NCBI GenBank assembly: GCA_003265685.1
Contig: QJOU01000019.1
Coordinates: 1 to 64,000 of the forward strand
Reading direction: 5' to 3'
DNA length: 64,000 nucleotides
From: Piscinibacter caeni
GTDB lineage: Bacteria; Pseudomonadota; Gammaproteobacteria; Burkholderiales; Burkholderiaceae_C
Both the position numbers and the translations under genes were made by a program. Below, in pieces: positions 1 to 64,000 of the stretch (position 1 is the stretch's first letter; every line of letters begins with the position of its first letter). Under the pieces are notes generated by a model, which saw only the letters and a list, made by a program, of their open reading frames with translations, searched no databases and had not been told where the DNA came from.

Positions 1-2
1 TG

Positions 3-284
3 CGGCCGCACGCGGGCCGCGCGCTGGTGCTGCTCGAGCCGCCGCTCGCGGGCGACGAAGGCGCGCTGCTCGCGCTGCTGGCAGATGGTGCCGCCTGGTC
101 CACCTCGGCGCTGGCGCTCGCGCTCGGCGAGAGCCAGCGCAACGTGCAGCGCGCGCTCGCGGCGCTGCAGGCGCAGGACCGCGTGCGCGCCATCGGGCAG
201 GCCCGCGCGTGCCGCTGGCTGGCCCCGCCGCTGGCCGGATTCACGACGATCTTGTTACTCCCCGCCGCGCTGCCGCCCACCTAG
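3..284 (+). CDS. C-terminal fragment of a winged-helix transcriptional regulator (5' truncated by the window)
   Basis: The frame is open to the left edge, so only the last ~93 codons are present and the true start lies outside. The visible part contains a helix-turn-helix-like segment: Ser-Thr-Ser-Ala-Leu-Ala, then an acidic turn, then Gln-Arg-Asn-Val-Gln-Arg-Ala-Leu. A basic wing-like stretch follows (Asp-Arg-Val-Arg-Ala-Ile). This is the usual shape of a C-terminal DNA-binding domain that recognises a promoter. The protein ends in a short hydrophobic tail. It is followed on the same strand by the beta-propeller and DUF899 genes, which it may regulate; that is inference from proximity. The family cannot be fixed without the N-terminus. 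Confidence 0.5.
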   Translation, partial: RPHAGRALVLLEPPLAGDEGALLALLADGAAWSTSALALALGESQRNVQRALAALQAQDRVRAIGQARACRWLAPPLAGFTTILLLPAALPPT

Positions 285-337
285 AGTGGCTCTGTCGCGC
301 CGCTGCCGGCGCCCTCACCGAACCGACAGGAGCCCTC

Positions 338-985
338 ATGAACCGACCCGCTTCATCCGCCGCCGAGATCGTGCGCGAGTACGGACCCTTCGGCGGCGAC
401 GGCCGCGTGCACGGCGTCACCCACGACGGCGAGCGTGTCTGGGCCGCCACCGGCACCCAGCTCGTCGCCTTCGACCCGGCCAGCGGCGCGACGCTGCACA
501 CGCTCGACTGCGCCTGCGACGCCGGCTCCGCCTTCGACGGCACGCACCTGTGGCAGATCGCCGAGGCCCGCATTGACAAGATCGACCCGGCCAGCGGGCG
601 CGTGCTGGCCTCCATCCCCGCGCCCGGCGCGGGCGCCGATTCGGGCCTCACCTGGGCCGAGGGCCACCTGTGGGTGGGCCAGTACCGCGACCGCAGGATC
701 CACCAGATCGACCCGGCCACCGGGCGCGTGCTGCGCAGCATCGAATCGAACCGCTTCGTCACCGGCGTCACCTGGGTCGACGGCGAACTCTGGCACGGCA
801 CCTGGGAAGGCGAGGAGAGCGAGCTGCGCCGCATCGAGCCGGCCAGCGGCGCCGTGCTCGAGCGCCTGGCCATGCCGGCCGGCAGCGGCGTCAGCGGGCT
901 CGAGTCCGACGGCGCCGGGCTGTTCTATTGCGGCGGCGGGCCCAGCGGCACCGTGCGGGCCGTGCGCCGTCCGCGTGCCGCCTGA
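338..985 (+). CDS. Cytoplasmic beta-propeller protein, glutamine-cyclotransferase/YncE-like
   Basis: The protein has 215 aa. The ATG at 338 is preceded by a clear AGGAG 8 bases upstream, so it is preferred to the longer reading frame that starts at 209. The sequence is built from about five repeats of ~40 residues, each ending in a version of Ile-Asp-Pro-Ala-Ser/Thr-Gly preceded by Trp-containing strands (for example His-Leu-Trp-Val-Gly and Glu-Leu-Trp-His-Gly). This is the pattern of a beta-propeller related to plant-type glutamine cyclotransferases and YncE. No signal peptide is visible, so it probably acts in the cytoplasm. Catalytic activity cannot be inferred. It lies 53 bases upstream of the DUF899 gene and probably shares its transcript. 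Confidence 0.6.
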   Translation: MNRPASSAAEIVREYGPFGGDGRVHGVTHDGERVWAATGTQLVAFDPASGATLHTLDCACDAGSAFDGTHLWQIAEARIDKIDPASGRVLASIPAPGAGADSGLTWAEGHLWVGQYRDRRIHQIDPATGRVLRSIESNRFVTGVTWVDGELWHGTWEGEESELRRIEPASGAVLERLAMPAGSGVSGLESDGAGLFYCGGGPSGTVRAVRRPRAA

Positions 986-1038
986 GTGCAGCCTGAGTGC
1001 TGCCGCCGCATGACCGCCAACCCCACCGGTGATCCCGC

Positions 1039-1809
1039 ATGAGCCATCCGAACCCCACTGTCGTCTCGCGCGAGCAGTGGCTCGCCGAACGCCACGCGCT
1101 GCTGGCGCGCGAGAAGGCGCTGACGCGCCAGGCCGACCAGCTGGCGCGCGAGCGCCGCGCGCTGCCCTGGGTGCGCATCGACCGGCCCTACGTCTTCGAC
1201 ACGCCCGACGGCCCGCGTGCGCTCGCCGAGCTGTTCGAGGGCCGGCGCCAGCTGCTGGTGCAGCACTTCATGCTCGGCCCGGGCTGGGCCGAGGGCTGCC
1301 CGAGCTGCAGCTTCATGGCCGACCACCACGACGGCGCCGCACCGCACCTGGCGCAGCGCGACGCGAGCCTGCTGGTCGTCTCGCGCGCGCCGCTGGCCGA
1401 GATCGAACGTTTCCGCCGGCGCATGGGCTGGCGCTTCCGCTGGGTCTCGTCGCACGGCAGCGAGTTCAACCGCGACTTCGGTGTCAGCTTCGCGAGCGAA
1501 GACGTGGCGCGCGGCACGGTGCCCTACAACTACACGGTGCAGCCCTTCCCGCAGACCGAGGCGCCGGGCATCAGCGTGTTCTGGCGCGCCGAGGACGGCG
1601 CGGTGTTCCACACCTACTCCTGCTACGGCCGCGGCGTGGAGGCGATGATGGGCACCTACCCGCTGCTGGACCTGCTGCCCCGGGGCCGCGACGAGGATGC
1701 GCTGCCCTACCCGATGGCCTGGGTGCGCCACCACGACCGCTACGGGGACGAGGCGGCGGCGCCGGCGGCCCCGGCTGCGGGCGGGGCGTGTTGCCACGGG
1801 CGGGCCTGA
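1039..1809 (+). CDS. DUF899 family thioredoxin-fold protein
   Basis: This 256-aa protein has the hallmarks of DUF899. It opens with a helix containing Ser-Arg-Glu-Gln-Trp and Leu-Leu-Ala-Arg-Glu-Lys, followed by the 'Leu-Pro-Trp-Val' and 'Tyr-Val-Phe-Asp' segments. Next come a Gln-His-Phe-Met-Leu-Gly-Pro strand and a Cys-Pro-Ser-Cys (CxxC) motif near residues 90-93. The C-terminal half holds the family's 'Phe-Arg-Trp-Val-Ser-Ser' and 'His-Thr-Tyr-Ser' strands. The fold is thioredoxin-like and the CxxC suggests a redox role, but the substrate is unknown. A Cys-Cys-His tail at the C-terminus is unusual and could bind metal. The beta-propeller gene upstream is probably in the same operon. Confidence 0.75.
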   Translation: MSHPNPTVVSREQWLAERHALLAREKALTRQADQLARERRALPWVRIDRPYVFDTPDGPRALAELFEGRRQLLVQHFMLGPGWAEGCPSCSFMADHHDGAAPHLAQRDASLLVVSRAPLAEIERFRRRMGWRFRWVSSHGSEFNRDFGVSFASEDVARGTVPYNYTVQPFPQTEAPGISVFWRAEDGAVFHTYSCYGRGVEAMMGTYPLLDLLPRGRDEDALPYPMAWVRHHDRYGDEAAAPAAPAAGGACCHGRA

Positions 1810-1988
1810 GGTGCGTGCACGAGCCATTGCACTGGCGCCGCGTTGCCTCGCGGGGCGAAGGAGGAGGGGTGGCTGGTGCGGGCGATGGCTGCGCTGCAGC
1901 GTGACCGGTCGCTCGCCACCGGCTGGCCTACTCACACAGCCGGCCACTTGCTGCTGTTGCCGACAGTCAGCTATGCGGCGTGCTGCCG

Positions 1989-2939
1989 CTACCCTGCCGG
2001 GCGCTCCTCTTTGCCTCGCGGCGCGGCGACGTAGACGTTGAAGGAATCGATGTCTGCAATGCACCGGGCCATCAGGTCGACGTACGCGCGCACCTTTCGA
2101 CCCATGTAGCGTTGACGCTGATAGGTGCAGTGCACCTTGCGTGGCACGGGGCGCCATCCTGGGAGGATCGGTACAAGCACGCCGCGGTTGACTTCCGGGC
2201 GCGCAAAGAAGTCGGGCATCAGCGCTACGCCCAGTCCGCCAACGCACAGTGTCTTCATCACCCAGTAGTCGTTGGTCGAAAGCGCCACCGAAGGCGAATA
2301 GGGGTGTCTTCCGGCGGATGAGTGGAGGTCGCACACCTCTTCGCTGTGCATCACGATGGCCTTGCAGCGATGCAGCTCGCCCGGGGATGCGGGCGCCGAT
2401 TCGCGCGCCAAGTAGCCCGGGCTCGCGAACACGCTATAGGTAAGCCGCCCCAGCAGCTTGGCAACCAGGTTGGGGCGGTCCGGCGGCGCCGAGCAGATGT
2501 AGCAGTCGACGTCGTCGATCGAAGGCGCTCCGCTGACTGTGGCGACGTTGAGCTCGCAACGCACATTCGGATGCTGTTGCAGGAAAAGATCCGTGACGCT
2601 GCAGACGAAGGTCGTCGCGAAGTGAACGTCGGAAAGCACCGACAACGTGCCCGACACGCCTTCGTCGATGTTGTGCAACAGCGTGCGCGCGGCCTCCAGC
2701 CGGCCGTGGACCTCGTCCAGCAGCGCCACCGAGTGTGCGTACAGCATGCGCCCCGACTCGGTGGGCTGCATCCGTCGGGCGCCGCGCGTCAGGAGCTGGC
2801 TCCCCATAGCGGCTTCGAGCTGGGAGATCTGGCGGCTGAGCGTGGCCTTCGAGATGCCCGTGCTGAGTTCCGCCGCGGTGAGGCTGCCCGCCCGAACGAC
2901 GGCAACGAACGATTCGATCAGTCGCACGTCACTCACCAT
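1989..2939 (-). CDS. LysR-family transcriptional regulator, likely controls the divergent demethylase operon
   Basis: The protein has 316 aa, the usual LysR length. An N-terminal winged helix-turn-helix (about residues 5-65, with the Ala-Glu-Leu-Ser...Ser-Arg-Gln-Ile-Ser-Gln-Leu-Glu pattern) is followed by a periplasmic-binding-protein-like effector domain (about 95-300). The ATG at 2939 is the first codon that gives a complete DNA-binding helix. The gene is divergent from the Tsx-like gene at 3108, with 168 bases between the starts. A perfect inverted repeat lies 15 bases from its own start (2955-2972), as expected for an autoregulated LysR activator. The effector is unknown; by context it would be a methylated purine or its product. 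GC content is visibly lower than in the flanking core genes. Confidence 0.85.
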   Translation of the reverse strand: MVSDVRLIESFVAVVRAGSLTAAELSTGISKATLSRQISQLEAAMGSQLLTRGARRMQPTESGRMLYAHSVALLDEVHGRLEAARTLLHNIDEGVSGTLSVLSDVHFATTFVCSVTDLFLQQHPNVRCELNVATVSGAPSIDDVDCYICSAPPDRPNLVAKLLGRLTYSVFASPGYLARESAPASPGELHRCKAIVMHSEEVCDLHSSAGRHPYSPSVALSTNDYWVMKTLCVGGLGVALMPDFFARPEVNRGVLVPILPGWRPVPRKVHCTYQRQRYMGRKVRAYVDLMARCIADIDSFNVYVAAPRGKEERPAG

Positions 2940-2954
2940 GGCCGTTCTCTCGAG

Positions 2955-2972
2955 CGTTTCAGAAATGAAACG
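2955..2972. promoter_or_regulatory. Palindromic LysR-type operator (T-N11-A)
   Basis: Perfect inverted repeat CGTTTCA-GAAA-TGAAACG, with 7-bp arms and a 4-bp spacer. It contains the T-N11-A core typical of LysR recognition sites. It lies between the divergent lysR gene (start 2939) and the operon that starts at 3108, close to the regulator's own start codon. It is the most symmetrical element in this gap, so it is the best candidate binding site for the regulator. Confidence 0.6.
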
Positions 2973-3107
2973 CAGCTTATCGGCGTTTTGCCTTCCGTCA
3001 ATCCTTGCGACTTCCTATCTTTCGTCTCGACGAGAGTCTTTGATTCAACGCAACAGCGGGCGATCGAGTTCCCGATCCACCACAAGAGCACGAAGGAGAC
3101 ACCAGAA

Positions 3108-3932
3108 GTGAAGAACCCCAACTCATCCATTGCGGGGTACGCCGCGCGCTGCATCGCCGGGCTGTCGTTCTCGGTGGCCGCAACCATGACAGCGCAAGCG
3201 GCGCAGTGGAGCGACACCGAAATCCAGTTCCTGCACGGCTCAGGCTTCAACGACAACGGTACGTTCGGCGGGCCCAAGTTCAGCAAGGACATCATTACCT
3301 TGCAGCACGCGAGCGGCTATTCGCTGGGTCGCAACTTCTTCTTCGTCGACTTCGTCAAGTCCGACAGCAAGGATGGCAACTACGGCGAGATCTACGGCGA
3401 GTATTACCACACGCTGAGCCTGACGAAACTGCAGGGCACGGATTGGTCGAAGAACTTCGTGAAGGATGTCGGCCTGACCGCCGGCATCAACTACGGCGCG
3501 AAAAACAGCGCCTTCGGGGCGAATCCGCGAGTCCTGCTGGTCGGCCCGACCTTCGACCTGAACATTCCGGCTGCGGCGTTCTTCAACGTCGACGTGCTGG
3601 CGTACGCGGATCGCGGCATCTACAGCGGCTTCGGCGGTGGCGCCCTGTGCGGCGGACACAAGACCACCTGGCAAATCACGCCGGCGTGGAACTTCCCGTT
3701 CTCCGTCGGCCCGGCGAAGTTCACCTTCGAAGGCTTCATGGACGTGATCGGCAAGCATGGCAGCTGTGAACGGCAAGTCCTCACGCAGCCGCAGCTTCGG
3801 TGGGACGTCGGCAACCACTTCGGCCGGCCGGGCGCGGTGTTCCTGGGGCTCGAGTACCAGTATTGGAGGAACAAGTTCGGCGCCAAGCAGAGCGAGTCCT
3901 TTCCGCAGCTGCTGCTTGGCGTGAAGTTCTAG
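3108..3932 (+). CDS. Tsx-like nucleoside-specific outer-membrane channel
   Basis: The protein has 274 aa. The start is the GTG at 3108, which has AAGGAG 9 bases upstream. It gives an N-terminal signal peptide (hydrophobic core about residues 13-28, cleavage near Ala-Gln-Ala|Ala-Gln-Trp). The mature protein is rich in alternating aromatic/polar beta strands and ends in Phe (Leu-Gly-Val-Lys-Phe), the usual C-terminus of an outer-membrane barrel. Segments such as Trp-Ser-Asp-Thr-Glu-Ile-Gln and Asn-Phe-Phe-Phe-Val-Asp-Phe resemble the OmpK/Tsx nucleoside-channel family. It would let nucleosides or similar purines cross the outer membrane. It is the first gene of the operon, 34 bases before the BMP binding protein, which fits a shared uptake role. 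Confidence 0.75.
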   Translation: MKNPNSSIAGYAARCIAGLSFSVAATMTAQAAQWSDTEIQFLHGSGFNDNGTFGGPKFSKDIITLQHASGYSLGRNFFFVDFVKSDSKDGNYGEIYGEYYHTLSLTKLQGTDWSKNFVKDVGLTAGINYGAKNSAFGANPRVLLVGPTFDLNIPAAAFFNVDVLAYADRGIYSGFGGGALCGGHKTTWQITPAWNFPFSVGPAKFTFEGFMDVIGKHGSCERQVLTQPQLRWDVGNHFGRPGAVFLGLEYQYWRNKFGAKQSESFPQLLLGVKF

Positions 3933-3966
3933 TGTGCCCGTCATTCGACATCAACGAGGAGTATTC

Positions 3967-5052
3967 ATGATCCCGTCCAAGCGCAGCCTCATGCTGATTC
4001 TCGGATTGGCAGCGGCGTGTCCGTTCATCGTCTCGCCTGCACGCGCCGCCGAACCCCTGAAGGTGGGTTTCATCTATCTCGGCCCCGTCGGAGACACCGG
4101 CTGGACATACCAGCACGACCTCGGTCGCATCGCGCTGGAAAAGAATCTCGGCGCGAAAGTCGCCGTGCGCACCGTGCCCAACACCCAGGAGGGGCCCGAC
4201 TCCGAGCGTGTGGCACGCGAACTCTCCGCCGACGGCTACAAGGTCATCTTTGCCGCTTCATTTGGCTACATGAAGCCGGTGATGAACGTCGCCGCAGAGA
4301 ACCCGACGACGGCGTACCTGGTCGCCAGCGGCTACCTGACAGCCAAGAACTTCGCTGGCTACAACGCGAAGTGGCACGAGGGTGGTTATCTCGCCGGGAT
4401 CGTGGCGGGCAAGTCGACGAAGAGCGATTCGATCGGCTTCGTCGGACCGTTCAACGTGCCCGACGTGATGTGGTATCTCAACGCGTTCACGCTGGGCGCG
4501 CGCAGCGTCAATCCAAAGGTGACCGTGCGCACGATCTTCGTCAACTCCTGGTACGACCCACCACGCGAGACGGAAGCCGCCAACATACTGATGAACCAAG
4601 GGGTCGACACCCTCGCTCACTTCACCGACACGCCATCGGTAGCCATTGCGGCAGAAGCCCGCGGTGTGGGCGTCATCTCGTTCCACTCGGACATGCGGCG
4701 TTTTGCACCGAAGAACTACCTGACGGGCCTGACGCACCAATGGGGCGACTTCTACACGAAGGTCGTGCGCGAGGTCATGGCAGGGACGTGGAAGCCGGGG
4801 GTGTACATGGGCGGCGTCACCGACGGAGTGGTTCGACTCGCCCCGATGGGCCCACGCGTGCCGAGAGACGTCGTGGAACTCGTGCAGGCCAAGGAGCGGG
4901 ACATTGCGTCGGGCAAGCTGAACGTGTTCGCCGGCCCGATCAGGGACCAGAGCGGCGCCGTCCGCGTCGTGGCGGGCAGCGCGTACCCCGATGCCGACCT
5001 GGGCAAGATGGACTGGTACGTCGACGGCATCGTCGGCGGCTCGAGGAAGTAG
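3967..5052 (+). CDS. BMP/PnrA-family periplasmic substrate-binding protein (purine nucleoside-type)
   Basis: The protein has 361 aa from the ATG at 3967, which has GAGGAG 5 bases upstream. A signal peptide (about residues 1-29, ending Ala-Arg-Ala|Ala) is present without a lipobox cysteine, so the protein is soluble in the periplasm. The mature part begins with Lys-Val-Gly-Phe-Ile-Tyr-Leu-Gly-Pro-Val-Gly-Asp-Thr-Gly-Trp, the ligand-pocket strand of BMP-family (Med/PnrA) proteins. Known members bind purine nucleosides or nucleobases for ABC uptake. No ATPase or permease gene is nearby, so the partners must be encoded elsewhere. Together with the Tsx-like channel it suggests that the pathway's substrate is purine-related. 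That is inference; binding specificity cannot be read from sequence. Confidence 0.8.
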   Translation: MIPSKRSLMLILGLAAACPFIVSPARAAEPLKVGFIYLGPVGDTGWTYQHDLGRIALEKNLGAKVAVRTVPNTQEGPDSERVARELSADGYKVIFAASFGYMKPVMNVAAENPTTAYLVASGYLTAKNFAGYNAKWHEGGYLAGIVAGKSTKSDSIGFVGPFNVPDVMWYLNAFTLGARSVNPKVTVRTIFVNSWYDPPRETEAANILMNQGVDTLAHFTDTPSVAIAAEARGVGVISFHSDMRRFAPKNYLTGLTHQWGDFYTKVVREVMAGTWKPGVYMGGVTDGVVRLAPMGPRVPRDVVELVQAKERDIASGKLNVFAGPIRDQSGAVRVVAGSAYPDADLGKMDWYVDGIVGGSRK

Positions 5053-5056
5053 CGCC

Positions 5057-5713
5057 ATGAGTACCACGGCTTGTTGGCACCCGCTGGTGCGCAGCACCGA
5101 GCTGCGCGCGGGCCACGACATCGTCGCTGCGTGGGTCCAGGGTGCCGAGCTGGCACTGTGGCGCACGGCCGGCGGCGTCGCGCAAGTGTGGGAGAACCGT
5201 TGCCCGCATCGCAGCGTGCGCTTCACGCTGGGACAGGTCGACGGCGATCGGCTCACCTGCGCGTATCACGGATGGCAGTACGCAGCCGGCTCAGGGCAGT
5301 GCGCTGCCATCCCGGCGCACCCGTCGATGGCACCGCCGCGCAATGTCTGCGCGCGCACCTACCAAGCTGCCGAGGCCAGCGGCATGGTTTGGGTCCACCT
5401 GGGTGCGGATACGGACGAGTCTGCGCCGGCCGACGCAGTCCCTGCGGGCTGGCACGCCTGCCGCGAGCTCGCGATACGGGCGGGCTGCGACACAGCGCAC
5501 GCCTACCTCGCGACGCACGGCTGGCGCAAGACGTCAGCGGCCTGGGCGGGTGAGCTCGGCGGCGTTGCCGCTCGCGCGCTGCTTCTCGACGCGCAGCCGC
5601 AGCTGGTCGTGCTCCACCTGTGGGCTGACACGCCACCCGAAGGAGTGGCCCTGCGTCGCGTGCATGCCGCCGCGCGGCGCTTGCGCGGCGAGATTGAAGC
5701 GGCTGCGTTGTGA
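5057..5713 (+). CDS. Stand-alone Rieske [2Fe-2S] protein, equivalent to the N-terminal part of an NdmD-type reductase
   Basis: The protein has 218 aa and starts at the ATG 4 bases after the preceding stop. A Rieske domain spans about residues 7-120, with cluster ligands Cys49-X-His51 and Cys68-X2-His71 in the motifs Cys-Pro-His-Arg and Cys-Ala-Tyr-His-Gly-Trp. The remaining ~95 residues are a small extra domain, not the iron-binding catalytic domain of a ring-hydroxylating oxygenase. This resembles the N-terminal region of NdmD, the purine N-demethylase reductase that carries a Rieske domain fused to the reductase. Here the reductase half is a separate gene (6593-7561), with the oxygenase gene between them. 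Expected role: pass electrons from the reductase to the Rieske-less oxygenase. The assignment to the Ndm system rests on the whole gene set. Confidence 0.75.
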   Translation: MSTTACWHPLVRSTELRAGHDIVAAWVQGAELALWRTAGGVAQVWENRCPHRSVRFTLGQVDGDRLTCAYHGWQYAAGSGQCAAIPAHPSMAPPRNVCARTYQAAEASGMVWVHLGADTDESAPADAVPAGWHACRELAIRAGCDTAHAYLATHGWRKTSAAWAGELGGVAARALLLDAQPQLVVLHLWADTPPEGVALRRVHAAARRLRGEIEAAAL

Positions 5714-5727
5714 CGGGAGATTTGACA

Positions 5728-6588
5728 ATGGCCTTTAACACCGATGATCCCAACATGCTCGACGAATGGCTGACGGTGGGCCCCTTGAGCCTGCTGGCGG
5801 GCACGAGCGCGAGCCACCCCCGCACGACGCGACTACTCGGCGCCAACCTCGCCCTTTGGCTGGATGAGCACGGCAAGCCGCACGCACGAACGGACGAAGC
5901 CGAGCTTGTGATTCAGGCGCGCTACGACTACGCATGGGTGTGCCCAAGCGGGACGCCGCGACACCAGCTGTTCGCGTTCCCGGAGTACGAGCAAAGCGGG
6001 CGGCGCATCGTCGACTGCGGAGGCCTCGGCGTAGCCGTGTCCGGACTGCGCGTTGTCGAGAACTTCCTCGACATGGCGCACTTCCCGTTCGTACACACCG
6101 GCTACCTTGGCCGTGCTCCGCACACCGAAGTGGCCGACTACCGCGTGGAGACGTCCTCCGACGGCGAGCTGTGGGCCACGGAGTGCCGCTTCTGGCAACC
6201 ACAGTCGTCCGCGTCGTCGAGCCACGGGGACGATGTGCACTACCGCTACCGTGTGATGCACCCGATGACTGCGATGCTCTACAAGTCGTGCTTCACGCAC
6301 CCGCACGAGATGGACGCGATTGCGCTGTTCATCCAGCCGGTCGACGAGGAGCGAGTCATCGCGCATTGCCTGATGGCCTACTACGACGACGATTCGAGCC
6401 AGGCGGATTTGATCTCGTTCCAGCACACGATCTTCGGCCAGGACAAGCCGATCCTCGAGAACCACGTGCTCAAACGCATGCCACTGGAAGGGCGCGCGGA
6501 GACGCCCACACGCTGCGACGCCATGTCGGTCGCCTATCGCCGCTGGCTGAAGGCGCGTCACATGCGCTTCGGCGTGCTGCCCGCGTGA
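5728..6588 (+). CDS. Mononuclear iron oxygenase subunit lacking a Rieske cluster, NdmC-like N-demethylase
   Basis: The protein has 286 aa. The ATG at 5728 has GGGAG 8 bases upstream; a GTG at 5710 that overlaps the previous stop is an alternative start. Iron-site residues are Asn112, Asp115, His118 and His123 (Asn-Phe-Leu-Asp-Met-Ala-His-X4-His) and probably Asp239 in Gly-Gln-Asp-Lys. The spacing equals that of dicamba monooxygenase-type catalytic domains. The first ~95 residues still resemble the outer strands of a Rieske fold (Thr-Val-Gly-Pro-Leu-Ser; Leu-Ala-Leu-Trp-Leu-Asp; Tyr-Ala-Trp-Val-Cys-Pro-Ser). The CxH...CxxH cluster-binding insert is gone. NdmC, a methylxanthine N7-demethylase, has the same lack. 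Expected reaction: O2-dependent hydroxylation of an N-methyl group, releasing formaldehyde. The exact substrate is unknown. Confidence 0.75.
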   Translation: MAFNTDDPNMLDEWLTVGPLSLLAGTSASHPRTTRLLGANLALWLDEHGKPHARTDEAELVIQARYDYAWVCPSGTPRHQLFAFPEYEQSGRRIVDCGGLGVAVSGLRVVENFLDMAHFPFVHTGYLGRAPHTEVADYRVETSSDGELWATECRFWQPQSSASSSHGDDVHYRYRVMHPMTAMLYKSCFTHPHEMDAIALFIQPVDEERVIAHCLMAYYDDDSSQADLISFQHTIFGQDKPILENHVLKRMPLEGRAETPTRCDAMSVAYRRWLKARHMRFGVLPA

Positions 6589-6592
6589 TGCG

Positions 6593-7561
6593 ATGAAGAT
6601 GCAACCCGTGCGCGTGGACGCGAAGTGGCTGGAGGCGGAGGGCATCATGGCGTTCTCGCTGGCCGATCCCGAGGGTGCCGAACTGCCGCCGGCGACGCCT
6701 GGCGCTCACATCACGGTGCGCGTGGCAGCCTCAGGCCGGCCGCCGCTGCTGCGCACCTATTCGCTGTGCAACGGACCGGGCGAGCGAGACCGCTACGTGC
6801 TCGGCATCAAGCGCGAGCCAGCCTCGCGCGGCGGCTCCGCGGCGATGCATGAGGTCGTGCAAGTCGGCGACGTGCTGGAAATCAGCGCGCCGCAGAACCA
6901 CTTCCCCTTGTGCCCCGAAGCGACGTCGCACCTGCTGCTCGGCGCCGGCATCGGCATCACGCCACTGCTGGCGATGGCTCAGCACCTGCACGCCTGCGCC
7001 CAGCGCTTCGAGCTGCACTACTTCTGCCGAGGGCCGGAACACATCGCGTTTCGCGATCGGCTCGCGCCGGCTGAGGCGGCCGGCCGCGTGCACTTTCACG
7101 CCGGCTTGTCCGGGCTCGAGGTCGCGGAGTACCTGCGTTCGCTGATGACCCCCCCGCCCGAGGGGAGCCACGCCTACGCGTGCGGACCGGCACCCTTCAT
7201 GGAGGCCGTGAAGACGATCGGCCGTGCGTGGGGCGACGAGCGTCTGCATTTCGAGCATTTCCAAGCGCCGGCGCCTGCCCTGGCCGCGCAGGGCACGACG
7301 TTCGAGGTGAGGGCGGTGCGCAGCGGTGTGAGCTGCACGGTCGCTCCGAACGAGTCCATCGTTGCAGCACTCGGGCGCGTGGGGTGCGCGGTCGAAGTCT
7401 CCTGCGAGCAGGGTGTGTGCGGCACGTGCCTGACGCGCGTGCTCGGCGGAGTGCCGGATCACCAGGACGCCTACCTCACCGATGCGGAACGCGCGGCCAA
7501 CGACCAAATGCTGGTGTGCGTGGGACGCGCGTGCAGCCCCGTTCTCGAACTCGATCTCTGA
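6593..7561 (+). CDS. Flavin/plant-type [2Fe-2S] reductase, C-terminal half of an NdmD-type reductase
   Basis: The protein has 322 aa and starts 4 bases after the oxygenase stop. Domain order: FNR-type flavin domain (Arg-Thr-Tyr-Ser-Leu near residues 54-58), NAD-binding domain (Gly-Ala-Gly-Ile-Gly-Ile-Thr-Pro near 117-124; Cys-Gly-Pro-Ala-Pro near 197-201), and C-terminal plant-type ferredoxin domain with Cys271, Cys276, Cys279 and Cys309 (C-X4-C-X2-C-X29-C). This is the vanillate demethylase/phthalate dioxygenase reductase class. It would move electrons from NAD(P)H to the Rieske protein encoded at 5057. In NdmD these two parts are one polypeptide; here they are separate genes on either side of the oxygenase subunit. 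Confidence 0.85.
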   Translation: MKMQPVRVDAKWLEAEGIMAFSLADPEGAELPPATPGAHITVRVAASGRPPLLRTYSLCNGPGERDRYVLGIKREPASRGGSAAMHEVVQVGDVLEISAPQNHFPLCPEATSHLLLGAGIGITPLLAMAQHLHACAQRFELHYFCRGPEHIAFRDRLAPAEAAGRVHFHAGLSGLEVAEYLRSLMTPPPEGSHAYACGPAPFMEAVKTIGRAWGDERLHFEHFQAPAPALAAQGTTFEVRAVRSGVSCTVAPNESIVAALGRVGCAVEVSCEQGVCGTCLTRVLGGVPDHQDAYLTDAERAANDQMLVCVGRACSPVLELDL

Positions 7562-7567
7562 ACCACC

Positions 7568-8245
7568 ATGATCAAGCTATACGACTACGAACTCTCGGGC
7601 AACTGCTTCAAGGTGCGGCAACTCCTCGCCTGGCTCGGCGTGGAGTACGAGCGCGTTGCGGTCGACTTCTACCCAGGCAAGGAGCACAAGTCCGCGCGTT
7701 TCATCGACGAGATCAACCCGCTCGGCCAGATCCCGGTGATCGATGACAACGGCTTCATGCTGCGCGACGCACAGGCCATCATGGTCTACCTGGCCAGTCG
7801 CTACGACGCGTCGCGTCGCTGGTATCCCGACGATGCGGAACTGCGCGGGCAGATCACAGTCTGGCTAGCGACCGCCGACGAGATCACGCGCACCGCGTCC
7901 GCGGCCCGGTTGCACGATGCGCTGGGCTACCCGTTCGATGTCGAAGCTTGCCGCAATGGCGCGCGCGCGGTCTTCCGCGTGCTCGACGACCATCTTGCCG
8001 AGCGCGACAGCACCGGGTTCTCTTGGCTCGTGGGTGATCAACCCACCATCGCGGATCTGGCCTGCTTCCCGTACGCCGCGCTCGCCGGCGAAGGCGGCAT
8101 CGCCCTCGACGAGTTCCCCGCGCTGCGGCGCTGGATCTGGGACTTCCGCCACCTGCCGGGTTTCGTCGGCATGTCCGGCATCTTCGCCCCGGACGCCGCG
8201 CTGCGCGGCCCGAAGGTCATCCCCGTTGTGAAGACCATCGCATGA
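7568..8245 (+). CDS. Glutathione S-transferase-like protein, NdmE-like structural subunit
   Basis: The protein has 225 aa and lies 6 bases after the reductase. It has an N-terminal thioredoxin-fold GST domain (Tyr-Asp-Tyr-Glu-Leu-Ser-Gly-Asn-Cys-Phe-Lys-Val; Gly-Gln-Ile-Pro-Val-Ile; Asp-Ala-Gln-Ala-Ile) and an all-helical C-terminal domain (from about residue 90, with Pro-Thr-Ile-Ala-Asp-Leu-Ala). In the caffeine N7-demethylase complex, NdmE is a GST-like protein needed to hold NdmC and NdmD together, and the position of this gene in the same set suggests that role. A glutathione-linked enzyme role cannot be excluded, because two glutathione-dependent formaldehyde genes follow. The stop overlaps the frmA start (ATGA), which implies translational coupling. 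Confidence 0.75.
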   Translation: MIKLYDYELSGNCFKVRQLLAWLGVEYERVAVDFYPGKEHKSARFIDEINPLGQIPVIDDNGFMLRDAQAIMVYLASRYDASRRWYPDDAELRGQITVWLATADEITRTASAARLHDALGYPFDVEACRNGARAVFRVLDDHLAERDSTGFSWLVGDQPTIADLACFPYAALAGEGGIALDEFPALRRWIWDFRHLPGFVGMSGIFAPDAALRGPKVIPVVKTIA

Positions 8246-9348
8246 AGACCAAGGCCGCTGTCGCCTGGAAAGCCGGCGCACCTTTGACGATCGAGACCGT
8301 CGACCTGGAGGGACCGCGCGAAGGGGAGGTGCTGGTCGAGGTCAAGGCCACCGGCGTCTGCCACACGGATTACTACACGCTCTCGGGCTCCGATCCGGAG
8401 GGGCTGTTCCCGGCCATCCTGGGTCACGAGGGCGCGGGTGTGGTGCTCGAAGTCGGCAAGGGCGTGACGTGGCTGCGCCCGGGCGATCACGTGATCCCGC
8501 TGTACACGCCGGAATGCAGGCAGTGCAAGTTCTGCCTGTCACGCAAGACGAACCTGTGCCAGGCGATTCGTTCGACGCAAGGCCAGGGGTTGATGCCCGA
8601 CGGCAGTTCACGCTTCTCGATCGACGGCAAGCCGCTGCTGCACTACATGGGCACTTCGACCTTCGCGAACCACATCGTCGTGCCTGGCATCGCGCTGGCC
8701 AAGATCCGGCCCGACGCGCCGTTCGACAAGGTTTGCTACATCGGCTGCGGGGTGACAACCGGCGTCGGCGCCGTGGTGTTCACCGCGAAGGTCGAGGCGG
8801 GCGCCAACGTGGTGGTGTTCGGGTTGGGCGGCATCGGACTGAACGTGATCCAGGGCGCGAAGATGGTTGGGGCCGAGAAGATCATCGGCGTCGATCTCAA
8901 TCCGGCACGAGAGGCGATGGCGCGGAAGTTCGGCATGACGCACTTCCTCAACCCCAAGGAGCACGACAACATCGTTGACGCGATCGTGCAGCTCACCGAC
9001 GGGGGCGCCGACTACAGCTTCGAGTGCATCGGCAACACCAAGGTGATGCGCCAGGCGCTGGAGTGCACGCACAAGGGCTGGGGACGCAGCATCATCATCG
9101 GCGTGGCCGAGGCCGGTGCCGAGATCAGCACGCGGCCGTTCCAGCTGGTCACCGGGCGCAATTGGGAGGGCTCGGCGTTCGGCGGCGCGCGCGGCCGCAC
9201 GGACGTGCCGAAGATCGTCGACTGGTATATGGACGGCAAGCTCAACATCGACGACCTGATCACGCATGAGCTGTCGCTTGAGCAGATCAACGAAGGGTTC
9301 GATCTGATGAAGCGTGGCGAGTCGATCCGCTCGGTGGTCGTCTACTGA
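8242..9348 (+). CDS. frmA: S-(hydroxymethyl)glutathione dehydrogenase (class III alcohol dehydrogenase)
   Basis: This 368-aa zinc alcohol dehydrogenase oxidises S-hydroxymethylglutathione, the spontaneous adduct of formaldehyde and glutathione, to S-formylglutathione with NAD. Visible features: catalytic zinc ligands in Gly-Val-Cys-His-Thr-Asp (about 39-44) and Gly-His-Glu-Gly-Ala-Gly; four structural-zinc cysteines in the Glu-Cys-Arg-Gln-Cys-Lys-Phe-Cys stretch and the following Asn-Leu-Cys; and the Rossmann motif Gly-Leu-Gly-Gly-Ile-Gly. Length matches class III enzymes. The gene overlaps the GST-like gene by 4 bases and precedes frmB by 6 bases. Formaldehyde is the expected by-product of N-demethylation, so this enzyme links detoxification directly to the oxygenase. 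Confidence 0.93.
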   Translation: MKTKAAVAWKAGAPLTIETVDLEGPREGEVLVEVKATGVCHTDYYTLSGSDPEGLFPAILGHEGAGVVLEVGKGVTWLRPGDHVIPLYTPECRQCKFCLSRKTNLCQAIRSTQGQGLMPDGSSRFSIDGKPLLHYMGTSTFANHIVVPGIALAKIRPDAPFDKVCYIGCGVTTGVGAVVFTAKVEAGANVVVFGLGGIGLNVIQGAKMVGAEKIIGVDLNPAREAMARKFGMTHFLNPKEHDNIVDAIVQLTDGGADYSFECIGNTKVMRQALECTHKGWGRSIIIGVAEAGAEISTRPFQLVTGRNWEGSAFGGARGRTDVPKIVDWYMDGKLNIDDLITHELSLEQINEGFDLMKRGESIRSVVVY

Positions 9349-9354
9349 CTGACC

Positions 9355-10224
9355 ATGCAGAGCATCGAGCTCGTCAGCGAGCATGCCTGCCATGGCGGCT
9401 TCCAGGCGTTCTACCGGCACGACTCGCGTGTCATCGGTCTGCCCATGCGCTTCTCGGTCTTCAGGCCCCCGCAGGCGAAGCCCGGCAGTGGCCCAGCCCT
9501 TATCTACCTTGCCGGGCTCACCTGCACCGAGGAGACCTTTGCGATGAAGGCGGGCGCCCAGCGTATCGCCGCAGAGCTGGGGATGCTGCTGATCTCGCCG
9601 GATACGAGCCCCAGGGACACGGGGATCAAGGACGAAGCGGCGGACTGGGAGTTCGGCAGCGGCGCCGGCTTTTACGTCAATGCCACGCGGGAGCCATGGA
9701 CGAAGTTCTTCCGCATGGAGGACTACATCGTCCATGAATTGCGCGAGATTGTGATCAACTACTTCCACGTTGCCCCGCGGCGGCTTGGCATCTTCGGGCA
9801 CTCGATGGGTGGACACGGTGCGCTGATCCTGGCTCTGCGACACCAGGACGTGTTCCGCTCCGTGTCCGCGCTCGCTCCGATCGCGGCGCCCAGTCAGTGC
9901 GCGTGGGGACGCAAGGCGTTTGCAGGCTACTTCGGCGACGACGAGGAGACGTGGCGGGCTCACGATGCCAGCGCGTTGATGCGGCGCTCGCGTCGGCCGT
10001 TTCCGGAAGGCATCCTGGTCGACCAGGGCCTGGGGGACAAGTTCCTGCAAAGTCAGTTGCTCCTCGAAGAGTTCGAAGAGGCGTGCAAGGTCGCCGATCA
10101 GCCGCTCGAATTGAGGCGCCATGCCGGCTACGACCACGGCTATTACTTCGTCAGCTCCTTTGTGCAGGATCACCTGCGCTTCCACGCCGAAAGGCTTTGC
10201 GCTTCCTGTTCGCCACATGGGTGA
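9355..10224 (+). CDS. frmB: S-formylglutathione hydrolase
   Basis: This 289-aa serine hydrolase of the esterase D family converts S-formylglutathione to formate and glutathione, completing the formaldehyde oxidation started by FrmA. The nucleophile elbow Gly-His-Ser-Met-Gly-Gly-His-Gly-Ala sits near residue 147. The family segments Leu-Ala-Gly-Leu-Thr-Cys-Thr-Glu-Glu (about 50-60), Asp-Thr-Ser-Pro-Arg and a C-terminal Tyr-Asp-His-Gly-Tyr-Tyr (catalytic His) are all present. It is the last gene of the operon. No clear intrinsic terminator follows it in the next 340 bases. Confidence 0.93.
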   Translation: MQSIELVSEHACHGGFQAFYRHDSRVIGLPMRFSVFRPPQAKPGSGPALIYLAGLTCTEETFAMKAGAQRIAAELGMLLISPDTSPRDTGIKDEAADWEFGSGAGFYVNATREPWTKFFRMEDYIVHELREIVINYFHVAPRRLGIFGHSMGGHGALILALRHQDVFRSVSALAPIAAPSQCAWGRKAFAGYFGDDEETWRAHDASALMRRSRRPFPEGILVDQGLGDKFLQSQLLLEEFEEACKVADQPLELRRHAGYDHGYYFVSSFVQDHLRFHAERLCASCSPHG

Positions 10225-10566
10225 CATTCCGCGCCGCCGGTAGTTCCGGATGGGCATGGGTTCGCTCCTGACAGGTAGTCGCCCGAGCAACTACCGAGAG
10301 GAGTTCACCCGCAGCGACATTCCTTCTTGGCCAGAGACTGACGGGCTGATTCGGGGCATTGAATTCGCGGACGCGGATGGCGGCCTCGGGTCGATTCCCG
10401 TCGTTCGAGCGCCGCGGGCAAACGTCCTCAAGCAGTCTGATCCAGGCCATTGGCTGCTCGCCCCGAATCCTCGCTGATGGCCTGATGCCGCCCCGGAAGA
10501 TCCCTGGAATCGAACGCACAGCCCGCCGTCCGAGGCGCCGCGTGCCTGCCCCGGCGGCTCGCCCTT
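10225..10566. other. 342-bp gap at the right edge of the low-GC island, no supported gene
   Basis: Short open frames occur on both strands (for example 10250-10477 on +), but none has a convincing ribosome-binding site, high GC at third positions or a recognisable domain. GC content stays lower than in the lipase gene that follows. The stretch may be decayed DNA from the acquisition that brought in the demethylase operon. No inverted terminal repeat or target duplication was recognised by eye. Confidence 0.4.
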
Positions 10567-11805
10567 TCAGGCCGCAGGCCGCTCCGCCAGCCACTCCCGC
10601 AGCCGCGCATACACCTCCGGCCGGCTGAGCAGGTCCAGGTGGTTCATCCCGTAGCCGATCCACTGCCGCTGCGGCGGGAAGTCGAGGCGGCGTACCGCCT
10701 GGCGGTGGCGGCCGAGCGCGCTGTCCAGCGGCACCAGGCCGTCGCCGAGCAGGTGCCCGGCGAGCGCGCCGTCCTGCTGGCCGAGGCTCGCGGCGATCGC
10801 ATAACAAGGCACGCCGGCGGGCAGCGGCACCGGCTGGCGCCGGTCGCCACGATGGGTGAAGCGGTCGAGGCCGACCCAGTCCTCGTCGAGCAGGTTGCCG
10901 TGGCGCAGGTCGGTGATGCCGGCGCTGCGCAGCCGGCCCAGCCGTGCCAGCGGCGCGGCGTAGGGCGTGGCGCCGAGCAGCAGGTCGATCCCCTGGCCCG
11001 CGCGTTCCAGCGGGGCGCCGTGGTGCGGCGTGCCGAGGAACAGCACGCCGTCCAGCAGCTGCGGCCAGTGGTGCCCCGCGGCCTGGCCGTAGTGCAGCGC
11101 GCTGCGCGCCAGCAGGCCGCCCATGCTGTGGCCGAGCAGCACCAGCTGGCGCACCGGCTGCGGCCACTGCGCGACGAGGCGCTCGAGCTGCTGCGCGAGG
11201 GCATGGCCGTTGAGCGAGACGTGCAGCCCGCTGTTGTAGTGCAGGTAGACCGGGCTGAAGCCGAGGTCGGTGCCGAGCCGCGCGCCGTGGTCGTGGCCCT
11301 GGCGCAGCCACTGCAGGTCGTTCATGCACAGGCCGTGGATCAGCACCAGCACCCGGCTGCCGGCTTCCGGCAGGTCGCGCGCGAGGGCGGCGCGCTCGAG
11401 CGTCAGCGCGCGGCCGCCGCGGCGCAGCGCCATCGGCGTGGCCAGCGGGTTACCGGTGGCGGCGAGGTAGTCGCCCAGCACGCCGTTCAGCGCCGCGACC
11501 AGCGCCTCGCGTCCGGGCAGCGGTTCGTCCGGCCCGGGCGCGGGTGAGAGCACGGGGGCGAGCGCGCCCAGCAGCGCCTCGAGGCTGCCGCCGACCACGC
11601 GCGTGACGCCGCGGATGCTGCGGTAGACGAGGCCGGTGAGGCCGCTGGTGCGCCCGTCCAGCGTGCGCGGCGCCAGGCCGGGAACGCGGGCGATGCGTTC
11701 GTGCATCGCCTCGACGAGTTCGGTCAGTCCGGCGGTGGCGTCGGTGGCCAGGCGCGCGGCGCCGCGCAGGCGGGTGGGTGGCGGCGGCGGCGCGGCAGGC
11801 GGCAT
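10567..11805 (-). CDS. Alpha/beta-hydrolase, lipase/PGAP1-like
   Basis: The protein has 412 aa from the ATG at 11805; the longer upstream reading frame has no ribosome-binding site and an unlikely N-terminus. After a ~130-residue helical N-terminal region comes the hydrolase core: Val-Leu-Val-Leu-Ile-His-Gly-Leu-Cys (oxyanion loop), then Leu-Gly-His-Ser-Met-Gly-Gly (nucleophile Ser), and a C-terminal Gly-Asp-Gly-Leu-Val-Pro-Leu-Asp (acid) with Met-Asn-His-Leu-Asp (catalytic His). This matches cytoplasmic esterase/lipase-like hydrolases that act on acyl esters. There is no signal peptide. The substrate is unknown. It is separated from the divergent ParM-like gene by 218 bases. Confidence 0.75.
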   Translation of the reverse strand: MPPAAPPPPPTRLRGAARLATDATAGLTELVEAMHERIARVPGLAPRTLDGRTSGLTGLVYRSIRGVTRVVGGSLEALLGALAPVLSPAPGPDEPLPGREALVAALNGVLGDYLAATGNPLATPMALRRGGRALTLERAALARDLPEAGSRVLVLIHGLCMNDLQWLRQGHDHGARLGTDLGFSPVYLHYNSGLHVSLNGHALAQQLERLVAQWPQPVRQLVLLGHSMGGLLARSALHYGQAAGHHWPQLLDGVLFLGTPHHGAPLERAGQGIDLLLGATPYAAPLARLGRLRSAGITDLRHGNLLDEDWVGLDRFTHRGDRRQPVPLPAGVPCYAIAASLGQQDGALAGHLLGDGLVPLDSALGRHRQAVRRLDFPPQRQWIGYGMNHLDLLSRPEVYARLREWLAERPAA

Positions 11806-11886
11806 GGCCCGATTCTGCGGCCGGCGCCCGGCCCGGCCTGGCAAGCGCCCGGCCGCGGGGGTGGGCCGGTGCGATCCGAGCAGCCT

Positions 11887-11942
11887 GTCACGGAACTCGT
11901 GAGCACGCGTGACGAAGCGCGTGCCGGTGATGCATTTGTCAC
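11887..11942. promoter_or_regulatory. Cluster of GTGA/TCAC motifs upstream of the actin-like gene
   Basis: Five copies of (C/G)GTGA or its complement lie within 56 bases (near 11888, 11898, 11908, 11926 and 11938). The first three are spaced exactly 10 bases apart, one helical turn. Two of the copies sit inside or next to an inverted repeat (GCACGCG at 11903 with CGCGTGC at 11918). ParM-type systems often have iterated sites ahead of the operon that bind the adaptor protein. This could be such a site or a simple operator. Confidence 0.3.
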
Positions 11943-12023
11943 TGTGTTTCCAGATGCGATCACTAAAGTTCCGCCGATCCGGTGCACACCGCTGCGCCAC
12001 CGACCCCCAGCGAGGAACCCCGC

Positions 12024-13172
12024 ATGCTCGAACAGCAGTATCACGACGCCAACCTGCAGCCGGCCGACAGCGCCGCGCCCCACGTGGCCGGGTTTCCGGT
12101 GGTGCGGGCCATCGACGTCGGCTTCGGCCACGTCAAGCTCAGCCTGCGCGACGGCAACGACGTGAAGTTCACCAGCTTCCCGTCGATGGCCATCCCGGCC
12201 GACGGCAGCGCGGTGCGCACGCTGGGCACGCGCAAGCGCGACACCTTCGACGTGCCGGTGCGCGGCGCGCTCTACGAGGTGGGCCGCGACGTGGCGCTGG
12301 CGCATTCGGGCGGCAACTTCGGCCGCGACGTGACCGACGAGTTCTACAAGGGCGCCATCTACGAGGCCCTGACGCGCGGCGCGCTGCGCTACATGGCCGA
12401 GGCCGGCGACGGCACGATCGACATCCTGGTGCTCGGCCTGCCGGTCAACCAGTACAACGACGCCAAGCGGCGCGACTACCTGCGCAGCACCTTCGAGGGC
12501 AGCATCGAGGTGGGCGACGGCAAGTCGGTGTTCGTCAAGCGCGTGCTGGTGCAGGCCCAGCCGGTGGGCGGCTATGCGGCCATCGACGAGCACCTGGACG
12601 AGCTGAACGCGGTGATCGCCGCCACCGGCGGCGCGCTGCGCACGCTGGACAGCGGCGAGGCGCTGGAAGACCTGGCCGTGCTGATGGTCGACCCCGGCGA
12701 GCACACGCTCGACTGGCTGCTGGTGCAGCAGGGCACGATCAACCCGCGCGCCAGCGGTGCCGCCTCCGACGCCGGCCGCCACCGCGTGGTGCGTGCGGTG
12801 CAGGAGGCGCTGAGCCACCAGATCGGCCGCCCGCTCGGCCCCTCGGTGATGCCGCGCATCAACGACGCGCTGCGCCTGGGCGCGCCGGTCAAGCTGTCCG
12901 GCGTGGCACACCCGCTGCAGAGCTACGAGCCGGTGGTGCTGAGCGTGATCGACGACTCGATCAACCGCATGGTCGACGGCCTGCGCGACGCGCACGAGAT
13001 CATCGACCTGATCGTGCTGGTGGGCGGCCACCCCGAGCACTACCGCGACCTGCTCTCCAAGCGCTTCCCGGCCATCCCGGTGTTCGTGATGCCCGACTCG
13101 ATGTACGCCAACGTGCGCGGCTTCCAGATGATCGGCGAGGCGGAGGCGGCGACGTCCGAGGTGCGGCACTGA
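12024..13172 (+). CDS. ParM/StbA-like actin-family ATPase (PRTRC protein D-like)
   Basis: The protein has 382 aa from the ATG at 12024, with GAGGAA upstream. The actin-fold ATP-binding motifs are in order: phosphate 1 (Ile-Asp-Val-Gly-Phe-Gly-His-Val-Lys, residues 30-38), phosphate 2 (Val-Asp-Pro-Gly-Glu-His-Thr-Leu-Asp-Trp, about 230-240) and the adenosine motif (Leu-Val-Gly-Gly-His-Pro-Glu-His-Tyr, near 335). This is closest in pattern to plasmid-segregation ParM/Alp proteins and to protein D of PRTRC cassettes. Such proteins polymerise with ATP to move DNA. No other PRTRC gene, replication gene or conjugation gene is nearby and the flanks look chromosomal. It is followed after 17 bases by a partner gene. 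Confidence 0.8.
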   Translation: MLEQQYHDANLQPADSAAPHVAGFPVVRAIDVGFGHVKLSLRDGNDVKFTSFPSMAIPADGSAVRTLGTRKRDTFDVPVRGALYEVGRDVALAHSGGNFGRDVTDEFYKGAIYEALTRGALRYMAEAGDGTIDILVLGLPVNQYNDAKRRDYLRSTFEGSIEVGDGKSVFVKRVLVQAQPVGGYAAIDEHLDELNAVIAATGGALRTLDSGEALEDLAVLMVDPGEHTLDWLLVQQGTINPRASGAASDAGRHRVVRAVQEALSHQIGRPLGPSVMPRINDALRLGAPVKLSGVAHPLQSYEPVVLSVIDDSINRMVDGLRDAHEIIDLIVLVGGHPEHYRDLLSKRFPAIPVFVMPDSMYANVRGFQMIGEAEAATSEVRH

Positions 13173-13189
13173 GCGACCGGCCTGCCTGA

Positions 13190-13744
13190 ATGGCCACCTT
13201 CGAGCTGCTGGTCGAGATCGACAGCGACGTCCACCCGGAGCTGTACGCGGTGCTCGCGGCGGTCGGCCGGGAGTCCCTGCGCCCCGAGCGGCTGCGCCAG
13301 CTCGCCGGCGGCGGCCTGATCTGGGAACACCTGCGCGCCCAGCCGCGCCTGGATGCGGCCGCGCAGCCCGCGCTGGCGGCCGCGGCGCGCCAGGGCGACC
13401 GGGTCGCCGCGGCGCGCGCCGCGGTGCGTTCGGTGGCGCAGTCGGTGGCGCAATCGGTGGCGCAGTCGGCCGCCGACTCGCTGCTGGCGGCCGCCGCGCT
13501 GCCCGAGCCCGAACCTCCGCCGGTGCTGCAGGACGTGGTGGAGGTGGCGCCGCGCAGCGCAGCGCCCAAGCGCGCTGCCGCCAAGCCGGCCGCCCCGGTT
13601 GCCGAGGCCCCCGTCGCCGCGCCGGCGCCGCCTGCGGCGGCCGAGGCCGAGCCGCCGCTGCCCGATTTCGCGGCGCCGAAGAAACCCGGGCCGCGCTCGC
13701 GCCTGCTGCTGATGAAGGAGCGCGGGCTGTTCAAGAACAGCTGA
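13190..13744 (+). CDS. Uncharacterised Ala/Pro-rich protein paired with the ParM-like actin
   Basis: The protein has 184 aa and no recognised domain. About 60 residues with a compact, mixed composition (Phe-Glu-Leu-Leu-Val-Glu-Ile-Asp near the start) are followed by an alanine-rich helix that contains three Ser-Val-Ala-Gln repeats (about residues 81-92). A Pro/Ala linker then leads to a basic tail, Gly-Pro-Arg-Ser-Arg-Leu-Leu-Leu-Met-Lys-Glu-Arg. The tail could contact DNA or the actin filament. Its position directly after the actin gene is that of the adaptor (ParR-like) gene in segregation operons. That function is inferred only from position; there is no visible ribbon-helix-helix. Confidence 0.55.
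   Translation: MATFELLVEIDSDVHPELYAVLAAVGRESLRPERLRQLAGGGLIWEHLRAQPRLDAAAQPALAAAARQGDRVAAARAAVRSVAQSVAQSVAQSAADSLLAAAALPEPEPPPVLQDVVEVAPRSAAPKRAAAKPAAPVAEAPVAAPAPPAAAEAEPPLPDFAAPKKPGPRSRLLLMKERGLFKNS
13430..13469 (+). repeat. In-frame 12-bp tandem repeat, 3.3 copies
   Basis: The unit TCGGTGGCGCAG (one variant base) is repeated from 13430 to 13469 and encodes Ser-Val-Ala-Gln three times, inside the protein at 13190-13744. Being a multiple of three, copy-number change would lengthen or shorten the helix without shifting frame. Confidence 0.85.
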
Positions 13745-13782
13745 GCGCCGCGCTCGCCACGCGGCCGCGGTTCAGCGCAGCT

Positions 13783-14940
13783 TCAGCGCAGCTTGAGTGC
13801 GTCCTGCAGCGCCTTGAAGCCGAAGGTGCCCTTCATGTGCGCCACGTCGGCACCGTCCACGTCGCCGGTGCGCTTCTGCTCCTTGACGATCGTGTCGATC
13901 TCCTCGCGCACGCTGTGCAGCGCGCCCTCGAGCTGCTTGAGCTTGGCCAGCACGGGCCGCGCCTGGTCGCTCATCAGGTAGGCGGGGCCGTCGAGCTTGC
14001 TCTTCTTGGCGCCGGCCACCAGCGCATCGACCAGGCTGTCGATGTCCTTGCGCAGCTTCTTGGCCTTCAGCTCCTGCGCCTCCAGCCCTTCCTCGCTGCG
14101 CCCGGAGTGCCACACCGCCTTCTCGCCGCGCGCCAGCGGCGTGCCGTGCGAATCCTTGTCGCCGGGGTCGCGCGCGGTCCACGACGGGCCGGGCATGCCG
14201 ACCACCGTCACCTTCTTGTAGCCCTTCTTCACCAGTGCATCCAGCACCTTCTTGGCGAACACGTCGTCCTGCCGGTCGGCCTCCGGGCCGCCGGAGGCGG
14301 TGAAGCAGCCGCTCAGCGTGATGGTGCCGCGGTAGTCCTTGCCGATGCGCTTGGACTTGTCCTTGTCGGCCGTCAGCATGGCGACGATGTCGTCCGCGGT
14401 CTTGCCGCCCAGCTTGGTGCCGATCACCCGGCCGGGCAGCACCTTGGGCGTGCCGTGCGCGCACAGCACCAGGTCGCCGGTCAGGTCGCCGAGGTCCATG
14501 TCGGCCTCGCTCTTGACGCTGGTGCCGAACTTGTCGGCCTGCGCCTTGGCCGCGCCGTCGATGATCTTGTCGCCCACGGCCAGGTTGACCACCTCGGTGT
14601 GCTTCTTCGCCAGCGCCTCCTTCACGTCGAGGTAGCCCTTGACGATCACCTCGTAGGCGTCGAACTTCGGGTTCGACTTGTCGAACACCGCCATCACCAG
14701 GTCCTTCTTCCAGACGCCGACCTGCAGGTACGGGTCCTTCGCGCGCGGTGTGCTGGTCTCGGTGGCGAGCAGCTTGCGCGCGTCCGAGTCCTTGATCGCG
14801 AGGCCGGCGGCGTTGGGCAGGCCGGCCTTCTTGAAGTCCGCCTCGATCTCCGGGAAGACCTTGTTGAGCAGCTGGTCGAACTTGATCGAGGACGGCTTGA
14901 CGTTCTTGCCGTCGCCGAAGAGCACCGTGTCGAGCTTCAT
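13783..14940 (-). CDS. Uncharacterised protein with a C80-like (clan CD) cysteine-peptidase signature
   Basis: The protein has 385 aa and no signal peptide or membrane segment. The middle contains Leu-Val-Leu-Cys-Ala-His-Gly-Thr-Pro (His162) after a beta strand. A segment Gly-Gly-Lys-Thr-Ala-Asp-Asp-Ile follows, then a second strand with Thr-Leu-Ser-Gly-Cys-Phe (Cys212). A His-Gly and a Gly-Cys about 50 residues apart, each at the end of a hydrophobic strand, are the pattern of the cysteine-peptidase domain of RTX/clostridial toxins (family C80). In that family the enzyme is switched on by inositol hexakisphosphate. Lys-rich stretches are frequent. The C-terminal ~110 residues are predicted helical, possibly coiled coil. 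There is no toxin domain. Family assignment by eye only. Confidence 0.5.
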   Translation of the reverse strand: MKLDTVLFGDGKNVKPSSIKFDQLLNKVFPEIEADFKKAGLPNAAGLAIKDSDARKLLATETSTPRAKDPYLQVGVWKKDLVMAVFDKSNPKFDAYEVIVKGYLDVKEALAKKHTEVVNLAVGDKIIDGAAKAQADKFGTSVKSEADMDLGDLTGDLVLCAHGTPKVLPGRVIGTKLGGKTADDIVAMLTADKDKSKRIGKDYRGTITLSGCFTASGGPEADRQDDVFAKKVLDALVKKGYKKVTVVGMPGPSWTARDPGDKDSHGTPLARGEKAVWHSGRSEEGLEAQELKAKKLRKDIDSLVDALVAGAKKSKLDGPAYLMSDQARPVLAKLKQLEGALHSVREEIDTIVKEQKRTGDVDGADVAHMKGTFGFKALQDALKLR

Positions 14941-15023
14941 GCGAGTCCCCGGGGTGTCGATGAGAGGACGCGCAGCTTAGGGCCCGGGTCGACGACCCGT
15001 CAACGCCGCCGCACGGCGCGGCT

Positions 15024-16157
15024 TCAGCCGCGCTGCACCGCGGCGATCGCCTCTTCCAGGTGGTGCACGGTGCGCTCCACGTTCTTCAGCTTGTCGAGGC
15101 CGAACAGGCCGATGCGGAAGCTGCGGAAGTCGGCTGGCTCGTCGCAGGCCAGCGGCACGCCGGCGGCGATCTGCAGGCCGCGGGCGAGCATCTTCTTGCC
15201 GTTGTGCAGGTCGACGTCGTCGGTGTAGCTGACCACCACGCCCGGCGCCTGGAAGCCCGGCGCCGCCACGCTGCGGAAGCCGCGCCGCACGAGCATCGCG
15301 CGCACTGCGTCGCCGAGCTGCTGCTGCGCCGCGCGCGCCTGGTCGAAGCCCCAGGCCGCGGTCTCGTTCATCACGTCGCGCAGCGTGACGAGCGAATCGG
15401 TCGGCATGGTCGCGTGGTAGGCATGCGCGCCGGACTCGTAGGTCTCGGCGATCTGCAGCCACTTCTTCAGGTCCATCGAGAAGCTGCTGCTGGTGGTGGC
15501 GTCGATGCGCTCGCGCGCCAGCGGCGAGAGCATCACCAGCCCGGCGCAGGGCGGGCCGCTCCAGCCCTTCTGCGGCGCGCTGACCAGCACGTCGACCTGG
15601 CAGGCCGCCATGTCGACCCAGATCGCGCCGGAGGCGATGCAGTCGAGCACGAACAGGCCGCCGACCTCGTGCGCCGCCGCGCCGATGGCACGCAGCCAGT
15701 CGTCGGGCAGGACCATCCCGGAGCTGGTCTCCACATGCGGCGCGAACACCAGCGCCGGCTTCTCGCGCCGGATCGCGGCGACGATCTCCTCCAGCGGCGC
15801 GGGCGCGAACGCGGCCTGGCGGCCGGCCTCCACGGCACGCGCCTTCAGCGCCGTGTGCGAGGCCGGGATGCGGCCCATCTCGAAGATCTGTGTCCAGCGG
15901 TAGCTGAACCAGCCGTTGCGCACGACGAGGCAGTGCCGGTCGGTGGCGAACTGGCGTGCCACCGCCTCCATGCCGTAGGTGCCGCTGCCGGGCACGACCA
16001 CCGCACTGTGCGCGTGGTAGGTGCTCTTCAGCGTCGCCAGCACCTCGCGCAGCGCCTGCTGGAAGCGGCGCGACATGTGGTTCAGCGCGCGGTCGGTGTA
16101 GACGACGGAGTATTCGAGCAGGCCGTCGGGGTCGACGTCGGGCAGCAGTCCGGGCAT
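15024..16157 (-). CDS. Class V PLP-dependent aminotransferase (alanine-glyoxylate / phosphonate-type)
   Basis: The protein has 377 aa from the ATG at 16157 (GGAG 9 bases upstream); the frame extends further upstream but without supporting signals. The fold-type I core shows a Gly-Ser-Gly-Thr-Tyr-Gly-Met-Glu phosphate-cup motif, Val-Leu-Asp-Cys-Ile-Ala-Ser (Asp that contacts the pyridine ring) and [11 protein letters not shown], in which Lys is the PLP Schiff-base residue. This matches serine/alanine-glyoxylate and 2-aminoethylphosphonate transaminases. The amino donor cannot be resolved. It is divergent from the metX leader, and the region between carries the metX promoter and riboswitch. Confidence 0.8.
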
Positions 16158-16256
16158 GGCAGGCTCCAGCGGTGGGCTCGACATTCTGGCGCAGCGGCAA
16201 CGCCCCGGTCGGCCGGGGGAATCCCCGGGGGCGGGCCCGAGCGCCGGACGCGTCGC

Positions 16257-16262
16257 TATACT
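16257..16262 (+). promoter_or_regulatory. -10 box of the metX promoter
   Basis: TATACT, one mismatch from the consensus, lies 9 bases before the first stem of the SAM-II riboswitch. That places the transcription start just ahead of the aptamer. The -35 region about 17 bases upstream is GC-rich and poorly conserved. Confidence 0.55.
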
Positions 16263-16270
16263 CCGGGCCC

Positions 16271-16323
16271 AGCGCTGATTTGTCCCGGCTTGCGAGCGCT
16301 CTACAAATACCGCTAAAGAGAGG
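16271..16323 (+). ncRNA. SAM-II riboswitch upstream of metX
   Basis: The stretch begins AGCGCTGATTTGTCC and ends CGCTAAAGAGAGG. The P1 stem pairs AGCGCT (16271-16276) with AGCGCT (16295-16300). The conserved GCTGATTT loop start, the TTGC before the 3' strand, the A-rich ACAAAT and the pseudoknot-forming GCTAAA (16312-16317) match, as I recall it, the SAM-II consensus known from metX/metA leaders. It should bind S-adenosylmethionine and lower metX expression when SAM is plentiful. The expression platform appears to be the intrinsic terminator that follows directly. Confidence 0.85.
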
Positions 16324-16327
16324 ACGC

Positions 16328-16371
16328 CGACCCGGCGCCCGCCCTCTGGCGGAGCCGGGTCGACTCTTTTT
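16328..16371 (+). terminator. Intrinsic terminator in the metX leader (riboswitch expression platform)
   Basis: The stem CGACCCGGC (16328-16336) pairs with GCCGGGTCG (16354-16362), with an inner CGCC/GGCG helix, and is followed by ACTCTTTTT. It lies between the aptamer and the metX ATG at 16381, so it can only act as an attenuator. AAAGAG at 16315 and AGAGG at 16319, both in the aptamer's 3' end, can pair with CTCTTT (16364) and CCTCT (16343). This gives an obvious way for ligand binding to change terminator formation. Confidence 0.75.
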
Positions 16372-16380
16372 CGGGGCTGC

Positions 16381-17520
16381 ATGGGATCGCTGGGCATCGT
16401 CCAACCGCAATCGGCGCATTTCGCCGAACCGCTGCCGCTGGCCAGCGGTGCGACGCTGGCGGACTACACGCTGGTCTACGAGACCTACGGCACGCTCAAC
16501 GCCGCCAAGAGCAACGCCGTGCTGGTGTGCCATGCGCTGAACGCCTCGCACCACGTCGCGGGCCGCTACGCCGACCAGCCGAAGAGCGAAGGCTGGTGGG
16601 ACAACCTGGTCGGCCCGGGCAAGCCGCTGGACACCGAGCGCTTCTTCGTGATCGGGGTGAACAACCCCGGCTCCTGCTTCGGCTCGACCGGCCCGATGCA
16701 CCCCAACCCCGCCACCGGCCGCGCCTGGGGCGCCGACTTCCCGGTGGTGACGGTGGAGGACTGGGTCGACGCGCAGGCGCGCCTGATGAACCGGCTCGGC
16801 ATCGGCCAGCTCGCCGCGGTGATGGGCGGCAGCCTGGGCGGCATGCAGGCGCTCTCGTGGGCGCTGCGCCATCCGCAGCGGCTGCGCCAGTGCATCGCGA
16901 TCGCCACCGCGCCGAACCTCTCGGCGCAGAACATCGCCTTCAACGAGGTGGCGCGGCGTGCCATCGTCACCGACCCGGACTTCCACGGCGGCCACTTCTA
17001 CGCGCACGGCGTGGTGCCCAAGCGCGGCCTGCGCGTGGCGCGCATGATCGGCCACATCACGTACCTCTCCGACGACGCGATGGCCGAGAAGTTCGGCCGC
17101 AGCCTGAAGAACGGCGCGCTCGGCTACAGCACGCAGGAGATCGAGTTCGAGATCGAGAGCTACCTGCGCTACCAGGGCGACAAGTTCAGCGACTACTTCG
17201 ACGCCAACACCTACCTGCTGATCACCCGCGCGCTGGACTACTTCGACCCGGCGGCCGCGTTCGGCGGCGACCTGGCGCGTGCGTTCGCGGCGGCGGTGTG
17301 CCGCTTCCTCGTCGTCAGCTTCACGACCGACTGGCGCTTCTCGCCGGAGCGCTCGCGCGAGATCGTCAAGGCGCTGGTGGACAACCGGCTGCACGTCAGC
17401 TACGCCGAGATCGCCGCGCCGCACGGGCACGACGCCTTCCTGCTCGAGGACCCGCGCTACCACGGCGTGCTGCGGGCCTGCTTCGACAACCTGGCGAAGG
17501 ACCTGGGGGTGTCGTCGTGA
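16381..17520 (+). CDS. metX: Homoserine O-acyltransferase (MetX)
   Basis: The protein has 379 aa. This alpha/beta-hydrolase-fold enzyme acylates homoserine with acetyl- or succinyl-CoA, the first committed step of methionine synthesis. The nucleophile motif Gly-Gly-Ser-Leu-Gly-Gly-Met-Gln-Ala is near residue 145. The MetX segments [10 protein letters not shown] and [11 protein letters not shown] are present, and the C-terminal Gly-His-Asp-Ala-Phe-Leu supplies the catalytic His/Asp. Many proteobacterial MetX proteins in operon with MetW use succinyl-CoA; sequence alone does not settle which. Expression is expected to fall with SAM through the upstream riboswitch. It overlaps metW by 4 bases. 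Confidence 0.95.
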
Positions 17521-18101
17521 GCGAGAGAAAGGACATGGAGCTGATTGCTGAGCTCGTGCCGCAGGGCTCGCGCGTGCTCGACCTCGGCTGCGGCAGCGGC
17601 GCGCTGCTCGAGCACCTGCAGCGCCAGCGCGGCTGCACGGGTTACGGCGTCGACGTGGACGACGCCAACGTGCTCGCCTGCGCGCAGCGCGGCGTCGACG
17701 TGATCCAGCTGAACCTCGAGGAGGGGCTGGCGATGTTCGGCGACCGCAGCTTCGACGTCGTGCTGCAGCTCGACACGCTGCAGCACCTGCGCAACACCGA
17801 GAAGATGCTGCGCGAGACGGCGCGCGTGGGCCGCCTCGGCATCGTCAGCTTCCCGAACTTCGCGCACTGGCCGAACCGGCTGCGCGTGGCCACCGGCCGG
17901 ATGCCGGTGACCAAGGTGCTGCCCTACGAGTGGTACGACACGCCCAACATCCGCGTCGGCACCTATGCCGACTTCGAGGTGCTGGCGCGCAAGGAGGGGC
18001 TGCGCATCCTCGATTCCTTCGGCATCCAGGATGGCGCCGTCGAGCGGCGCTGGCCCAACCTGCTGGCCAGCGTCGCGGTGTTCAAGTTCGAGCGCGGCTG
18101 A
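17517..18101 (+). CDS. metW: MetW methyltransferase-fold protein
   Basis: The protein has 194 aa. The GTG at 17517 overlaps the metX stop (GTGA) and gives the usual N-terminus, with Asp-Met-Glu-Leu-Ile before the first motif; an ATG at 17535 would cut it short. SAM-binding motif I is Val-Leu-Asp-Leu-Gly-Cys-Gly-Ser-Gly, followed by an acidic Gly-Val-Asp-Val-Asp-Asp. The MetW signature Leu-Gln-Leu-Asp-Thr-Leu-Gln-His-Leu is near residue 85. MetW forms a complex with MetX and is needed for full homoserine acylation in proteobacteria. Translational coupling to metX fits a 1:1 complex. Confidence 0.93.
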
Positions 18102-18159
18102 GCAGGGTTTCCGCGCCCGCCGTATCCTGCGCGTCCCCATTCCCGCGCAGGAGTAGAAG

Positions 18160-19107
18160 ATGAAGCGACACACGATCCTCGCCGCGCTGCTGCTGGCGGC
18201 CGCCGCCGCCGCTCAGGCCGGCGCCCCGCAGCAGAAGGGCCAGGCGCCCGGCTGGTACCGCATGATGCTCGGCGACATCGAGGTCACCGCGCTGTCCGAC
18301 GGCACGGTCGGCCTGCATGTCGAGAAGCTGCTGACCGGCACGACGCCGTCCCGGGTGAACTCGGCACTGGCGCGCTGGCGCATGGCCACGCCGGTGGAGA
18401 CCTCGGTCAACGGCTTCCTCGTCAACACCGGCGGCAAGCTGGTGCTGGTCGATGCCGGCGCCGGCAGCCTGTTCGGCCCGACGCTGGGCAAGCTGGTGGC
18501 CAACCTGAAGGCGGCCGGCTACCAGCCCGAGCAGGTGGACGAGATCTACATCACCCACCTGCACCCGGACCATGTCGGCGGCCTGGTGGCCGACGGCAAG
18601 ATCGTGTTCCCCAATGCCACCGTGCGCGCCGACCAGCGCGACATCGACTTCTGGCTCAGCCAGGCCAACCTCGACGCCGCGCCGAAGGACGCCAAGGGCT
18701 TCTTCCAGGGCGCGATGGCCTCGCTCAAGCCCTACATCGACGCCGGCAAGTTCAAGGCCATCGAGAGCGACGGCGAGCTGGTGCCCGGCGTCGGCAGCGT
18801 GGCCACCCATGGCCACACCAAGGGCCACCGCAACTACGTGGTCGAGAGCAAGGGCCAGAAGCTGGTGCTGTGGGGCGACCTGATGCACGTGGCGGCGGTG
18901 CAGTTCGCCACGCCGGCGGTGACGATCCAGTTCGACACCGATGCCAAGGCTGCGCTGGCGCAGCGCCGCAAGGCCTTCGCCGCGGCGGCCAAGGGCGGCT
19001 ACTGGATCGGCGCCTCGCACCTGTCCTTCCCCGGCCTCGGCCACCTGGCGACGCAGGGCGCCGGCTACCAGTTCCAGCCCGCGAACTACACCGCGCTGAA
19101 CCCCTGA
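18160..19107 (+). CDS. Periplasmic metallo-beta-lactamase-fold hydrolase
   Basis: The protein has 315 aa with a clear signal peptide (Met-Lys-Arg-His then a hydrophobic Ala/Leu core, cleavage near Ala-Gln-Ala|Gly-Ala). The metal-binding motif Thr-His-Leu-His-Pro-Asp-His-Val-Gly (HxHxDH) is near residue 130, with further His ligands in Thr-His-Gly-His-Thr-Lys-Gly-His and Gly-Ala-Ser-His. Proteins of this kind include quorum-quenching lactonases and other esterases in the periplasm; the substrate is unknown. Its 3' end overlaps the convergent gene at 19086 by 22 bases. Confidence 0.85.
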   Translation: MKRHTILAALLLAAAAAAQAGAPQQKGQAPGWYRMMLGDIEVTALSDGTVGLHVEKLLTGTTPSRVNSALARWRMATPVETSVNGFLVNTGGKLVLVDAGAGSLFGPTLGKLVANLKAAGYQPEQVDEIYITHLHPDHVGGLVADGKIVFPNATVRADQRDIDFWLSQANLDAAPKDAKGFFQGAMASLKPYIDAGKFKAIESDGELVPGVGSVATHGHTKGHRNYVVESKGQKLVLWGDLMHVAAVQFATPAVTIQFDTDAKAALAQRRKAFAAAAKGGYWIGASHLSFPGLGHLATQGAGYQFQPANYTALNP

Positions 19108-19829
19108 GACGCACCCAGCGCCTCGGCCAGGTGGCGCAGCAGCGCCGCGCCGTCGCCCTGCCAGGCGCTGCCGTGCATGCAGGCCAGCGTGCCGGGGCGC
19201 AGCGCGGCCAGCTTGCCGAGCAGCGCGCCGGTCTGCGGCGCGTGGGCGAAGTAGTCGGTCGGCTGGCGGAAGGCCTCGCTCGGGCCCAGGATGTCGCCGC
19301 GCGTCAGCGGCAGGCCGCCGTCGCTGCCCTGGGTGAACAGGTCGCCGCAGAACAGCGTGCCGGTGCTCTCGTCGAACAGCAGGCCGCTGTCCCAGCCGTG
19401 CGGCAGGTGCGGGGTGTCGAGCCAGCGCAGCCGGTGGCGGCCGAGCACGACCAGCTCGCCGTCGGCCGCGGCGCGTGGCGCGCGGTCGGCCAGGTCGTTC
19501 ACCGAGACCATCGCCGCGATGCGGCTGCACAGCGGCGCCGCCTGCGGCGCGGCGGCCAGCCACGGGTTCAGCGCGCCGCATTCGTCCGCCTCGACGTGCG
19601 AGAAGGCGACGTGCCGCAGCGCCTGCACCGGCATCAGCGCGGCCACCGCCTCCTGCACCAGCGGGAACAGGCCGCGCGGCCCGGTGTGGAACAGCAGCGG
19701 CTCGTCGTCGCGCACCAGGTACTGGTTGAAGTTGAAGCTGAAGTCCGGCAGGGTGACCGGGGTGTGGATGCGGAAGATGCCGTCGGCGATCTCGTCGACG
19801 CGGGTACCGCTGGCGGAGTTGGTGATCAT
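19086..19829 (-). CDS. Flavodiiron-type (ODP) metallo-beta-lactamase-fold protein
   Basis: The protein has 247 aa. The ATG at 19829 is preceded by GAGGAG and gives the expected N-terminus; the longer frame is an artefact of high GC. The motif Phe-Ser-His-Val-Glu-Ala-Asp-Glu-Cys-Gly (HxExD) replaces the usual HxHxDH. It is characteristic of the di-iron oxygen-binding domain of flavodiiron proteins and oxygen-sensing ODP proteins. There is no flavodoxin domain attached, so it would need a separate electron partner or act as a sensor. It is divergent from the sigma factor gene (82 bases apart), suggesting shared regulation. Confidence 0.75.
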   Translation of the reverse strand: MITNSASGTRVDEIADGIFRIHTPVTLPDFSFNFNQYLVRDDEPLLFHTGPRGLFPLVQEAVAALMPVQALRHVAFSHVEADECGALNPWLAAAPQAAPLCSRIAAMVSVNDLADRAPRAAADGELVVLGRHRLRWLDTPHLPHGWDSGLLFDESTGTLFCGDLFTQGSDGGLPLTRGDILGPSEAFRQPTDYFAHAPQTGALLGKLAALRPGTLACMHGSAWQGDGAALLRHLAEALGASQGFSAV

Positions 19830-19910
19830 CGGAAAGCTCCTCGTGGAGGGTGTCGGGAGCAGGATGTGTCGCCAACCCCGCCGGGCGTTACAGCGACTAT
19901 GCTGGTCGCC

Positions 19911-20489
19911 ATGGAGCAGACCGACGTCGCGCCGCCGGCCGATGCCGCCGCGGCGGACGCGGCACAGCGCATCGCGGCCGCCGCCCCGGCGCGCGACGCC
20001 GCGGCCGAGGCGGCCCTGTGCCGCCTCTTCGCCCTGCGGGTGCGCCGCTACGGCCTGCGCCACCTGCGCGACGAGCATGCCGCCGGCGACCTGATGCAGA
20101 TCGTGCTGCTGCGCGTGCTCGAGCAGCTGCGTGCCGGCAAGGTGCGCGAGCCGCAGCGCATCGTCTCCTTCGTGTTCGGCACCTGCCGCATGGTGCTGCA
20201 CGAGTGGCAGCGCGGCGAGCTGCGGCACGAGCGTGCGCTCGCGCAGGCGGCCGAGCTGCTGCCGCCGGCCGACATCGCCCCGGCGCCGCGCCTGGACGAG
20301 CGCCGCGTGGCCGACTGCCTGGGCCGCCTGGCCGAGCGCGAGCGCAGCGTGATCGTGCTCAGCTTCTTCGAGGAACGCAGCGCCGAGGAGGTGGGCGCGC
20401 TGCTGGGCACCACGGCCGGCAACGTGCGGGTGATCCGGCACCGCGGCCTGGCGCGCCTGCGCGGCTGCGTCGAGGGAGCCCGGCCGTGA
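19911..20489 (+). CDS. ECF-type RNA polymerase sigma factor
   Basis: The protein has 192 aa. After an Ala-rich N-terminus, region 2 runs about residues 35-100 with Asp-Leu-Met-Gln-Ile-Val-Leu-Leu-Arg-Val-Leu. Region 4 runs about 130-190, with Leu-Ala-Glu-Arg-Glu-Arg-Ser-Val-Ile-Val-Leu and the helix-turn-helix Ser-Ala-Glu-Glu-Val-Gly-Ala-Leu-Leu-Gly. The start is uncertain: ATG at 19911 was chosen, ATG at 19899 is in frame. The stop overlaps the start of the downstream anti-sigma gene (GTGA). Which promoters it reads is unknown; the neighbouring redox-type MBL-fold gene is a plausible target. Confidence 0.8.
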   Translation: MEQTDVAPPADAAAADAAQRIAAAAPARDAAAEAALCRLFALRVRRYGLRHLRDEHAAGDLMQIVLLRVLEQLRAGKVREPQRIVSFVFGTCRMVLHEWQRGELRHERALAQAAELLPPADIAPAPRLDERRVADCLGRLAERERSVIVLSFFEERSAEEVGALLGTTAGNVRVIRHRGLARLRGCVEGARP

Positions 20490-21052
20490 GCGCGTGCCGC
20501 ACGCCGCTGCCGCCCGAGACGCTGCTGGCCTACTGGCTCGGCGAGCTCGACGAGGCCGGCACCGCCGCGGCCGACGCGCACCTGCTCGGCTGCGACGACT
20601 GCGGCGCGGCGCTCGACGCCCTGGTCGCGCTCGGCGACGGCGTGCGCCGGGCCTTCACGGCCGGGCGGGTCGGCACCGTGGTCGGCCCGGGCTTCGTGCC
20701 GCGCCTGGCCGGGCGCGGGCTGCGCCTGCGCGAGTACCGCGTCGCGCCGCAGGGCCGCGTGAACTGCCATGTCGGGCCGGACGACGACATCGTGCTCAGC
20801 CGGCTGAGCGCGCCGCTGGCTGGCCTCGGCCGGCTCGACATGCTGGTGCACCCGGTCGGCGGCGGGCCGCCGCAGCGCGCCGAGGACATCCCCTTCGACG
20901 CCGCCGCCGGCGAGGTGGTGGTCGTGATGCCGACGCAGCGCCTGCGCGCGCTGCCCAGCGGCACCGAGCGCGTCGAGCTGCTGGCGGTGGAGCCCGCGGG
21001 CGAACGGCGGATCGGCGACTACACCTTCATCCATCGCTCGAGCGCGGGCTGA
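20486..21052 (+). CDS. Zinc-type (ZAS) anti-sigma factor
   Basis: The protein has 188 aa from the GTG that overlaps the sigma-factor stop. The N-terminal ~50 residues hold His-Leu-Leu-Gly-Cys-Asp-Asp-Cys (HxxxCxxC), the zinc site of cytoplasmic ZAS domains that hold ECF sigma factors inactive. There is no transmembrane segment, so it is soluble. The C-terminal ~130 residues form a beta-rich domain, with Val-Asn-Cys-His-Val-Gly-Pro-Asp-Asp and a strand of Val-Val-Val-Val-Met-Pro, which probably senses the signal. This soluble layout is reminiscent of ChrR-type anti-sigma factors. Its 3' end overlaps the convergent DUF1615 gene by 26 bases. Confidence 0.75.
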   Translation: MSACRTPLPPETLLAYWLGELDEAGTAAADAHLLGCDDCGAALDALVALGDGVRRAFTAGRVGTVVGPGFVPRLAGRGLRLREYRVAPQGRVNCHVGPDDDIVLSRLSAPLAGLGRLDMLVHPVGGGPPQRAEDIPFDAAAGEVVVVMPTQRLRALPSGTERVELLAVEPAGERRIGDYTFIHRSSAG

Positions 21053-22154
21053 GCCCCGGGCCGAGCCGCATCAGGCAGCGCTGGTGGCGCTCGTCGACGC
21101 GGCGCGCGAACCAGTCGGTGGTCAGGCGGCGCGTGATCTTCGGGCTCTTCAGGTCGATGCGCGGCACGAGGGCGCGCGGCAGCTCGCGCTTGTCCAGCGC
21201 CTCGGCATAGGCGAACACGCGCTCGTACAGCGTGGTCTGCTCGAATCCGGGGCCGTCGCCGCGCTCGAGGTCGCGCCGGATCGCGGCCTCGCCGAGGCCG
21301 AGCCGGCCGGCCAGGCTCATCGCAGCGCGTTCGGTCTCGCCGGCCGTGCTGCCGGCGCGCGGCAGCAGGTCGCCGTCGGGCGCCACCGGCAACCCCGAGG
21401 CGACCGCCAGCGCGTTCTGGAAGCCGGCGTTGCGGCTCGCCCAGCGGCCGGCGTTGAAGTCGGCGAAGCGGTACAGCGGCCGGTCGTACGGCGCCGCGTA
21501 GCCGAGCAGGTGGGCCGCGCCGAAGTACAGCCCGCCGCGGCGCGTGAACACCTCGTGGCGCACCGAGTCCTTCAGCGGGTAGGGGTAGGGCCGCTCCTTC
21601 GCCTGCGCCTCGGCGAAGGCGATGCTCACCTGCATCGGCCCGCCGGTGCGCACCGGGTTGCGGCTCGCGAACAGGCTGCGGCCGAAGGGCACCATGCCGA
21701 TGAAGTCCTCGTAGGCCTCGCTGAGCTGCCGCTCGGTCTTCGCTTGCTCGATGCGCTCGGCGTAGCTGCGCCCGTCGGGCGAGCCGAGCGCGAGTGCGCC
21801 GCGCAGCGCGAGCTGCGGTACGCCGGCCTCGTCGGCGCGGCGCTCGATCTCCTGGCGCGCGATGCGGCCGAGGCCCGGCACGACGGGGTCGGCGCGGTAG
21901 CCCGACTCCTGCTCGGTGACCGCGAGCACCGCGCACAGGTTCTCCGGCGTCGAGGGGATGGCCTGCGCGGCCAGCGCGGCATGCACGTCGGCAGCCCAGC
22001 CGGCGCGGTCGTCGAGCGTGGCGGGCAGCACACGCAGCACCGCCTCGCGCGCCTCGGTCGGCCCGAGGCCCTGCGGCTCGGCCAGGCGGCCGGGCAGCGC
22101 GCAGCCGGACAGCAGCGCGGCGGCGAGCACGGCGGCGGCGCGCGGCGCACACAT
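21027..22154 (-). CDS. DUF1615 family lipoprotein
   Basis: The protein has 375 aa. The ATG at 22154 gives a lipoprotein signal ending in Leu-Leu-Ser-Gly-Cys. The mature part carries the DUF1615 pattern: an early Glu-Gln-Glu-Ser-Gly-Tyr (like lytic transglycosylase catalytic regions), Gly-Gly-Pro-Met-Gln-Val, and Ala-Asp-Phe-Asn-Ala-Gly-Arg-Trp-Ala-Ser-Arg-Asn. The Glu-Ser-Gly and Gly-Pro-Met-Gln-Val motifs suggest a remote relation to lysozyme-like muramidases, so a role in peptidoglycan turnover is plausible but unproven. It sits 17 bases after the stop of the RND outer-membrane gene and may be read through from that operon. Confidence 0.75.
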   Translation of the reverse strand: MCAPRAAAVLAAALLSGCALPGRLAEPQGLGPTEAREAVLRVLPATLDDRAGWAADVHAALAAQAIPSTPENLCAVLAVTEQESGYRADPVVPGLGRIARQEIERRADEAGVPQLALRGALALGSPDGRSYAERIEQAKTERQLSEAYEDFIGMVPFGRSLFASRNPVRTGGPMQVSIAFAEAQAKERPYPYPLKDSVRHEVFTRRGGLYFGAAHLLGYAAPYDRPLYRFADFNAGRWASRNAGFQNALAVASGLPVAPDGDLLPRAGSTAGETERAAMSLAGRLGLGEAAIRRDLERGDGPGFEQTTLYERVFAYAEALDKRELPRALVPRIDLKSPKITRRLTTDWFARRVDERHQRCLMRLGPGLSPRSSDG

Positions 22155-22171
22155 CGAGGCGAAGGACGCTC

Positions 22172-23563
22172 TCAGCCCGGCAGTTCCCAGCCGCCGCCCA
22201 GCGCGCGGTACACCGCCACCAGCCCGCTCAGGCTGCCCTGCTGCGCCAGCACCAGCGCGTCGCGCGCGGCCAGCAGGCTGCGTTCGGCATCGAGCACGGT
22301 CAGGAAGTCGGCCGCGCCGGCCTCGTAGCGCACGCGCGCCAGGCGCGCCGCCTCGGCCGACTCGCGCGCCGCGTTCTCCAGCCGGGCGGCCTGCTGCACG
22401 CTGCGTGTGTACTGGCTGAGCGCGCCCTCGGTCTCCTCGAGCGCCAGCTGCACGGTCTGCTCCCACTGCACGAGGGCCTGCTGGGCGCGCGCCTCGCTGG
22501 CGCCGATGCGGTTGCGCACGCGGCCGAAGTCCAGCGCCGTCCAGCTCAGGCTCGCGCCGAGGTTGCCGGTGCGGCTGTCGGCCTCGAACAGGTCGGCCAG
22601 GCGGGTGCTCGTGAAGCCGAGCAGGCCCACCAGGCTGATGCGCGGGTAGAGGTCGGCCCGGGCGACGCCGATGGCAGCGGTGGCCGCAGCGAGCTGGCGC
22701 TCGGCCACGCGGATGTCGGGCCGGCGCTCGAGCAGCTGCTGCGGCGTGCCTGCCGCCAGCCCGGCCGCCGGCACCACCGGCAGGCTGGGCAGCGGCCGGG
22801 TCTCGGCCAGCGCCGTCAGCGCCGCGCGCGGGCTGCGGCCGGTCAGCGTGGCCAGGCGGAAGGCCGTGCGTTCGAGCGCCGCCTGCAGCGCCGGGACGGT
22901 TGCCTCGGTGCTCTCGACCAGCGCATTGGCGCGCGCCACGTCCAGCGGCGTGCCGCGGCCGAGATCGGCGCGCGCCTTGACGATGCGCTGCGACTCGCGC
23001 TGGTTGACGAGCGACTCCTGCGCCACCACCAGGCGCTGCTGCAGCGCGCGGTAGGCGAGGTACTGCGTCGCCACCTCGGCGCCGACCAGACGCTGCGCGG
23101 CCAGCACGCCGGCCTCGCCCGCCTGCACCTGGGCCGCGGCCGACTCGCCGGCGCGGCGCGCGCGGCCGAAGAAGTCGAGCTCCCAGTTGAAGGCCGCCGA
23201 GGCCGAGACGTAGTTGTCCGTCACGAGCTCGGTGCCGACCAGCTGGCGCGCGCGCCCTGCACCGGCGCCGACCCCCAGCGTGGGCAGCTTGTCCGCGTCT
23301 GCCGCGCCGAGATTCGCACGGGCCTCCTGCAGCCGCGCCTGGGCGCTGCGCACGTCGGCATTGGCGCGCATCGCGTCGGCGATCAGCGCATCGAGCAGCG
23401 GGTCGGCGAAGCCGCGCCAGAACGCCGCCGGCGGCTCGCCGGCCGCGGCCGGGCTGACGAAGGTGGCCTCCACGGTGGCCGCGGGCGCCTGGTAGTCGGG
23501 GCCGCTGGCGCAGCCGGCCAGCACGGTGGCGGCGACGGCGGCGAGGGTGGTGAGCTCACGCAT
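22172..23563 (-). CDS. RND efflux outer-membrane lipoprotein (OprM/NodT family)
   Basis: The protein has 463 aa. The signal peptide ends in the lipobox Val-Leu-Ala-Gly-Cys (residues 14-18). The body is two repeats of the outer-membrane efflux domain with long coiled-coil helices (Ala-rich heptads, e.g. about 60-120 and 355-430) and Tyr/Leu-rich barrel strands. Typical segments are Phe-Trp-Arg-Gly-Phe-Ala-Asp-Pro-Leu-Leu and Arg-Arg-Pro-Asp-Ile-Arg-Val-Ala-Glu-Arg-Gln-Leu. It forms the exit channel of a tripartite pump. It overlaps the pump gene by 8 bases and is the last gene of the adaptor-pump-channel operon. Confidence 0.93.
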   Translation of the reverse strand: MRELTTLAAVAATVLAGCASGPDYQAPAATVEATFVSPAAAGEPPAAFWRGFADPLLDALIADAMRANADVRSAQARLQEARANLGAADADKLPTLGVGAGAGRARQLVGTELVTDNYVSASAAFNWELDFFGRARRAGESAAAQVQAGEAGVLAAQRLVGAEVATQYLAYRALQQRLVVAQESLVNQRESQRIVKARADLGRGTPLDVARANALVESTEATVPALQAALERTAFRLATLTGRSPRAALTALAETRPLPSLPVVPAAGLAAGTPQQLLERRPDIRVAERQLAAATAAIGVARADLYPRISLVGLLGFTSTRLADLFEADSRTGNLGASLSWTALDFGRVRNRIGASEARAQQALVQWEQTVQLALEETEGALSQYTRSVQQAARLENAARESAEAARLARVRYEAGAADFLTVLDAERSLLAARDALVLAQQGSLSGLVAVYRALGGGWELPG

Positions 23564-26500
23564 GGTCGCCTCCCCGTGCCAGCGCCTCGGCGCGCAGGTG
23601 CGCCGCGCGCTCGCGTCGCCGCTCGGTGAGCCGGCGCAGCACCACGTAGAACACCGGCGTCAGGAACAGGCCGAAGAAGGTCACGCCGAGCATGCCGGAG
23701 AACACCGCGATGCCCATCGCGCGGCGCATCTCGGCGCCCGCGCCGCTCGAGAACACCAGCGGAATCACGCCGGCGATGAAGGCGATCGAGGTCATCAGGA
23801 TCGGGCGCAGCCGCATGCGGGTGGCGTGCACGATGGCGTGCAGCATCTTCTCGCCCTTCTCCTCCAGGTCCTTGGCGAACTCGACGATCAGGATCGCGTT
23901 CTTGCACGCCAGGCCCACCAGCACCACCAGCGCCACCTTGGTGAAGATGTTGTTGTCGCCCGGCGCGCCGAGCAGGCCGCTGAGCCACACGCCGGTCATC
24001 GCCGAGAGGATGCACATCGGCACGATCAGGATGATGGCCAGCGGCAACGTCCAGCTCTCGTAGGTGGCCGCCAGCACCAGGAAGACCAGCAGCACGCACA
24101 GCGGGAAGATCACCACCATCGTGTTGCCGGCGATCTTTTCCTGGTAGACCAGCTCGGTCCACTCGTAGCCCATGCCGCGCGGCAGCGTCTCGGCCAGGAT
24201 CTTCTCCATCTCCGCCTGCGCCTGGCCGGAGCTGACGCCGGGCTTGGGCGCGCCGTTGATGTCGGCCGAGAAGAAGCCGTTGTAGCGCGTCACCGAGCCC
24301 GGGCCGAAGGTCGGCTCGACCGTCATCAGCGCGGCCAGCGGCACCATCTGGCCGCGGTTGTTGCGCACCTTCAGGTTGCCGATGTCCTCGGCGCGGCCGC
24401 GGTAGGCGGCGTCGGCCTGCACGATCACCTGGAAGGTGCGGCCGAAGCGGTTGAAGTCGTTGACGTAGAGCGACCCGAGGTAGGTCTGCATCGTGTCGTA
24501 GACGTCCGACAGGCTCACGCCCATCTGCTTGGCCTTGGTGCGGTCGACGTTCGCGTACAGCTGCGGCACGTTGATCTGGTAGTTGCTGAAGAACTGCGTG
24601 ATGCCGCCGTTCGGGTTGCCGTAGACACGTCCCATCAGCTGGTTCACGACGCCCTGCATCGCCCCTTCGCCGAGGCCCGCGCGGTCCTGGATCTGCAGCT
24701 TGAAGCCGCTGGCGTTGCCCAGGCCGTTGACCGGCGGCGGCGAGAGCACGAACAGGAACGCGTCCTGGATGGCGCCGATGCGCATGTTGATCTGGCCGAC
24801 GATCGCGTCCGCGCTCAGATCCTTCGTCTTGCGCTTCTCGAACTCGTCCAGGCCGAAGAACACGACGCCGGCGTTCGGCGCGGCGGTGAAGCCGTTGATC
24901 GACAGGCCCGGGAAGGCCACCGAGTCGCGCACGCCCGGCACGCCCTTGGCGATGGCCGACAGGCGCTGGATCACCTCGGTCGTGCGCGCGAGGCTGGCGC
25001 CCTCGGGCAGCTGCGCGATGCCGATCAGGTACTGCTTGTCCTGCTGCGGCACGAAGCCCGGCGGCACGCGCAGGAACAGCAGCGCCGTCGCGCCCAGCAG
25101 CAGCGCGTAGACCAGCAGCGCGATCGACTTGCGGCGCGCCACGATCGTGGTGACGCTGCCCGAGTAGTTCTCGGCGCCGCGCTTGAAGACGCGGTTGAAC
25201 CAGCGGAAGAAGCCGCCGAACACGGCGTCCATGCCGCGGGTCAGCCAGTCCTTGGGCGCGTCGTGCGGGCGCAGCAGGAGGGCCGCCATCGCCGGCGAGA
25301 GCGTCAGCGAGTTGAACGCCGAGATGACGGTCGAGATCGCGATCGTCACCGCGAACTGGCGGTAGAACTGGCCCTCGAGGCCGGCCACGAAGGCCAGCGG
25401 CACGAACACCGCGCACAGCACCAGGCCGATCGCGACGATCGGGCCCGAGACCTCCTGCATCGCGTGCACCGCGGCATCGCGCGGACTCAGGCCCGCCTCG
25501 ATGTTGCGCTCGACGTTCTCGACCACCACGATCGCGTCGTCGACCACGATGCCGATCGACAGCACCAGGCCGAACAGCGTCAGCGTGTTGATCGAGAAGC
25601 CGAGCGCCAGCAGCACCGCGAAGGTGCCGACCACCGAGACCGGCACCGCCAGCAGCGGGATGATGGAGGCGCGCCAGGTCTGCAGGAACACCACCACCAC
25701 CAGCACGACCAGCAGGATGGCCTCGAACAGCGTCGACACCACCTTCTCGATCGAGGTGCGCACGAAGCGTGTCGGGTCGTAGACGATCTGGTAGTCGACG
25801 CCGGGCGGGAAGTCCTTCTTGAGCTCCTCCATCGTCGCGCGCACCGCGTTCGAGAGCGCCAGCGCGTTCGAGTTCGGGCCCTGGAAGATGCCGACCGCCG
25901 CGGCCTCCTTGCCGTTGAGCAGCGAGCCGAGCGCGTAGGTGTTGGGGCCGAGCTCGACTCGGCCGATGTCCTTCACGCGCACCAGCGAGCCGTCGGCCGT
26001 GTCGGCGCTGACGATCACGTCGGCGAACTGCTCCTCGGTGGAGAGGCGACCCTGCGTGTTGACGGCGAGCTGGAAGTCGGTGCGGCCGGGCGAGGGCGGC
26101 GCGCCCACCACGCCGGCGGCCACCTGCGCGTTCTGCTCGCGCAGCGCCTTCACCACGTCGGCCGAGGTCAGGTTGCGTGCGGCGAGCTTGTTCGGGTCGA
26201 GCCAGATGCGCATCGCGTAGTCGCCCGAGCCGAACGCGATCACCGTGCCGATGCCGGGGATGCGCAGCAGCCGGTCGCGCACGTTCAGCGCCGCGTAGTT
26301 GCGCAGGTAGAGCGCGTCGTAGCGCTCGTCCGGCGACACCATGTGCACCACCATGATGAAGTTCGGCGAGCTCTTCTCGGTGGTCACGCCGATCTGGCGC
26401 ACCACCTCGGGCAGGCGCGGCAGCGCGCGGTTGACGCGGTTCTGCACCTCGGTGGCCGCCACCTCCGGGTCGGTGCCGATCTTGAAGCTGACCGTCAGCG

Positions 26501-26771
26501 TCATGGCCCCGTCCGCCGAGGCCTGGCTGTTCATGTACAGCATGTTCTCGACGCCGTTGATCTGCTCCTCCAGCGGCGTGGCGACGGTCTCGGCGATCAC
26601 GCGCGGGTTGGCGCCCGGGAACTGGGCGCGCACCACCACCTGCGGCGGCGTGACCTCGGGGTACTCGGAGATCGGCAGGCGCTGCAGCGCGATCAGGCCG
26701 ACCAGGAAGATCATGATCGACAGCACCGCGGCGAAACGCGGCCGGTCGATGAAGAAGCGCGAGATGTTCAT
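23556..26771 (-). CDS. RND multidrug efflux pump, HAE1 family (AcrB/MexB-like)
   Basis: The protein has 1071 aa, full length. The N-terminus Ser-Arg-Phe-Phe-Ile-Asp-Arg-Pro-Arg-Phe-Ala is followed by TM1 (Ile-Phe-Leu-Val-Gly). Two large periplasmic loops and 12 transmembrane helices are expected. The proton-relay Asp pair lies in TM4 (Gly-Ile-Val-Val-Asp-Asp-Ala-Ile-Val-Val-Val-Glu-Asn, near residue 405). Drug-site segments such as Gly-Gly-Ile-Thr-Gln-Phe-Phe are present. It exports hydrophobic compounds from membrane and periplasm in exchange for protons. The gene follows the adaptor by 10 bases. No local TetR/MarR repressor was found. Confidence 0.95.
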   Translation of the reverse strand: MNISRFFIDRPRFAAVLSIMIFLVGLIALQRLPISEYPEVTPPQVVVRAQFPGANPRVIAETVATPLEEQINGVENMLYMNSQASADGAMTLTVSFKIGTDPEVAATEVQNRVNRALPRLPEVVRQIGVTTEKSSPNFIMVVHMVSPDERYDALYLRNYAALNVRDRLLRIPGIGTVIAFGSGDYAMRIWLDPNKLAARNLTSADVVKALREQNAQVAAGVVGAPPSPGRTDFQLAVNTQGRLSTEEQFADVIVSADTADGSLVRVKDIGRVELGPNTYALGSLLNGKEAAAVGIFQGPNSNALALSNAVRATMEELKKDFPPGVDYQIVYDPTRFVRTSIEKVVSTLFEAILLVVLVVVVFLQTWRASIIPLLAVPVSVVGTFAVLLALGFSINTLTLFGLVLSIGIVVDDAIVVVENVERNIEAGLSPRDAAVHAMQEVSGPIVAIGLVLCAVFVPLAFVAGLEGQFYRQFAVTIAISTVISAFNSLTLSPAMAALLLRPHDAPKDWLTRGMDAVFGGFFRWFNRVFKRGAENYSGSVTTIVARRKSIALLVYALLLGATALLFLRVPPGFVPQQDKQYLIGIAQLPEGASLARTTEVIQRLSAIAKGVPGVRDSVAFPGLSINGFTAAPNAGVVFFGLDEFEKRKTKDLSADAIVGQINMRIGAIQDAFLFVLSPPPVNGLGNASGFKLQIQDRAGLGEGAMQGVVNQLMGRVYGNPNGGITQFFSNYQINVPQLYANVDRTKAKQMGVSLSDVYDTMQTYLGSLYVNDFNRFGRTFQVIVQADAAYRGRAEDIGNLKVRNNRGQMVPLAALMTVEPTFGPGSVTRYNGFFSADINGAPKPGVSSGQAQAEMEKILAETLPRGMGYEWTELVYQEKIAGNTMVVIFPLCVLLVFLVLAATYESWTLPLAIILIVPMCILSAMTGVWLSGLLGAPGDNNIFTKVALVVLVGLACKNAILIVEFAKDLEEKGEKMLHAIVHATRMRLRPILMTSIAFIAGVIPLVFSSGAGAEMRRAMGIAVFSGMLGVTFFGLFLTPVFYVVLRRLTERRRERAAHLRAEALARGGDHA

Positions 26772-26781
26772 GGCGCGCGCC

Positions 26782-27996
26782 TCAGCTCTTCTTCGGCGCG
26801 GAGCCCGCGGGCGCGGCGCCCGGCGGCGCGCCGGGCGGGGGCTCGACCGGCATGCCGCGTTCGTCGACCGCCAGCACCTGCGGCGCCAGCGGCGCGCCCG
26901 GCCGCACGCGCTGCAGGCCGTTGACCACCACCAGCTCGCCCGGCTTCAGGCCGCTCGTGATGACGCGCATGCCGTCCAGCAGCGCGCCGAGCTTGACCTC
27001 GCGGAACTGCGCGACCTTGTCGTCGCCGACGACGAACACGAAGCGCTTGCTCTGGTCGGTGCCGATCGCCCGCTCGGGGATCAGCACCACGTCGCCGCTG
27101 CCGCCGTTGGCCAGCCGCACGCGCGCGAACAGGCCGGGCACGAAGCGGCGCTCCTTGTTGTCGAGCACGGCGCGCATGCGGATCGCCCCGGTGGCCGGGT
27201 TGAGCCGGTTGTCGACGAAGTCCACGTTGCCGGCATGCGGATAGCCGGTCTCGTCGGACAGGCCCAGCTCGACCTTCGGCGCGGCCTTGCCGGCGGCCGC
27301 GCGGGCACGCAGGTAGGCCTGCTCGGAGACGTCGAACCAGGCGTGCACCTTGTCCTGGGCGACCAGCGTGGTCAGCACCGGGTCGCCCACGCCGACCAGG
27401 TTGCCGGCCGTGACGTTGGCGCGCGAGGCCTTGCCGGCGATCGGCGCGCGGATCTGCGCGTACTCGACGTTCAGCCGCGCACTGGCCACCGCCGCCTCGG
27501 CGGCGCGCGCCGCGGCCTGGGCATTGCGCAGGCTGGCGTCGGCCTGGTCGGCCTCCTGCTGCGAGACGGCCTTCTGCTCGAGCAGCTTCGCGCTGCGCGC
27601 CTGCTCGGTCTGCGCCAGACCGGCGGCGCTGCGCGCCGCGGCGAGCTGCGCCTCGGCGCGCGCCAGCTCGGTGCTGAACGGTCGCGGGTCGATCGTGAAC
27701 AGCAGATCGCCCTTCTTCACCTCCTGGCCGTCGCGGAAGTGCACCCGCTCGATCGTGCCGGCCACACGCGCGCGCACCTCGACGGTCTCGACCGCCTCGA
27801 TGCGACCGCTGAACTCCTCGTACAGCTGCACGCTCTTCTGCACCGCCGGGGCGGCCGACACCGGCGGGGCCATCGGCGGGCCGCCCTGGGCCTGGCTCGG
27901 CCCGCAGCCCGAGAGCAGCCATGCGCCGCCGGCGACGAGCGCGAGCGCGAGTTGGAAACGGATGGAACAGCGCGGCGAGACGGCGACTGGTGGCAT
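26782..27996 (-). CDS. RND efflux periplasmic adaptor lipoprotein (membrane fusion protein)
   Basis: The protein has 404 aa. The ATG at 27996 has AAGGA upstream; the longer frame is unlikely. The lipoprotein signal ends Leu-Leu-Ser-Gly-Cys. Order of domains: first lipoyl half (Val-Arg-Ala-Arg-Val-Ala-Gly-Thr-Ile), alpha-helical hairpin (about 115-185, Ala/Glu/Gln-rich), second lipoyl half (Ile-Arg-Ala-Pro-Ile-Ala-Gly), beta-barrel and membrane-proximal domains (Leu-Asn-Pro-Ala-Thr-Gly-Ala-Ile). It links the inner-membrane pump to the outer-membrane channel. The C-terminus is a Pro/Ala-rich tail. First gene of the operon. Confidence 0.93.
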   Translation of the reverse strand: MPPVAVSPRCSIRFQLALALVAGGAWLLSGCGPSQAQGGPPMAPPVSAAPAVQKSVQLYEEFSGRIEAVETVEVRARVAGTIERVHFRDGQEVKKGDLLFTIDPRPFSTELARAEAQLAAARSAAGLAQTEQARSAKLLEQKAVSQQEADQADASLRNAQAAARAAEAAVASARLNVEYAQIRAPIAGKASRANVTAGNLVGVGDPVLTTLVAQDKVHAWFDVSEQAYLRARAAAGKAAPKVELGLSDETGYPHAGNVDFVDNRLNPATGAIRMRAVLDNKERRFVPGLFARVRLANGGSGDVVLIPERAIGTDQSKRFVFVVGDDKVAQFREVKLGALLDGMRVITSGLKPGELVVVNGLQRVRPGAPLAPQVLAVDERGMPVEPPPGAPPGAAPAGSAPKKS

Positions 27997-28161
27997 GGCC
28001 GATCCTTGCTTGACAACACCGGGCCACCTCGTGGGCTGACCGGCAGGGGGAGTGGCGTGGCGGCGGCGCACCAGATTGGGCCGGTGGGCCCGTGGCAAGC
28101 CGCGAGGAGCGGCGATGCTAACGAAAGTCAAGCAAGTCTGCAGCGCGCGGCGCGCGCCGGG

Positions 28162-29067
28162 TCAGAAGCGCGCGATCGGGTTCAGCGGTTCGAACTCGCC
28201 GTCGCGCCGATCCTTCCACGCGTCGATCGCACGGGCCATCTCGTCGGTGTCGAAGATCGCGCTCTGCAGCAGCGTCATCTGCTGCAGCGCCGCGGCGGTG
28301 CCGTGGTCGCGTGCGTGGTTGAGCGCGAGCTTGCTGCCGGCCACCGCGAGCGGGGACTTGGCGGCGATCGCCTGCGCCAGCGCGAGCGCATGCTCCAGCA
28401 GCGCGGCCGCGTCGGGCAGTACCGCGTTCACCAGCCCGACCGCCAGCGCCCGCTGCGCCGGCAGCCGCTCGCCGGTGTAGGCCATCTGGCGCGCCACGCC
28501 CTGCGGCACCAGCTTGGGCAGGCGCTGCAGCACGCCGAGGTCGGCGGCCATGCCGATCTGGATTTCCTGCACGGTGAAGAACGCGTCCTCGCTGCAGACG
28601 CGGATGTCGCAGGCGGTGGCGAGGTCGAGCGCACCGCCGATGCAGCCGCCCTGCACCGCGCAGATCACCGGGAAGCGCGCCTCGTCCAGCGCGTCGAAGC
28701 AGTCCATCAGCTTGCGCAGCGAGTCCTGGAAGCTGAGCCGGGCGCGCGGCGTGGTCGTGTCCAGCATCTGCAGCAGCTCGCCGACGGCCTGGCGCTGCGC
28801 GTCGCCGTGCGGATCGCGCCGCTCCGCGCCGGGCGCCGCATCGCCGTGCGGCGCCTCGGCGAACACGTCCAGCGCCATGCCGGCGCTGAAGTGCTTGCCG
28901 GTCGACGAGATCAGCAGCACCCGCGTGCGGCCCTCTTCGTGCAGGCCGCGCACCGCGTCGCGCAGGGCGGGGAAGAAGGCCGGCGCGAGCGTGTTCAGGC
29001 GCTCGGGACGGTTGAGCTGCAGGTGCGCGATGCCGTCGCTGCGCTGCAGGGAGAAGAACTCGTTCAT
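28162..29067 (-). CDS. Enoyl-CoA hydratase/isomerase family, dienoyl-CoA isomerase-like
   Basis: The protein has 301 aa. The ATG at 29067 has GGAG 7 bases upstream. Crotonase fold: CoA/oxyanion segments His-Phe-Ser-Ala-Gly-Met and Gln-Gly-Gly-Cys-Ile-Gly-Gly-Ala. The stretch Val-Gln-Glu-Ile-Gln-Ile-Gly-Met-Ala-Ala-Asp-Leu-Gly keeps the Glu and Asp that in delta(3,5)-delta(2,4)-dienoyl-CoA isomerase (ECH1) do the proton transfer. The call is therefore more specific than plain hydratase. It would help break down unsaturated fatty acids with odd-position double bonds. Expressed alone or with the binding-protein gene located upstream on the same strand (53-base gap). Confidence 0.8.
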   Translation of the reverse strand: MNEFFSLQRSDGIAHLQLNRPERLNTLAPAFFPALRDAVRGLHEEGRTRVLLISSTGKHFSAGMALDVFAEAPHGDAAPGAERRDPHGDAQRQAVGELLQMLDTTTPRARLSFQDSLRKLMDCFDALDEARFPVICAVQGGCIGGALDLATACDIRVCSEDAFFTVQEIQIGMAADLGVLQRLPKLVPQGVARQMAYTGERLPAQRALAVGLVNAVLPDAAALLEHALALAQAIAAKSPLAVAGSKLALNHARDHGTAAALQQMTLLQSAIFDTDEMARAIDAWKDRRDGEFEPLNPIARF

Positions 29068-29120
29068 GGACTGCTCCGGCAAGTCACCGAGGCTAGCGGG
29101 CTGCGGAGGCTTGTCAATCC

Positions 29121-30269
29121 TCACTGGAGGAAGCGGCCCTCGCGCGTGACCATCGCCAGGTCGACGAAGTCGGAGCCGGCGTGGTCGCCGCTGCGGTAGC
29201 GGGCGCGCACGCCGCCGAGGTCCAGGGTGGCGCCATCCAGCGCCTTGGCGAAGCCGGCCCGGCTCGGCTGCGGCCCGGCCAGGCGCAGCGCGAGCACCAG
29301 CGCCTTGGCGGTGAGGTAGCCCTCCAGGCTGCCGTAGGAGAACTCGCGCCCCGGGTGGGCGCGCCCGAAGGCGTCCTGGTACTCGCGTGCGATGGCTGTC
29401 TTGCGTGACCAGGGGCTGGGCACGACCTGCGCGAACACCATGCCCTGCGCAAGCGGGCCGAGCGCCTCGGCGAGCTGCGTCGAGCCCGAATTGACGGCCA
29501 GGAAGGTGGCACGCGAGCCGGCCGCGCGGGCCTTGCGGATCAGCCGCTCGTAGACGGCCACCGAGCCGTGGTTCAGCACCATGTCGACCTTCTGGCCGGC
29601 GAGCTCGGCAGCCTGGTCGTCGAGCTGCCGGTCGCCGATGTCGGACTTGAACGGCAGCCCGGCGGCGACCTCCGCGCCGTTCTCCTGCGCGGCCAGCCGC
29701 ACGTTGGCCAGGTGCAGGCGGCCGACCTCGGAATCGGCGTGGAAGAAGCCGACGCGGCGCAGCCCGATGCTGGCGCCGTAGCGGATCAGGGCGCGGAACT
29801 CGTCGCGGTGTTCGGCGCGCACCGGGAAGACCTGCGGCAGGTGCGGGCGGCGCAGGGTGGGCGAGCCGGCCATCGGGCCGAACAGTGGCACCTGGGCGGC
29901 CTCGGCGACCTTGGCCACCGCCGTGGACGGACCGCCCTCGAGCGAGCCGAACAGCAGGAACGAACCGCCTTCGACCAGGGCGCGCGCGTTGGCCTCGGCC
30001 TTGGAGCCCTGGTTCTCGTCGTCCAGCGTCTTCAGCACGATGCGCCGGGCGTGCACGCCGCCGCCGCGGTTGACATCGTCCAGCAGCGTCCTGATGCCCG
30101 CCAGCACCTCGACCCCGTAGCGGTTCTTGCCGCCCTGCAGCGTGATGTTCTGGCCGATCAGCAGTTCGCCGGCGGTGACGCCCGGATCGGCCGCGCGGGA
30201 CGGCCCGGCGGCCAGCAGCGCCAACCCGGCGGCCAGGGCGGACCGGCGGTCCAGACTCGCGTGTCGCAT
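29121..30269 (-). CDS. LivK/HbpA-type ABC substrate-binding protein (branched-chain amino acid family), orphan
   Basis: The protein has 382 aa from the ATG at 30269 (GGGAG upstream). The N-terminus carries an Arg-Arg followed by a hydrophobic stretch (Asp-Arg-Arg-Ser-Ala-Leu-Ala-Ala-Gly), which could be a Tat or a Sec signal, ending near Arg-Ala-Ala-Asp. The mature protein has the type I periplasmic-binding fold with Ile-Gly-Gln-Asn-Ile-Thr-Leu-Gln-Gly-Gly near its start and Gly-Pro-Met-Ala-Gly-Ser in the middle. Related proteins bind amino acids, amides or aromatic compounds. No livHMGF genes are close, so the transporter is encoded elsewhere or the protein is a sensor. It is divergent from the M20 peptidase gene. 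Confidence 0.8.
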   Translation of the reverse strand: MRHASLDRRSALAAGLALLAAGPSRAADPGVTAGELLIGQNITLQGGKNRYGVEVLAGIRTLLDDVNRGGGVHARRIVLKTLDDENQGSKAEANARALVEGGSFLLFGSLEGGPSTAVAKVAEAAQVPLFGPMAGSPTLRRPHLPQVFPVRAEHRDEFRALIRYGASIGLRRVGFFHADSEVGRLHLANVRLAAQENGAEVAAGLPFKSDIGDRQLDDQAAELAGQKVDMVLNHGSVAVYERLIRKARAAGSRATFLAVNSGSTQLAEALGPLAQGMVFAQVVPSPWSRKTAIAREYQDAFGRAHPGREFSYGSLEGYLTAKALVLALRLAGPQPSRAGFAKALDGATLDLGGVRARYRSGDHAGSDFVDLAMVTREGRFLQ

Positions 30270-30390
30270 CGATACTCCCAGCGGTACGTGTGGCTGCACG
30301 GTAGCCGGCGGTGCCGAGGTGGTCAATGCGCGGCCGGCGGCGCCCGCGCCCACTACACTCTGCTCACGCTGCCTGTTGGAGGCGAACCAC

Positions 30391-31866
30391 ATGAACGCAC
30401 GCGACCCGCTGCTGCCGCTGCAGCCCGACGAGGCCGAGGCGATCGGCCGATTTGCCGAGACCCGCTGGGACGAGCAGATCGTGCCGGCGCTGACCGACTA
30501 CATCGCCATCCCCGCCAAGAGCCCGATGTTCGATGCCGACTGGCAGCGCCATGGCCACCTCGAGCGCGTGGTGCGCGACGCAGCGGACTGGGTCGAGCGG
30601 CAGAAGGTGCCGGGCCTCGTGCTCGAGGTGCTGCGCCTGCCCGGGCGCACGCCGGTGATCTTCTTCGACGTGCCGGCCACGCGCGCCGGCAGCACCGACA
30701 CGGTGTGCTTCTACGGCCACCTCGACAAGCAGCCCGAGTTCAACGGCTGGCGCAATGACCTGGGGCCCTGGACGCCCAAGCTGGAGAACGGCCTGCTGTA
30801 CGGCCGCGGCGGCGCCGACGACGGCTACGCGGTCTACGCGGCGATCACCGCGATCCAGGCGCTCGACCGCCAGGGCATCGGCCGGCCGCGCTGCGTCGGC
30901 CTGATCGAGAGCTGCGAGGAAAGCGGCTCGTTCGACCTGCCGGCCTACCTCGACGTGCTGACGCCGCGCCTGGGCCAGGTGGCGCTGGTGGTGTGCCTGG
31001 ACAGCGGCGCGGGCAACTACGAGCAGCTCTGGCTCACCACCAGCCTGCGCGGCAACGTGACCGGCACGCTGAAGGTGGAGATCCTGACCGAGGGCGTGCA
31101 CTCGGGCGATGCGAGCGGGCTGGTGCCCTCGAGCTTCCGCATCCTGCGCCAGGTGCTCGACCGGCTGGAGGATTCGGCCACCGGGCGCCTGCTGCCCGAG
31201 GCCTTCCACTGCGCCATCCCGGTCGAGCGCGTCGAGCAGGCGCGCGCCGCGGCGGCCATCCTCGGCGACGAGGTCTGGAAGAGGTTCCCGTGGGCCTGCG
31301 GCGCCGACGGCGGCCCGGCGCTGCCGACCACCACCGACCCGGTCGAGGCGCTGCTGAACCGCACCTGGCGGCCGACGCTCTCGGTCACCGGCGTGGACGG
31401 CTTCCCGGAACTGCGCAACGCCGGCAACGTGCTGCGGCCCTACACCGCGTTCAAGCTCTCGCTGCGCCTGCCGCCGCTGGTGGACGGAGGGCAGGCCGCG
31501 CTGGCGCTCAAGGCGCTGCTGGAGGACAACGCGCCCTACAACGCGAAGGTCACCTTCGCGCCGGACGGCCGCGCCGATGCCCAGGGTGCCACGGGCTGGA
31601 GCGCGCCGGCGCTCGCGCCCTGGCTCGAGCAGGCGGTGCAGGCGGCCTCGCAGGCGCATTACGGCGCGGCCTGCGGCTACATCGGCCAGGGCGGCACGAT
31701 CCCGCTGATGGGCATGTTGCAGCAGGGCTTTCCCCGCGCGCAGATGATGGTGTGCGGCGTGCTCGGTCCCCGGAGTAATGCGCACGGCCCGAATGAATTC
31801 CTGCACGTGCCCTACGGCAAGAAACTCACCGCCGCGGTCGCGCAGGTGATTGCCGCTTGCCCGTGA
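30391..31866 (+). CDS. M20-family metallopeptidase (dipeptidase-like)
   Basis: The protein has 491 aa from the ATG at 30391, with GGAGG 8-9 bases upstream. Metal ligands are visible in Gly-His-Leu-Asp-Lys-Gln-Pro (His, with catalytic Asp), Gly-Arg-Gly-Gly-Ala-Asp-Asp-Gly (bridging Asp), Ser-Cys-Glu-Glu-Ser-Gly-Ser (catalytic Glu and ligand Glu) and Gly-Val-His-Ser-Gly in the dimerisation domain. This is the dizinc dipeptidase/carboxypeptidase pattern of family M20. No signal peptide, so it acts in the cytoplasm, probably on peptides or acylated amino acids. The divergent LivK-type protein may deliver a related substrate, but that is only context. Confidence 0.88.
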   Translation: MNARDPLLPLQPDEAEAIGRFAETRWDEQIVPALTDYIAIPAKSPMFDADWQRHGHLERVVRDAADWVERQKVPGLVLEVLRLPGRTPVIFFDVPATRAGSTDTVCFYGHLDKQPEFNGWRNDLGPWTPKLENGLLYGRGGADDGYAVYAAITAIQALDRQGIGRPRCVGLIESCEESGSFDLPAYLDVLTPRLGQVALVVCLDSGAGNYEQLWLTTSLRGNVTGTLKVEILTEGVHSGDASGLVPSSFRILRQVLDRLEDSATGRLLPEAFHCAIPVERVEQARAAAAILGDEVWKRFPWACGADGGPALPTTTDPVEALLNRTWRPTLSVTGVDGFPELRNAGNVLRPYTAFKLSLRLPPLVDGGQAALALKALLEDNAPYNAKVTFAPDGRADAQGATGWSAPALAPWLEQAVQAASQAHYGAACGYIGQGGTIPLMGMLQQGFPRAQMMVCGVLGPRSNAHGPNEFLHVPYGKKLTAAVAQVIAACP

Positions 31867-31948
31867 CCCTGTCCGTGACATCTGCGGCGCATTTGCGCCG
31901 CTGATCCGCCCCACGGCCGCCGGCGCAGCCGGTCTAATCGGCGCAGCC

Positions 31949-32425
31949 ATGTCTGCGCAGATGCCCCCCACCGAAGAGGTCCCGGTCTCGATCGACGCCC
32001 GCCGCCTGTGGCTGATCGGCGCCGGCGTGGCCGCGCTGCTGCTGGTGCCGATCGGCATCGCCGCGAGCCTGGCCTGGGTCGAGCTGCCCTGGAACGACGC
32101 CGAGTCGCGCGCCGTGCCCGAGTGGGTGGCGCTGCCGCAGCTGCGCGCCACCACCAGCGACGGCACCGTGGTGCGCGCGCGCGTCGCGCTGGACGTGCCG
32201 AGCACGCTGGTCAAGGCGCAGATCCAGCGCAACACGCAGCAGGTGGGCCTGCTGCTCGAGCTCTCGGTGGCCGCGCGCACGCGCGCCGAACTCGGCGCGC
32301 CGGAGGGCATCCGCGCACTGTCGGAAGACATGCGCGAGCGGCTCAACGCCTACCTGGGCGTCGGCGAGGGCGAGAAGGGCGTGAGCTCCGTCGCGATCCA
32401 GGACCTGCTGGTCAAGCCGCAGTAG
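31949..32425 (+). CDS. Small single-span membrane protein, FliL-like
   Basis: The protein has 158 aa. The ATG at 31949 was chosen because the frame upstream is not plausible protein. One transmembrane helix (about residues 23-45, Leu-Trp-Leu-Ile-Gly-Ala-Gly then Leu/Ile-rich) is followed by a ~110-residue periplasmic domain. The C-terminal pattern, Asp-Met-Arg-Glu-Arg-Leu-Asn-Ala-Tyr-Leu then Val-Ser-Ser-Val-Ala-Ile-Gln-Asp-Leu-Leu-Val, resembles the end of FliL, a stomatin-like flagellar stator protein. No other flagellar gene is nearby, so a flagellar role is doubtful. Its 3' end overlaps the convergent FAD enzyme by 14 bases. Confidence 0.5.
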   Translation: MSAQMPPTEEVPVSIDARRLWLIGAGVAALLLVPIGIAASLAWVELPWNDAESRAVPEWVALPQLRATTSDGTVVRARVALDVPSTLVKAQIQRNTQQVGLLLELSVAARTRAELGAPEGIRALSEDMRERLNAYLGVGEGEKGVSSVAIQDLLVKPQ

Positions 32426-34076
32426 GCTCGGCGGCGACGCCGCCGCGCTCGAGCAGCGCCCGCCCCACGGCCTCGGCGACCTCGATGCCGTCCACGCCGG
32501 CGGACATGATGCCCCCGGCATAACCCGCACCTTCGCCGGCCGGGTACAGGCCCTTGACGTTCAGGCTCTGGAAGTCGCGCCCGCGCGTGATGCGCAGCGG
32601 CGACGAGGTGCGCGTCTCCACGCCGGTGAGCACCGCGTCGGGCATCGCGAAGCCGCGGATCTGGCGCTCGAAGGCGGGCAGCGCCTCGCGGATCGCGTCG
32701 ATCGCGTAGTCCGGCAACGCGCTGGCCAGGTCGGTCGGCAAAACCCCCGGCTTGTAGGAGGGCAGCACCGTGTCGAAGCCGCTCGACGGCCGGCCGCGCA
32801 GGAAGTCCGCCAGGCGCTGGCCTGGCGCCACGTAGCCGCCGCCGCCGAGCTCGTAGGCGCGCGACTCGAGCGTGCGCTGGAACGCGATGCCGTCCAGCGG
32901 CGAGACCGGCCCGTCGCCCGGCGTCTGGCGGTAGTCCGCCGGCGCGATGCCGACCACGATGCCGGCGTTCGCGTTGCGCTCGTTGCGCGAGTACTGGCTC
33001 ATGCCGTTGGTGACCACGCGCCCCGGCTCCGAGGTGGCGGCCACCACCGTGCCGCCCGGGCACATGCAGAAGCTGTAGACCGAGCGGCCGTTCCTGGCGT
33101 GGTGCACCAGCTTGTAGTCGGCCGCGCCGAGGATCGGGTGGCCGGCGTTCGGGCCGAAGCGCGCGCGGTCGATCACCGACTGCGGGTGCTCGATGCGGAA
33201 ACCCACCGAGAACGGCTTGGGTTCCATGAACACGCCGCGTGCGTGCAGCATCGCGAAGGTGTCGCGCGCGCTGTGGCCGAGCGCGAGGATCACCTGCTCG
33301 GCGGCGATCGTCGTGCCGTCGGCCAGACCGACGCCCTGCACGCGGCCGCCGTCGATCAGCAGGTCGGTGACGTGCGCACGGAAGCGGATCTCGCCGCCCA
33401 GCGCCTCGATGCCGGCGCGCATCTTCTCGATCATCGAGACGAGCCGGAAGGTGCCGATGTGCGGCTTGCTGACGAAGAGGATCTCCTCCGGCGCACCGGC
33501 GGCGACGAACTCGGTCAGCACTTTGCGCGTGAGGTGGCGCGGATCGCTGATCTGGCTCCACAGCTTGCCGTCGGAGAAGGTGCCGGCACCGCCCTCGCCG
33601 AACTGCACGTTCGACTCCGGGTTCAGCTCGTGGCGCCGCCACAGGCCCCAGGTGTCGCGCGTGCGCTCGCGCACCGCCTTGCCGCGCTCGAGCACGATCG
33701 GCCGCAGCCCCATCTGCGCCAGGATCAGCGCGGCGAACAGGCCGCAGGGGCCGAAGCCGACCACCACCGGCCGCGGCAGGCCGCGTGCGGCGAAGTCGGC
33801 CGGCGCGTGGCTGGCGAAGCGGTAGCGGGTGTCGGGCGCCGGGCGGATCTTCGGGTCGCCGGCATGGCGGGCCAGCACGGCCGCCTCGTCGTCGAGCTCG
33901 AGGTCGAGCGTGTAGACCAGCTCGATCGCGCTCTTGCGCCGTGCGTCGTAGCCGCGCCGGAACAGCTGCACCCGGCGCAGCGCCGCGTCGGGGATGCCCA
34001 GCCGCGCCAGGATCGCGGCGCGCAGGGCCTCCTCGGCATGGTTCAGCGGCAGGCGCAGTTCGGTGATGCGGAGCAT
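32412..34076 (-). CDS. Large FAD-dependent oxidoreductase (COG2509 type)
   Basis: The protein has 554 aa from the ATG at 34076. The N-terminal ~95 residues form a small alpha/beta domain (Arg-Arg-Gly-Tyr-Asp-Ala-Arg-Arg-Lys). They are followed by the FAD-binding motif Val-Val-Val-Gly-Phe-Gly-Pro-Cys-Gly-Leu-Phe-Ala and Val-Leu-Glu-Arg-Gly-Lys. Downstream blocks Phe-Gly-Glu-Gly-Gly-Ala-Gly-Thr-Phe-Ser-Asp-Gly-Lys and the C-terminal Ala-Gly-Glu-Gly-Ala-Gly-Tyr-Ala-Gly-Gly are typical of this uncharacterised family, which is often annotated as a predicted dehydrogenase. Conserved cysteines occur in Ser-Phe-Cys-Met-Cys-Pro-Gly-Gly. The reaction is unknown. Confidence 0.8.
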   Translation of the reverse strand: MLRITELRLPLNHAEEALRAAILARLGIPDAALRRVQLFRRGYDARRKSAIELVYTLDLELDDEAAVLARHAGDPKIRPAPDTRYRFASHAPADFAARGLPRPVVVGFGPCGLFAALILAQMGLRPIVLERGKAVRERTRDTWGLWRRHELNPESNVQFGEGGAGTFSDGKLWSQISDPRHLTRKVLTEFVAAGAPEEILFVSKPHIGTFRLVSMIEKMRAGIEALGGEIRFRAHVTDLLIDGGRVQGVGLADGTTIAAEQVILALGHSARDTFAMLHARGVFMEPKPFSVGFRIEHPQSVIDRARFGPNAGHPILGAADYKLVHHARNGRSVYSFCMCPGGTVVAATSEPGRVVTNGMSQYSRNERNANAGIVVGIAPADYRQTPGDGPVSPLDGIAFQRTLESRAYELGGGGYVAPGQRLADFLRGRPSSGFDTVLPSYKPGVLPTDLASALPDYAIDAIREALPAFERQIRGFAMPDAVLTGVETRTSSPLRITRGRDFQSLNVKGLYPAGEGAGYAGGIMSAGVDGIEVAEAVGRALLERGGVAAEPTAA

Positions 34077-34108
34077 GGCAGGCCGCGATTGTCGGGCCTG
34101 CCGCGGGA

Positions 34109-34414
34109 TCACCCGCCGACGTAGTCCGTGTTGCGGGCCTGGCGCGCCGCGCCACGCGCTTCGCTGCGCACGTCGTCGCGGGCGCGGTTCACGAAGGCCG
34201 GCAACCGGGTGTTGCCGACCTGCGCCCAGGACAGCCCGTAGCTGTCGCCCGAGGACACCAGTTCGCCGGCGGCGCGGGCGCGCAGCAGTTCGGCCTGCAC
34301 CTCGGCACGCGTCAGTGCGCTGCGTTCCACGGGCACGGTGACGAGGTCGCCTGCGGCGGCGCTGCCGGCCACCAGGGCAAGGGCCGCGGCAACGATCGTG
34401 AGCTTGGCATTCAT
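34109..34414 (-). CDS. DUF4148 small secreted protein
   Basis: The protein has 101 aa from the ATG at 34414, with AAAGGA 9 bases upstream. A signal peptide (Met-Asn-Ala-Lys-Leu-Thr then an Ala/Val core, cleavage near Ala-Ala-Ala|Gly) is followed by the DUF4148 signature Leu-Thr-Arg-Ala-Glu-Val-Gln-Ala-Glu-Leu. This family is very common in Burkholderiales, with many paralogues per genome and no known biochemical function. The mature protein would be a small periplasmic helix-rich polypeptide. It is divergent from a LysR gene with a palindromic operator between them, so it is probably a target of that regulator. Confidence 0.8.
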   Translation of the reverse strand: MNAKLTIVAAALALVAGSAAAGDLVTVPVERSALTRAEVQAELLRARAAGELVSSGDSYGLSWAQVGNTRLPAFVNRARDDVRSEARGAARQARNTDYVGG

Positions 34415-34493
34415 GGTGGGTTCCTTTCGGATCGGTTGGGTGTGAAAGGAATGTAGGCATTGCCGGGCGTTCAATAAACGGCGTGTGCTTCAA

Positions 34494-34508
34494 TTCGGCA
34501 TTGCCGAA
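34494..34508. promoter_or_regulatory. Palindromic LysR-type operator between DUF4148 and lysR
   Basis: TTCGGCA-T-TGCCGAA is a perfect 7-bp inverted repeat with one central base and contains the T-N11-A core. It ends 24 bases before the ATG of the LysR gene at 34533 and lies upstream of the divergent DUF4148 gene. The position fits autorepression of the regulator and control of its neighbour. Confidence 0.6.
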
Positions 34509-34532
34509 CCGTAAACAATTCGGAAGCCCCTC

Positions 34533-35474
34533 ATGGACCGACTGCACTCGATGCGCGTCTTTGCCCGGGTGATCGACAGCGGCAGCTTCGCCGGTGCCGC
34601 GCGCGAGCTGGGCCTGTCGCCGGCCGTGGTGACGCGCCTCGTGGCCGACCTCGAGGAGCACCTCGGCGCGCGGCTGATCAACCGCACCACACGCCGCCTG
34701 GCGCTGACCGACATCGGCGAGTCCTACCTCGAGCGCGTGCGCGCCATCCTGGCCGAGGTGGAGGAGGCCGAGGCGCTGGCCAGCAACGCTGCCTCCGAGC
34801 CGCGCGGCCACCTGCGGGTGCTGGCCACGCCGGCCTTCGCAGTGCACCAGCTGGCCAAGCACCTGGCGCGCTTCCACGCGCTCTACCCGAAGGTGACGAT
34901 CGAGCTCTCGGCGCCCGGCCCGGTGGAGACGGTCGACGAAGCCTACGACGTGAGCCTGCTGAGCATCACCGGCCGACCGCTGGACGGCGATTTCGTCGCG
35001 CGCCGGCTGGCCTGCGCCGAGGTGATCGTGTGTGCGTCGCCCGCCTACCTCGACCGCAAGGGCCGGCCGAAGCACCCGCGCGATCTGGCCGGCTTCGACA
35101 CGATGATGCCGAGCTCGATGCGCGAGGTGACCTTCACCGGCGGGCCGGGCGGCGAGGCCTGCACGCTGGTGCCCTCGCGCCCGGTGCTGGCGACCACGCA
35201 CGTGGACACGATGTACGCGGCGGCCCGGCACGGGCTGGGCATTGCCGGGCTGCCCTCCTTCGTGGTCGAGGAGGCCCTGCGCGCGGGCGTGCTGGAGCGC
35301 GTGCTGCCGCAGTGGAAGCTGTTCAGCGCCACGCTCTACGCCGCGATGCCCACGCGCAAGCACGTGCCGGCGCGCACGCGCGTGTTCGTCGACTTCCTGG
35401 CGCAGACCTTCGGCGGCGAGGACCGCGACCCCTGGCTGGTGGCCGCGGGCTGCGAGACGGGCAAGCCTCAGTAG
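34533..35474 (+). CDS. LysR-family transcriptional regulator (CrgA-like subgroup)
   Basis: The protein has 313 aa. N-terminal helix-turn-helix about residues 1-60 (Met-Asp-Arg-Leu-His-Ser-Met-Arg-Val-Phe-Ala-Arg-Val, then Gly-Ser-Phe-Ala-Gly-Ala-Ala). The Arg-Leu-Ile-Asn-Arg-Thr-Thr-Arg-Arg wing is characteristic of the large CrgA/DsdC-like LysR group. The effector domain spans about 90-295. It is divergent from the DUF4148 gene and the gap contains an inverted repeat that fits a LysR site. The effector is unknown. Its last 7 bases overlap the convergent amgK gene. Confidence 0.88.
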   Translation: MDRLHSMRVFARVIDSGSFAGAARELGLSPAVVTRLVADLEEHLGARLINRTTRRLALTDIGESYLERVRAILAEVEEAEALASNAASEPRGHLRVLATPAFAVHQLAKHLARFHALYPKVTIELSAPGPVETVDEAYDVSLLSITGRPLDGDFVARRLACAEVIVCASPAYLDRKGRPKHPRDLAGFDTMMPSSMREVTFTGGPGGEACTLVPSRPVLATTHVDTMYAAARHGLGIAGLPSFVVEEALRAGVLERVLPQWKLFSATLYAAMPTRKHVPARTRVFVDFLAQTFGGEDRDPWLVAAGCETGKPQ

Positions 35475-36529
35475 AACGCGTCGACGCGCGAGGTGCCCAT
35501 CAGCGGCTCGAGCAGGTGGGCCAGCGGCCCGAAGCCGTGGTAGCGCGTCGCCACCTTGTGCGCGTAGGCGAAGAAGCGTGGCAGGTCGGCGCTGTACGCG
35601 GGCTTGCCGTCGCGGTGCTTGAGGCGGCAGAAGATGCCCAGCACCTTCAGGTGGCGCTGCAGGCCCATCCACTCGAGCGCGCGCCAGAACTCGCCGAAAT
35701 CGCCGGGCACCGGCAGGCCGGCCTGGCGCGCGGCCTCCCAGTAGCGCACGCACCAGTCGATCTCGCGCTCCTCGTCCCACGAGATGAAGGCGTCGCGCAC
35801 CAGCGAGGCCATGTCGTAGGTGATCGGGCCGCGCACCGCGTCCTGGAAGTCGAGGATGCCCGGGTTGGGCTCGGCCACCATCAGGTTGCGCGGCATGTAG
35901 TCGCGGTGCACCGCGACGGTGGGTTGCGCGAGCGCACTGCGGATCAGCAGTGCACAGGCGGCGTCCCACTGGCTGCGCTGGGTGTCGCTCCAGCTCACGC
36001 CGAATTCGCGCGCCACGCACCACTCGGGGAACAGCGCCAGCTCGCGCGCCAGCAGCGCCTCGTCGTAGGGCGGCAGGCCGCTCGGATCGGCGCGCGACTG
36101 CCAGCGCACCAGCGCCGTGATCGCATCGCGCATCAGGCGGTCGGCGCCGGCAGCGTCGCCGCGCGCCACGCAGTCCTGCAGCGCCTGCAGGTACAGCTGC
36201 GTGCCCAGGTCGCCGAGCAGCAGGAAGCCGCGCTCGAGGTCCTGCTCGAGCACGCGCGGCGCGTTCAGGCCGGCGTCGTGCAGCAGCGCGGCCACCGCGA
36301 CGAAGGGCCGCACGTCCTCCTGGGGCGGCGGCGCGTCCATCACGACGCAGCTCGCGCCGCCCGCGGCGTCGATGCGGAAGTAGCGCCGGAAGCTCGCGTC
36401 GCTCGACGCGCTGCGCAGACTGGCGACGGCCAGCCCGTGGCGCGGGGCGATCGTGTCGAGCCAGGCGTGGAAGGCGGTGGCGCGGGCCGGGTCGGCCCAC
36501 GCGATGCGGGTGTCGGAGGAGCTGCTCAC
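35468..36529 (-). CDS. amgK: AmgK-type sugar 1-kinase (N-acetylmuramate/GlcNAc kinase)
   Basis: The protein has 353 aa of the aminoglycoside-phosphotransferase fold. The catalytic loop is Val-Ala-Val-His-Arg-Asp-Tyr-Met-Pro-Arg-Asn-Leu, with Gly-Ile-Leu-Asp-Phe-Gln-Asp-Ala as the metal-binding Asp segment. AmgK phosphorylates the anomeric hydroxyl of MurNAc and GlcNAc in the peptidoglycan-recycling bypass to UDP-MurNAc. The divergent position next to lptD is the conserved one. The usual partner murU (nucleotidyltransferase) is not downstream here: a LysR gene converges instead. Function is therefore assigned by similarity and by synteny on one side only. Confidence 0.8.
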   Translation of the reverse strand: MSSSSDTRIAWADPARATAFHAWLDTIAPRHGLAVASLRSASSDASFRRYFRIDAAGGASCVVMDAPPPQEDVRPFVAVAALLHDAGLNAPRVLEQDLERGFLLLGDLGTQLYLQALQDCVARGDAAGADRLMRDAITALVRWQSRADPSGLPPYDEALLARELALFPEWCVAREFGVSWSDTQRSQWDAACALLIRSALAQPTVAVHRDYMPRNLMVAEPNPGILDFQDAVRGPITYDMASLVRDAFISWDEEREIDWCVRYWEAARQAGLPVPGDFGEFWRALEWMGLQRHLKVLGIFCRLKHRDGKPAYSADLPRFFAYAHKVATRYHGFGPLAHLLEPLMGTSRVDAFY

Positions 36530-36566
36530 GTCGGGGGGAAGGGGCGGGTCGGCCGGGGGCCTCGTG

Positions 36567-36580
36567 GATAATCGATTCTA
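36567..36580. promoter_or_regulatory. Divergent -10 elements for lptD and amgK
   Basis: GATAAT (36567-36572, + strand) and TAGAAT (complement of 36575-36580, - strand) lie back to back in the 101-bp gap between the two genes. Both resemble sigma-70 -10 boxes. The first would give lptD a leader of about 50 bases. No good -35 boxes are visible on either side. Confidence 0.4.
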
Positions 36581-36630
36581 CAAAGCACCCTCCCTGCCCC
36601 TGCCGCGGCGGTCCGCTGCAGACCTCGCCC

Positions 36631-38997
36631 TTGCATCGCTTCCGCCGCCCCCGCCCGCCCTGCCGCTGGCCTCTCGCGCCGCTCGCGCTGGCCGCGGCCG
36701 CGGCGTCCGCGCAGACCGTCGAAGGGCCCGGCCTGAAGCTGCGCCAGGCCGAGTCGCTCGCCCCGCTGCCGCGCGGCGACGCCGGGCGGCAGCTGCCGAT
36801 CGTGCTGCGCGCGCGCGAGCTGCGCGGCCGGCCCGACCTCGAGACCGTGGCCGAAGGCGAGGTCGAGTTCCGGCGCGGCGGCACCGTGCTGCGGGCCGAC
36901 CGCCTGAGCTACGACTTCCCGGAAGACCTGGCGCTGGCGCGCGGGCAGGTGCGCGTCAGCCGCGAGGGCAACGTCTACAGCGGCCCGGAGCTGCAGCTGC
37001 ACGTGCAGCGCTTCGAGGGCTGGTTCCTCGAGCCGACCTACTTCTTCGGTCGCACCGGCGCGGGCGGCACGGCCCGGCGCATCGACTTCATCGACGAGCA
37101 GCGCGCCGTGGCCAGTGGCGCCACCTACTCGAGCTGCTCGCCCGACGAGGAGGGCGGCCTGGCCTGGGTGCTGTCGACCGAGCGGGTCAAGATGGACTTC
37201 GAGGCCAACGAGGGCATCGCCGAGAATGCGGTGCTGCGTTTCCAGGGCGTGCCCATCCTCGGCGCGCCGGTGCTCAGCTTCCCGCTCACCGACGAGCGCA
37301 AGTCGGGCTGGTTGCCGCCCTCGGTGAACCTGGACAGCAAGAGCGGCCTGCAGGTCTCGGTGCCGTACTACTGGAACATCGCGCCCAACCGCGACGCGAC
37401 GATCACGCCGCTGGTCTCGGCCAAGCGCGGCCTCGGCAGCGAGCTCGAGTTCCGCTTCCTCGAGCCGCGTTACGCCGGCACGATCGCCACCCACCTGCTG
37501 CCGCACGACCGGCTGACCGGCCATTCGCGCCGCGCCCTCAACCTCGAGGCCGACAGTCGGCCGCTGGACGACGTGAACGTGCAGCTGCGCACGCTGCGCG
37601 TCTCCGACGACGCGTACTGGAAGGACTTCCCGCGTGCCGTGCCCAGCATCACGCCGCGCCTGCTCGCCTCCGACCTGCAGGCCAGCCGGGTGTTCGGCGA
37701 GGCCACGCTGTACGCCCGCGTCGAACGCTGGCAGGTGCTGCAGGACGAGACGGCGCGCATCGAGGCGCCGTACCAGCGCTCGCCGCAGCTCGGCGTGCGC
37801 TGGCGGCGCGGCAACGGCGAGGGGCTCGCGCTCGGCCTGGAGGCAGAGGTGAACCACTTCGTCGAGACGAGCAACGGCCGCGCCGATCCGGCCGCCGCGG
37901 CCCGGCCGACCGGGACGCGCACGCACGCGCTGGGCAGCCTGGCCTGGTCGCACGCGACGCCGGGCTGGACGCTGACGCCCAAGCTCTCGTTCAACGCCGC
38001 GCGCTATTCGCTCGACGCGCCGCTGGCCGACGGGCAGCGGCAGGCCTCGCGCGTGATCCCCACGCTCAGCCTGGACAGCGCCTGGGTGCTCGAACGCGAC
38101 GCGCACTGGTTCGGCCGCGACGTGCGCCAGACGCTCGAGCCGCGCCTGCTGTACAGCCGCACGCCCTACCGCGAGCAGGCCGGCCTGCCGGTGTTCGACA
38201 CCGCGGGCAAGGACCTGAACTTCGACTCGATCTACACGGAGAACCAGTTCTCCGGCGTGGACCGCGTCTCCGATGCGCACCAGGTGACCGCCGGCGTGAC
38301 CACCCGGCTGCTCGACCCGGCCACCGGCGCCGAGACGCTGCGCCTGGGCATCGCGCAGCGCTACCTGCTGCGCGACCAGCGCGTCACTGCGCAGGCCGAC
38401 GGCACGCCCGACGGGCCCGAGCTGACCCAGCGCTTCTCGGACGTGCTGCTGCTGGGCTCCACCCACCTGGTGCCGCGCTGGACGCTGGACGCCTCGCTGC
38501 AATACAACTCGGACACCGCGCGCATGGTGCGCTCGATCGTCGGCGCGCGTTATTCGCCCGGGCCGTACCGCACGATCGGCGCCACCTACCGCTTCGCACG
38601 CGACCTGAGCGAGCAGGTGGAGCTGGGCTGGCAGTGGCCGATCTACGGTGCCACGCCGGCCGAACGGGCGGCCAGCGCCGGTGCCGCGTCGAACGGCACG
38701 AACTGCCGCGGCAGCTGGTTCAGCGTCGGCCGCATCAACTACAGCATGCGCGACAGCCGCGTCACCGATTCCATCCTCGGCCTCGAGTACGACGCCGGAT
38801 GCTGGATCGGCCGCGTGGTGGCCGAGCGGCTGTCCACCGGGCGCAGCGAGGCCACCACGCGGCTGCTGCTGCAGCTCGAGCTGGTCGGCCTCTCGCGGCT
38901 CGGCTCCAACCCGCTGCAGGTGTTGAAGGACAATATCCCCGGCTACCGGCTGCTGCGCGACGAGCGCAACCCGCCGGCAGCGACGACCTATGACTGA
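36631..38997 (+). CDS. lptD: LPS-assembly protein LptD (outer-membrane translocon)
   Basis: The protein has 788 aa. No in-frame ATG or GTG precedes the conserved region, so the start is taken as TTG at 36631. It yields a proper signal peptide (His-Arg-Phe-Arg-Arg then a Leu/Ala core, cleavage near Ala-Ser-Ala|Gln). The N-terminal OstA jelly roll (about 60-190, with Ala-Glu-Gly-Glu-Val-Glu-Phe and Ala-Arg-Gly-Gln-Val-Arg-Val) is followed by the large beta-barrel. It inserts lipopolysaccharide into the outer leaflet with LptE. Cysteines sit near the end of the jelly roll (Tyr-Ser-Ser-Cys) and at two separate places in the barrel, not as the adjacent pair of E. coli. It overlaps surA by 8 bases. 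Confidence 0.93.
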   Translation: MHRFRRPRPPCRWPLAPLALAAAAASAQTVEGPGLKLRQAESLAPLPRGDAGRQLPIVLRARELRGRPDLETVAEGEVEFRRGGTVLRADRLSYDFPEDLALARGQVRVSREGNVYSGPELQLHVQRFEGWFLEPTYFFGRTGAGGTARRIDFIDEQRAVASGATYSSCSPDEEGGLAWVLSTERVKMDFEANEGIAENAVLRFQGVPILGAPVLSFPLTDERKSGWLPPSVNLDSKSGLQVSVPYYWNIAPNRDATITPLVSAKRGLGSELEFRFLEPRYAGTIATHLLPHDRLTGHSRRALNLEADSRPLDDVNVQLRTLRVSDDAYWKDFPRAVPSITPRLLASDLQASRVFGEATLYARVERWQVLQDETARIEAPYQRSPQLGVRWRRGNGEGLALGLEAEVNHFVETSNGRADPAAAARPTGTRTHALGSLAWSHATPGWTLTPKLSFNAARYSLDAPLADGQRQASRVIPTLSLDSAWVLERDAHWFGRDVRQTLEPRLLYSRTPYREQAGLPVFDTAGKDLNFDSIYTENQFSGVDRVSDAHQVTAGVTTRLLDPATGAETLRLGIAQRYLLRDQRVTAQADGTPDGPELTQRFSDVLLLGSTHLVPRWTLDASLQYNSDTARMVRSIVGARYSPGPYRTIGATYRFARDLSEQVELGWQWPIYGATPAERAASAGAASNGTNCRGSWFSVGRINYSMRDSRVTDSILGLEYDAGCWIGRVVAERLSTGRSEATTRLLLQLELVGLSRLGSNPLQVLKDNIPGYRLLRDERNPPAATTYD

Positions 38998-40306
38998 TGT
39001 GCTGATCCGCTTCCGACCGCTGCTGCTCGCCGCCGCGCTGGCCCTGACCGTTCCGACCCTGCAGGCGCAGGGCCGAGTTGCCGCGCGCAACGGCGACTTC
39101 ATCGTCGCGGTGGTGAACCAGGAGCTGGTGACGGCCTCCGAGCTCGACACCCGCCTGGCCCGCGTGCGCCAGGAGGCGACACGCAGTCGTGCCGCGCTGC
39201 CGCCCGAGGAGGAGCTGCGCCGCCAGGTGCTGGACACGCTGATCGACGAGCGGGTCCAGCTCACCTACGCGCGCGAGAACGGCCCGCGCCTGGACGAGGC
39301 CGAGGTCGACCGCGCCGTCGTCAACGTCGCGGTGCAGAACCAGCTCACGCCGGCGCAGCTGCGCGAGCGCCTGCGCCGCGAGGGCGTGGACTACGGGCGC
39401 TTCCGCAACAATGTGCGCGACCAGCTGATCACCGAGCGGGTGCGCGAGCGCGAGGTGATCGCGCGCATCCGCGTCACCGACGCGGAGGTCGACGCCTTCC
39501 TCGACAAGCGGCGCGCCGAGTCCGGCAACGCCACCGAGTACAACATCGCGCAGATCCTGGTCGGCGTGCGCGAGGGGGCCGACCTCGCCGAGGTGGCGCA
39601 GCGCCGCGCGCGGGCCGACGCGGCGATGGCCCGCGTGCGCAACGGCGAGGCCTTCGAGTCCGTGGCGCGCGAGCTCTCCGAGGACCCGAACCGCCAGCAG
39701 GGCGGCGTGCTCGGCATGCGGGCGGCGGACCGGCTGCCCGACGTGTTCGTCGAGGCGGTGCGCGGGCTCAAGGTCGGCGAGACCGCCCCCGCGCTGCTGC
39801 GCACCGGCGCCGGTTTCCACCTGCTCAAGCTGGTCGACAAGCGCGAGGCCGACGCCTTCCGCGTGCCGCAGACGCGCGTGCGCCACATCCTGCTGCGCGT
39901 CTCGCCGCAGCTCACGCAGGAGGCCGCGCAGCGGCGCCTGGCCGAGTTCAAGCGCCGCCTCGAGGCCGGCAGCGCCAGCTTCGACGCGCTGGCGCGCGAG
40001 AACTCCGAGGACGGCAGCGCGCCGCAGGGCGGCGACCTGGGCTGGGCTTCGCCCGGCACCTTCGTGCCCGAGTTCGAGCAGGCGATGAACGCGCTGCCGG
40101 TCGGCGGCCTGTCCGACCCGGTGGTCTCGCGCTTCGGCGTGCACCTGCTGCAGGTGGTCGACCGGCGCCAGATCACGATGGACCTGAAGCAGCAGCGCGA
40201 CATGGCGCGCAACGCGCTGCGCGAGCAGAAGTTCGACGACGCCTACGCCGAGTGGCTGGCGGACCTGCGCGCCCGCGCCTACGTCGAGATCCGCGAGGCT
40301 CCTTGA
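38990..40306 (+). CDS. surA: Periplasmic chaperone/peptidyl-prolyl isomerase SurA
   Basis: The protein has 438 aa with a signal peptide ending near Leu-Gln-Ala|Gln. The N-terminal SurA chaperone domain (about 33-170, [13 protein letters not shown]) is followed by two parvulin domains (about 175-280 and 285-390). The second keeps the strong motifs Arg-His-Ile-Leu-Leu-Arg and Gly-Gly-Asp-Leu-Gly-Trp. SurA escorts outer-membrane proteins, LptD among them, through the periplasm, so translation coupled to lptD is sensible. It overlaps rsmA by 4 bases (TTGA). Confidence 0.95.
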
Positions 40307-41070
40307 GCCACACCGCGCGCAAGCGCTTCGGGCAGCATTTCCTGGTCGACGACGGCGTGATCGCCGCCATCGTGCGGGCGATCGCCCCGCGCCCCGGCGA
40401 GGCGATCGTCGAGATCGGCCCCGGGCTGGGCGCGCTGACGCAGCCGCTGCTGGAGCGCTGCGGCGCGCTGACCGTGGTCGAGCTCGACCGCGACCTGGCC
40501 GCGCGGCTGCGCAAGCGAGCCGGGCTCGACGTGGTCGAGGCCGACGTGCTGACGGTCGATTTCGCCGCGCTGGCCGAGCGCCTCGCCCGGCCGCTGCGCG
40601 TGGTGGGCAACCTGCCCTACAACATCTCGACGCCGATCCTGTTCCACCTGCTCGGGGCGGTCGACCGGGTGGCCGACCAGCACTTCATGCTGCAGAAGGA
40701 GGTGGTTGAGCGCATGGTCGCCGGCCCCGGCGGCAAGGACTACGGGCGCCTGACGGTGATGCTGCAGTGGCGCTACGACATCGAGCCGGTGCTGGAGGTG
40801 CCGCCCGAGGCGTTCGACCCGCCGCCGCGGGTCGATTCGGCCGTGGTGCGCATGACGCCGCTGCGCGAGGTGCCGGCGGTGGACGCGGCGCGCCTGTCGG
40901 AGATCGTCACGGTGGCCTTCTCGCAGCGCCGCAAGCTGCTGCGCCACACGCTCGGGCGCTGGCTCGAGCAGCACGGCCTGGGGGCCGGCTTCGACCTGCA
41001 GCGGCGCGCCGAGGAGGTGCCGGTGGCGGAGTACGTCGCGCTGGCCGCGCCAATGAAAACGGCGGCCTGA
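40303..41070 (+). CDS. rsmA: 16S rRNA dimethyltransferase RsmA (KsgA)
   Basis: The protein has 255 aa. The TTG at 40303 overlaps the surA stop (TTGA) and gives the usual N-terminus [13 protein letters not shown]; no ATG or GTG is available at this point. The SAM site [11 protein letters not shown], the catalytic Asn-Leu-Pro-Tyr-Asn-Ile and the acidic Val-Glu-Leu-Asp-Arg-Asp are present. It dimethylates two adjacent adenines in helix 45 of 16S rRNA late in 30S assembly. Its final codons encode half of a terminator hairpin used by the opposite strand. Confidence 0.95.
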
Positions 41071-41082
41071 GCAGGCCGCCGT
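41054..41082 (-). terminator. Intrinsic terminator of the RNase/barstar/small-ORF transcript
   Basis: On the minus strand, ACGGCGGCCT-GCTC-AGGCCGCCGT (a perfect 10-bp stem) is followed by TTTCATT. It starts 22 bases after the stop of the small minus-strand ORF at 41105 and overlaps the 3' end of rsmA. On the plus strand no T-run follows, so it works mainly for the minus-strand transcript. Confidence 0.75.
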
Positions 41083-41104
41083 CCGGGTCGACAAGACGCC
41101 GCGC

Positions 41105-41299
41105 TCAGGCGGCGTTGAGCCACATGGCGGTGTCGAAGGCGCTGCTCATCATCGGCATGTTCATGCCGAAGTTGGGGTTGCCGGCGCTCTTGGCGCTGGG
41201 CTTGGCAGGCTTGTCCGCGACGCTGTTCTGGGCCGTTTCCGTCGCCCGCTCCCATGACCCGATTTCCTGGGAGCGGGCTACTGAAAAGAATAGAAGCAC
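41105..41299 (-). CDS. Small uncharacterised protein, up to 64 aa, third gene after barstar
   Basis: The open frame starts at a GTG inside the barstar 3' end. The first ~20 codons are atypical for this genome and overlap a hairpin. The last ~40 codons (from about Ala-Gln-Asn-Ser) are strongly coding-like, with nearly every third base G or C. They encode a Lys/Ala/Pro linker and a Met-rich end (Phe-Gly-Met-Asn-Met-Pro-Met-Met-Ser-Ser). An intrinsic terminator follows on the same strand, which supports transcription. The true start is uncertain, and it may be the surviving C-terminus of a once longer gene. No function is suggested. Confidence 0.35.
   Translation of the reverse strand: MLLFFSVARSQEIGSWERATETAQNSVADKPAKPSAKSAGNPNFGMNMPMMSSAFDTAMWLNAA
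41245..41277 (-). repeat. Intercistronic hairpin directly after the barstar stop
   Basis: CCCGCTCCCA and TGGGAGCGGG are perfect 10-bp arms around a 13-base loop, immediately after the barstar stop codon on the minus strand. No T-run follows, so it is not a classical terminator. It may protect the upstream mRNA from 3' exonucleases. Confidence 0.6.
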
Positions 41300-41673
41300 C
41301 TGAAGGGTATTCGTCGTTCGGCCCAGAAGTCGGCCGCATCGCGGAACACGTCGAGCAGCTGCTCGCGCGCCTCGCGGTCGAAGCGCGGGTTGTCGGGCAG
41401 CTGTTCCAGCACCACCACGAAGCCCGGCTGCGTGCCGGCCTTGTGGACCAGGTCGGTCATGCAGTCGTACAGCGCGTCCAGGTTCTTGCCGAAGTGCGCA
41501 GGGAACAGGAAGGCCTGGGCGATCGCCTCCAGGACTTCCTGCTTGGACTGCGCATTGCTCAGGTTGGCGTAGAGGAAATGCTGCCCCGCCGCCTGGGCGG
41601 CGTCGAGCAGGTCTTCCGGGCGGTAGGCACGTATCGACTGGACGATGTTGGGACGGACTGTCTGCAGGAGCAT
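41278..41673 (-). CDS. Barstar-like ribonuclease inhibitor
   Basis: The protein has 131 aa. The ATG at 41673 is used because AGGAGG lies 9 bases upstream; a GTG at 41679 would be too close to it. The barstar fold is indicated by Phe-Gly-Lys-Asn-Leu-Asp-Ala-Leu-Tyr-Asp-Cys-Met-Thr-Asp, equivalent to the helix-2 region that carries the acidic residues plugging the barnase active site. It would bind and inactivate the RNase encoded directly upstream at 41719-42171 before that enzyme is exported. The ~25-residue N-terminal extension is longer than in classical barstar. Confidence 0.85.
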   Translation of the reverse strand: MLLQTVRPNIVQSIRAYRPEDLLDAAQAAGQHFLYANLSNAQSKQEVLEAIAQAFLFPAHFGKNLDALYDCMTDLVHKAGTQPGFVVVLEQLPDNPRFDREAREQLLDVFRDAADFWAERRIPFRCFYSFQ

Positions 41674-41718
41674 GGTCACGATCCTCCTCGAATCACAAGA
41701 AAAATCTTCTGCCGCCGC

Positions 41719-42171
41719 TCAATCCACGATGAGCCTGAAGCTCGCGTAGTGGTCGGCGGTGTAGTAGCAGGCGTCAGGGGTTGTCGGTCGTTCGCCGCCG
41801 CACACGATGCGCCGGGCGCCCCGGTCGGACGAGCCCGGGGTCGGCACGGTGTACTCGCGGTAGTAGCCGCGGCGGCGGTCCGGCAGCAGCTGCTCCCGGT
41901 TGCCGAACACCGAGCCATCCTTCTCGTACTTGAACGGCCCGCCGGCGCGGATGGCGCGGTACACACGCACTCCCTCGGTCGGCAGTTCGAGCAACAGGAT
42001 CTTGGCCCGCGGGCCCTCGCGGGCTTCGGTGTCGGCCTCCGGCAGCAGGCTGCCCAGCAGCCCGGCGCCGGCCACCAAGGCCGCCAAGCCGAGCGCCCGG
42101 ACCGTCCGAAGCCCGGGCCGAGGTTCCTGCCGGCGGGGGTTCCGGCTCGCGAGCCGGCGGGTCGAAGACAC
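41719..42171 (-). CDS. Barnase-like ribonuclease with N-terminal membrane/signal segment
   Basis: The protein has 150 aa from the GTG at 42171 (AGGGA upstream). A basic N-terminus (Arg-Arg-Leu-Ala-Ser-Arg) precedes a hydrophobic helix (about 27-44), which acts as signal or anchor. The C-terminal ~90 residues match the microbial RNase N1/T1 family, with the catalytic triad apparent as Glu in Arg-Glu-Tyr-Thr-Val-Pro, Arg in Gly-Ala-Arg-Arg-Ile-Val, and His in Thr-Ala-Asp-His-Tyr-Ala. It cleaves RNA after guanine. The inhibitor gene follows 45 bases downstream on the same transcript. The role (defence, scavenging or competition) cannot be told from sequence. Confidence 0.85.
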   Translation of the reverse strand: MSSTRRLASRNPRRQEPRPGLRTVRALGLAALVAGAGLLGSLLPEADTEAREGPRAKILLLELPTEGVRVYRAIRAGGPFKYEKDGSVFGNREQLLPDRRRGYYREYTVPTPGSSDRGARRIVCGGERPTTPDACYYTADHYASFRLIVD

Positions 42172-42339
42172 GGGAAATCCCTGAATCCTGAAAACCCGGC
42201 ATGGTACCGAATCGGCCCGGAAACCTCAAGCCGCTGCCTCAAAATGGGGCAGGATCACACGAAAGTCAGTGTGTGCAAACTTTCACGAAAACAAAGGAAA
42301 TCGTGACATCCGAGCTACGTTAGACGGGCCGGCTCAACG

Positions 42340-42356
42340 GGTGACAGGGTGTCACC
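42340..42356. promoter_or_regulatory. Inverted repeat in the gap between maeB and the RNase gene
   Basis: GGTGACA-GGG-TGTCACC is a perfect 7-bp inverted repeat with a 3-base spacer. It lies 34 bases beyond the maeB stop and about 170 bases upstream of the RNase start. No T-run follows on either strand. It could be an operator for the RNase/barstar operon; the binding protein is unknown. Confidence 0.35.
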
Positions 42357-42390
42357 GCAGTGCAGCATGGCCGTTCGAAAATTACGGACA

Positions 42391-44709
42391 TCAACGGCCC
42401 GCGTTGGCGTCGGCCACGGTCAGCGCGGTCATGTTGACGATGCGCCGCACGGTCGCCGAGGCGGTCAACACGTGCACCGGCTTGGCCGCGCCGAGCAGCA
42501 CCGGGCCGATCGCGATGCCGCCGCCGGCCGCCGTCTTGAGCAGGTTGTAGGCGATGTTGGCGGCGTCGATGTTGGGCAGCACCAGCAGGTTGGCGTCGCC
42601 GCTGAGCGTGCTGTGGGGCATCAGCTGGGTGCGCGCGGCGCCGTCCAGCGCCATGTCGCCGTGCATCTCGCCGTCCACCTCGAGCCAGGGCGCCTGGGTC
42701 TTCAGCAGCGCCAGCGTGCGGCGCATCTTGACCGCGCTCGGGTGGTCGCTGCTGCCGAAGTTGGAGTGCGACAGCAGGGCCGCCTTCGGCTGCACGCCGA
42801 AACGCAGCATCTCCTCGGCGGCCATCACGGTGATCTCGGCCAACTCCTCGGCGCTCGGGTCGGCGTTGACGTGGGTGTCGACCAGGAACACCTGGCGCCC
42901 CGGCAGCATCAGCCCGTTCATGCAGGCGTAGACCTGCACGTCCTGCGGCGTGCTCGGGCTGCCGCCGGCGCGCTTGCCGATCACCTGGTCGATGTAGTGC
43001 AGGTGCGCGGCCGTGGTGCCCCAGGTGCCGCACAGCATGCCGTCGACCTCGCCCTTCTCGAGCAGCATCGCGCCGATCAGCGTGAGGCGGCGGCGCATCT
43101 CGATCTTGGCCACCTGCACCGTCACGCCCTTGCGTTCGGTGAGGCGGTGGTAGGTCTGCCAGAAGTCGCGGTAGCGGTGGTCCTGCTCGACGTTGACGAC
43201 GTCGTAGTCCAGCCCTTCCTTCAGGCGCAGGCCGAACTTCTCGCAGCGCGCCGCGATCACCGCCGGCCGCCCGATCAGCGTGGGCCGCGCCAGGCCTTCG
43301 TCGACCACCACCTGCACCGCGCGCAGCACGCGCTCCTCCTCGCCCTCGGCGTAGGCGACGCGCTTGTTCACCGCGCGCTTGGCGAGGTTGAAGATCGGCC
43401 GCATCGTCTGGCCGGAGGCGTAGACGAAGGTCTGCAGCTTCTCGCGGTAGGCCTCGAGATCCTTGATCGGGCGCTGCGCGACGCCGGAATCGGCCGCCGC
43501 CTTGGCCACCGCCGGCGCGATCTTCATCATCAGGCGCGGGTCGAAGGGCTTGGGGATCACGTACTCCGGGCCGAAGCTCAGGTTCGCGCCGACGTAGGCC
43601 GCCGCCACCACCTCGCTCTGCTCGGCCTGCGCCAGCTCGGCGATCGCATGCACGGCGGCGATCTCCATCTCGTCGGTGATGGTCGTGGCCCCCGAGTCCA
43701 GCGCGCCGCGGAAGATGTACGGGAAGCACAGGACGTTGTTGACCTGGTTCGGGTAGTCGGTGCGGCCGGTGGCGATGATCGCGTCGTCGCGCACGGCCTT
43801 CACGTCCTCCGGCAAGATTTCCGGGTTCGGGTTGGCGAGCGCGAAGATCAGCGGGCTCTTGGCCATCGTCGCGACCATCTCCTTCTTGAGCACGCCGCCG
43901 GCCGACAGGCCGAGGAACACATCTGCGCCCTGCATCACCTCGGCCAGGGTGCGCAGGCTGGTCTTCTGCGCGAACTGGGCCTTGTCCTCGTCCATCAGCT
44001 CCTTGCGGCCCTCGTAGACCACCCCGGCCAGGTCGGTCACCCAGATGTTCTCGCGCGGCAGGCCGAGCTTGACCAGCAGCGACAGGCAGGCCAGCGCCGC
44101 CGCGCCGGCGCCCGAGGCGACCAGCTTGACCTTCTTGATGTCCTTGCCGTTGACCTTCAGGCTGTTGAGCAGCGCCGCGCCGACCACGATCGCGGTGCCG
44201 TGCTGGTCGTCGTGGAAGACCGGGATCTTCATGCGCGCGCGCAGTGCACGCTCGACGTAGAAGCAGTCCGGTGCCTTGATGTCCTCGAGGTTGATGCCGC
44301 CGAAGGTCGGCTCGAGCGCGGCGATGTGGTCGATCAGCTTGTCGAGGTTCTTCTCGTCGAGCTCGATGTCGAACACGTCGATGCCGGCGAACTTCTTGAA
44401 CAGCACACCCTTGCCTTCCATCACCGGCTTGGCCGCCAGCGGGCCGATGTCGCCCAGGCCCAGCACGGCGGTGCCATTGGTGATCACGGCCACCAGGTTG
44501 CCGCGCGAGGTGTAGCGGAAGGCGTTGGCCGGGTCGGCGACGATCTCCTCGCAGGCCGCCGCCACGCCGGGCGAGTAGGCGAGCGCGAGGTCACGCTGGT
44601 TGATGAGCTGCTTGGTCGCGGCGATCGCCACCTTGCCCGGGGTCGGAAACTCGTGGTATTCGAGGGCGGCGCGGCGCAGTTCGGCGCGCTTGTCGTCGGC
44701 GGTGGACAT
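42391..44709 (-). CDS. maeB: NADP-dependent malic enzyme with C-terminal phosphotransacetylase-like domain (MaeB)
   Basis: The protein has 772 aa, full length, from the ATG at 44709. The malic-enzyme half (about 1-430) shows Leu-Ala-Tyr-Ser-Pro-Gly-Val, [12 protein letters not shown] and Phe-His-Asp-Asp-Gln-His-Gly-Thr-Ala. The Rossmann motif Gly-Ala-Gly-Ala-Ala-Ala follows. The second half (about 440-770) resembles phosphate acetyltransferase, which in MaeB serves regulation by acetyl-CoA and not catalysis. It oxidatively decarboxylates malate to pyruvate, making NADPH. It is divergent from a DctS/DctR-like system, so C4-dicarboxylate control of maeB is likely. Confidence 0.95.
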
Positions 44710-44891
44710 GGTTCTCGTCTCGCGATGGTGGAGGTCGTGGGCCGCGGCGGACGCGGGGCACGGATTGTACGGAGCGCCCCTGCGCGGCGTGGCAGCACGC
44801 AGTGTGGCGCGCCGCGCGCCGCGCACCATGCGCGAAACTGCGTATCAGTTTTGACCCTGGCGGCGGAATACTCGCGTCTGCGGAGCCTCCG

Positions 44892-46976
44892 ATGACCGAC
44901 CTGGCCGCCCCCATCCCCCCCGCGCGCGCGCCGCGCCGGCGCCTGCGCCGCGTGCTGCTGTGGGGCGCGCTGGTGGCACTGCTCGGCGTGGCGCAATCGC
45001 TGCTGGTGTTCCTGACCATCAATTACGAGCGCGTGCGTGCGCAGGAGCAGCTCGACGCGGCGGCGGCCGAGGCGGCCAGCGACATCCGCAACGCGCTGGC
45101 ACGCCAGCAGCAGGGCCTGCAGGCGATGCTGTGGAACGCGCCGCCGCCCGAACGCTGGCGCGTCGACGCCACCGAGCAGCTGCGTGCGCGCCGCGAGTTG
45201 CTGCGCCTGGAGCGGCGCGACGCGGCGATGGCGCTGCAGGACCAGCTCGACTCACCCTACGTCGCGCCGCTGTTCAGCCGCATCCCGCGCGCCAGCATCG
45301 AGCTGGAGTCGCACCTGGCCTGCGCCGCGGCGCAGCGCCTGGCCGGGCCGGCCTATTCGCGCAGCTACTTCGTGCCGGTCGAGTCCGGCCTCGGCATGGA
45401 GGTGATGGACCTGTGCCTGCCGCTGCTGGCCGGCGGCCGGCCGGACGGCTTCATGGTCGCCACCGTCGCGCTCGGCCGGCTGCTGGAGGAGTCGGTCGGC
45501 CCGGAACTGCTGCGCGGCCACGAGCTGAGCTTCGTCGAGGGCGACGGCACGCGCCTGGCGCGTGCCGGCGGGCGGCGCGGCGCGGGTGTCTACGTGTCGG
45601 AGCGGATCATCGACCTGCCGGGCCAGTCGCTGCAGCTGCGCCTGGACAGCAGCGCCGGCAGCCCGAGCCTGATCCCCAACCTCGCCGTCGCGCTGGTGCT
45701 CGGGCTCTCGCTCGCGCTGACCGGCGTGGTGGCGCTGCTGGTGGCCGACGTGCGGCGCCGCGCCGCCGCGGAGGCGCGCCTGGCCGAGGCGCTGGCTTTC
45801 CGCAAGGCGATGGAGGACTCGCTCGTCACCGGCCTGCGCGCGCGCGACCTGTCGGGCCGCATCACCTACGTCAACCCGGCGTTCTGCGAGATGGTCGGCT
45901 TCACGCCCGAGGAGCTGATGGGCCCGGCCACGCCGCCCTACTGGCCGCCCGAGCATGCGCAGGAGTACGCCCGGCGCCAGAGCGTGCGCCTGGGCGGCCC
46001 GCCGTTCGCGCCGGGGCGCAGCGCGCAGGAGGCGCGCACCGGCTTCGAGACCGTGTTCATGCGCCGCAACGGCGAGCGCTTCCCGGTGCTGATCTTCGAG
46101 GCGCCGCTGGTCGACGGGCAGGGCGTGCACACCGGCTGGATGAGTGCGGTGCTCGATGTGTCGGCGCAGCGCCGCATCGAGGAGCTGTCGCGCCAGCAGC
46201 AGGAGCGGCTGCAGGCCACGGCGCGGCTGGCCACGGTCGGCGAGATGGCCTCGCTGCTGAGCCACGAGCTCAACCAGCCGCTGGCAGCAATCGCCAGCTA
46301 CGCCGCCGGCTCGCTGAACCTGCTGAAGGACGGCACGCCCGACCCCGACACGCTCGCGCTGCTGCAGCAGGCCACCGGGCGCATCGCCGAGCAGGCCGAG
46401 CGAGCCGGGCGCGTGATCAAGAGCGTGCACGACTTCGTGCGCCGGCGCGAGCAGGCGCGCGAGGCGCTGCGCGCCGATGTGCTGTTCGATGCCGTGATGC
46501 CGCTGGTGCGCCTGCAGGCGCGCAAGAGCGGCACGCGCATCGAGCTCGACCTGCCCGACCCGCCGCCGCGTGTGCTGTGCGACCGAACGATGGTCGAGCA
46601 GGTGCTGCTGAACCTGACGCGCAATGCCATCCAGGCGATGGAGGGCGTGGCCGACCCGGCGCAGCGCGTGCTGACGCTGGCGGCGCGCCAGACACACGAG
46701 CGCTGGGTCGAGTTCCGCGTCGCCGACCGTGGCCGCGGCATCGCGCCGGAGGTGGCGCAGCGCCTGTTCACGCCCTTCTTCACCACGCGCAGCGAGGGCA
46801 TGGGCCTGGGGCTGAGCCTGTGCCGCACGGTGATCGAGCAGCACGGCGGGGCGCTCGATTTCGAGCCGGCCCCGGGCGGCGGCACGGTGTTTCGGTTTAC
46901 GCTACCGGCCGAACCGACCCCCCGGGGCGAACGTGCCGGCCGCGAGGCCGGGCACGAAGCGCCCGTGTCCGGATGA
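44892..46976 (+). CDS. Membrane sensor histidine kinase, DctS-like
   Basis: The protein has 694 aa from the ATG at 44892 (GGAG upstream). Layout: TM1 about 20-42, a ~230-residue periplasmic sensor domain, TM2 about 260-285, a PAS domain (about 310-430, Phe-Cys-Glu-Met-Val-Gly-Phe-Thr-Pro-Glu-Glu-Leu), and a HisKA domain with phospho-acceptor His in Leu-Ser-His-Glu-Leu-Asn-Gln-Pro-Leu. An HATPase domain ends the protein (N box Asn-Leu-Thr-Arg-Asn-Ala-Ile-Gln-Ala-Met; G box Gly-Met-Gly-Leu-Gly-Leu-Ser). The arrangement and the Leu-Asn-Gln-Pro-Leu motif are those of DctB/DctS kinases sensing C4-dicarboxylates. It is coupled to the response regulator by an ATGA overlap. Confidence 0.88.
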   Translation: MTDLAAPIPPARAPRRRLRRVLLWGALVALLGVAQSLLVFLTINYERVRAQEQLDAAAAEAASDIRNALARQQQGLQAMLWNAPPPERWRVDATEQLRARRELLRLERRDAAMALQDQLDSPYVAPLFSRIPRASIELESHLACAAAQRLAGPAYSRSYFVPVESGLGMEVMDLCLPLLAGGRPDGFMVATVALGRLLEESVGPELLRGHELSFVEGDGTRLARAGGRRGAGVYVSERIIDLPGQSLQLRLDSSAGSPSLIPNLAVALVLGLSLALTGVVALLVADVRRRAAAEARLAEALAFRKAMEDSLVTGLRARDLSGRITYVNPAFCEMVGFTPEELMGPATPPYWPPEHAQEYARRQSVRLGGPPFAPGRSAQEARTGFETVFMRRNGERFPVLIFEAPLVDGQGVHTGWMSAVLDVSAQRRIEELSRQQQERLQATARLATVGEMASLLSHELNQPLAAIASYAAGSLNLLKDGTPDPDTLALLQQATGRIAEQAERAGRVIKSVHDFVRRREQAREALRADVLFDAVMPLVRLQARKSGTRIELDLPDPPPRVLCDRTMVEQVLLNLTRNAIQAMEGVADPAQRVLTLAARQTHERWVEFRVADRGRGIAPEVAQRLFTPFFTTRSEGMGLGLSLCRTVIEQHGGALDFEPAPGGGTVFRFTLPAEPTPRGERAGREAGHEAPVSG

Positions 46977-47635
46977 ACGTGTCGACACCGCTGGGACTGC
47001 CGATCGTCTACCTCGTCGACGACGAGGACGTGCTGCGCGACGCGCTGGCCTGGCTGCTGCGCTCGCGCCGGCTGCTGTCGGAGGGGTTTGCCAGCGCCGA
47101 AGCCTTCGAGGCCATGCTCGCCGCCAAGGGCCCGGCCGGCCTGGCCGACTGGCCGCCCGCGCCGAGCTGCCTGCTGCTGGACGTACGCATGCCCGGCATG
47201 AGCGGGCTGGCGCTGTTCGAGCGCCTGGTCGAGCGCGGGCTGACCGAGGCGCTGCCGGTGATCTTCCTCACCGGCCACGGCGACGTGCCCACCGCCGTCT
47301 CGGCGGTCAAGCGCGGCGCGTTCGACTTCGTCGAGAAGCCCTTTTCCGACAACGCCCTGGTCGACCGCGTCGAGCAGGCGCTCGCGAAGAGCGAGCAGGC
47401 GATCCGCGCCCGGCTGCAGCGCCACGGCCTGCGCCAGCGCCTGGCCGAGCTGACCGAACGCGAGCGCGACGTGATGCGCCTCGTGATCGACGGCCGGCCC
47501 AACAAGCTGATCGCCGACGACCTGGGCATCAGCGTGCGCACCGTCGAGGTCCACCGCGCGCGCGTGTTCGAGAAGATGGAGGTGCGCTCGGCGGTGGAGC
47601 TGGCGAACCTGCTGCGGGAAAGCGGCACAAGCTAG
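46973..47635 (+). CDS. FixJ/NarL-type response regulator, DctR-like
   Basis: The protein has 220 aa. The receiver domain (about 8-130) has the acidic pair in Val-Asp-Asp-Glu-Asp, the phospho-acceptor Asp in Leu-Leu-Leu-Asp-Val-Arg-Met-Pro-Gly, and the conserved Lys in Val-Glu-Lys-Pro-Phe. The C-terminal LuxR-type helix-turn-helix (about 155-215) contains Leu-Thr-Glu-Arg-Glu-Arg-Asp-Val and Ser-Val-Arg-Thr-Val-Glu-Val-His. It is the cognate partner of the upstream kinase. In related bacteria DctR activates dicarboxylate transport; no transporter gene lies next to it here. Confidence 0.9.
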   Translation: MNVSTPLGLPIVYLVDDEDVLRDALAWLLRSRRLLSEGFASAEAFEAMLAAKGPAGLADWPPAPSCLLLDVRMPGMSGLALFERLVERGLTEALPVIFLTGHGDVPTAVSAVKRGAFDFVEKPFSDNALVDRVEQALAKSEQAIRARLQRHGLRQRLAELTERERDVMRLVIDGRPNKLIADDLGISVRTVEVHRARVFEKMEVRSAVELANLLRESGTS

Positions 47636-47651
47636 GGGCGACAATCGCCGC

Positions 47652-48611
47652 ATGTCGCTCGGCGAATTCGATCTCATCGCGAAGTACTTCACCCGGCCCG
47701 TGACGCGGGCCGTGCTCGGCGTGGGCGACGACTGCGCGCTGCTCGCGCCGGCGCCGGGCATGCAACTGGCCGTCTCGAGCGACATGCTGGTCGAGGGCCG
47801 GCACTTCCTGTCCACCGTCGCGCCGGAGCGGCTCGGCCACAAGGCCCTGGCCGTCAACCTGAGCGACCTGGCCGCCTGCGGCGCCGCGCCGCTCGGCTTC
47901 ACGCTCGCCTTCGCGTTGCCGCGCGCCGACGAGGCCTTCCTCGAAGGCCTGGCGCGCGGGATGTTCGCGCTGGCCGACGAACACGGGATCGAACTGGTCG
48001 GCGGCGACACCACGCAGGGACCGCTGAACCTGTGCGTCACCGTGTTCGGCGAGGTGCCCGCGGGCGGCGCGCTGCTGCGCTCGGGCGCGCGGCCGGGCGA
48101 TGACCTGTACGTCAGCGGCACGGTCGGCGACGCGCGCCTGGCGCTCGAGGTCTTCCGCGGCACCCTCGCGTTGCCGGGCGAGCAGTTCGAGCGCGTGCGT
48201 GCCGCGATGGAACGGCCGCAGCCGCGTGTGGCACTCGGCCTCGCGCTGCGGGGCATCGCCACCAGCGCGATCGACGTCTCCGATGGCCTGCTCGGCGACC
48301 TCGGGCACATCCTGAAGCGCTCCGAGGTCGGTGCCTGCGTGGAGGTCGATGTCGTGCCGCGCAGCGCCGTGCTGGCCGCGCAGACCCTGGCCTGGCAGCG
48401 CGAATGCACGCTGGCCGGCGGCGACGACTACGAACTGATCTTCACCGCCGCGCCGGGCGACGCCGAGCGCGTGCGCGCCGCCGGCCGCAGCGCCGGCGTG
48501 GCGGTCACGCGCATCGGCCGCATCGAGGCAGCGCGCGGGCTGCGCCTGGTCGATGCGGCGGGCGCGCCGGTGGCGCATACCTTCGGCTCGTTCGACCATT
48601 TCCGCTCGTGA
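47652..48611 (+). CDS. thiL: Thiamine-monophosphate kinase
   Basis: The protein has 319 aa of the PurM/ThiL family. ATP- and Mg-binding motifs: Gly-Val-Gly-Asp-Asp-Cys-Ala (about 26-32), Ser-Ser-Asp-Met-Leu-Val-Glu-Gly-Arg-His-Phe, and the C-terminal Gly-Gly-Asp-Asp-Tyr-Glu-Leu. It phosphorylates thiamine monophosphate to the active cofactor thiamine pyrophosphate. It begins 16 bases after the response-regulator stop and overlaps pgpA by 4 bases (GTGA), the common thiL-pgpA order in proteobacteria. Confidence 0.95.
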   Translation: MSLGEFDLIAKYFTRPVTRAVLGVGDDCALLAPAPGMQLAVSSDMLVEGRHFLSTVAPERLGHKALAVNLSDLAACGAAPLGFTLAFALPRADEAFLEGLARGMFALADEHGIELVGGDTTQGPLNLCVTVFGEVPAGGALLRSGARPGDDLYVSGTVGDARLALEVFRGTLALPGEQFERVRAAMERPQPRVALGLALRGIATSAIDVSDGLLGDLGHILKRSEVGACVEVDVVPRSAVLAAQTLAWQRECTLAGGDDYELIFTAAPGDAERVRAAGRSAGVAVTRIGRIEAARGLRLVDAAGAPVAHTFGSFDHFRS

Positions 48612-49117
48612 ACCCGACCTGGCGCTTCCTGTTCGCGCACCCGGCGCACCCGATCGCGCTGGGCTTCGGCAGCGGACTCGCGCCACGCGCGCCCGGCACC
48701 GTGGGCACCTTGTGGGCCTGGCTGGTGTACGCGCTGTTCCGCGAGGACTTCAGCGACGCGCAGTTCGCGCTCGTGCTCGCCGCTGCGCTCGCGATCGGCT
48801 GGTGGGCCTGCACCGCCACCGCGCGCCACCTCGGCAGCGCCGACCCGGGCGCGATCGTCTGGGACGAGGTGATCGCCTTCTGGCTGGTGCTGTGGCTGCT
48901 CACGCCGGCCGGTTTCTGGGCCCAGGCCGTGGCCTTCGCGCTGTTCCGCTACTTCGACGCCGCCAAGCCCGGCCCGGTGGCCTGGGCCGACCGGCTGTTC
49001 AAGGCGCGCGGCGGCGCCGCGCCCGGCTGGGCCCAGGGCTTCGGCATCCTGTTCGACGACCTGGTGGCGGCCTTGTGCACGCTGCTGGTCATCGCGCTGT
49101 GGAGGTGGTGGTGGTGA
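48608..49117 (+). CDS. pgpA: Phosphatidylglycerophosphatase A
   Basis: The protein has 169 aa from the GTG that overlaps the thiL stop. Signature: Gly-Phe-Gly-Ser-Gly-Leu-Ala-Pro-Arg-Ala-Pro-Gly-Thr-Val-Gly-Thr near the N-terminus, Val-Trp-Asp-Glu-Val (catalytic acidic residues, about 79-83) and Phe-Arg-Tyr-Phe-Asp-Ala-Ala-Lys-Pro. Several hydrophobic spans place it in the inner membrane. It removes the phosphate from phosphatidylglycerol phosphate in phospholipid synthesis. Overlaps the next gene by 4 bases. Confidence 0.93.
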   Translation: MNPTWRFLFAHPAHPIALGFGSGLAPRAPGTVGTLWAWLVYALFREDFSDAQFALVLAAALAIGWWACTATARHLGSADPGAIVWDEVIAFWLVLWLLTPAGFWAQAVAFALFRYFDAAKPGPVAWADRLFKARGGAAPGWAQGFGILFDDLVAALCTLLVIALWRWWW

Positions 49118-49596
49118 CCTCGTTCGAGGCCGCGGTGCTGGCGCTGGCCGAGCGCCTGCGCGCGCGCGGCCAGCGGCTCGCGACGGCCGAATCCTGCACC
49201 GGCGGGCTGATCGCCGCGGCCTGCACCTCGGTGGCCGGCTCGAGCGACTGGTTCGAGCGCGGCTTCGTCACCTACTCGAACGAGGCCAAGGTCGAGGCGC
49301 TCGGCGTGCCGGCGGCGCTGATCGCGGCGCACGGCGCGGTCAGCGAGCCGGTGGTGCTCGCGATGGCCGAGGGCGCGCTGGCCCGTTCGCCCGCCGACCT
49401 GGCGGTGGCCGTGACCGGCATCGCGGGACCGGGCGGCGCGGTGCCGGGCAAGCCGGTCGGCACGGTCTGGCTCGCGCTCGCGCAGCGCGGCCGAGCGGCG
49501 CGAGCCTGGCTTTGCCGCTTCGACGGCGACCGCACGGCAGTGCGTGAACAGACCGTTGTCGAGGCGCTGCGGGCGCTGAACGACGTGCTGTCATGA
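49114..49596 (+). CDS. pncC: CinA-family nicotinamide-nucleotide amidase
   Basis: The protein has 160 aa from the GTG at 49114, with GGAGG upstream and the pgpA stop overlapping. It contains only the C-terminal CinA domain: Thr-Ala-Glu-Ser-Cys-Thr-Gly-Gly-Leu-Ile-Ala (catalytic Ser), Tyr-Ser-Asn-Glu-Ala-Lys and Val-Thr-Gly-Ile-Ala-Gly-Pro-Gly-Gly. Enzymes of this type deamidate nicotinamide mononucleotide to nicotinate mononucleotide in NAD recycling. It overlaps the reductase gene that follows by 4 bases, so four genes in a row are translationally coupled. Confidence 0.88.
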   Translation: MTSFEAAVLALAERLRARGQRLATAESCTGGLIAAACTSVAGSSDWFERGFVTYSNEAKVEALGVPAALIAAHGAVSEPVVLAMAEGALARSPADLAVAVTGIAGPGGAVPGKPVGTVWLALAQRGRAARAWLCRFDGDRTAVREQTVVEALRALNDVLS

Positions 49597-50492
49597 GCAT
49601 TCTTCTTGCCACCAACTTCGACGCCGACGAGCGCGCGCAGTGGCTCGCGCTGCTGCGCGAACGCCTGCCGGGCGAATCGATCACCGACCGGCGCAGCCCG
49701 GGCGACGGCGCCCATGTCGACATCGCGCTGGTGGCCAACCCGCCGCCCGGCGCGCTCGACGCCCTGCCGCAGCTGCGCCTGGTGCAGTCGCTGTGGGCCG
49801 GTGTCGACCGGTTGCTGGTCGACCCGACGCTTCCCGCCGAGGTGCCGCTGGCACGCATGGTCGACCCGGCGATGAACGAGGCGATGGCCGAGACCGCGCT
49901 GTGGGCGGTGCTCGCGCTGCAGCGCGACTTCTTCGACTACGCCGCGCAGCAGCGCCACGCGCATTGGCTGCAGCGGCCGCAGCGGCGTGCCGACGAGACG
50001 CGCATCGTCGTGCTCGGCGCCGGCCAGATGGGCGGCACGGTGCGGCGCCGGCTCGAGGCCAACGGCTACCCGGTGCGGGCCTGGAGCAGCCGCGCGGGCG
50101 CCTGGCCGCAGGTGCTGCACGGCGCCGACATCGTGATCAACCTGCTGCCGCTGACGCCTGCCACCCGCGGCCTGCTGAATGCGCAGGCGTTCGCAGCGAT
50201 GCAGCGCGGTGCGGGCCTCGTGAACCTGGCGCGCGGTGCGCACGTGGTCGAGGCCGACCTGCTGGCAGCGCTCGACCTCGGCCCGCTGCGCCATGCGGTG
50301 CTCGACGTGTTCGACACCGAGCCGCTGCCGGCCGACCATCCCTACTGGTCGCACCCGCAGGTGACCGTGCTGCCGCACGTGGCCGCGCAGACCGATCCGC
50401 GCAGCGCCGCCGACGTGGTGGCCGCGCAGGTGCGCTCGCTGCGCGGCGGGGCGCCGCTGCAGCACCTCGTCGATCGCCGCAGGGGCTACTGA
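49593..50492 (+). CDS. D-2-hydroxyacid dehydrogenase, glyoxylate/hydroxypyruvate reductase-like (GhrA type)
   Basis: The protein has 299 aa. NAD(P)-binding motif Val-Leu-Gly-Ala-Gly-Gln-Met-Gly-Gly near residue 140, catalytic-region Arg in Asn-Leu-Ala-Arg-Gly-Ala-His, acidic partner in Asp-Val-Phe-Asp-Thr-Glu-Pro-Leu, and active-site His in Val-Leu-Pro-His-Val-Ala-Ala. This is the short GhrA-like form that reduces glyoxylate or hydroxypyruvate. The C-terminal 7 bases overlap the convergent holA gene. Confidence 0.85.
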   Translation: MSILLATNFDADERAQWLALLRERLPGESITDRRSPGDGAHVDIALVANPPPGALDALPQLRLVQSLWAGVDRLLVDPTLPAEVPLARMVDPAMNEAMAETALWAVLALQRDFFDYAAQQRHAHWLQRPQRRADETRIVVLGAGQMGGTVRRRLEANGYPVRAWSSRAGAWPQVLHGADIVINLLPLTPATRGLLNAQAFAAMQRGAGLVNLARGAHVVEADLLAALDLGPLRHAVLDVFDTEPLPADHPYWSHPQVTVLPHVAAQTDPRSAADVVAAQVRSLRGGAPLQHLVDRRRGY

Positions 50493-51586
50493 GCCTGCAA
50501 CGCGAGCCGCGGCGGCGCGCTGCGCGTGCGGCCGGCACCGGGCGCGGCGGCCAGCGGCTCGACCAGCATCAGCACCAGCCGGCGCAGGCCGGCCCAGGGA
50601 TCGAGCGGCCAGTCCGGGTGCTTCAGGCCCTTGACCAGGCCGTCGCACACCTGCGCGGCCTCGAGCAGCGCGGCCAGGGTGTTCTCGGTCAGCACCGGCA
50701 CGGCGCGTTCGAACAGCCGTTCCTTGACGCCCCAGACCCGCTGCTCGCGCAGCGCCATCGGCAGCGGCTTGCCGGCGGCCACGGCGTCCTTGACGCGCTT
50801 GAGCGCGCGGATGTCCTCGGCCAGCGACCAGTGCACCAGCACCGCCGCCTCGCCCTCGGCTTCCAGGCCCTCGAGCATGCGCAGCGCACGCCCCACCTGG
50901 CCGGCGAGCACCGCCTCGCCGAGCTTGAACACGTCGTAGCGCGCCACGTTCAGCACCGCCGACTCGACCTGCTCGAAGCCCAGCTCGCCGGCCGGGTAGA
51001 GCAGCGCCAGCTTGCTGATCTCCTGGTGCGCGGCCAGCAGGTTGCCCTCGACGCGGTCGGCGAAGAAGGCGAGCGTGCGCTGCCCGGCCTCGCCGGCCTC
51101 CACACGCTGCTGCTGGCGCGCCAGGCGCTGCGCGATCCACTGCGGCAGCGCCTTGCGCTCGATCGGGTCGACGCGCAAGGTGACGCCGGCGCCGTCCAGC
51201 GCGGCGAACCAGGCGCTTTGCTGCTGCTGGCGGTCCAGCCGCGGCAGCTGCACCAGCGTGACCACGTCGTCGGACAGCTGCTCGCAGTAGCGCTGCAGCG
51301 CCTCCGAGCCGTCCTTGCCCGGCTTGCCGCCGGGGATGCGGATCTCGATCAGCTGGCGCTCGGCGAACAGGCTCATGGCCTGCGAGGCGCCGAGCAGGCT
51401 GCTCCAGTCGAAATGCGCGCCGCTGACGGTGTGCACCTGGCGCTCGCTGCAGCCGCTTGCGCGCGCGGCGGCGCGGATCGTGTCGCAGGCCTCCTGCGCG
51501 AGCAGCGGCTCGTCGCCCCACACCGTGTACAGCGGCTTCAGGCCGCGGGCCAGATGCTGCTCGAGCTGGTCGGGGCGGACCTGCAT
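50486..51586 (-). CDS. holA: DNA polymerase III delta subunit
   Basis: The protein has 366 aa. The clamp-loader wrench subunit begins Met-Gln-Val-Arg-Pro-Asp-Gln-Leu-Glu-Gln-His-Leu, with Pro-Leu-Tyr-Thr-Val-Trp-Gly-Asp-Glu-Pro-Leu-Leu near residue 20, the usual HolA N-terminal signature. A three-domain AAA-like layout is expected, without intact Walker motifs. It opens the beta sliding clamp. It follows lptE by 2 bases in the conserved leuS-lptE-holA order. Confidence 0.93.
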   Translation of the reverse strand: MQVRPDQLEQHLARGLKPLYTVWGDEPLLAQEACDTIRAAARASGCSERQVHTVSGAHFDWSSLLGASQAMSLFAERQLIEIRIPGGKPGKDGSEALQRYCEQLSDDVVTLVQLPRLDRQQQQSAWFAALDGAGVTLRVDPIERKALPQWIAQRLARQQQRVEAGEAGQRTLAFFADRVEGNLLAAHQEISKLALLYPAGELGFEQVESAVLNVARYDVFKLGEAVLAGQVGRALRMLEGLEAEGEAAVLVHWSLAEDIRALKRVKDAVAAGKPLPMALREQRVWGVKERLFERAVPVLTENTLAALLEAAQVCDGLVKGLKHPDWPLDPWAGLRRLVLMLVEPLAAAPGAGRTRSAPPRLALQAQ

Positions 51587-51588
51587 GC

Positions 51589-52080
51589 TCAGAGACTCAC
51601 GGCCGCGAGCCGGCGCATCACCTGCGCGACGATGTCGCCCTGCATCGCGCGGTACAGGAACGCTTCCTCCTGCTCCTTGGCCAGCGCCGCGGTCTCGCTG
51701 TAGCTGAGGTCGCGGCTGAGCAGGATCTCGGTCTCGGGGATCAGCTCGCGGCCGGCCGGCGTGCGCAGGCGGAACTTGAAGCGCGAGCGCAGCTGCAGCT
51801 CGCGCACCTGGCCGGCGGCCGTGCTGGCCACCACGCTCTTCTCGCGGCTGTCGGCCAGCGATTCGAGCACCACCTGCGCCTGCAGCGGCGACTCGACCAC
51901 CTGTGTGGTGCGGCTGGCGGCAATGCTGTCGCGCAGCTCGGCGGCCAGCAGCGACGTCGGCCCGAAGCCGGTCAAGGCGACGCTGGCAAAGCGCAGCTCG
52001 GGCGCACGGCGCAGCTCGAAGCCGCAGGCCGCCGGCAGCACGGCGGCGGCGGCCAGCAGCGAGCGCCGCGCGATCGTCAT
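51589..52080 (-). CDS. lptE: LPS-assembly lipoprotein LptE
   Basis: The protein has 163 aa from the ATG at 52080, which overlaps the leuS stop by 4 bases. A twin-arginine-looking start ([10 protein letters not shown]) leads to the lipobox [10 protein letters not shown]. Cys-Gly-Phe-X-Leu-Arg is the LptE hallmark. LptE plugs the LptD barrel encoded at 36.6 kb in this window and helps insert lipopolysaccharide in the outer membrane. Confidence 0.93.
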
Positions 52081-54701
52081 CCGACCACGACGTTGACCAG
52101 CCGCCCGGCCACCACGATCACCTTCTTGATCGCCATGCCGACCGAGAACTTGTGCAGGTCCGGGCTCTGCAGCGCGATCGCCTCGATGGCCGACTTGTCC
52201 GCACCGGCCGGCACGCGGATCGCGCCGCGCAGCTTGCCGTTGACCTGCAGCATCAGCTCGATCTCGTCGCGCGCCAGTGCGGCCGGGTCGGGCTCGGGCC
52301 AGGGCGCGCCGAGCAGGTCGCCGAAGGGCTTCGCGTAGCCGAGCTCGTTCCACAGCACCCAGGTGGTGTGCGGGCAGGCCGGGTAGAGCGCGCGCAGCAG
52401 GAGGCCGAAGCCCTCGCGCAGCAGCGCGGGCGCCTGGCCCTTGAAGCCCTCGAGCGCGTTGAGCAGCTTCATCGCGCCGGAGACGACGGTGTTGTACTGC
52501 ATGCGCTCGTAGTCGTAGCCGATCTGCTTGAGCACCGAGTGCAGCTCGTAGCGCAGCGCCTTCGCGTCGGCATCGAGCGCGGCATGGTCGAGCGCGCCGG
52601 CAGCGCGGATCGCCTCGCCGTTCTTCGCGCCGAAGCCCCACAGCCGCTTCAGGAAGCGGTTCGCACCTTCGACGCCGGCGTCGTTCCACTCGAGCGTCTG
52701 CTCGGGCGGCGAGGCGAACATCACGAACAGCCGCGCGGTGTCGGCGCCGTAGCGGTCGATCAGCTCCTGCGGGTCGACGCCGTTGTTCTTCGACTTCGAC
52801 ATCGTGCCCACGCCCTCGTAGGTCACGGCCGAGCCGTCGCTCTTGAGCTTCGCGCCGGTGATCTTGCCGGCCTCGTCGAAGGTGTTCTCCACCTCGTGCG
52901 GCCAGAAGTACTCGATGCCGCCCTTCTCGCCCTTGCGCGAGTAGATGTGGTTCAGCACCATGCCCTGCGTCAGCAGGCGCGTGAAGGGCTCGTCGACCTT
53001 CACCAGGTGCAGGTCGCGCATCACCTTGGTCCAGAAGCGCGCGTACAGCAGGTGCAGGATGGCGTGTTCGATGCCGCCGATGTACTGGTCCATCGGCATC
53101 CAGTACTGCGTGCCGGCGCCGACCATCGCCAGGTCGTTCTTCGGGTCGCAGTAGCGCATGAAGTACCACGAGCTGTCCACGAAGGTGTCCATCGTGTCGG
53201 TCTCGCGGCGGGCGCTCTTGCCGCACTGCGGGCAGGCCACCTTCAGGAAGCTCTCGCACTTGTTCAGCGGGTTGCCCGAGCCGTCCGGGATCAGGTCTTC
53301 CGGCAGCACGACCGGCAGGTCCTTCTCGGGCACCGGCACGCTGCCGCAGGCGTCGCAGTGGATGATGGGGATGGGCGTGCCCCAGTAGCGCTGGCGGCTG
53401 ATGCCCCAGTCGCGCAGGCGCCAGGTGACCTTCTTGTCACCGAGGCCCTTGGCATGCAGCGCCTGGGCCACCGCGTCGACCGCGCGCGCGTAGGGCAGGC
53501 CGCTGTACAGGTCGGAGTTGATCGTGACGCCGCGTTCCTTGTCGGCGTACCACTCCTGCCAGCGCTCGTAGTCGTAGTGCTCGCCGTCGACGTGCACCAC
53601 CTGCACGATGTCGATGCCGTACTTCTTGGCGAACGCGAAGTCGCGCTCGTCGTGCGCCGGCACGCCCATCACGGCGCCGTCGCCGTAGCTCATCAGCACG
53701 TAGTTGCCCACCCACACCGGCACCGGCTCGTGGGTCAGCGGGTGCTCGACCACGAAGGCGGTGGGCACGCCCTTCTTCTCGAGCGTGGCCAGCTCGGCCT
53801 CGGTGGTACCGCCGGCCTTGCATTCCTCGAGGAAGGCGGCGACCTTCGGGTCGCTCTTCGCGGCCTGCAGCGCGATCGGGTGCTCGGGCGCGACGGCGCA
53901 GAAGGTCACGCCCATGATGGTGTCGGCACGCGTCGTGAAGACGTACATGCGGCCGCCGCCGATGAGCTGCCCATCCGCGCCGGCGATGTGGTGCGTGAAC
54001 GCGAAGCGCACGCCCTCGCTGCGGCCGATCCAGTTCTCCTGCATCAGCCTGACGCGCTCGGGCCAGCCGGGCAGCTGCTGCTGCACGTGGTCGAGCAGCT
54101 CCTGCGCGTACTGGGTGATCTTCAGGTAGTAGCCCGGGATCTCGCGCTTCTCGACCAGCGCGCCGCTGCGCCAGCCGCGGCCGTCGATCACCTGCTCGTT
54201 GGCCAGCACCGTCTGGTCGACCGGGTCCCAGTTGACCACCTGCGTGCGCCGCTCGGCGATGCCGGCCTTGAGCATCTGCAGGAACAGCCACTGGTTCCAC
54301 TTGTAGTACTCGGGCGAGCAGGTGGCGACCTCGCGCGACCAGTCGATCGCCAGGCCCATGGCCTGCATCTGGCCCTTCATGTGGGCGATGTTCTCGTAGG
54401 TCCACTTCGCCGGCGGGACCTTGTTCTTCATCGCCGCGTTCTCGGCCGGCAGGCCGAAGGCGTCCCAGCCCATCGGCATCAGCACGTTCATGCCCTTCAT
54501 GCGCAGCTGGCGCGCGAGCATGTCGTTGATGGTGTAGTTGCGCACGTGCCCCATGTGCAGCTTGCCGCTGGGGTAGGGCAGCATCGAGCAGGCGTAGAAC
54601 TTCGGCTTGCGCGGGTCCTCGGTGACTCGGTAGGCGTCGGCGGAGCGCCACGCGGCCTGCGCGGCACGCTCGATCTCGCTGGGTTTGAAGTCGGGGCTCA
54701 T
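52077..54701 (-). CDS. leuS: Leucyl-tRNA synthetase
   Basis: The protein has 874 aa, full length. Class I synthetase with the HIGH motif as Pro-Ser-Gly-Lys-Leu-His-Met-Gly-His (about 41-49) and the KMSKS motif as Thr-Met-Ser-Lys-Ser-Lys-Asn-Asn-Gly. The CP1 editing domain in between contains Thr-Thr-Arg-Ala-Asp-Thr and Gly-Val-Pro-Ala-His-Asp-Glu-Arg-Asp. Four cysteines in Cys-Asp-Ala-Cys and Cys-Pro-Gln-Cys suggest a zinc site. It charges tRNA-Leu and edits mischarged products. Confidence 0.97.
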
Positions 54702-54764
54702 GGCGTGCGCAGCGGCGCGTCGGGGTTGACCCGCGATTATAGAAACCGGGCCTGCGCCCGCAGT

Positions 54765-55187
<423 letters not shown>

Positions 55188-55188
55188 G

Positions 55189-55845
55189 TCAGCTTTCCGA
55201 CGCCGAATCGGCGAGCATCTCGCGCAGGTCGTGCGCGAAGCCTTCGAGATCCGCCTCGCACGCGCCCACCAGCTTGCCGAAGATGTTGTAGGCCAGCACG
55301 GCGGGGATCGCGACGGCCAGGCCGGCCGCCGTCATCACCAGCGCCTCGCCGACCGGGCCCGAGACCTTGTCGATCGTGATGGTGCCGGCCGCCGAGATGC
55401 CCACCAGCGCGTGGTAGATGCCCCAGACGGTGCCGAACAGGCCGACGAAGGGCGCGGTGCTGCCGATCGAGGCGAGCAGCACCTGGCCGAACTGCAGCTG
55501 CGCCAGCACCGCGTGCAACGCGTCGCGCAGGCGGCGCGTGAGCTGCGAGCCGAGCCGGCCGTGCGACTCGAGCGTCGTGCCCGCGGGCTGCGCGGTGGCC
55601 GCCTCCAGCAGCGGCCGCAGCACGCCCTCGCGGTCGAAGGCCGGCATCTGCGTGCGCGCCGCCGCGAGCGAGGGCGCGGCCCAGAACGCCGGCACCGCAC
55701 GCGCCAGGTCCTGCCGCACGCGGCGCAGCAGCCAGCCCTTCCAGAAGATCAGCACCCAGGCGCAGACCGACATCGCGAGCAGCAGCGTCGCCACCCCGCG
55801 CGTGATCGCGTCGCCCTGCTCCCAGAAATGGGCCAGGCCCTCCAT
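55189..55845 (-). CDS. exbB: ExbB/TolQ/MotA-family proton channel
   Basis: The protein has 218 aa. TM1 lies about residues 15-35; TM2 and TM3 are in the C-terminal half with Gly-Ser-Thr-Ala-Pro-Phe-Val-Gly-Leu-Phe-Gly-Thr-Val-Trp-Gly-Ile and Thr-Ala-Ala-Gly-Leu-Ala-Val-Ala-Ile-Pro-Ala-Val, the proton-pathway helices of the family. It forms a pentameric ring around ExbD. The start codon shares one base with the dapB stop (TGATG type overlap), and exbD follows after one base. Confidence 0.92.
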   Translation of the reverse strand: MEGLAHFWEQGDAITRGVATLLLAMSVCAWVLIFWKGWLLRRVRQDLARAVPAFWAAPSLAAARTQMPAFDREGVLRPLLEAATAQPAGTTLESHGRLGSQLTRRLRDALHAVLAQLQFGQVLLASIGSTAPFVGLFGTVWGIYHALVGISAAGTITIDKVSGPVGEALVMTAAGLAVAIPAVLAYNIFGKLVGACEADLEGFAHDLREMLADSASES

Positions 55846-56651
55846 CAGCGCAGGCCCAGCACCTCGTCCATGCCGTACAGGCCCGGGCCGCGCGCTGCGA
55901 CGAAACGCGCGGCGCGCAGCGCGCCCTGGGCGAAGTTGGCGCGGCTGGTCGCCTGGTGGCGGATCTCCACCCGCTCGCCGGTGCCGGCGAACAGCACGGT
56001 GTGGTCGCCGACGATGTCGCCGCCGCGCACGGTGGCGAAGCCGATGCTGCCGGCGCGGCGTTCACCGGTGATGCCTTCGCGGGCGTAGACCGCACAGTCC
56101 TTCAGCTCCTGGCCGAGCGCCTGCGCCAGCACCTCGCCCATCTTCAGCGCGGTGCCGCTGGGCGCGTCGACCTTGTGGCGGTGGTGCGCCTCGACGACCT
56201 CGATGTCGTAGCCCTCGTTGAGCGTGCGTGCGGCCAGGTCGAGCAGCTTGAGCACCACGTTGACGCCGACGCTCATGTTGGGCGCCAGCACGATGCCGAC
56301 GGCCTTCGCGTGCTCGGCGATCTGCGCCTTCTGCGCCTCGCTGAAGCCGGTGGTGCCGATCACCGCGCGCACGCCGAGCTCGCGGCAGGCGGCCAGGTGG
56401 GCGAGCGTGCCCTCGGGCCGGGTGAAGTCGATCAGCACGTCGCAGCCGGCCAGGCCGGCACGCAGGTCGGACGTGATCGCCACGCCGCACGGGCTGCCGA
56501 GGAAGGCGCTGGCGTCCTGGCCGAGCGCCGGGCTGGACGGGATGTCGAGTGCGCCGCCGAGCGCCAGGTCGGTACTGCCGCGCACCGACTCGATCAGCAT
56601 GCGCCCCATGCGGCCGGAGGCGCCGGCCACCGCCACGCGCAGCACGCTCAC
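55845..56651 (-). CDS. dapB: 4-hydroxy-tetrahydrodipicolinate reductase
   Basis: The protein has 268 aa from the GTG at 56651, which overlaps the bamE stop by 4 bases. NAD(P)-binding Val-Ala-Gly-Ala-Ser-Gly-Arg-Met-Gly (about 8-16), Gly-Thr-Thr-Gly-Phe, and the substrate-site signature [15 protein letters not shown] (His-His and Lys catalytic) are all intact. It reduces dipicolinate precursors in the diaminopimelate/lysine pathway, which also feeds peptidoglycan. Confidence 0.96.
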
Positions 56652-57169
56652 GGGGTGCCCTCCAGCGGCGGGTAGCTGCGCGCCGGGCCGCTGGGCTCCG
56701 GCTCGGCGGCGGGCGGCTTGCGCGGCACCGGCAGGGCCTTGAGCTGCTCGTCGTTGAGGGCCAGCGGCGGCGCCTGGCGCGAGGTCTTGAAGGTGTCGAT
56801 CGAGGCGACGAACTCGCGTTCGGCGGGCAGCTCGCCGCCGGTCTCGATGCTCTTCAGCGTCTCGCCGTCGAAGCGCACCACCACCCGGCGCAGCTGCGGT
56901 TCGGCACCCTGACGACGGATCGTGAAGACGTAGTCCCAGCGGTCGGCGTGGAAGGCATCGGTCAGCAGCGGCGAGCCGAGGATGTCGCGCACCTGGGTGC
57001 GGTTCATGCCGACGCGCACCGCCTCGGCCTGCTCGCGCGTGACGACGTTGCCCTGCACCACCTCGACGCGATAGGGCGTGACCACGCCGAGGAAGTTGTC
57101 CGAGGACTGCAGCGAACTGCAGCCGGCCAGCACGGCCAGGCCGGCGGCGAGCAGGAAACGAGAGGACAT
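56648..57169 (-). CDS. bamE: Outer-membrane assembly lipoprotein BamE
   Basis: The protein has 173 aa. The signal ends in the lipobox Val-Leu-Ala-Gly-Cys-Ser-Ser. The mature part has the SmpA/OmlA fold with [13 protein letters not shown] and [14 protein letters not shown]. BamE is part of the BAM complex that folds outer-membrane proteins. A Pro-rich C-terminal extension is present. It is divergent from fur, a conserved arrangement. Confidence 0.95.
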
Positions 57170-57212
57170 GATGCGCCTGGGGACGGCCGCGCGGCCGCGC
57201 GGGCAACCTCGA

Positions 57213-57218
57213 TATGAT
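57213..57218 (+). promoter_or_regulatory. Candidate -10 box for fur
   Basis: TATGAT, two mismatches from consensus, lies 51 bases before the fur ATG in the short bamE-fur gap. No clear -35 element is present in the GC-rich sequence upstream. Confidence 0.4.
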
Positions 57219-57268
57219 CGGCGCATTCTAGCGTTCGGCCCTCCGCGGCCGGGCCCGTACCGAGCCCC

Positions 57269-57697
57269 ATGAGCCACGCCGACGAACTCAAGAACAGCGG
57301 CCTGAAGGCGACGCTGCCACGCATCAAGGTGCTGGAGGTGTTCCAGCGCAGCACCCAGCGCCACATGAGCGCCGAGGACGTCTACAAGCACCTGCTGGCC
57401 GAGGGCGCGGACGTCGGCTTGGCCACCGTCTACCGGGTGCTGATGCAGTTCGAGCAGGCCGGCATCCTCTCGCGCAACCACTTCGAGAGCGGCAAGGCGG
57501 TCTTCGAGCTGAACGAGGGCAAGCACCACGACCACCTGGTGTGCCTGGATTGCGGCCGGGTCGAGGAGTTCTACGACCCCGAGATCGAGAAGCGCCAGAA
57601 GTCCATCGCGCAGACCCGCGGCTTCGAGCTGCAGGACCATGCGCTGGCCCTGTACGCCAACTGCACCAAGAAGGGCTGCCCGCACCGGGGCAAGTGA
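57269..57697 (+). CDS. fur: Ferric uptake regulator Fur
   Basis: The protein has 142 aa. Winged-helix domain about 1-82 with [11 protein letters not shown] and the recognition region Gly-Leu-Ala-Thr-Val-Tyr-Arg-Val-Leu. The metal sites include His-His-Asp-His (about 88-91), Cys-Leu-Asp-Cys and a C-terminal Cys-Thr-Lys-Lys-Gly-Cys. It represses iron-uptake genes when Fe2+ is bound. It ends 6 bases from the convergent hprK gene; a palindrome spans both stops. Confidence 0.96.
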
Positions 57698-57707
57698 GCC
57701 GGCTCAC
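57694..57707. repeat. Palindrome spanning the fur and hprK stop codons
   Basis: GTGAGCCGGCTCAC is a perfect 14-base palindrome that contains the TGA of fur on one strand and the TGA of hprK on the other. There is no T-run, so termination would need another signal. Confidence 0.6.
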
Positions 57708-58654
57708 TCCGGCTTCTGCATCGCCTTCTGGTGCCGTTCGATGAACTCCTGGTAGGTGTCGATGCCGCGCAGCTGCAGGATGGTGTTGCGCACCGCCGCC
57801 TCCACCAGCACCGCCAGGTTGCGGCCCGCGTCCACCGCGATCACCGCCTTGCGCACCGGCACGTCGAGGATGTCCTCGTACAGCGGTTCGTAGGGCAGGC
57901 GCTCGAACTCGCGCTCCATCGTCTCCTTGCGCACCAGGTGGACGATCAGCTTCAGGCGCATCTTCCGCCGCACCGCGGTCTCGCCGAAGATCGCCTTGAT
58001 GTCCAGCAGCCCGATGCCGCGCACCTCGAGCAGGTTGAGCAGCAGCTCGGGGCAGCGGCCTTCCAGCGAGGTCTGCGACACGCGGTACAGGTCGACCGCG
58101 TCGTCGGCCACCAGGCCGTGACCGCGCGAAATCAGCTCCAGCCCGAGTTCGCTCTTGCCCAGGCCGGACTCACCCGTCAGCAGCACGCCCAGGCCGAGGA
58201 TGTCCATGAACACGCCGTGGCGGGTGGTGCGCTCGGCGAAGTGCTGGCTGAGGTAGCCGCGCACCACGTCGATCACGTGGCCGGCCGATTCGGCGGTGGA
58301 GAACAGCGGGATGTCGGCGCGGTCGCACATCGCGACCAGCTTGTCCGGCGGCACCTGGCCGTCGGCCACGATCAGCACCGGCGGCTCGAGCGTGACGATG
58401 CGCGAGATGCGGCGCTCGGCCACCTCGGGCGTGGCCTCGCCGAGGTAGGCCACCTCGCGCCGGCCGACGATCTGCACCCGGTAGGGGTGGATGTAGTTGA
58501 GGTAGCCGACCAGGTCGGCCGCCGACTGCGCGTTGCGCACCGCGGCCTCGTCGAAGCGCCGCTCCGGATGGGCATGACCGGCGATCCATTCCCACTGGAG
58601 CGCCTCCCGGTGCTCCTCGAACAGCGCCTCGGCGCTGATGACGGTGGGCTTCAC
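57704..58654 (-). CDS. hprK: HPr kinase/phosphorylase
   Basis: The protein has 316 aa from a GTG at 58654. The N-terminal domain (about 1-130) precedes the kinase core with the P-loop Gly-Glu-Ser-Gly-Leu-Gly-Lys-Ser and Gly-Leu-Val-Ala-Asp-Asp-Ala-Val. The HprK signature [10 protein letters not shown] is near residue 205. In proteobacteria it modifies the HPr protein of the nitrogen-type phosphotransferase system, coupling carbon and nitrogen signals. It lies 10 bases downstream of ptsN. Confidence 0.95.
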
Positions 58655-58664
58655 TGCGCGGCTG

Positions 58665-59135
58665 TCAGGCGACCGACTTGAGCGGCTCCCAGTTGGCGAT
58701 CAGCTCGTGCACCTTGGCGGCATCGCCTTCGGTCTTGAGACGTTCGCGCAACTCGCGGTCGGACAGCATTTCCGCGATCTCGGAGAGGATCTCCAGGTGC
58801 CGCTGCGTCGCCGCCTCGGGCACCAGCAGGAAGATCAGCAGCACCACCGGCTCGTCGTCCGGCGCATCGAAGGGGATGGGCTGCTGCACGCGCAGCACCG
58901 CCGCCAGCGGGTTCTTCAGGCCCTTGATGCGGCCGTGCGGGATGGCCACGCCGTGGCCCAGGCCGGTCGAGCCGAGGCGCTCGCGTGCGAACAGGTTGTC
59001 GGCCACCGTGGCGCGCGCGATCGCGTGCTGGTTCTCGAACAGCAGGCCGGCCTGCTCGAAGGCCCTCTTCTTGCTCGTGGCATCGACATCCACGAGCACG
59101 TTGCTGGGCGGCAGGATGGCGGCGAGACGGTTCAT
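58665..59135 (-). CDS. ptsN: PTS IIA-Ntr regulatory protein
   Basis: The protein has 156 aa from the ATG at 59135. The IIA domain has the phospho-acceptor His in Gly-Val-Ala-Ile-Pro-His-Gly-Arg (about residue 71), and the C-terminal Phe-Leu-Leu-Val-Pro-Glu segment. It receives phosphate from the Ntr PTS relay and regulates potassium transport and nitrogen metabolism by protein contact. hprK follows closely. A terminator lies between it and hpf upstream, so it needs its own promoter. Confidence 0.93.
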
Positions 59136-59313
59136 CGTGGGAACGAGTCGGGAGCCGGGGCTCGTGGCGGCCGACGGGTTGTCGACCGGGCCTTGAATTA
59201 TGGAGTCGCCTCTTGCCGATGGGTTCAACTGGAGGGGGGCGACGAGAAGCATTCTGCACTTGGTGCTGCGTCGCAGCAACGGTCCCCGCCCCCCGGCTCG
59301 CGGGCCGGACAGA

Positions 59314-59338
59314 CAAAAAGCGGCCCAGGGGCCGCTTT
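59314..59338 (-). terminator. Intrinsic terminator after hpf
   Basis: On the minus strand AGCGGCC-CCTG-GGCCGCT is followed by TTTTGTCTG. The 7-bp stem with T-run begins 18 bases after the hpf stop at 59356. It should end most hpf transcription before ptsN; the gap 59136-59313 must then hold a ptsN promoter (a CATAAT-like -10 is seen near 59200). Confidence 0.75.
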
Positions 59339-59355
59339 CTCAGGGTGAGCCCGGA

Positions 59356-59697
59356 TCAGGGCGCCGGGGCGTCGATCCGCTTGGCGGCGAGATGATGATG
59401 GTCCTGAAGCTTGTCCTTGTGGCGGCAGACCTGCCGGTCGAGCTTGTCCATCAGCTGGTCGATGGCAGCGTACAGGTCCTCGTGCGACTGCTCGACGAAG
59501 ATGTCCTTGCCCTTGACATGCAGCGTCACCTCGGCCTTCTGCCTTCGTTCCTTCTCCTTCAGCTTTTCCACCGTCAGCAGCACGTTGACATCCACCACCT
59601 GGTCGAAATGTCGCGTGACCCGTTCCAGCTTCGTGAGCACGTACTCACGCAATGCGGGGGTCACCTCGAGGTGATGTCCGCTGATCGTCAGGTTCAT
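59356..59697 (-). CDS. hpf: Ribosome hibernation-promoting factor (short HPF/RaiA family)
   Basis: The protein has 113 aa from the ATG at 59697, with AAAGGAG upstream. The sigma-54-modulation fold begins [17 protein letters not shown] and continues with Leu-Tyr-Ala-Ala-Ile-Asp. It binds the 30S subunit near the decoding site and promotes inactive ribosomes in stationary phase. The short length means it acts without the C-terminal dimerisation domain of long HPF. rpoN, often next to it, is not in this window. Confidence 0.93.
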
Positions 59698-60045
59698 CGA
59701 GGACTCCTTTCGCGGGGGAAGAAAGCGCGGGGGATGCAGGGGAATGAGGAGCGGGGCGGGGGCGGGTCTCGGGCCTGCCCGCGGCGGGGTAGGCGAGGCC
59801 AGTGTGCCGGCTAACCCTCGGGGTGACAAGCGGGAGACACCAACCGTCACGGTGCAATAATGCGCGCTGGTCCCCTTGCGGAGATGTTGTTGGACAGCAG
59901 CCCTACGCGGTGACCGTCCGCTCCCGGCAGGCCGCCTGCGCTGGCGGCCCCGGCCTGGAGTGAGGCGGTTCCCGGCCCTTCACCAGCCCACCGTTGCACC
60001 CAGGTCCGCCGGCGCGCCTCGCGCCGGCCTGCCGACGGAGCCTCC
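59698..60045. other. 348-bp divergent gap between hpf and corA, long corA leader
   Basis: A -10-like AATAAT (59856-59861, + strand) would give corA a leader of ~180 bases that is rich in short inverted repeats (for example GGCCGCC and GGCGGCC around 59930-59960). This could fold into a regulatory structure such as a Mg2+-sensing leader. No known riboswitch family was recognised. The hpf promoter must also lie here. Confidence 0.35.
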
Positions 60046-61008
60046 ATGCTGAACGTCTTCACGCTGGCCAACGGCCGGTTGTTCCAGGAAGAGATCGAGA
60101 GCCTCGACGCGCTCGCCGGCCTGAAGCCGATCTGGGTCGACCTGGACGCGCCCACGCCGGAGGAGAAGGGCTGGATCTCGCAGCACTTCGGCCTGACCAT
60201 CCCGCAGGACGTGGTCGACGACGACCTGGAGGAGTCCGCCCGCTTCTACGAAGAGGACAACGGCGAGCTGCACATCCGCTCCGACTTCCTGATCGACGAC
60301 GAGGAGCGCTCGCGCAACGTGCGCGTGGCCTTCATCCTGTTCAAGAACGTGCTGTTCTCGGTGCACGGCGAGGACCTGCCGGTGTTCCGCCTGCTGCGCC
60401 TGCGGGCGCGCCGCATCCCGGCGCTGATCGAGGATGCCAAGGACGTGCTGCTCAAGCTCTACGACGCCGACGCCGAGTACAGCGCCGATGCGCTCGAGGG
60501 CGTGTACGACAGCCTGGAGGCGGTCAGCGCGCGCGTGCTCAAGCAGGACGTGAACGACCAGGTGGCCGGCGAGGCGCTCGCCGCCATCGCGCGCGAGGAA
60601 GACCTGAACGGGCGTATCCGCCGCAACGTGATGGACACGCGCCGCGCGGTCAGCTTCATGATGCGCAGCCGGCTGCTGAATGCCGAGCAGTTCGAGGAGG
60701 CGCGCCAGATCCTGCGCGACATCGACTCGCTCGACTCGCACACCACCTTCCTGTTCGACAAGATCAACTTCCTGATGAACGCCACGGTCGGCTTCATCAA
60801 CATCAACCAGAACAAGATCATCAAGATCTTCTCGGTGGCCAGCGTCGCGCTGCTGCCGCCGACGCTGATCGCCAGCATCTACGGCATGAACTTCCAGGCC
60901 ATGCCGGAGCTGAACTGGCGCTTCGGCTACCCGTTCGCGCTGGCGCTGATGATCGCCTCGGTGGCCGCGCCGTTCATCTACTTCCGGCGCAAGGGCTGGC
61001 TGCGCTGA
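60046..61008 (+). CDS. corA: Magnesium/cobalt transporter CorA
   Basis: The protein has 320 aa. A long N-terminal cytoplasmic domain, rich in acidic residues and helices, is followed by two C-terminal transmembrane helices. The first ends in the family motif Tyr-Gly-Met-Asn-Phe (about residues 283-287), the ion-selectivity loop. It forms a pentamer that lets Mg2+ enter the cell. The basic C-terminus Arg-Arg-Lys-Gly-Trp-Leu-Arg is typical. The 5' leader is unusually long. Confidence 0.93.
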   Translation: MLNVFTLANGRLFQEEIESLDALAGLKPIWVDLDAPTPEEKGWISQHFGLTIPQDVVDDDLEESARFYEEDNGELHIRSDFLIDDEERSRNVRVAFILFKNVLFSVHGEDLPVFRLLRLRARRIPALIEDAKDVLLKLYDADAEYSADALEGVYDSLEAVSARVLKQDVNDQVAGEALAAIAREEDLNGRIRRNVMDTRRAVSFMMRSRLLNAEQFEEARQILRDIDSLDSHTTFLFDKINFLMNATVGFININQNKIIKIFSVASVALLPPTLIASIYGMNFQAMPELNWRFGYPFALALMIASVAAPFIYFRRKGWLR

Positions 61009-61021
61009 CCTCGGCAGGTCA
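61006..61021. repeat. Inverted repeat spanning the corA and NTF2-gene stop codons
   Basis: TGACCT-CGGC-AGGTCA is a perfect 6-bp stem with a 4-base loop. The left arm begins with the corA TGA and the right arm contains the complement of the stop of the convergent gene. It has no T-run. Confidence 0.5.
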
Positions 61022-61459
61022 GGCGTTCGCGCGCCGTTTCAGCCAGCGCATCAGTGCGCCCACCGCGGGCAGCTTCTCGTACAGCTCCTCCGCCGCGTCC
61101 CAGTAGTCGCGGTGCAGGGCCACGAGCCCGTGGGCGTCGAAGCGGACATGCGACGCGCCGCGCACCACCTGCTCGCCGCGGGCGAAGCGGCGGAAGCGGA
61201 ACAGGAAGTCCCAGGTCAGGAAGCACTGGTCGCCCTGCACCAGGATGTCGTGCACCACGAAGCGGGGCGCATCGAGCGCCTCGAACATGTGGGCGAACAC
61301 GCGCTGGATCGCGGCCACGCCCTGCACCTCGTTGAACGGATCCTTGAAGCGCGCGTCCGCGGCGTAGTAGCGCGGCAGGCGCACCACGTCGCCGGGCGAC
61401 AGCGCCTCGAAGAAGTCGACCAGGCGCGCGACGCGCGCATCGGGGTGGCGCTGGCTCAC
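61019..61459 (-). CDS. NTF2-like/SnoaL-fold protein
   Basis: The protein has 146 aa from the GTG at 61459, which overlaps the stop of the upstream SDR gene (GTGA). Cone-shaped NTF2 fold indicated by Tyr-Tyr-Ala-Ala-Asp-Ala-Arg-Phe-Lys-Asp-Pro-Phe-Asn-Glu-Val and Phe-Leu-Thr-Trp-Asp-Phe-Leu-Phe. Such proteins bind small hydrophobic molecules or act as isomerases. It is the last gene of the MFS-DUF3833-SDR-NTF2 group, which in many proteobacteria belongs to an ECF-sigma/ChrR photo-oxidative stress regulon. Confidence 0.8.
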   Translation of the reverse strand: MSQRHPDARVARLVDFFEALSPGDVVRLPRYYAADARFKDPFNEVQGVAAIQRVFAHMFEALDAPRFVVHDILVQGDQCFLTWDFLFRFRRFARGEQVVRGASHVRFDAHGLVALHRDYWDAAEELYEKLPAVGALMRWLKRRANA

Positions 61460-62235
61460 AGACCGGTGGCGCGGCGGATCGCCTTGAAGTAGAGCGTGTC
61501 GCCCACGTGGCTGAGCGCCTTCAGCCACAGCGTGAAGCGCTTCGGGAAGTGGATCTCGAAGCGGCCCGCCTCCCAGCCGCGCACGATCTCCGCGGCGGCC
61601 TGTGCCGGCGAGATCAGCGCCGGCATCGTGAAGTGGTTCTGCGAGGTCAGCGGCGTCTCGACGAAGCCCGGGTTGACCACCGACACACCCACGCCCTGAG
61701 GCTGCAGGTCGAAGTACAGCGTCTGCGCGAGGTTGATCAGCGCCGCCTTGGTCGGCCCGTAGGCCAGCGAGTTGGGCAGGCCGCGGTAGCCGGCCACGCT
61801 GGCCACCAGGCTCAGGTGGCCGGCCTTCTGGCGCAGCAGGTGCGGCAGCACCGCGTCGAGCAGGTGCAGCGCGCCGACGTAGTTGACCTGCTGGTGGCGG
61901 ATCGCGTCGTCGAGGTCGAACGCGGTCGCGCGCATCGCGTTGTAGTGGCCGGCGCAGTAGACCGCCATGTCGAGCCGGCCGAAGCGCTGCACGATCTCGT
62001 CTGCCGCGGCGCGCATCGCGGCGCGGTCGGTCGCGTCCAGCGGCAGCGCCAGGCTGCCGGCATGCTGGTGCGCAAAGGCCTGGATGGTGGCGCCGCTGCG
62101 CGCCGAGACCACCACCACCGCGCCGCGCTGGTGCAGCAGCTCGGCGGTGGCGCGGCCGATGCCGGTCGAGGCGCCGACCAGCCACACCACGCGGCCGCTC
62201 CAGTCCTCGATGCGGGAATTCAGGGGCATGCGCAT
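61456..62235 (-). CDS. Short-chain dehydrogenase/reductase (SDR)
   Basis: The protein has 259 aa. Cofactor motif Leu-Val-Gly-Ala-Ser-Thr-Gly-Ile-Gly (TGxxxGxG type, about 19-27), Asn-Tyr-Val-Gly-Ala in place of NNAG region strands, and the catalytic Ser plus Tyr-X3-Lys as Ser-Leu-Ala-Tyr-Gly-Pro-Thr-Lys-Ala-Ala. It reduces or oxidises an unknown carbonyl/alcohol with NAD(P)H. Three bases separate it from the DUF3833 gene, and it is coupled to the NTF2 gene. Confidence 0.85.
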   Translation of the reverse strand: MRMPLNSRIEDWSGRVVWLVGASTGIGRATAELLHQRGAVVVVSARSGATIQAFAHQHAGSLALPLDATDRAAMRAAADEIVQRFGRLDMAVYCAGHYNAMRATAFDLDDAIRHQQVNYVGALHLLDAVLPHLLRQKAGHLSLVASVAGYRGLPNSLAYGPTKAALINLAQTLYFDLQPQGVGVSVVNPGFVETPLTSQNHFTMPALISPAQAAAEIVRGWEAGRFEIHFPKRFTLWLKALSHVGDTLYFKAIRRATGL

Positions 62236-62238
62236 CTT

Positions 62239-62775
62239 TCAGGGTTTGGTGAAGGCGAGCGTCACCTCGCCGAGGCGGATGCCGAACTTGCTCATCACCG
62301 CCTTGTTGAGCATGACCTTGTCGTCGACCAGGAACATCCAGTCGTCGAACTGCACGTCGTAGACCTTGCCGTCCACCGGCAGGCGCAGCGTGTAGGCCCA
62401 CTGGAAGGCGTTGCCCGCCGCCTGGCCTTGCGCGGTGCCGACCACGTCGTCGGCGGTGCCGGTGTAGCGGCCGTCCGGCAACTTCTTCAGGCGCCAGATG
62501 CGGCGCTGCGTGCTGCCGTCGCTGTAGGTGAAGGCCTCGTCGAGCACGCCCTCGTCGCCTGTCCACGTGCAGTCCATGCGCACGGTGAAGCGGCGCACCA
62601 CCTTGCCGGAGCGGTCGGTGAAGATGCCGTGGGCCAGCACCAGGCCGTTGAAGTAGCGCTCGAGCGCGAGCACGGGCTTCTCGGCGGCGTAGTCGGCCGG
62701 GGTCGGCGCGGAGGCACAGCCGGCCAGCAGGGCGGACGCGGCAGCGGCCGCGAGGAACAGGCGTCGGTGGTTCAT
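62239..62775 (-). CDS. DUF3833 lipoprotein
   Basis: The protein has 178 aa. The signal peptide ends Leu-Leu-Ala-Gly-Cys-Ala-Ser, a lipobox. The mature protein has the DUF3833 pattern: Leu-Glu-Arg-Tyr-Phe-Asn-Gly, Ala-His-Gly-Ile-Phe-Thr-Asp-Arg-Ser-Gly and Asp-Asp-Trp-Met-Phe-Leu-Val-Asp. It is a beta-rich, lipocalin-like envelope protein with unknown ligand. It overlaps the MFS gene by 4 bases. Confidence 0.85.
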   Translation of the reverse strand: MNHRRLFLAAAAASALLAGCASAPTPADYAAEKPVLALERYFNGLVLAHGIFTDRSGKVVRRFTVRMDCTWTGDEGVLDEAFTYSDGSTQRRIWRLKKLPDGRYTGTADDVVGTAQGQAAGNAFQWAYTLRLPVDGKVYDVQFDDWMFLVDDKVMLNKAVMSKFGIRLGEVTLAFTKP

Positions 62776-64000
62776 CGTTCGCGCCCCGGGCGGATCCAGA
62801 GCAGGTAGAGCAGCGCGGCCGCGCCGAGCTTGAGGGCGCAGGGCAGCAGCGCGTAGGCCAGCGTGAGCGAGTCGAGCGCGGCGGTGTCGCGGCTGCCCGG
62901 CGCATAGCCGAGGGCCTGCAGCGCCGGCAGCGCCAGGCCGGCGGCCAGCGCGAGGTTGAGCTTGGTGGCGAAGTTCCACCAGCCGAAGTAGGCGCCCTCG
63001 GCGCGCCCGGCGTGGCCGGCACGCTGCACCACGCCGGCCAGCAGTGCCGCCGGCAGCGTGAGGTCCGCGCCCAGCGCGATGCCGCTGCCGATGCACACCG
63101 CGGCGTAGGCGAGCGTGTCACCGCGGCCGAGCGCGCCGGCCCAGGCGAACACCGCGATCGCCAGCAGCATGCCGGCGAGCCAGCTGCGCGCCAGCCCGAG
63201 CCGCTTCACGAGCCGCACCCAGAGTGGAATCGACAATGCCGCGGCGGCGAAGTAGGCGGCCAGGAACAGCGGCTCCCAGGCCGGCGCCTCGAGCCGGTCG
63301 CGGATGAAGAACAGCACCAGCGTGGCCGGCACCGCCCCGGCGATGCCGTTGACAAGGTAGACCGCGAGCAGCCGGCGGAAGTCGCCCGACGCGAACGGCA
63401 GGCCCATCGACGTGCCGGACGTGCCGGCCCCGCCGGGCGCCGCGGCTGGCGGCTGCGGTGCCCGTGCCAGCGCGGCCAGGGCGGCCAGCAACAGCAGCGC
63501 GAACAGCAGCGTGCTCGCTTCCAGCCCGGCCAGCGCGGGCAGCAGGCTGGCCAGCAGCACGCCGACCAGCGCCAGGCCCTCGCGCCAGGCGACGATGCCC
63601 GCGCGGCCGGTGGCGTCGCCGCCGAGCCGGGCGCCCCAGGCCTGGTGGATCACACTGACCACGCTGTAGGCGAGGTAGGTGACGGCCAGTGCGCCGGCGC
63701 ACCAGGCCAGCAGCGCCGAGGTGCCGGTGACCACGGGGAAGAACAGGGCCCGGAAGCCGAGCGCCAGCAGCACCGCCGCGGCCGCGGCCGCCAGCCAGGC
63801 GTGCCGCGCCGAGCGGGCGAACAGCGCGTCGGCGGCCCGGCCGATCAGCGGGTCGGCCACCGCGTCGAGTACGCGCGCGCCCAGCAGCACCGCACCGAGC
63901 GCGGCCAGCGGCACGCCGAACTGCGTCGCGTAGTGGTTCGGCAGGATCACGTACAGCGGCAGCGCAACGAAGGCCAGCGGCAGGCCCGGCGCCCCGTAGG
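62772..64000 (-). CDS. MFS transporter of the GPH/MelB type (5' end outside the window)
   Basis: At least 409 residues are visible; the frame stays open to the right edge, so the start is missing. About 11-12 hydrophobic helices are present. The N-terminal part, Leu-Pro-Leu-Tyr-Val-Ile-Leu-Pro-Asn-His-Tyr-Ala and Asp-Ala-Val-Ala-Asp-Pro-Leu-Ile-Gly, is typical of the glycoside-pentoside-hexuronide cation symporter family. Here it is coupled to DUF3833 and SDR genes and not to sugar genes, as in singlet-oxygen/lipid-modification clusters. The substrate is therefore unlikely to be a sugar. Confidence 0.8.
   Translation of the reverse strand, partial: YGAPGLPLAFVALPLYVILPNHYATQFGVPLAALGAVLLGARVLDAVADPLIGRAADALFARSARHAWLAAAAAAVLLALGFRALFFPVVTGTSALLAWCAGALAVTYLAYSVVSVIHQAWGARLGGDATGRAGIVAWREGLALVGVLLASLLPALAGLEASTLLFALLLLAALAALARAPQPPAAAPGGAGTSGTSMGLPFASGDFRRLLAVYLVNGIAGAVPATLVLFFIRDRLEAPAWEPLFLAAYFAAAALSIPLWVRLVKRLGLARSWLAGMLLAIAVFAWAGALGRGDTLAYAAVCIGSGIALGADLTLPAALLAGVVQRAGHAGRAEGAYFGWWNFATKLNLALAAGLALPALQALGYAPGSRDTAALDSLTLAYALLPCALKLGAAALLYLLWIRPGRER

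Follow-up and report, generated by a model that had tools for sequence, protein, structure and literature searches.

A candidate stand-alone N7-type methylpurine demethylase operon with Rieske and catalytic centres on separate proteins in Piscinibacter caeni

Genes of the operon

Eight intact, co-directional genes lie on the forward strand at 3108-10224 of the 64-kb stretch of DNA analysed here (the window), with intergenic gaps of −4 to 34 nt (Table 1; coordinates and stops checked). An earlier reading made from the sequence alone (the sequence-only reading) had claimed an operon of eight tightly spaced genes at this position, and the intact genes, their family assignments and their motifs agree with it. 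The pair FrmA/FrmB, for glutathione-dependent formaldehyde oxidation, is identified by family models that are both above cut-off. The divergent LysR gene likely encodes the regulator of the operon. We found no Rfam riboswitch match at the gathering threshold in the 64-kb window.

Table 1. Coordinates and family assignments of the operon genes and the divergent regulator gene
Feature	Position	Strand	Assignment
LysR regulator	1989..2939	-	PF03466 + PF00126; divergent from operon
Tsx-family outer-membrane porin	3108..3932	+	GTG start; assigned via family profile
PnrA-like BMP binding protein	3967..5052	+	PF02608 160.1 bits
R, Rieske [2Fe-2S] subunit	5057..5713	+	PF00355 66.8; predicted shrunken, iron-less oxygenase catalytic domain, residues ~118-218
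OX, Rieske-less mononuclear iron oxygenase, NdmC-like	5728..6588	+	PF19112 74.4
RED, flavin/NADH reductase with plant-type [2Fe-2S] domain	6593..7561	+	PF00111 37.7, PF00175 26; phthalate dioxygenase reductase type
NdmE-like GST	7568..8245	+	GST_N_3 44.6; GST_N/GST_C
FrmA, S-(hydroxymethyl)glutathione dehydrogenase	8242..9348	+	TIGR02818 615.7 bits (cut-off 543.95)
FrmB, S-formylglutathione hydrolase	9355..10224	+	TIGR02821 421.4 bits (cut-off 281.7)

The Rieske and catalytic centres are on separate chains, R and OX, unlike in a complete N-demethylase of the NdmA/NdmB type. By direct reading, the motif CxH-x16-CxxH is present in R and absent from OX, and DxxHxxxxH is present in OX and absent from R; the PF00355 profile found no Rieske match in OX. 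The only solved structures with sequence matches to OX are SxtT/GxtA and NdmA/NdmB. Structure models predict that R and OX share the fold of these proteins along their entire lengths, but SxtT/GxtA and NdmA/NdmB carry both metal centres on one chain and the window splits them over two. The models suggest a common origin of R and OX as copies of a single Rieske-oxygenase subunit, each with losses complementary to the other's. Sequence comparison alone gave weak evidence of a catalytic remnant at the C-terminus of R (hhalign 31% across 24 columns); that it may be such a remnant is suggested by the structural test, in which the domain was modelled within whole R. The model of OX is of low quality at residues 123-131, adjoining the second His. 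R is homologous to the N-terminus of NdmD types, OX to NdmC types and GST to NdmE types.

RED has a four-cysteine [2Fe-2S] motif by direct reading and matches 2pia with 214.8 bits. Its match to the ferredoxin domain of solved NdmD (6icm_D) is 56.4 bits, as compared to 116.3 bits for the ferredoxin part of the NdmD-like fusion at locus L028. RED is 42% identical to the C-terminal half of an NdmD-like fusion of S. meliloti, 35% to its P. putida KF715 counterpart and 35% to a VanB-type reductase. The RED tree leaves orthology to the NdmD reductase half open, and a reductase on contig C3 of the same genome mixes in.

The porin alone had no Pfam match even at E 5 and no NCBIfam match. A family profile of 6 sequences aligned with P. 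putida OmpK (hhalign 99.7%, E 6e-27), and because the Pseudomonas OmpK used in this comparison matches PF03502 (Channel_Tsx), the earlier description as a nucleoside-type porin is valid at the family level. A PDB profile search for Tsx identity was set aside, since its matches, all to fatty-acid-binding proteins, were weak (E 0.023 at best). The BMP protein probably functions in purine or nucleoside uptake; no partner permease or ATPase for it is found within the operon.

Relatives, layouts and phylogeny

A scan of genome contigs for OX relatives found at least 529 encoded, and the best 80 loci were kept. Among plasmid records 259 had a tblastn match to OX, which covered 80% or more of its length in 220; the matches include some complete oxygenases. 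The best 80 of at least 529 loci fell into three layouts: R and OX are separate genes in 24 Burkholderiales-type loci and also in 14 alphaproteobacterial loci, an NdmD-like fusion of R with a reductase occurs in 38, and no R is in view in 4. The label "Burkholderiales-type" denotes L044-L066 and L080 and takes in contigs filed as Planctomycetota (L051) and Proteobacteria (L063, L080). The operon gene set recurs in different genera, and this recurrence argues that the grouping is not due to chance. A gene labelled by its likeness to the window LysR gene occurs in 14 of a set of 24 loci, and no RED was seen in the Variovorax loci. At E 1e-50 the distribution of OX is patchy, with 13 of 399 family genomes positive (own genome included), at least one of which has a fused partner (L158). 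Within the genus, OX is found in 2 of 8 genomes.

The GST of the window is 39-59% identical to seven GSTs encoded beside NdmC/NdmD-like genes. Among the best 80 of at least 529 relatives, a GST is present in 70 of the 76 loci that bear R; of the six exceptions, all but L095 lie at contig ends. OX lies on the opposite strand or more than 7 kb away in 11 of the 14 unfused alphaproteobacterial loci, and because R and GST still abut within ~3 nt in these loci, we suggest that the NdmE-like GST binds the Rieske subunit R. A role of the GST in trapping formaldehyde as a glutathione adduct was set aside; a residue pair within the putative glutathione-binding motif varies among eight GSTs.

The main oxygenase tree contains 81 rows and was rooted on five full-length oxygenases. 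Compared with an earlier set of 130 rows, 24 loci that appeared by eye to be near-duplicates and the long branch L103_8000 were omitted, and five of the full-length oxygenases were kept. Window and Variovorax form a group of 9 rows (99/87) within the unfused Burkholderiales-type clade, which has 18 rows (99/98), or 19 (95/66) if Herminiimonas is counted. Two clades make up the sister of the Burkholderiales-type clade (98/86). One is unfused and mostly alphaproteobacterial (17 rows, 100/98), with three rows from the class of the window and one in which no R is in view; the other is the fusion clade (96/83), whose 40 rows comprise 36 fused ones and 4 with no R in view. OX therefore belongs, by its place inside the 18-row unfused clade and outside the NdmD-fusion clade, to a sister type and is not a strict NdmC orthologue; of the earlier view of OX as an NdmC relative, the enzyme type stands and strict orthology does not.

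A single layout change suffices on the rooted 81-row tree; provided that the root is correct, the NdmD-type fusion would therefore be derived and have arisen once from unfused ancestors. The phrase "split NdmCDE" in the sequence-only reading thus has its direction reversed on this tree, with NdmD apparently a later product of fusion from an ancestral unfused form. The AU test rejected a single group of all 35 unfused rows (p 0.0004), the group having been named once a tree had been seen. A Rieske-domain tree of 71 rows, with the same 24 loci left out, recovered the fusion as one clade (98) and left the order of unfused and fused clades open.

A smaller oxygenase tree of 33 rows, chosen by hand, placed all sampled Rieske-less oxygenases in one clade (100/100), in which the Burkholderiales type (99/95) is set off from the other members (82/89), these being without resolved order. 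The Rieske-less clade, together with SxtT-type and NdmA/NdmB-like oxygenases, is separated (100/100) from the genome's best VanA_C match and two oxygenases of contig C11, three stand-ins for O-demethylases whose VanA status is unproven. Of these stand-ins, the protein from contig C3 had no NCBIfam match at 1e-30. The proposed phylogenetic check against a non-purine clade is therefore partial: OX is apart from the three VanA_C/C11 stand-ins and groups with NdmC-type proteins.

Gene company and the host genome

Another Piscinibacter locus (L053) continues after R-OX-RED-GST with an NdmB-like gene, which scores 489.1 bits against solved NdmB, then a TIM-barrel-like gene, FrmA, FrmB, a porin and finally an NdmA-like gene, which scores 559.8 bits against solved NdmA. 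The same gene set occurs in a different order, plus urate oxidase, in Azohydromonas (L058). An operon in genome G483, from the same family as the window genome, combines R-OX-RED-GST with NdmA, NdmB and FrmB, without FrmA, and in Zoogloea (L062) the four genes are beside an NdmB-like gene, FrmA and FrmB. NdmA/NdmB-like genes, called at 45% identity over 250 residues, were found in five loci of three kinds among the best 80 of at least 529. The presence of the four genes beside NdmA/NdmB-like genes in Piscinibacter, Azohydromonas and G483 supports a methylxanthine role for the clade. No NdmA/NdmB-like gene was found in the flanks of 12 Variovorax loci or in the window, and the direct operon evidence for methylxanthines therefore comes from the neighbouring sub-clade. 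Together with the Rieske-less clade and the solved-structure matches, the NdmA/NdmB-like and Frm neighbours of the relatives bear out both the enzyme type and the purine link proposed earlier.

FrmA is present in 17/24 Burkholderiales-type unfused, 8/38 fused, 0/14 alphaproteobacterial unfused and 0/4 R-less loci among the best 80 of at least 529; the corresponding numbers for FrmB are 15/24, 5/38, 0/14 and 0/4. Four of the seven FrmA-less Burkholderiales-type loci have less than 1.7 kb of sequence after OX. The other three (L052, L060, L064) have no FrmA despite ~10 kb of flank, and since the 14 alphaproteobacterial loci also lack it, demethylation may not be a function common to the entire family. 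An 8-oxoguanine-deaminase-like amidohydrolase or guanine deaminase is in view in 8/14 alphaproteobacterial unfused loci.

We searched the whole genome, which is 99.33% complete, with an NdmA-like query (NdmA and NdmB homologues are about 54% alike). No NdmA-like gene was found genome-wide, the best match having 138.9 bits and 34% identity, and the earlier statement that no complete NdmA/NdmB-like oxygenase is present holds with this query. The parallel statement on xanthine dehydrogenase holds for the first 20 kb of the window, where none was seen. Elsewhere in the genome, contig C16 encodes both subunits of xanthine dehydrogenase (TIGR02963, 672.8 bits; TIGR02965, 1279) together with a guanine deaminase (TIGR02967, 480.1 bits), all above cut-off. 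C16 also encodes XdhC, a Xan_ur_permease protein, two BMP proteins, ABC permeases, an ATPase and a porin of the operon-porin family, and could provide the permease absent from the operon as well as the downstream pathway. A complete oxygenase related to OX is also found on C16, and such a match (45-48%, OX catalytic part) occurs in 8/8 genomes of the genus.

Proposed function and comparison with known systems

The reading that we favour, with fairly good confidence, is a stand-alone operon that combines N7-type methylpurine demethylation with disposal of the formaldehyde, 7-methylxanthine being the first choice of substrate, in what is apparently the ancestral NdmCDE layout. The porin and BMP protein would help import the purine. 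RED would pass electrons from NADH to the Rieske cluster of R and, as fold and motifs suggest, R would pass them to the mononuclear iron of OX via the conserved aspartate preceding the first His, a transfer likened to that between neighbouring subunits of ordinary Rieske oxygenases. OX would then activate O2 and hydroxylate the N-methyl group so that formaldehyde leaves, within a putative complex in which the GST may keep R in position, as proposed for NdmE. FrmA and FrmB, assigned by family models, would convert formaldehyde to formate with glutathione, and the demethylated purine would pass to the guanine deaminase/xanthine dehydrogenase locus of the genome. R and OX would be complementary degenerate copies of one oxygenase subunit, and the NdmD of caffeine degraders a later fusion of R with a reductase.

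The same architecture could instead act on RNA-derived 7-methylguanine or 7-methylguanosine, with guanine passing to guanine deaminase and xanthine dehydrogenase. We consider this a lesser possibility: the nucleoside-type porin and PnrA-like binding protein of the operon, a genome without an NdmA-like gene but with guanine deaminase, xanthine dehydrogenase (both above cut-off) and a purine permease on C16, and guanine deaminase genes adjoining related systems such as that of Mesorhizobium (L032) all favour it, but none of the eight operon genes encodes a nucleosidase, and the NdmA/NdmB-like genes beside the relatives' four genes point to xanthines. Only tentatively may the window-plus-Variovorax clade be seen as a stand-alone salvage system for RNA-derived 7-methylguanine (or its nucleoside), with the metal centres on complementarily degenerate copies and the GST belonging to the Rieske copy.

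A purine hydroxylase working like the HpxD-type Rieske enzymes, with FrmA/FrmB serving another source of formaldehyde, is unlikely. Distant plasmid relatives do include annotated HpxD (25.7-26.9% identity), and many family members adjoin deaminases or xanthine dehydrogenase without Frm genes; the NdmA/NdmB-like neighbours of the relatives argue against it, as does the recurrence of FrmA in the Burkholderiales-type and fused loci counted above. Least probable of all is an O-demethylase, or an N-demethylase of a non-purine aromatic, given the restriction of the solved-structure matches of OX to SxtT/GxtA and NdmA/NdmB, its grouping with NdmC-type proteins and the purine-like transport genes.

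For the favoured methylpurine demethylase, the closest known system is NdmCDE of P. putida CBB5. As set out in passages of the cited papers, it shares with the window a Rieske-less oxygenase, a Rieske domain located elsewhere, a GST-like partner, a flavin/[2Fe-2S] reductase and frmA/frmB, the last two also lying in the known caffeine cluster (PMC4408171, PMC8055839). According to PMC4408171, NdmCDE was the first system reported in which a Rieske domain is separated from its oxygenase and fused to a reductase. NdmD joins the Rieske, flavin reductase and [2Fe-2S] parts on one chain, whereas the window has two genes (5057-5713 and 6593-7561) with OX between them. The window also differs in having its oxygenase outside the fusion clade, in comparisons where CBB5 NdmC was represented by stand-in loci of K. 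pneumoniae (L028) and P. putida KF715 (L027), and in the lack of an NdmA-like gene in the genome. The window system is apparently a variant of the NdmCDE kind with Rieske and reductase on separate proteins, ancestral to the fused layout.

Rhizobium, Shinella and other mostly alphaproteobacterial unfused sets resemble the window in their separate ~215-aa Rieske protein, Rieske-less oxygenase, GST and BMP protein. Unlike the window, they belong to the other unfused clade (17 rows, 100/98), their annotated stretches contain neither a reductase nor a Frm gene, and they include an amidohydrolase whose nearest match, 8-oxoguanine deaminase, stays below cut-off. Among the open-licence PMC matches listed, we recognised no paper that deals with an unfused system or with the demethylation of 7-methylguanine in bacteria, which is weak evidence of absence.

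The operon offers a likely precursor of NdmCDE, a heteromeric Rieske oxygenase that would have arisen by duplication and complementary loss, with later fusion to a reductase. If true, this model would explain the stretch of NdmD between its Rieske and reductase parts. A passage of a 2026 paper calls the NdmCDE-type complex unsolved (PMC13237722), and the four-protein system could serve structural work on it; the role of the GST is testable there because its gene is linked to that of the Rieske subunit.

Complete and tandem oxygenases

Within the purine locus of C16, another contig of the window genome, we found a complete SxtT/NdmA-like Rieske oxygenase, and matches of this kind are present in 8/8 genomes of the genus. 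Three matches to the operon's Rieske-less oxygenase occur in a single genome of the same family, G483 (L149, L150 and L151), and around one of them lies a fuller operon with NdmA, NdmB, FrmB and a porin. At L025 and similar Mesorhizobium/Aminobacter loci, two differing Rieske-less oxygenases in tandem have in common one NdmD-like fusion and one GST; perhaps each of the two serves one of two methyl positions.

Features at the compared loci and in the window
Feature	Locus	Position	Strand	Score (bits)
DUF899 protein, close to LysR gene	window	1039-1809	+	315.6
Actin-like protein, ALP_N domain	window	11982-13172	+	90.6
Small gene directly after ALP_N gene	window	13190-13744	+	
Complete SxtT/NdmA-like Rieske oxygenase	L037 (contig C16)	10267-11289	-	
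Tandem Rieske-less oxygenases	L025	8977-10788		

Loci with separated oxygenases or identical genes

The oxygenase is on the opposite strand from the Rieske+GST pair, or more than 7 kb away from it, at L084, L085, L096, L099, L101, L102, L111, L112, L116, L119 and L122; no FrmA/FrmB is in view at these loci, whose oxygenases may be hydroxylases and not demethylases. The Variovorax locus L045 (11518-14493) has an alpha/beta hydrolase gene between FrmA and FrmB, and no reductase gene adjoins its oxygenase. Identical genes are shared between L051, on a contig filed as Planctomycetota, and the Piscinibacter operon L053 (oxygenase and NdmB-like genes), and the oxygenase is identical between the Zoogloea locus L062 and L063; misbinning is a possible cause of both identities.

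Surroundings of the operon

The window also encodes a DUF899 protein. The ALP_N actin-like gene and the small gene following it resemble a plasmid segregation module, and the contig could represent a plasmid or a chromid.
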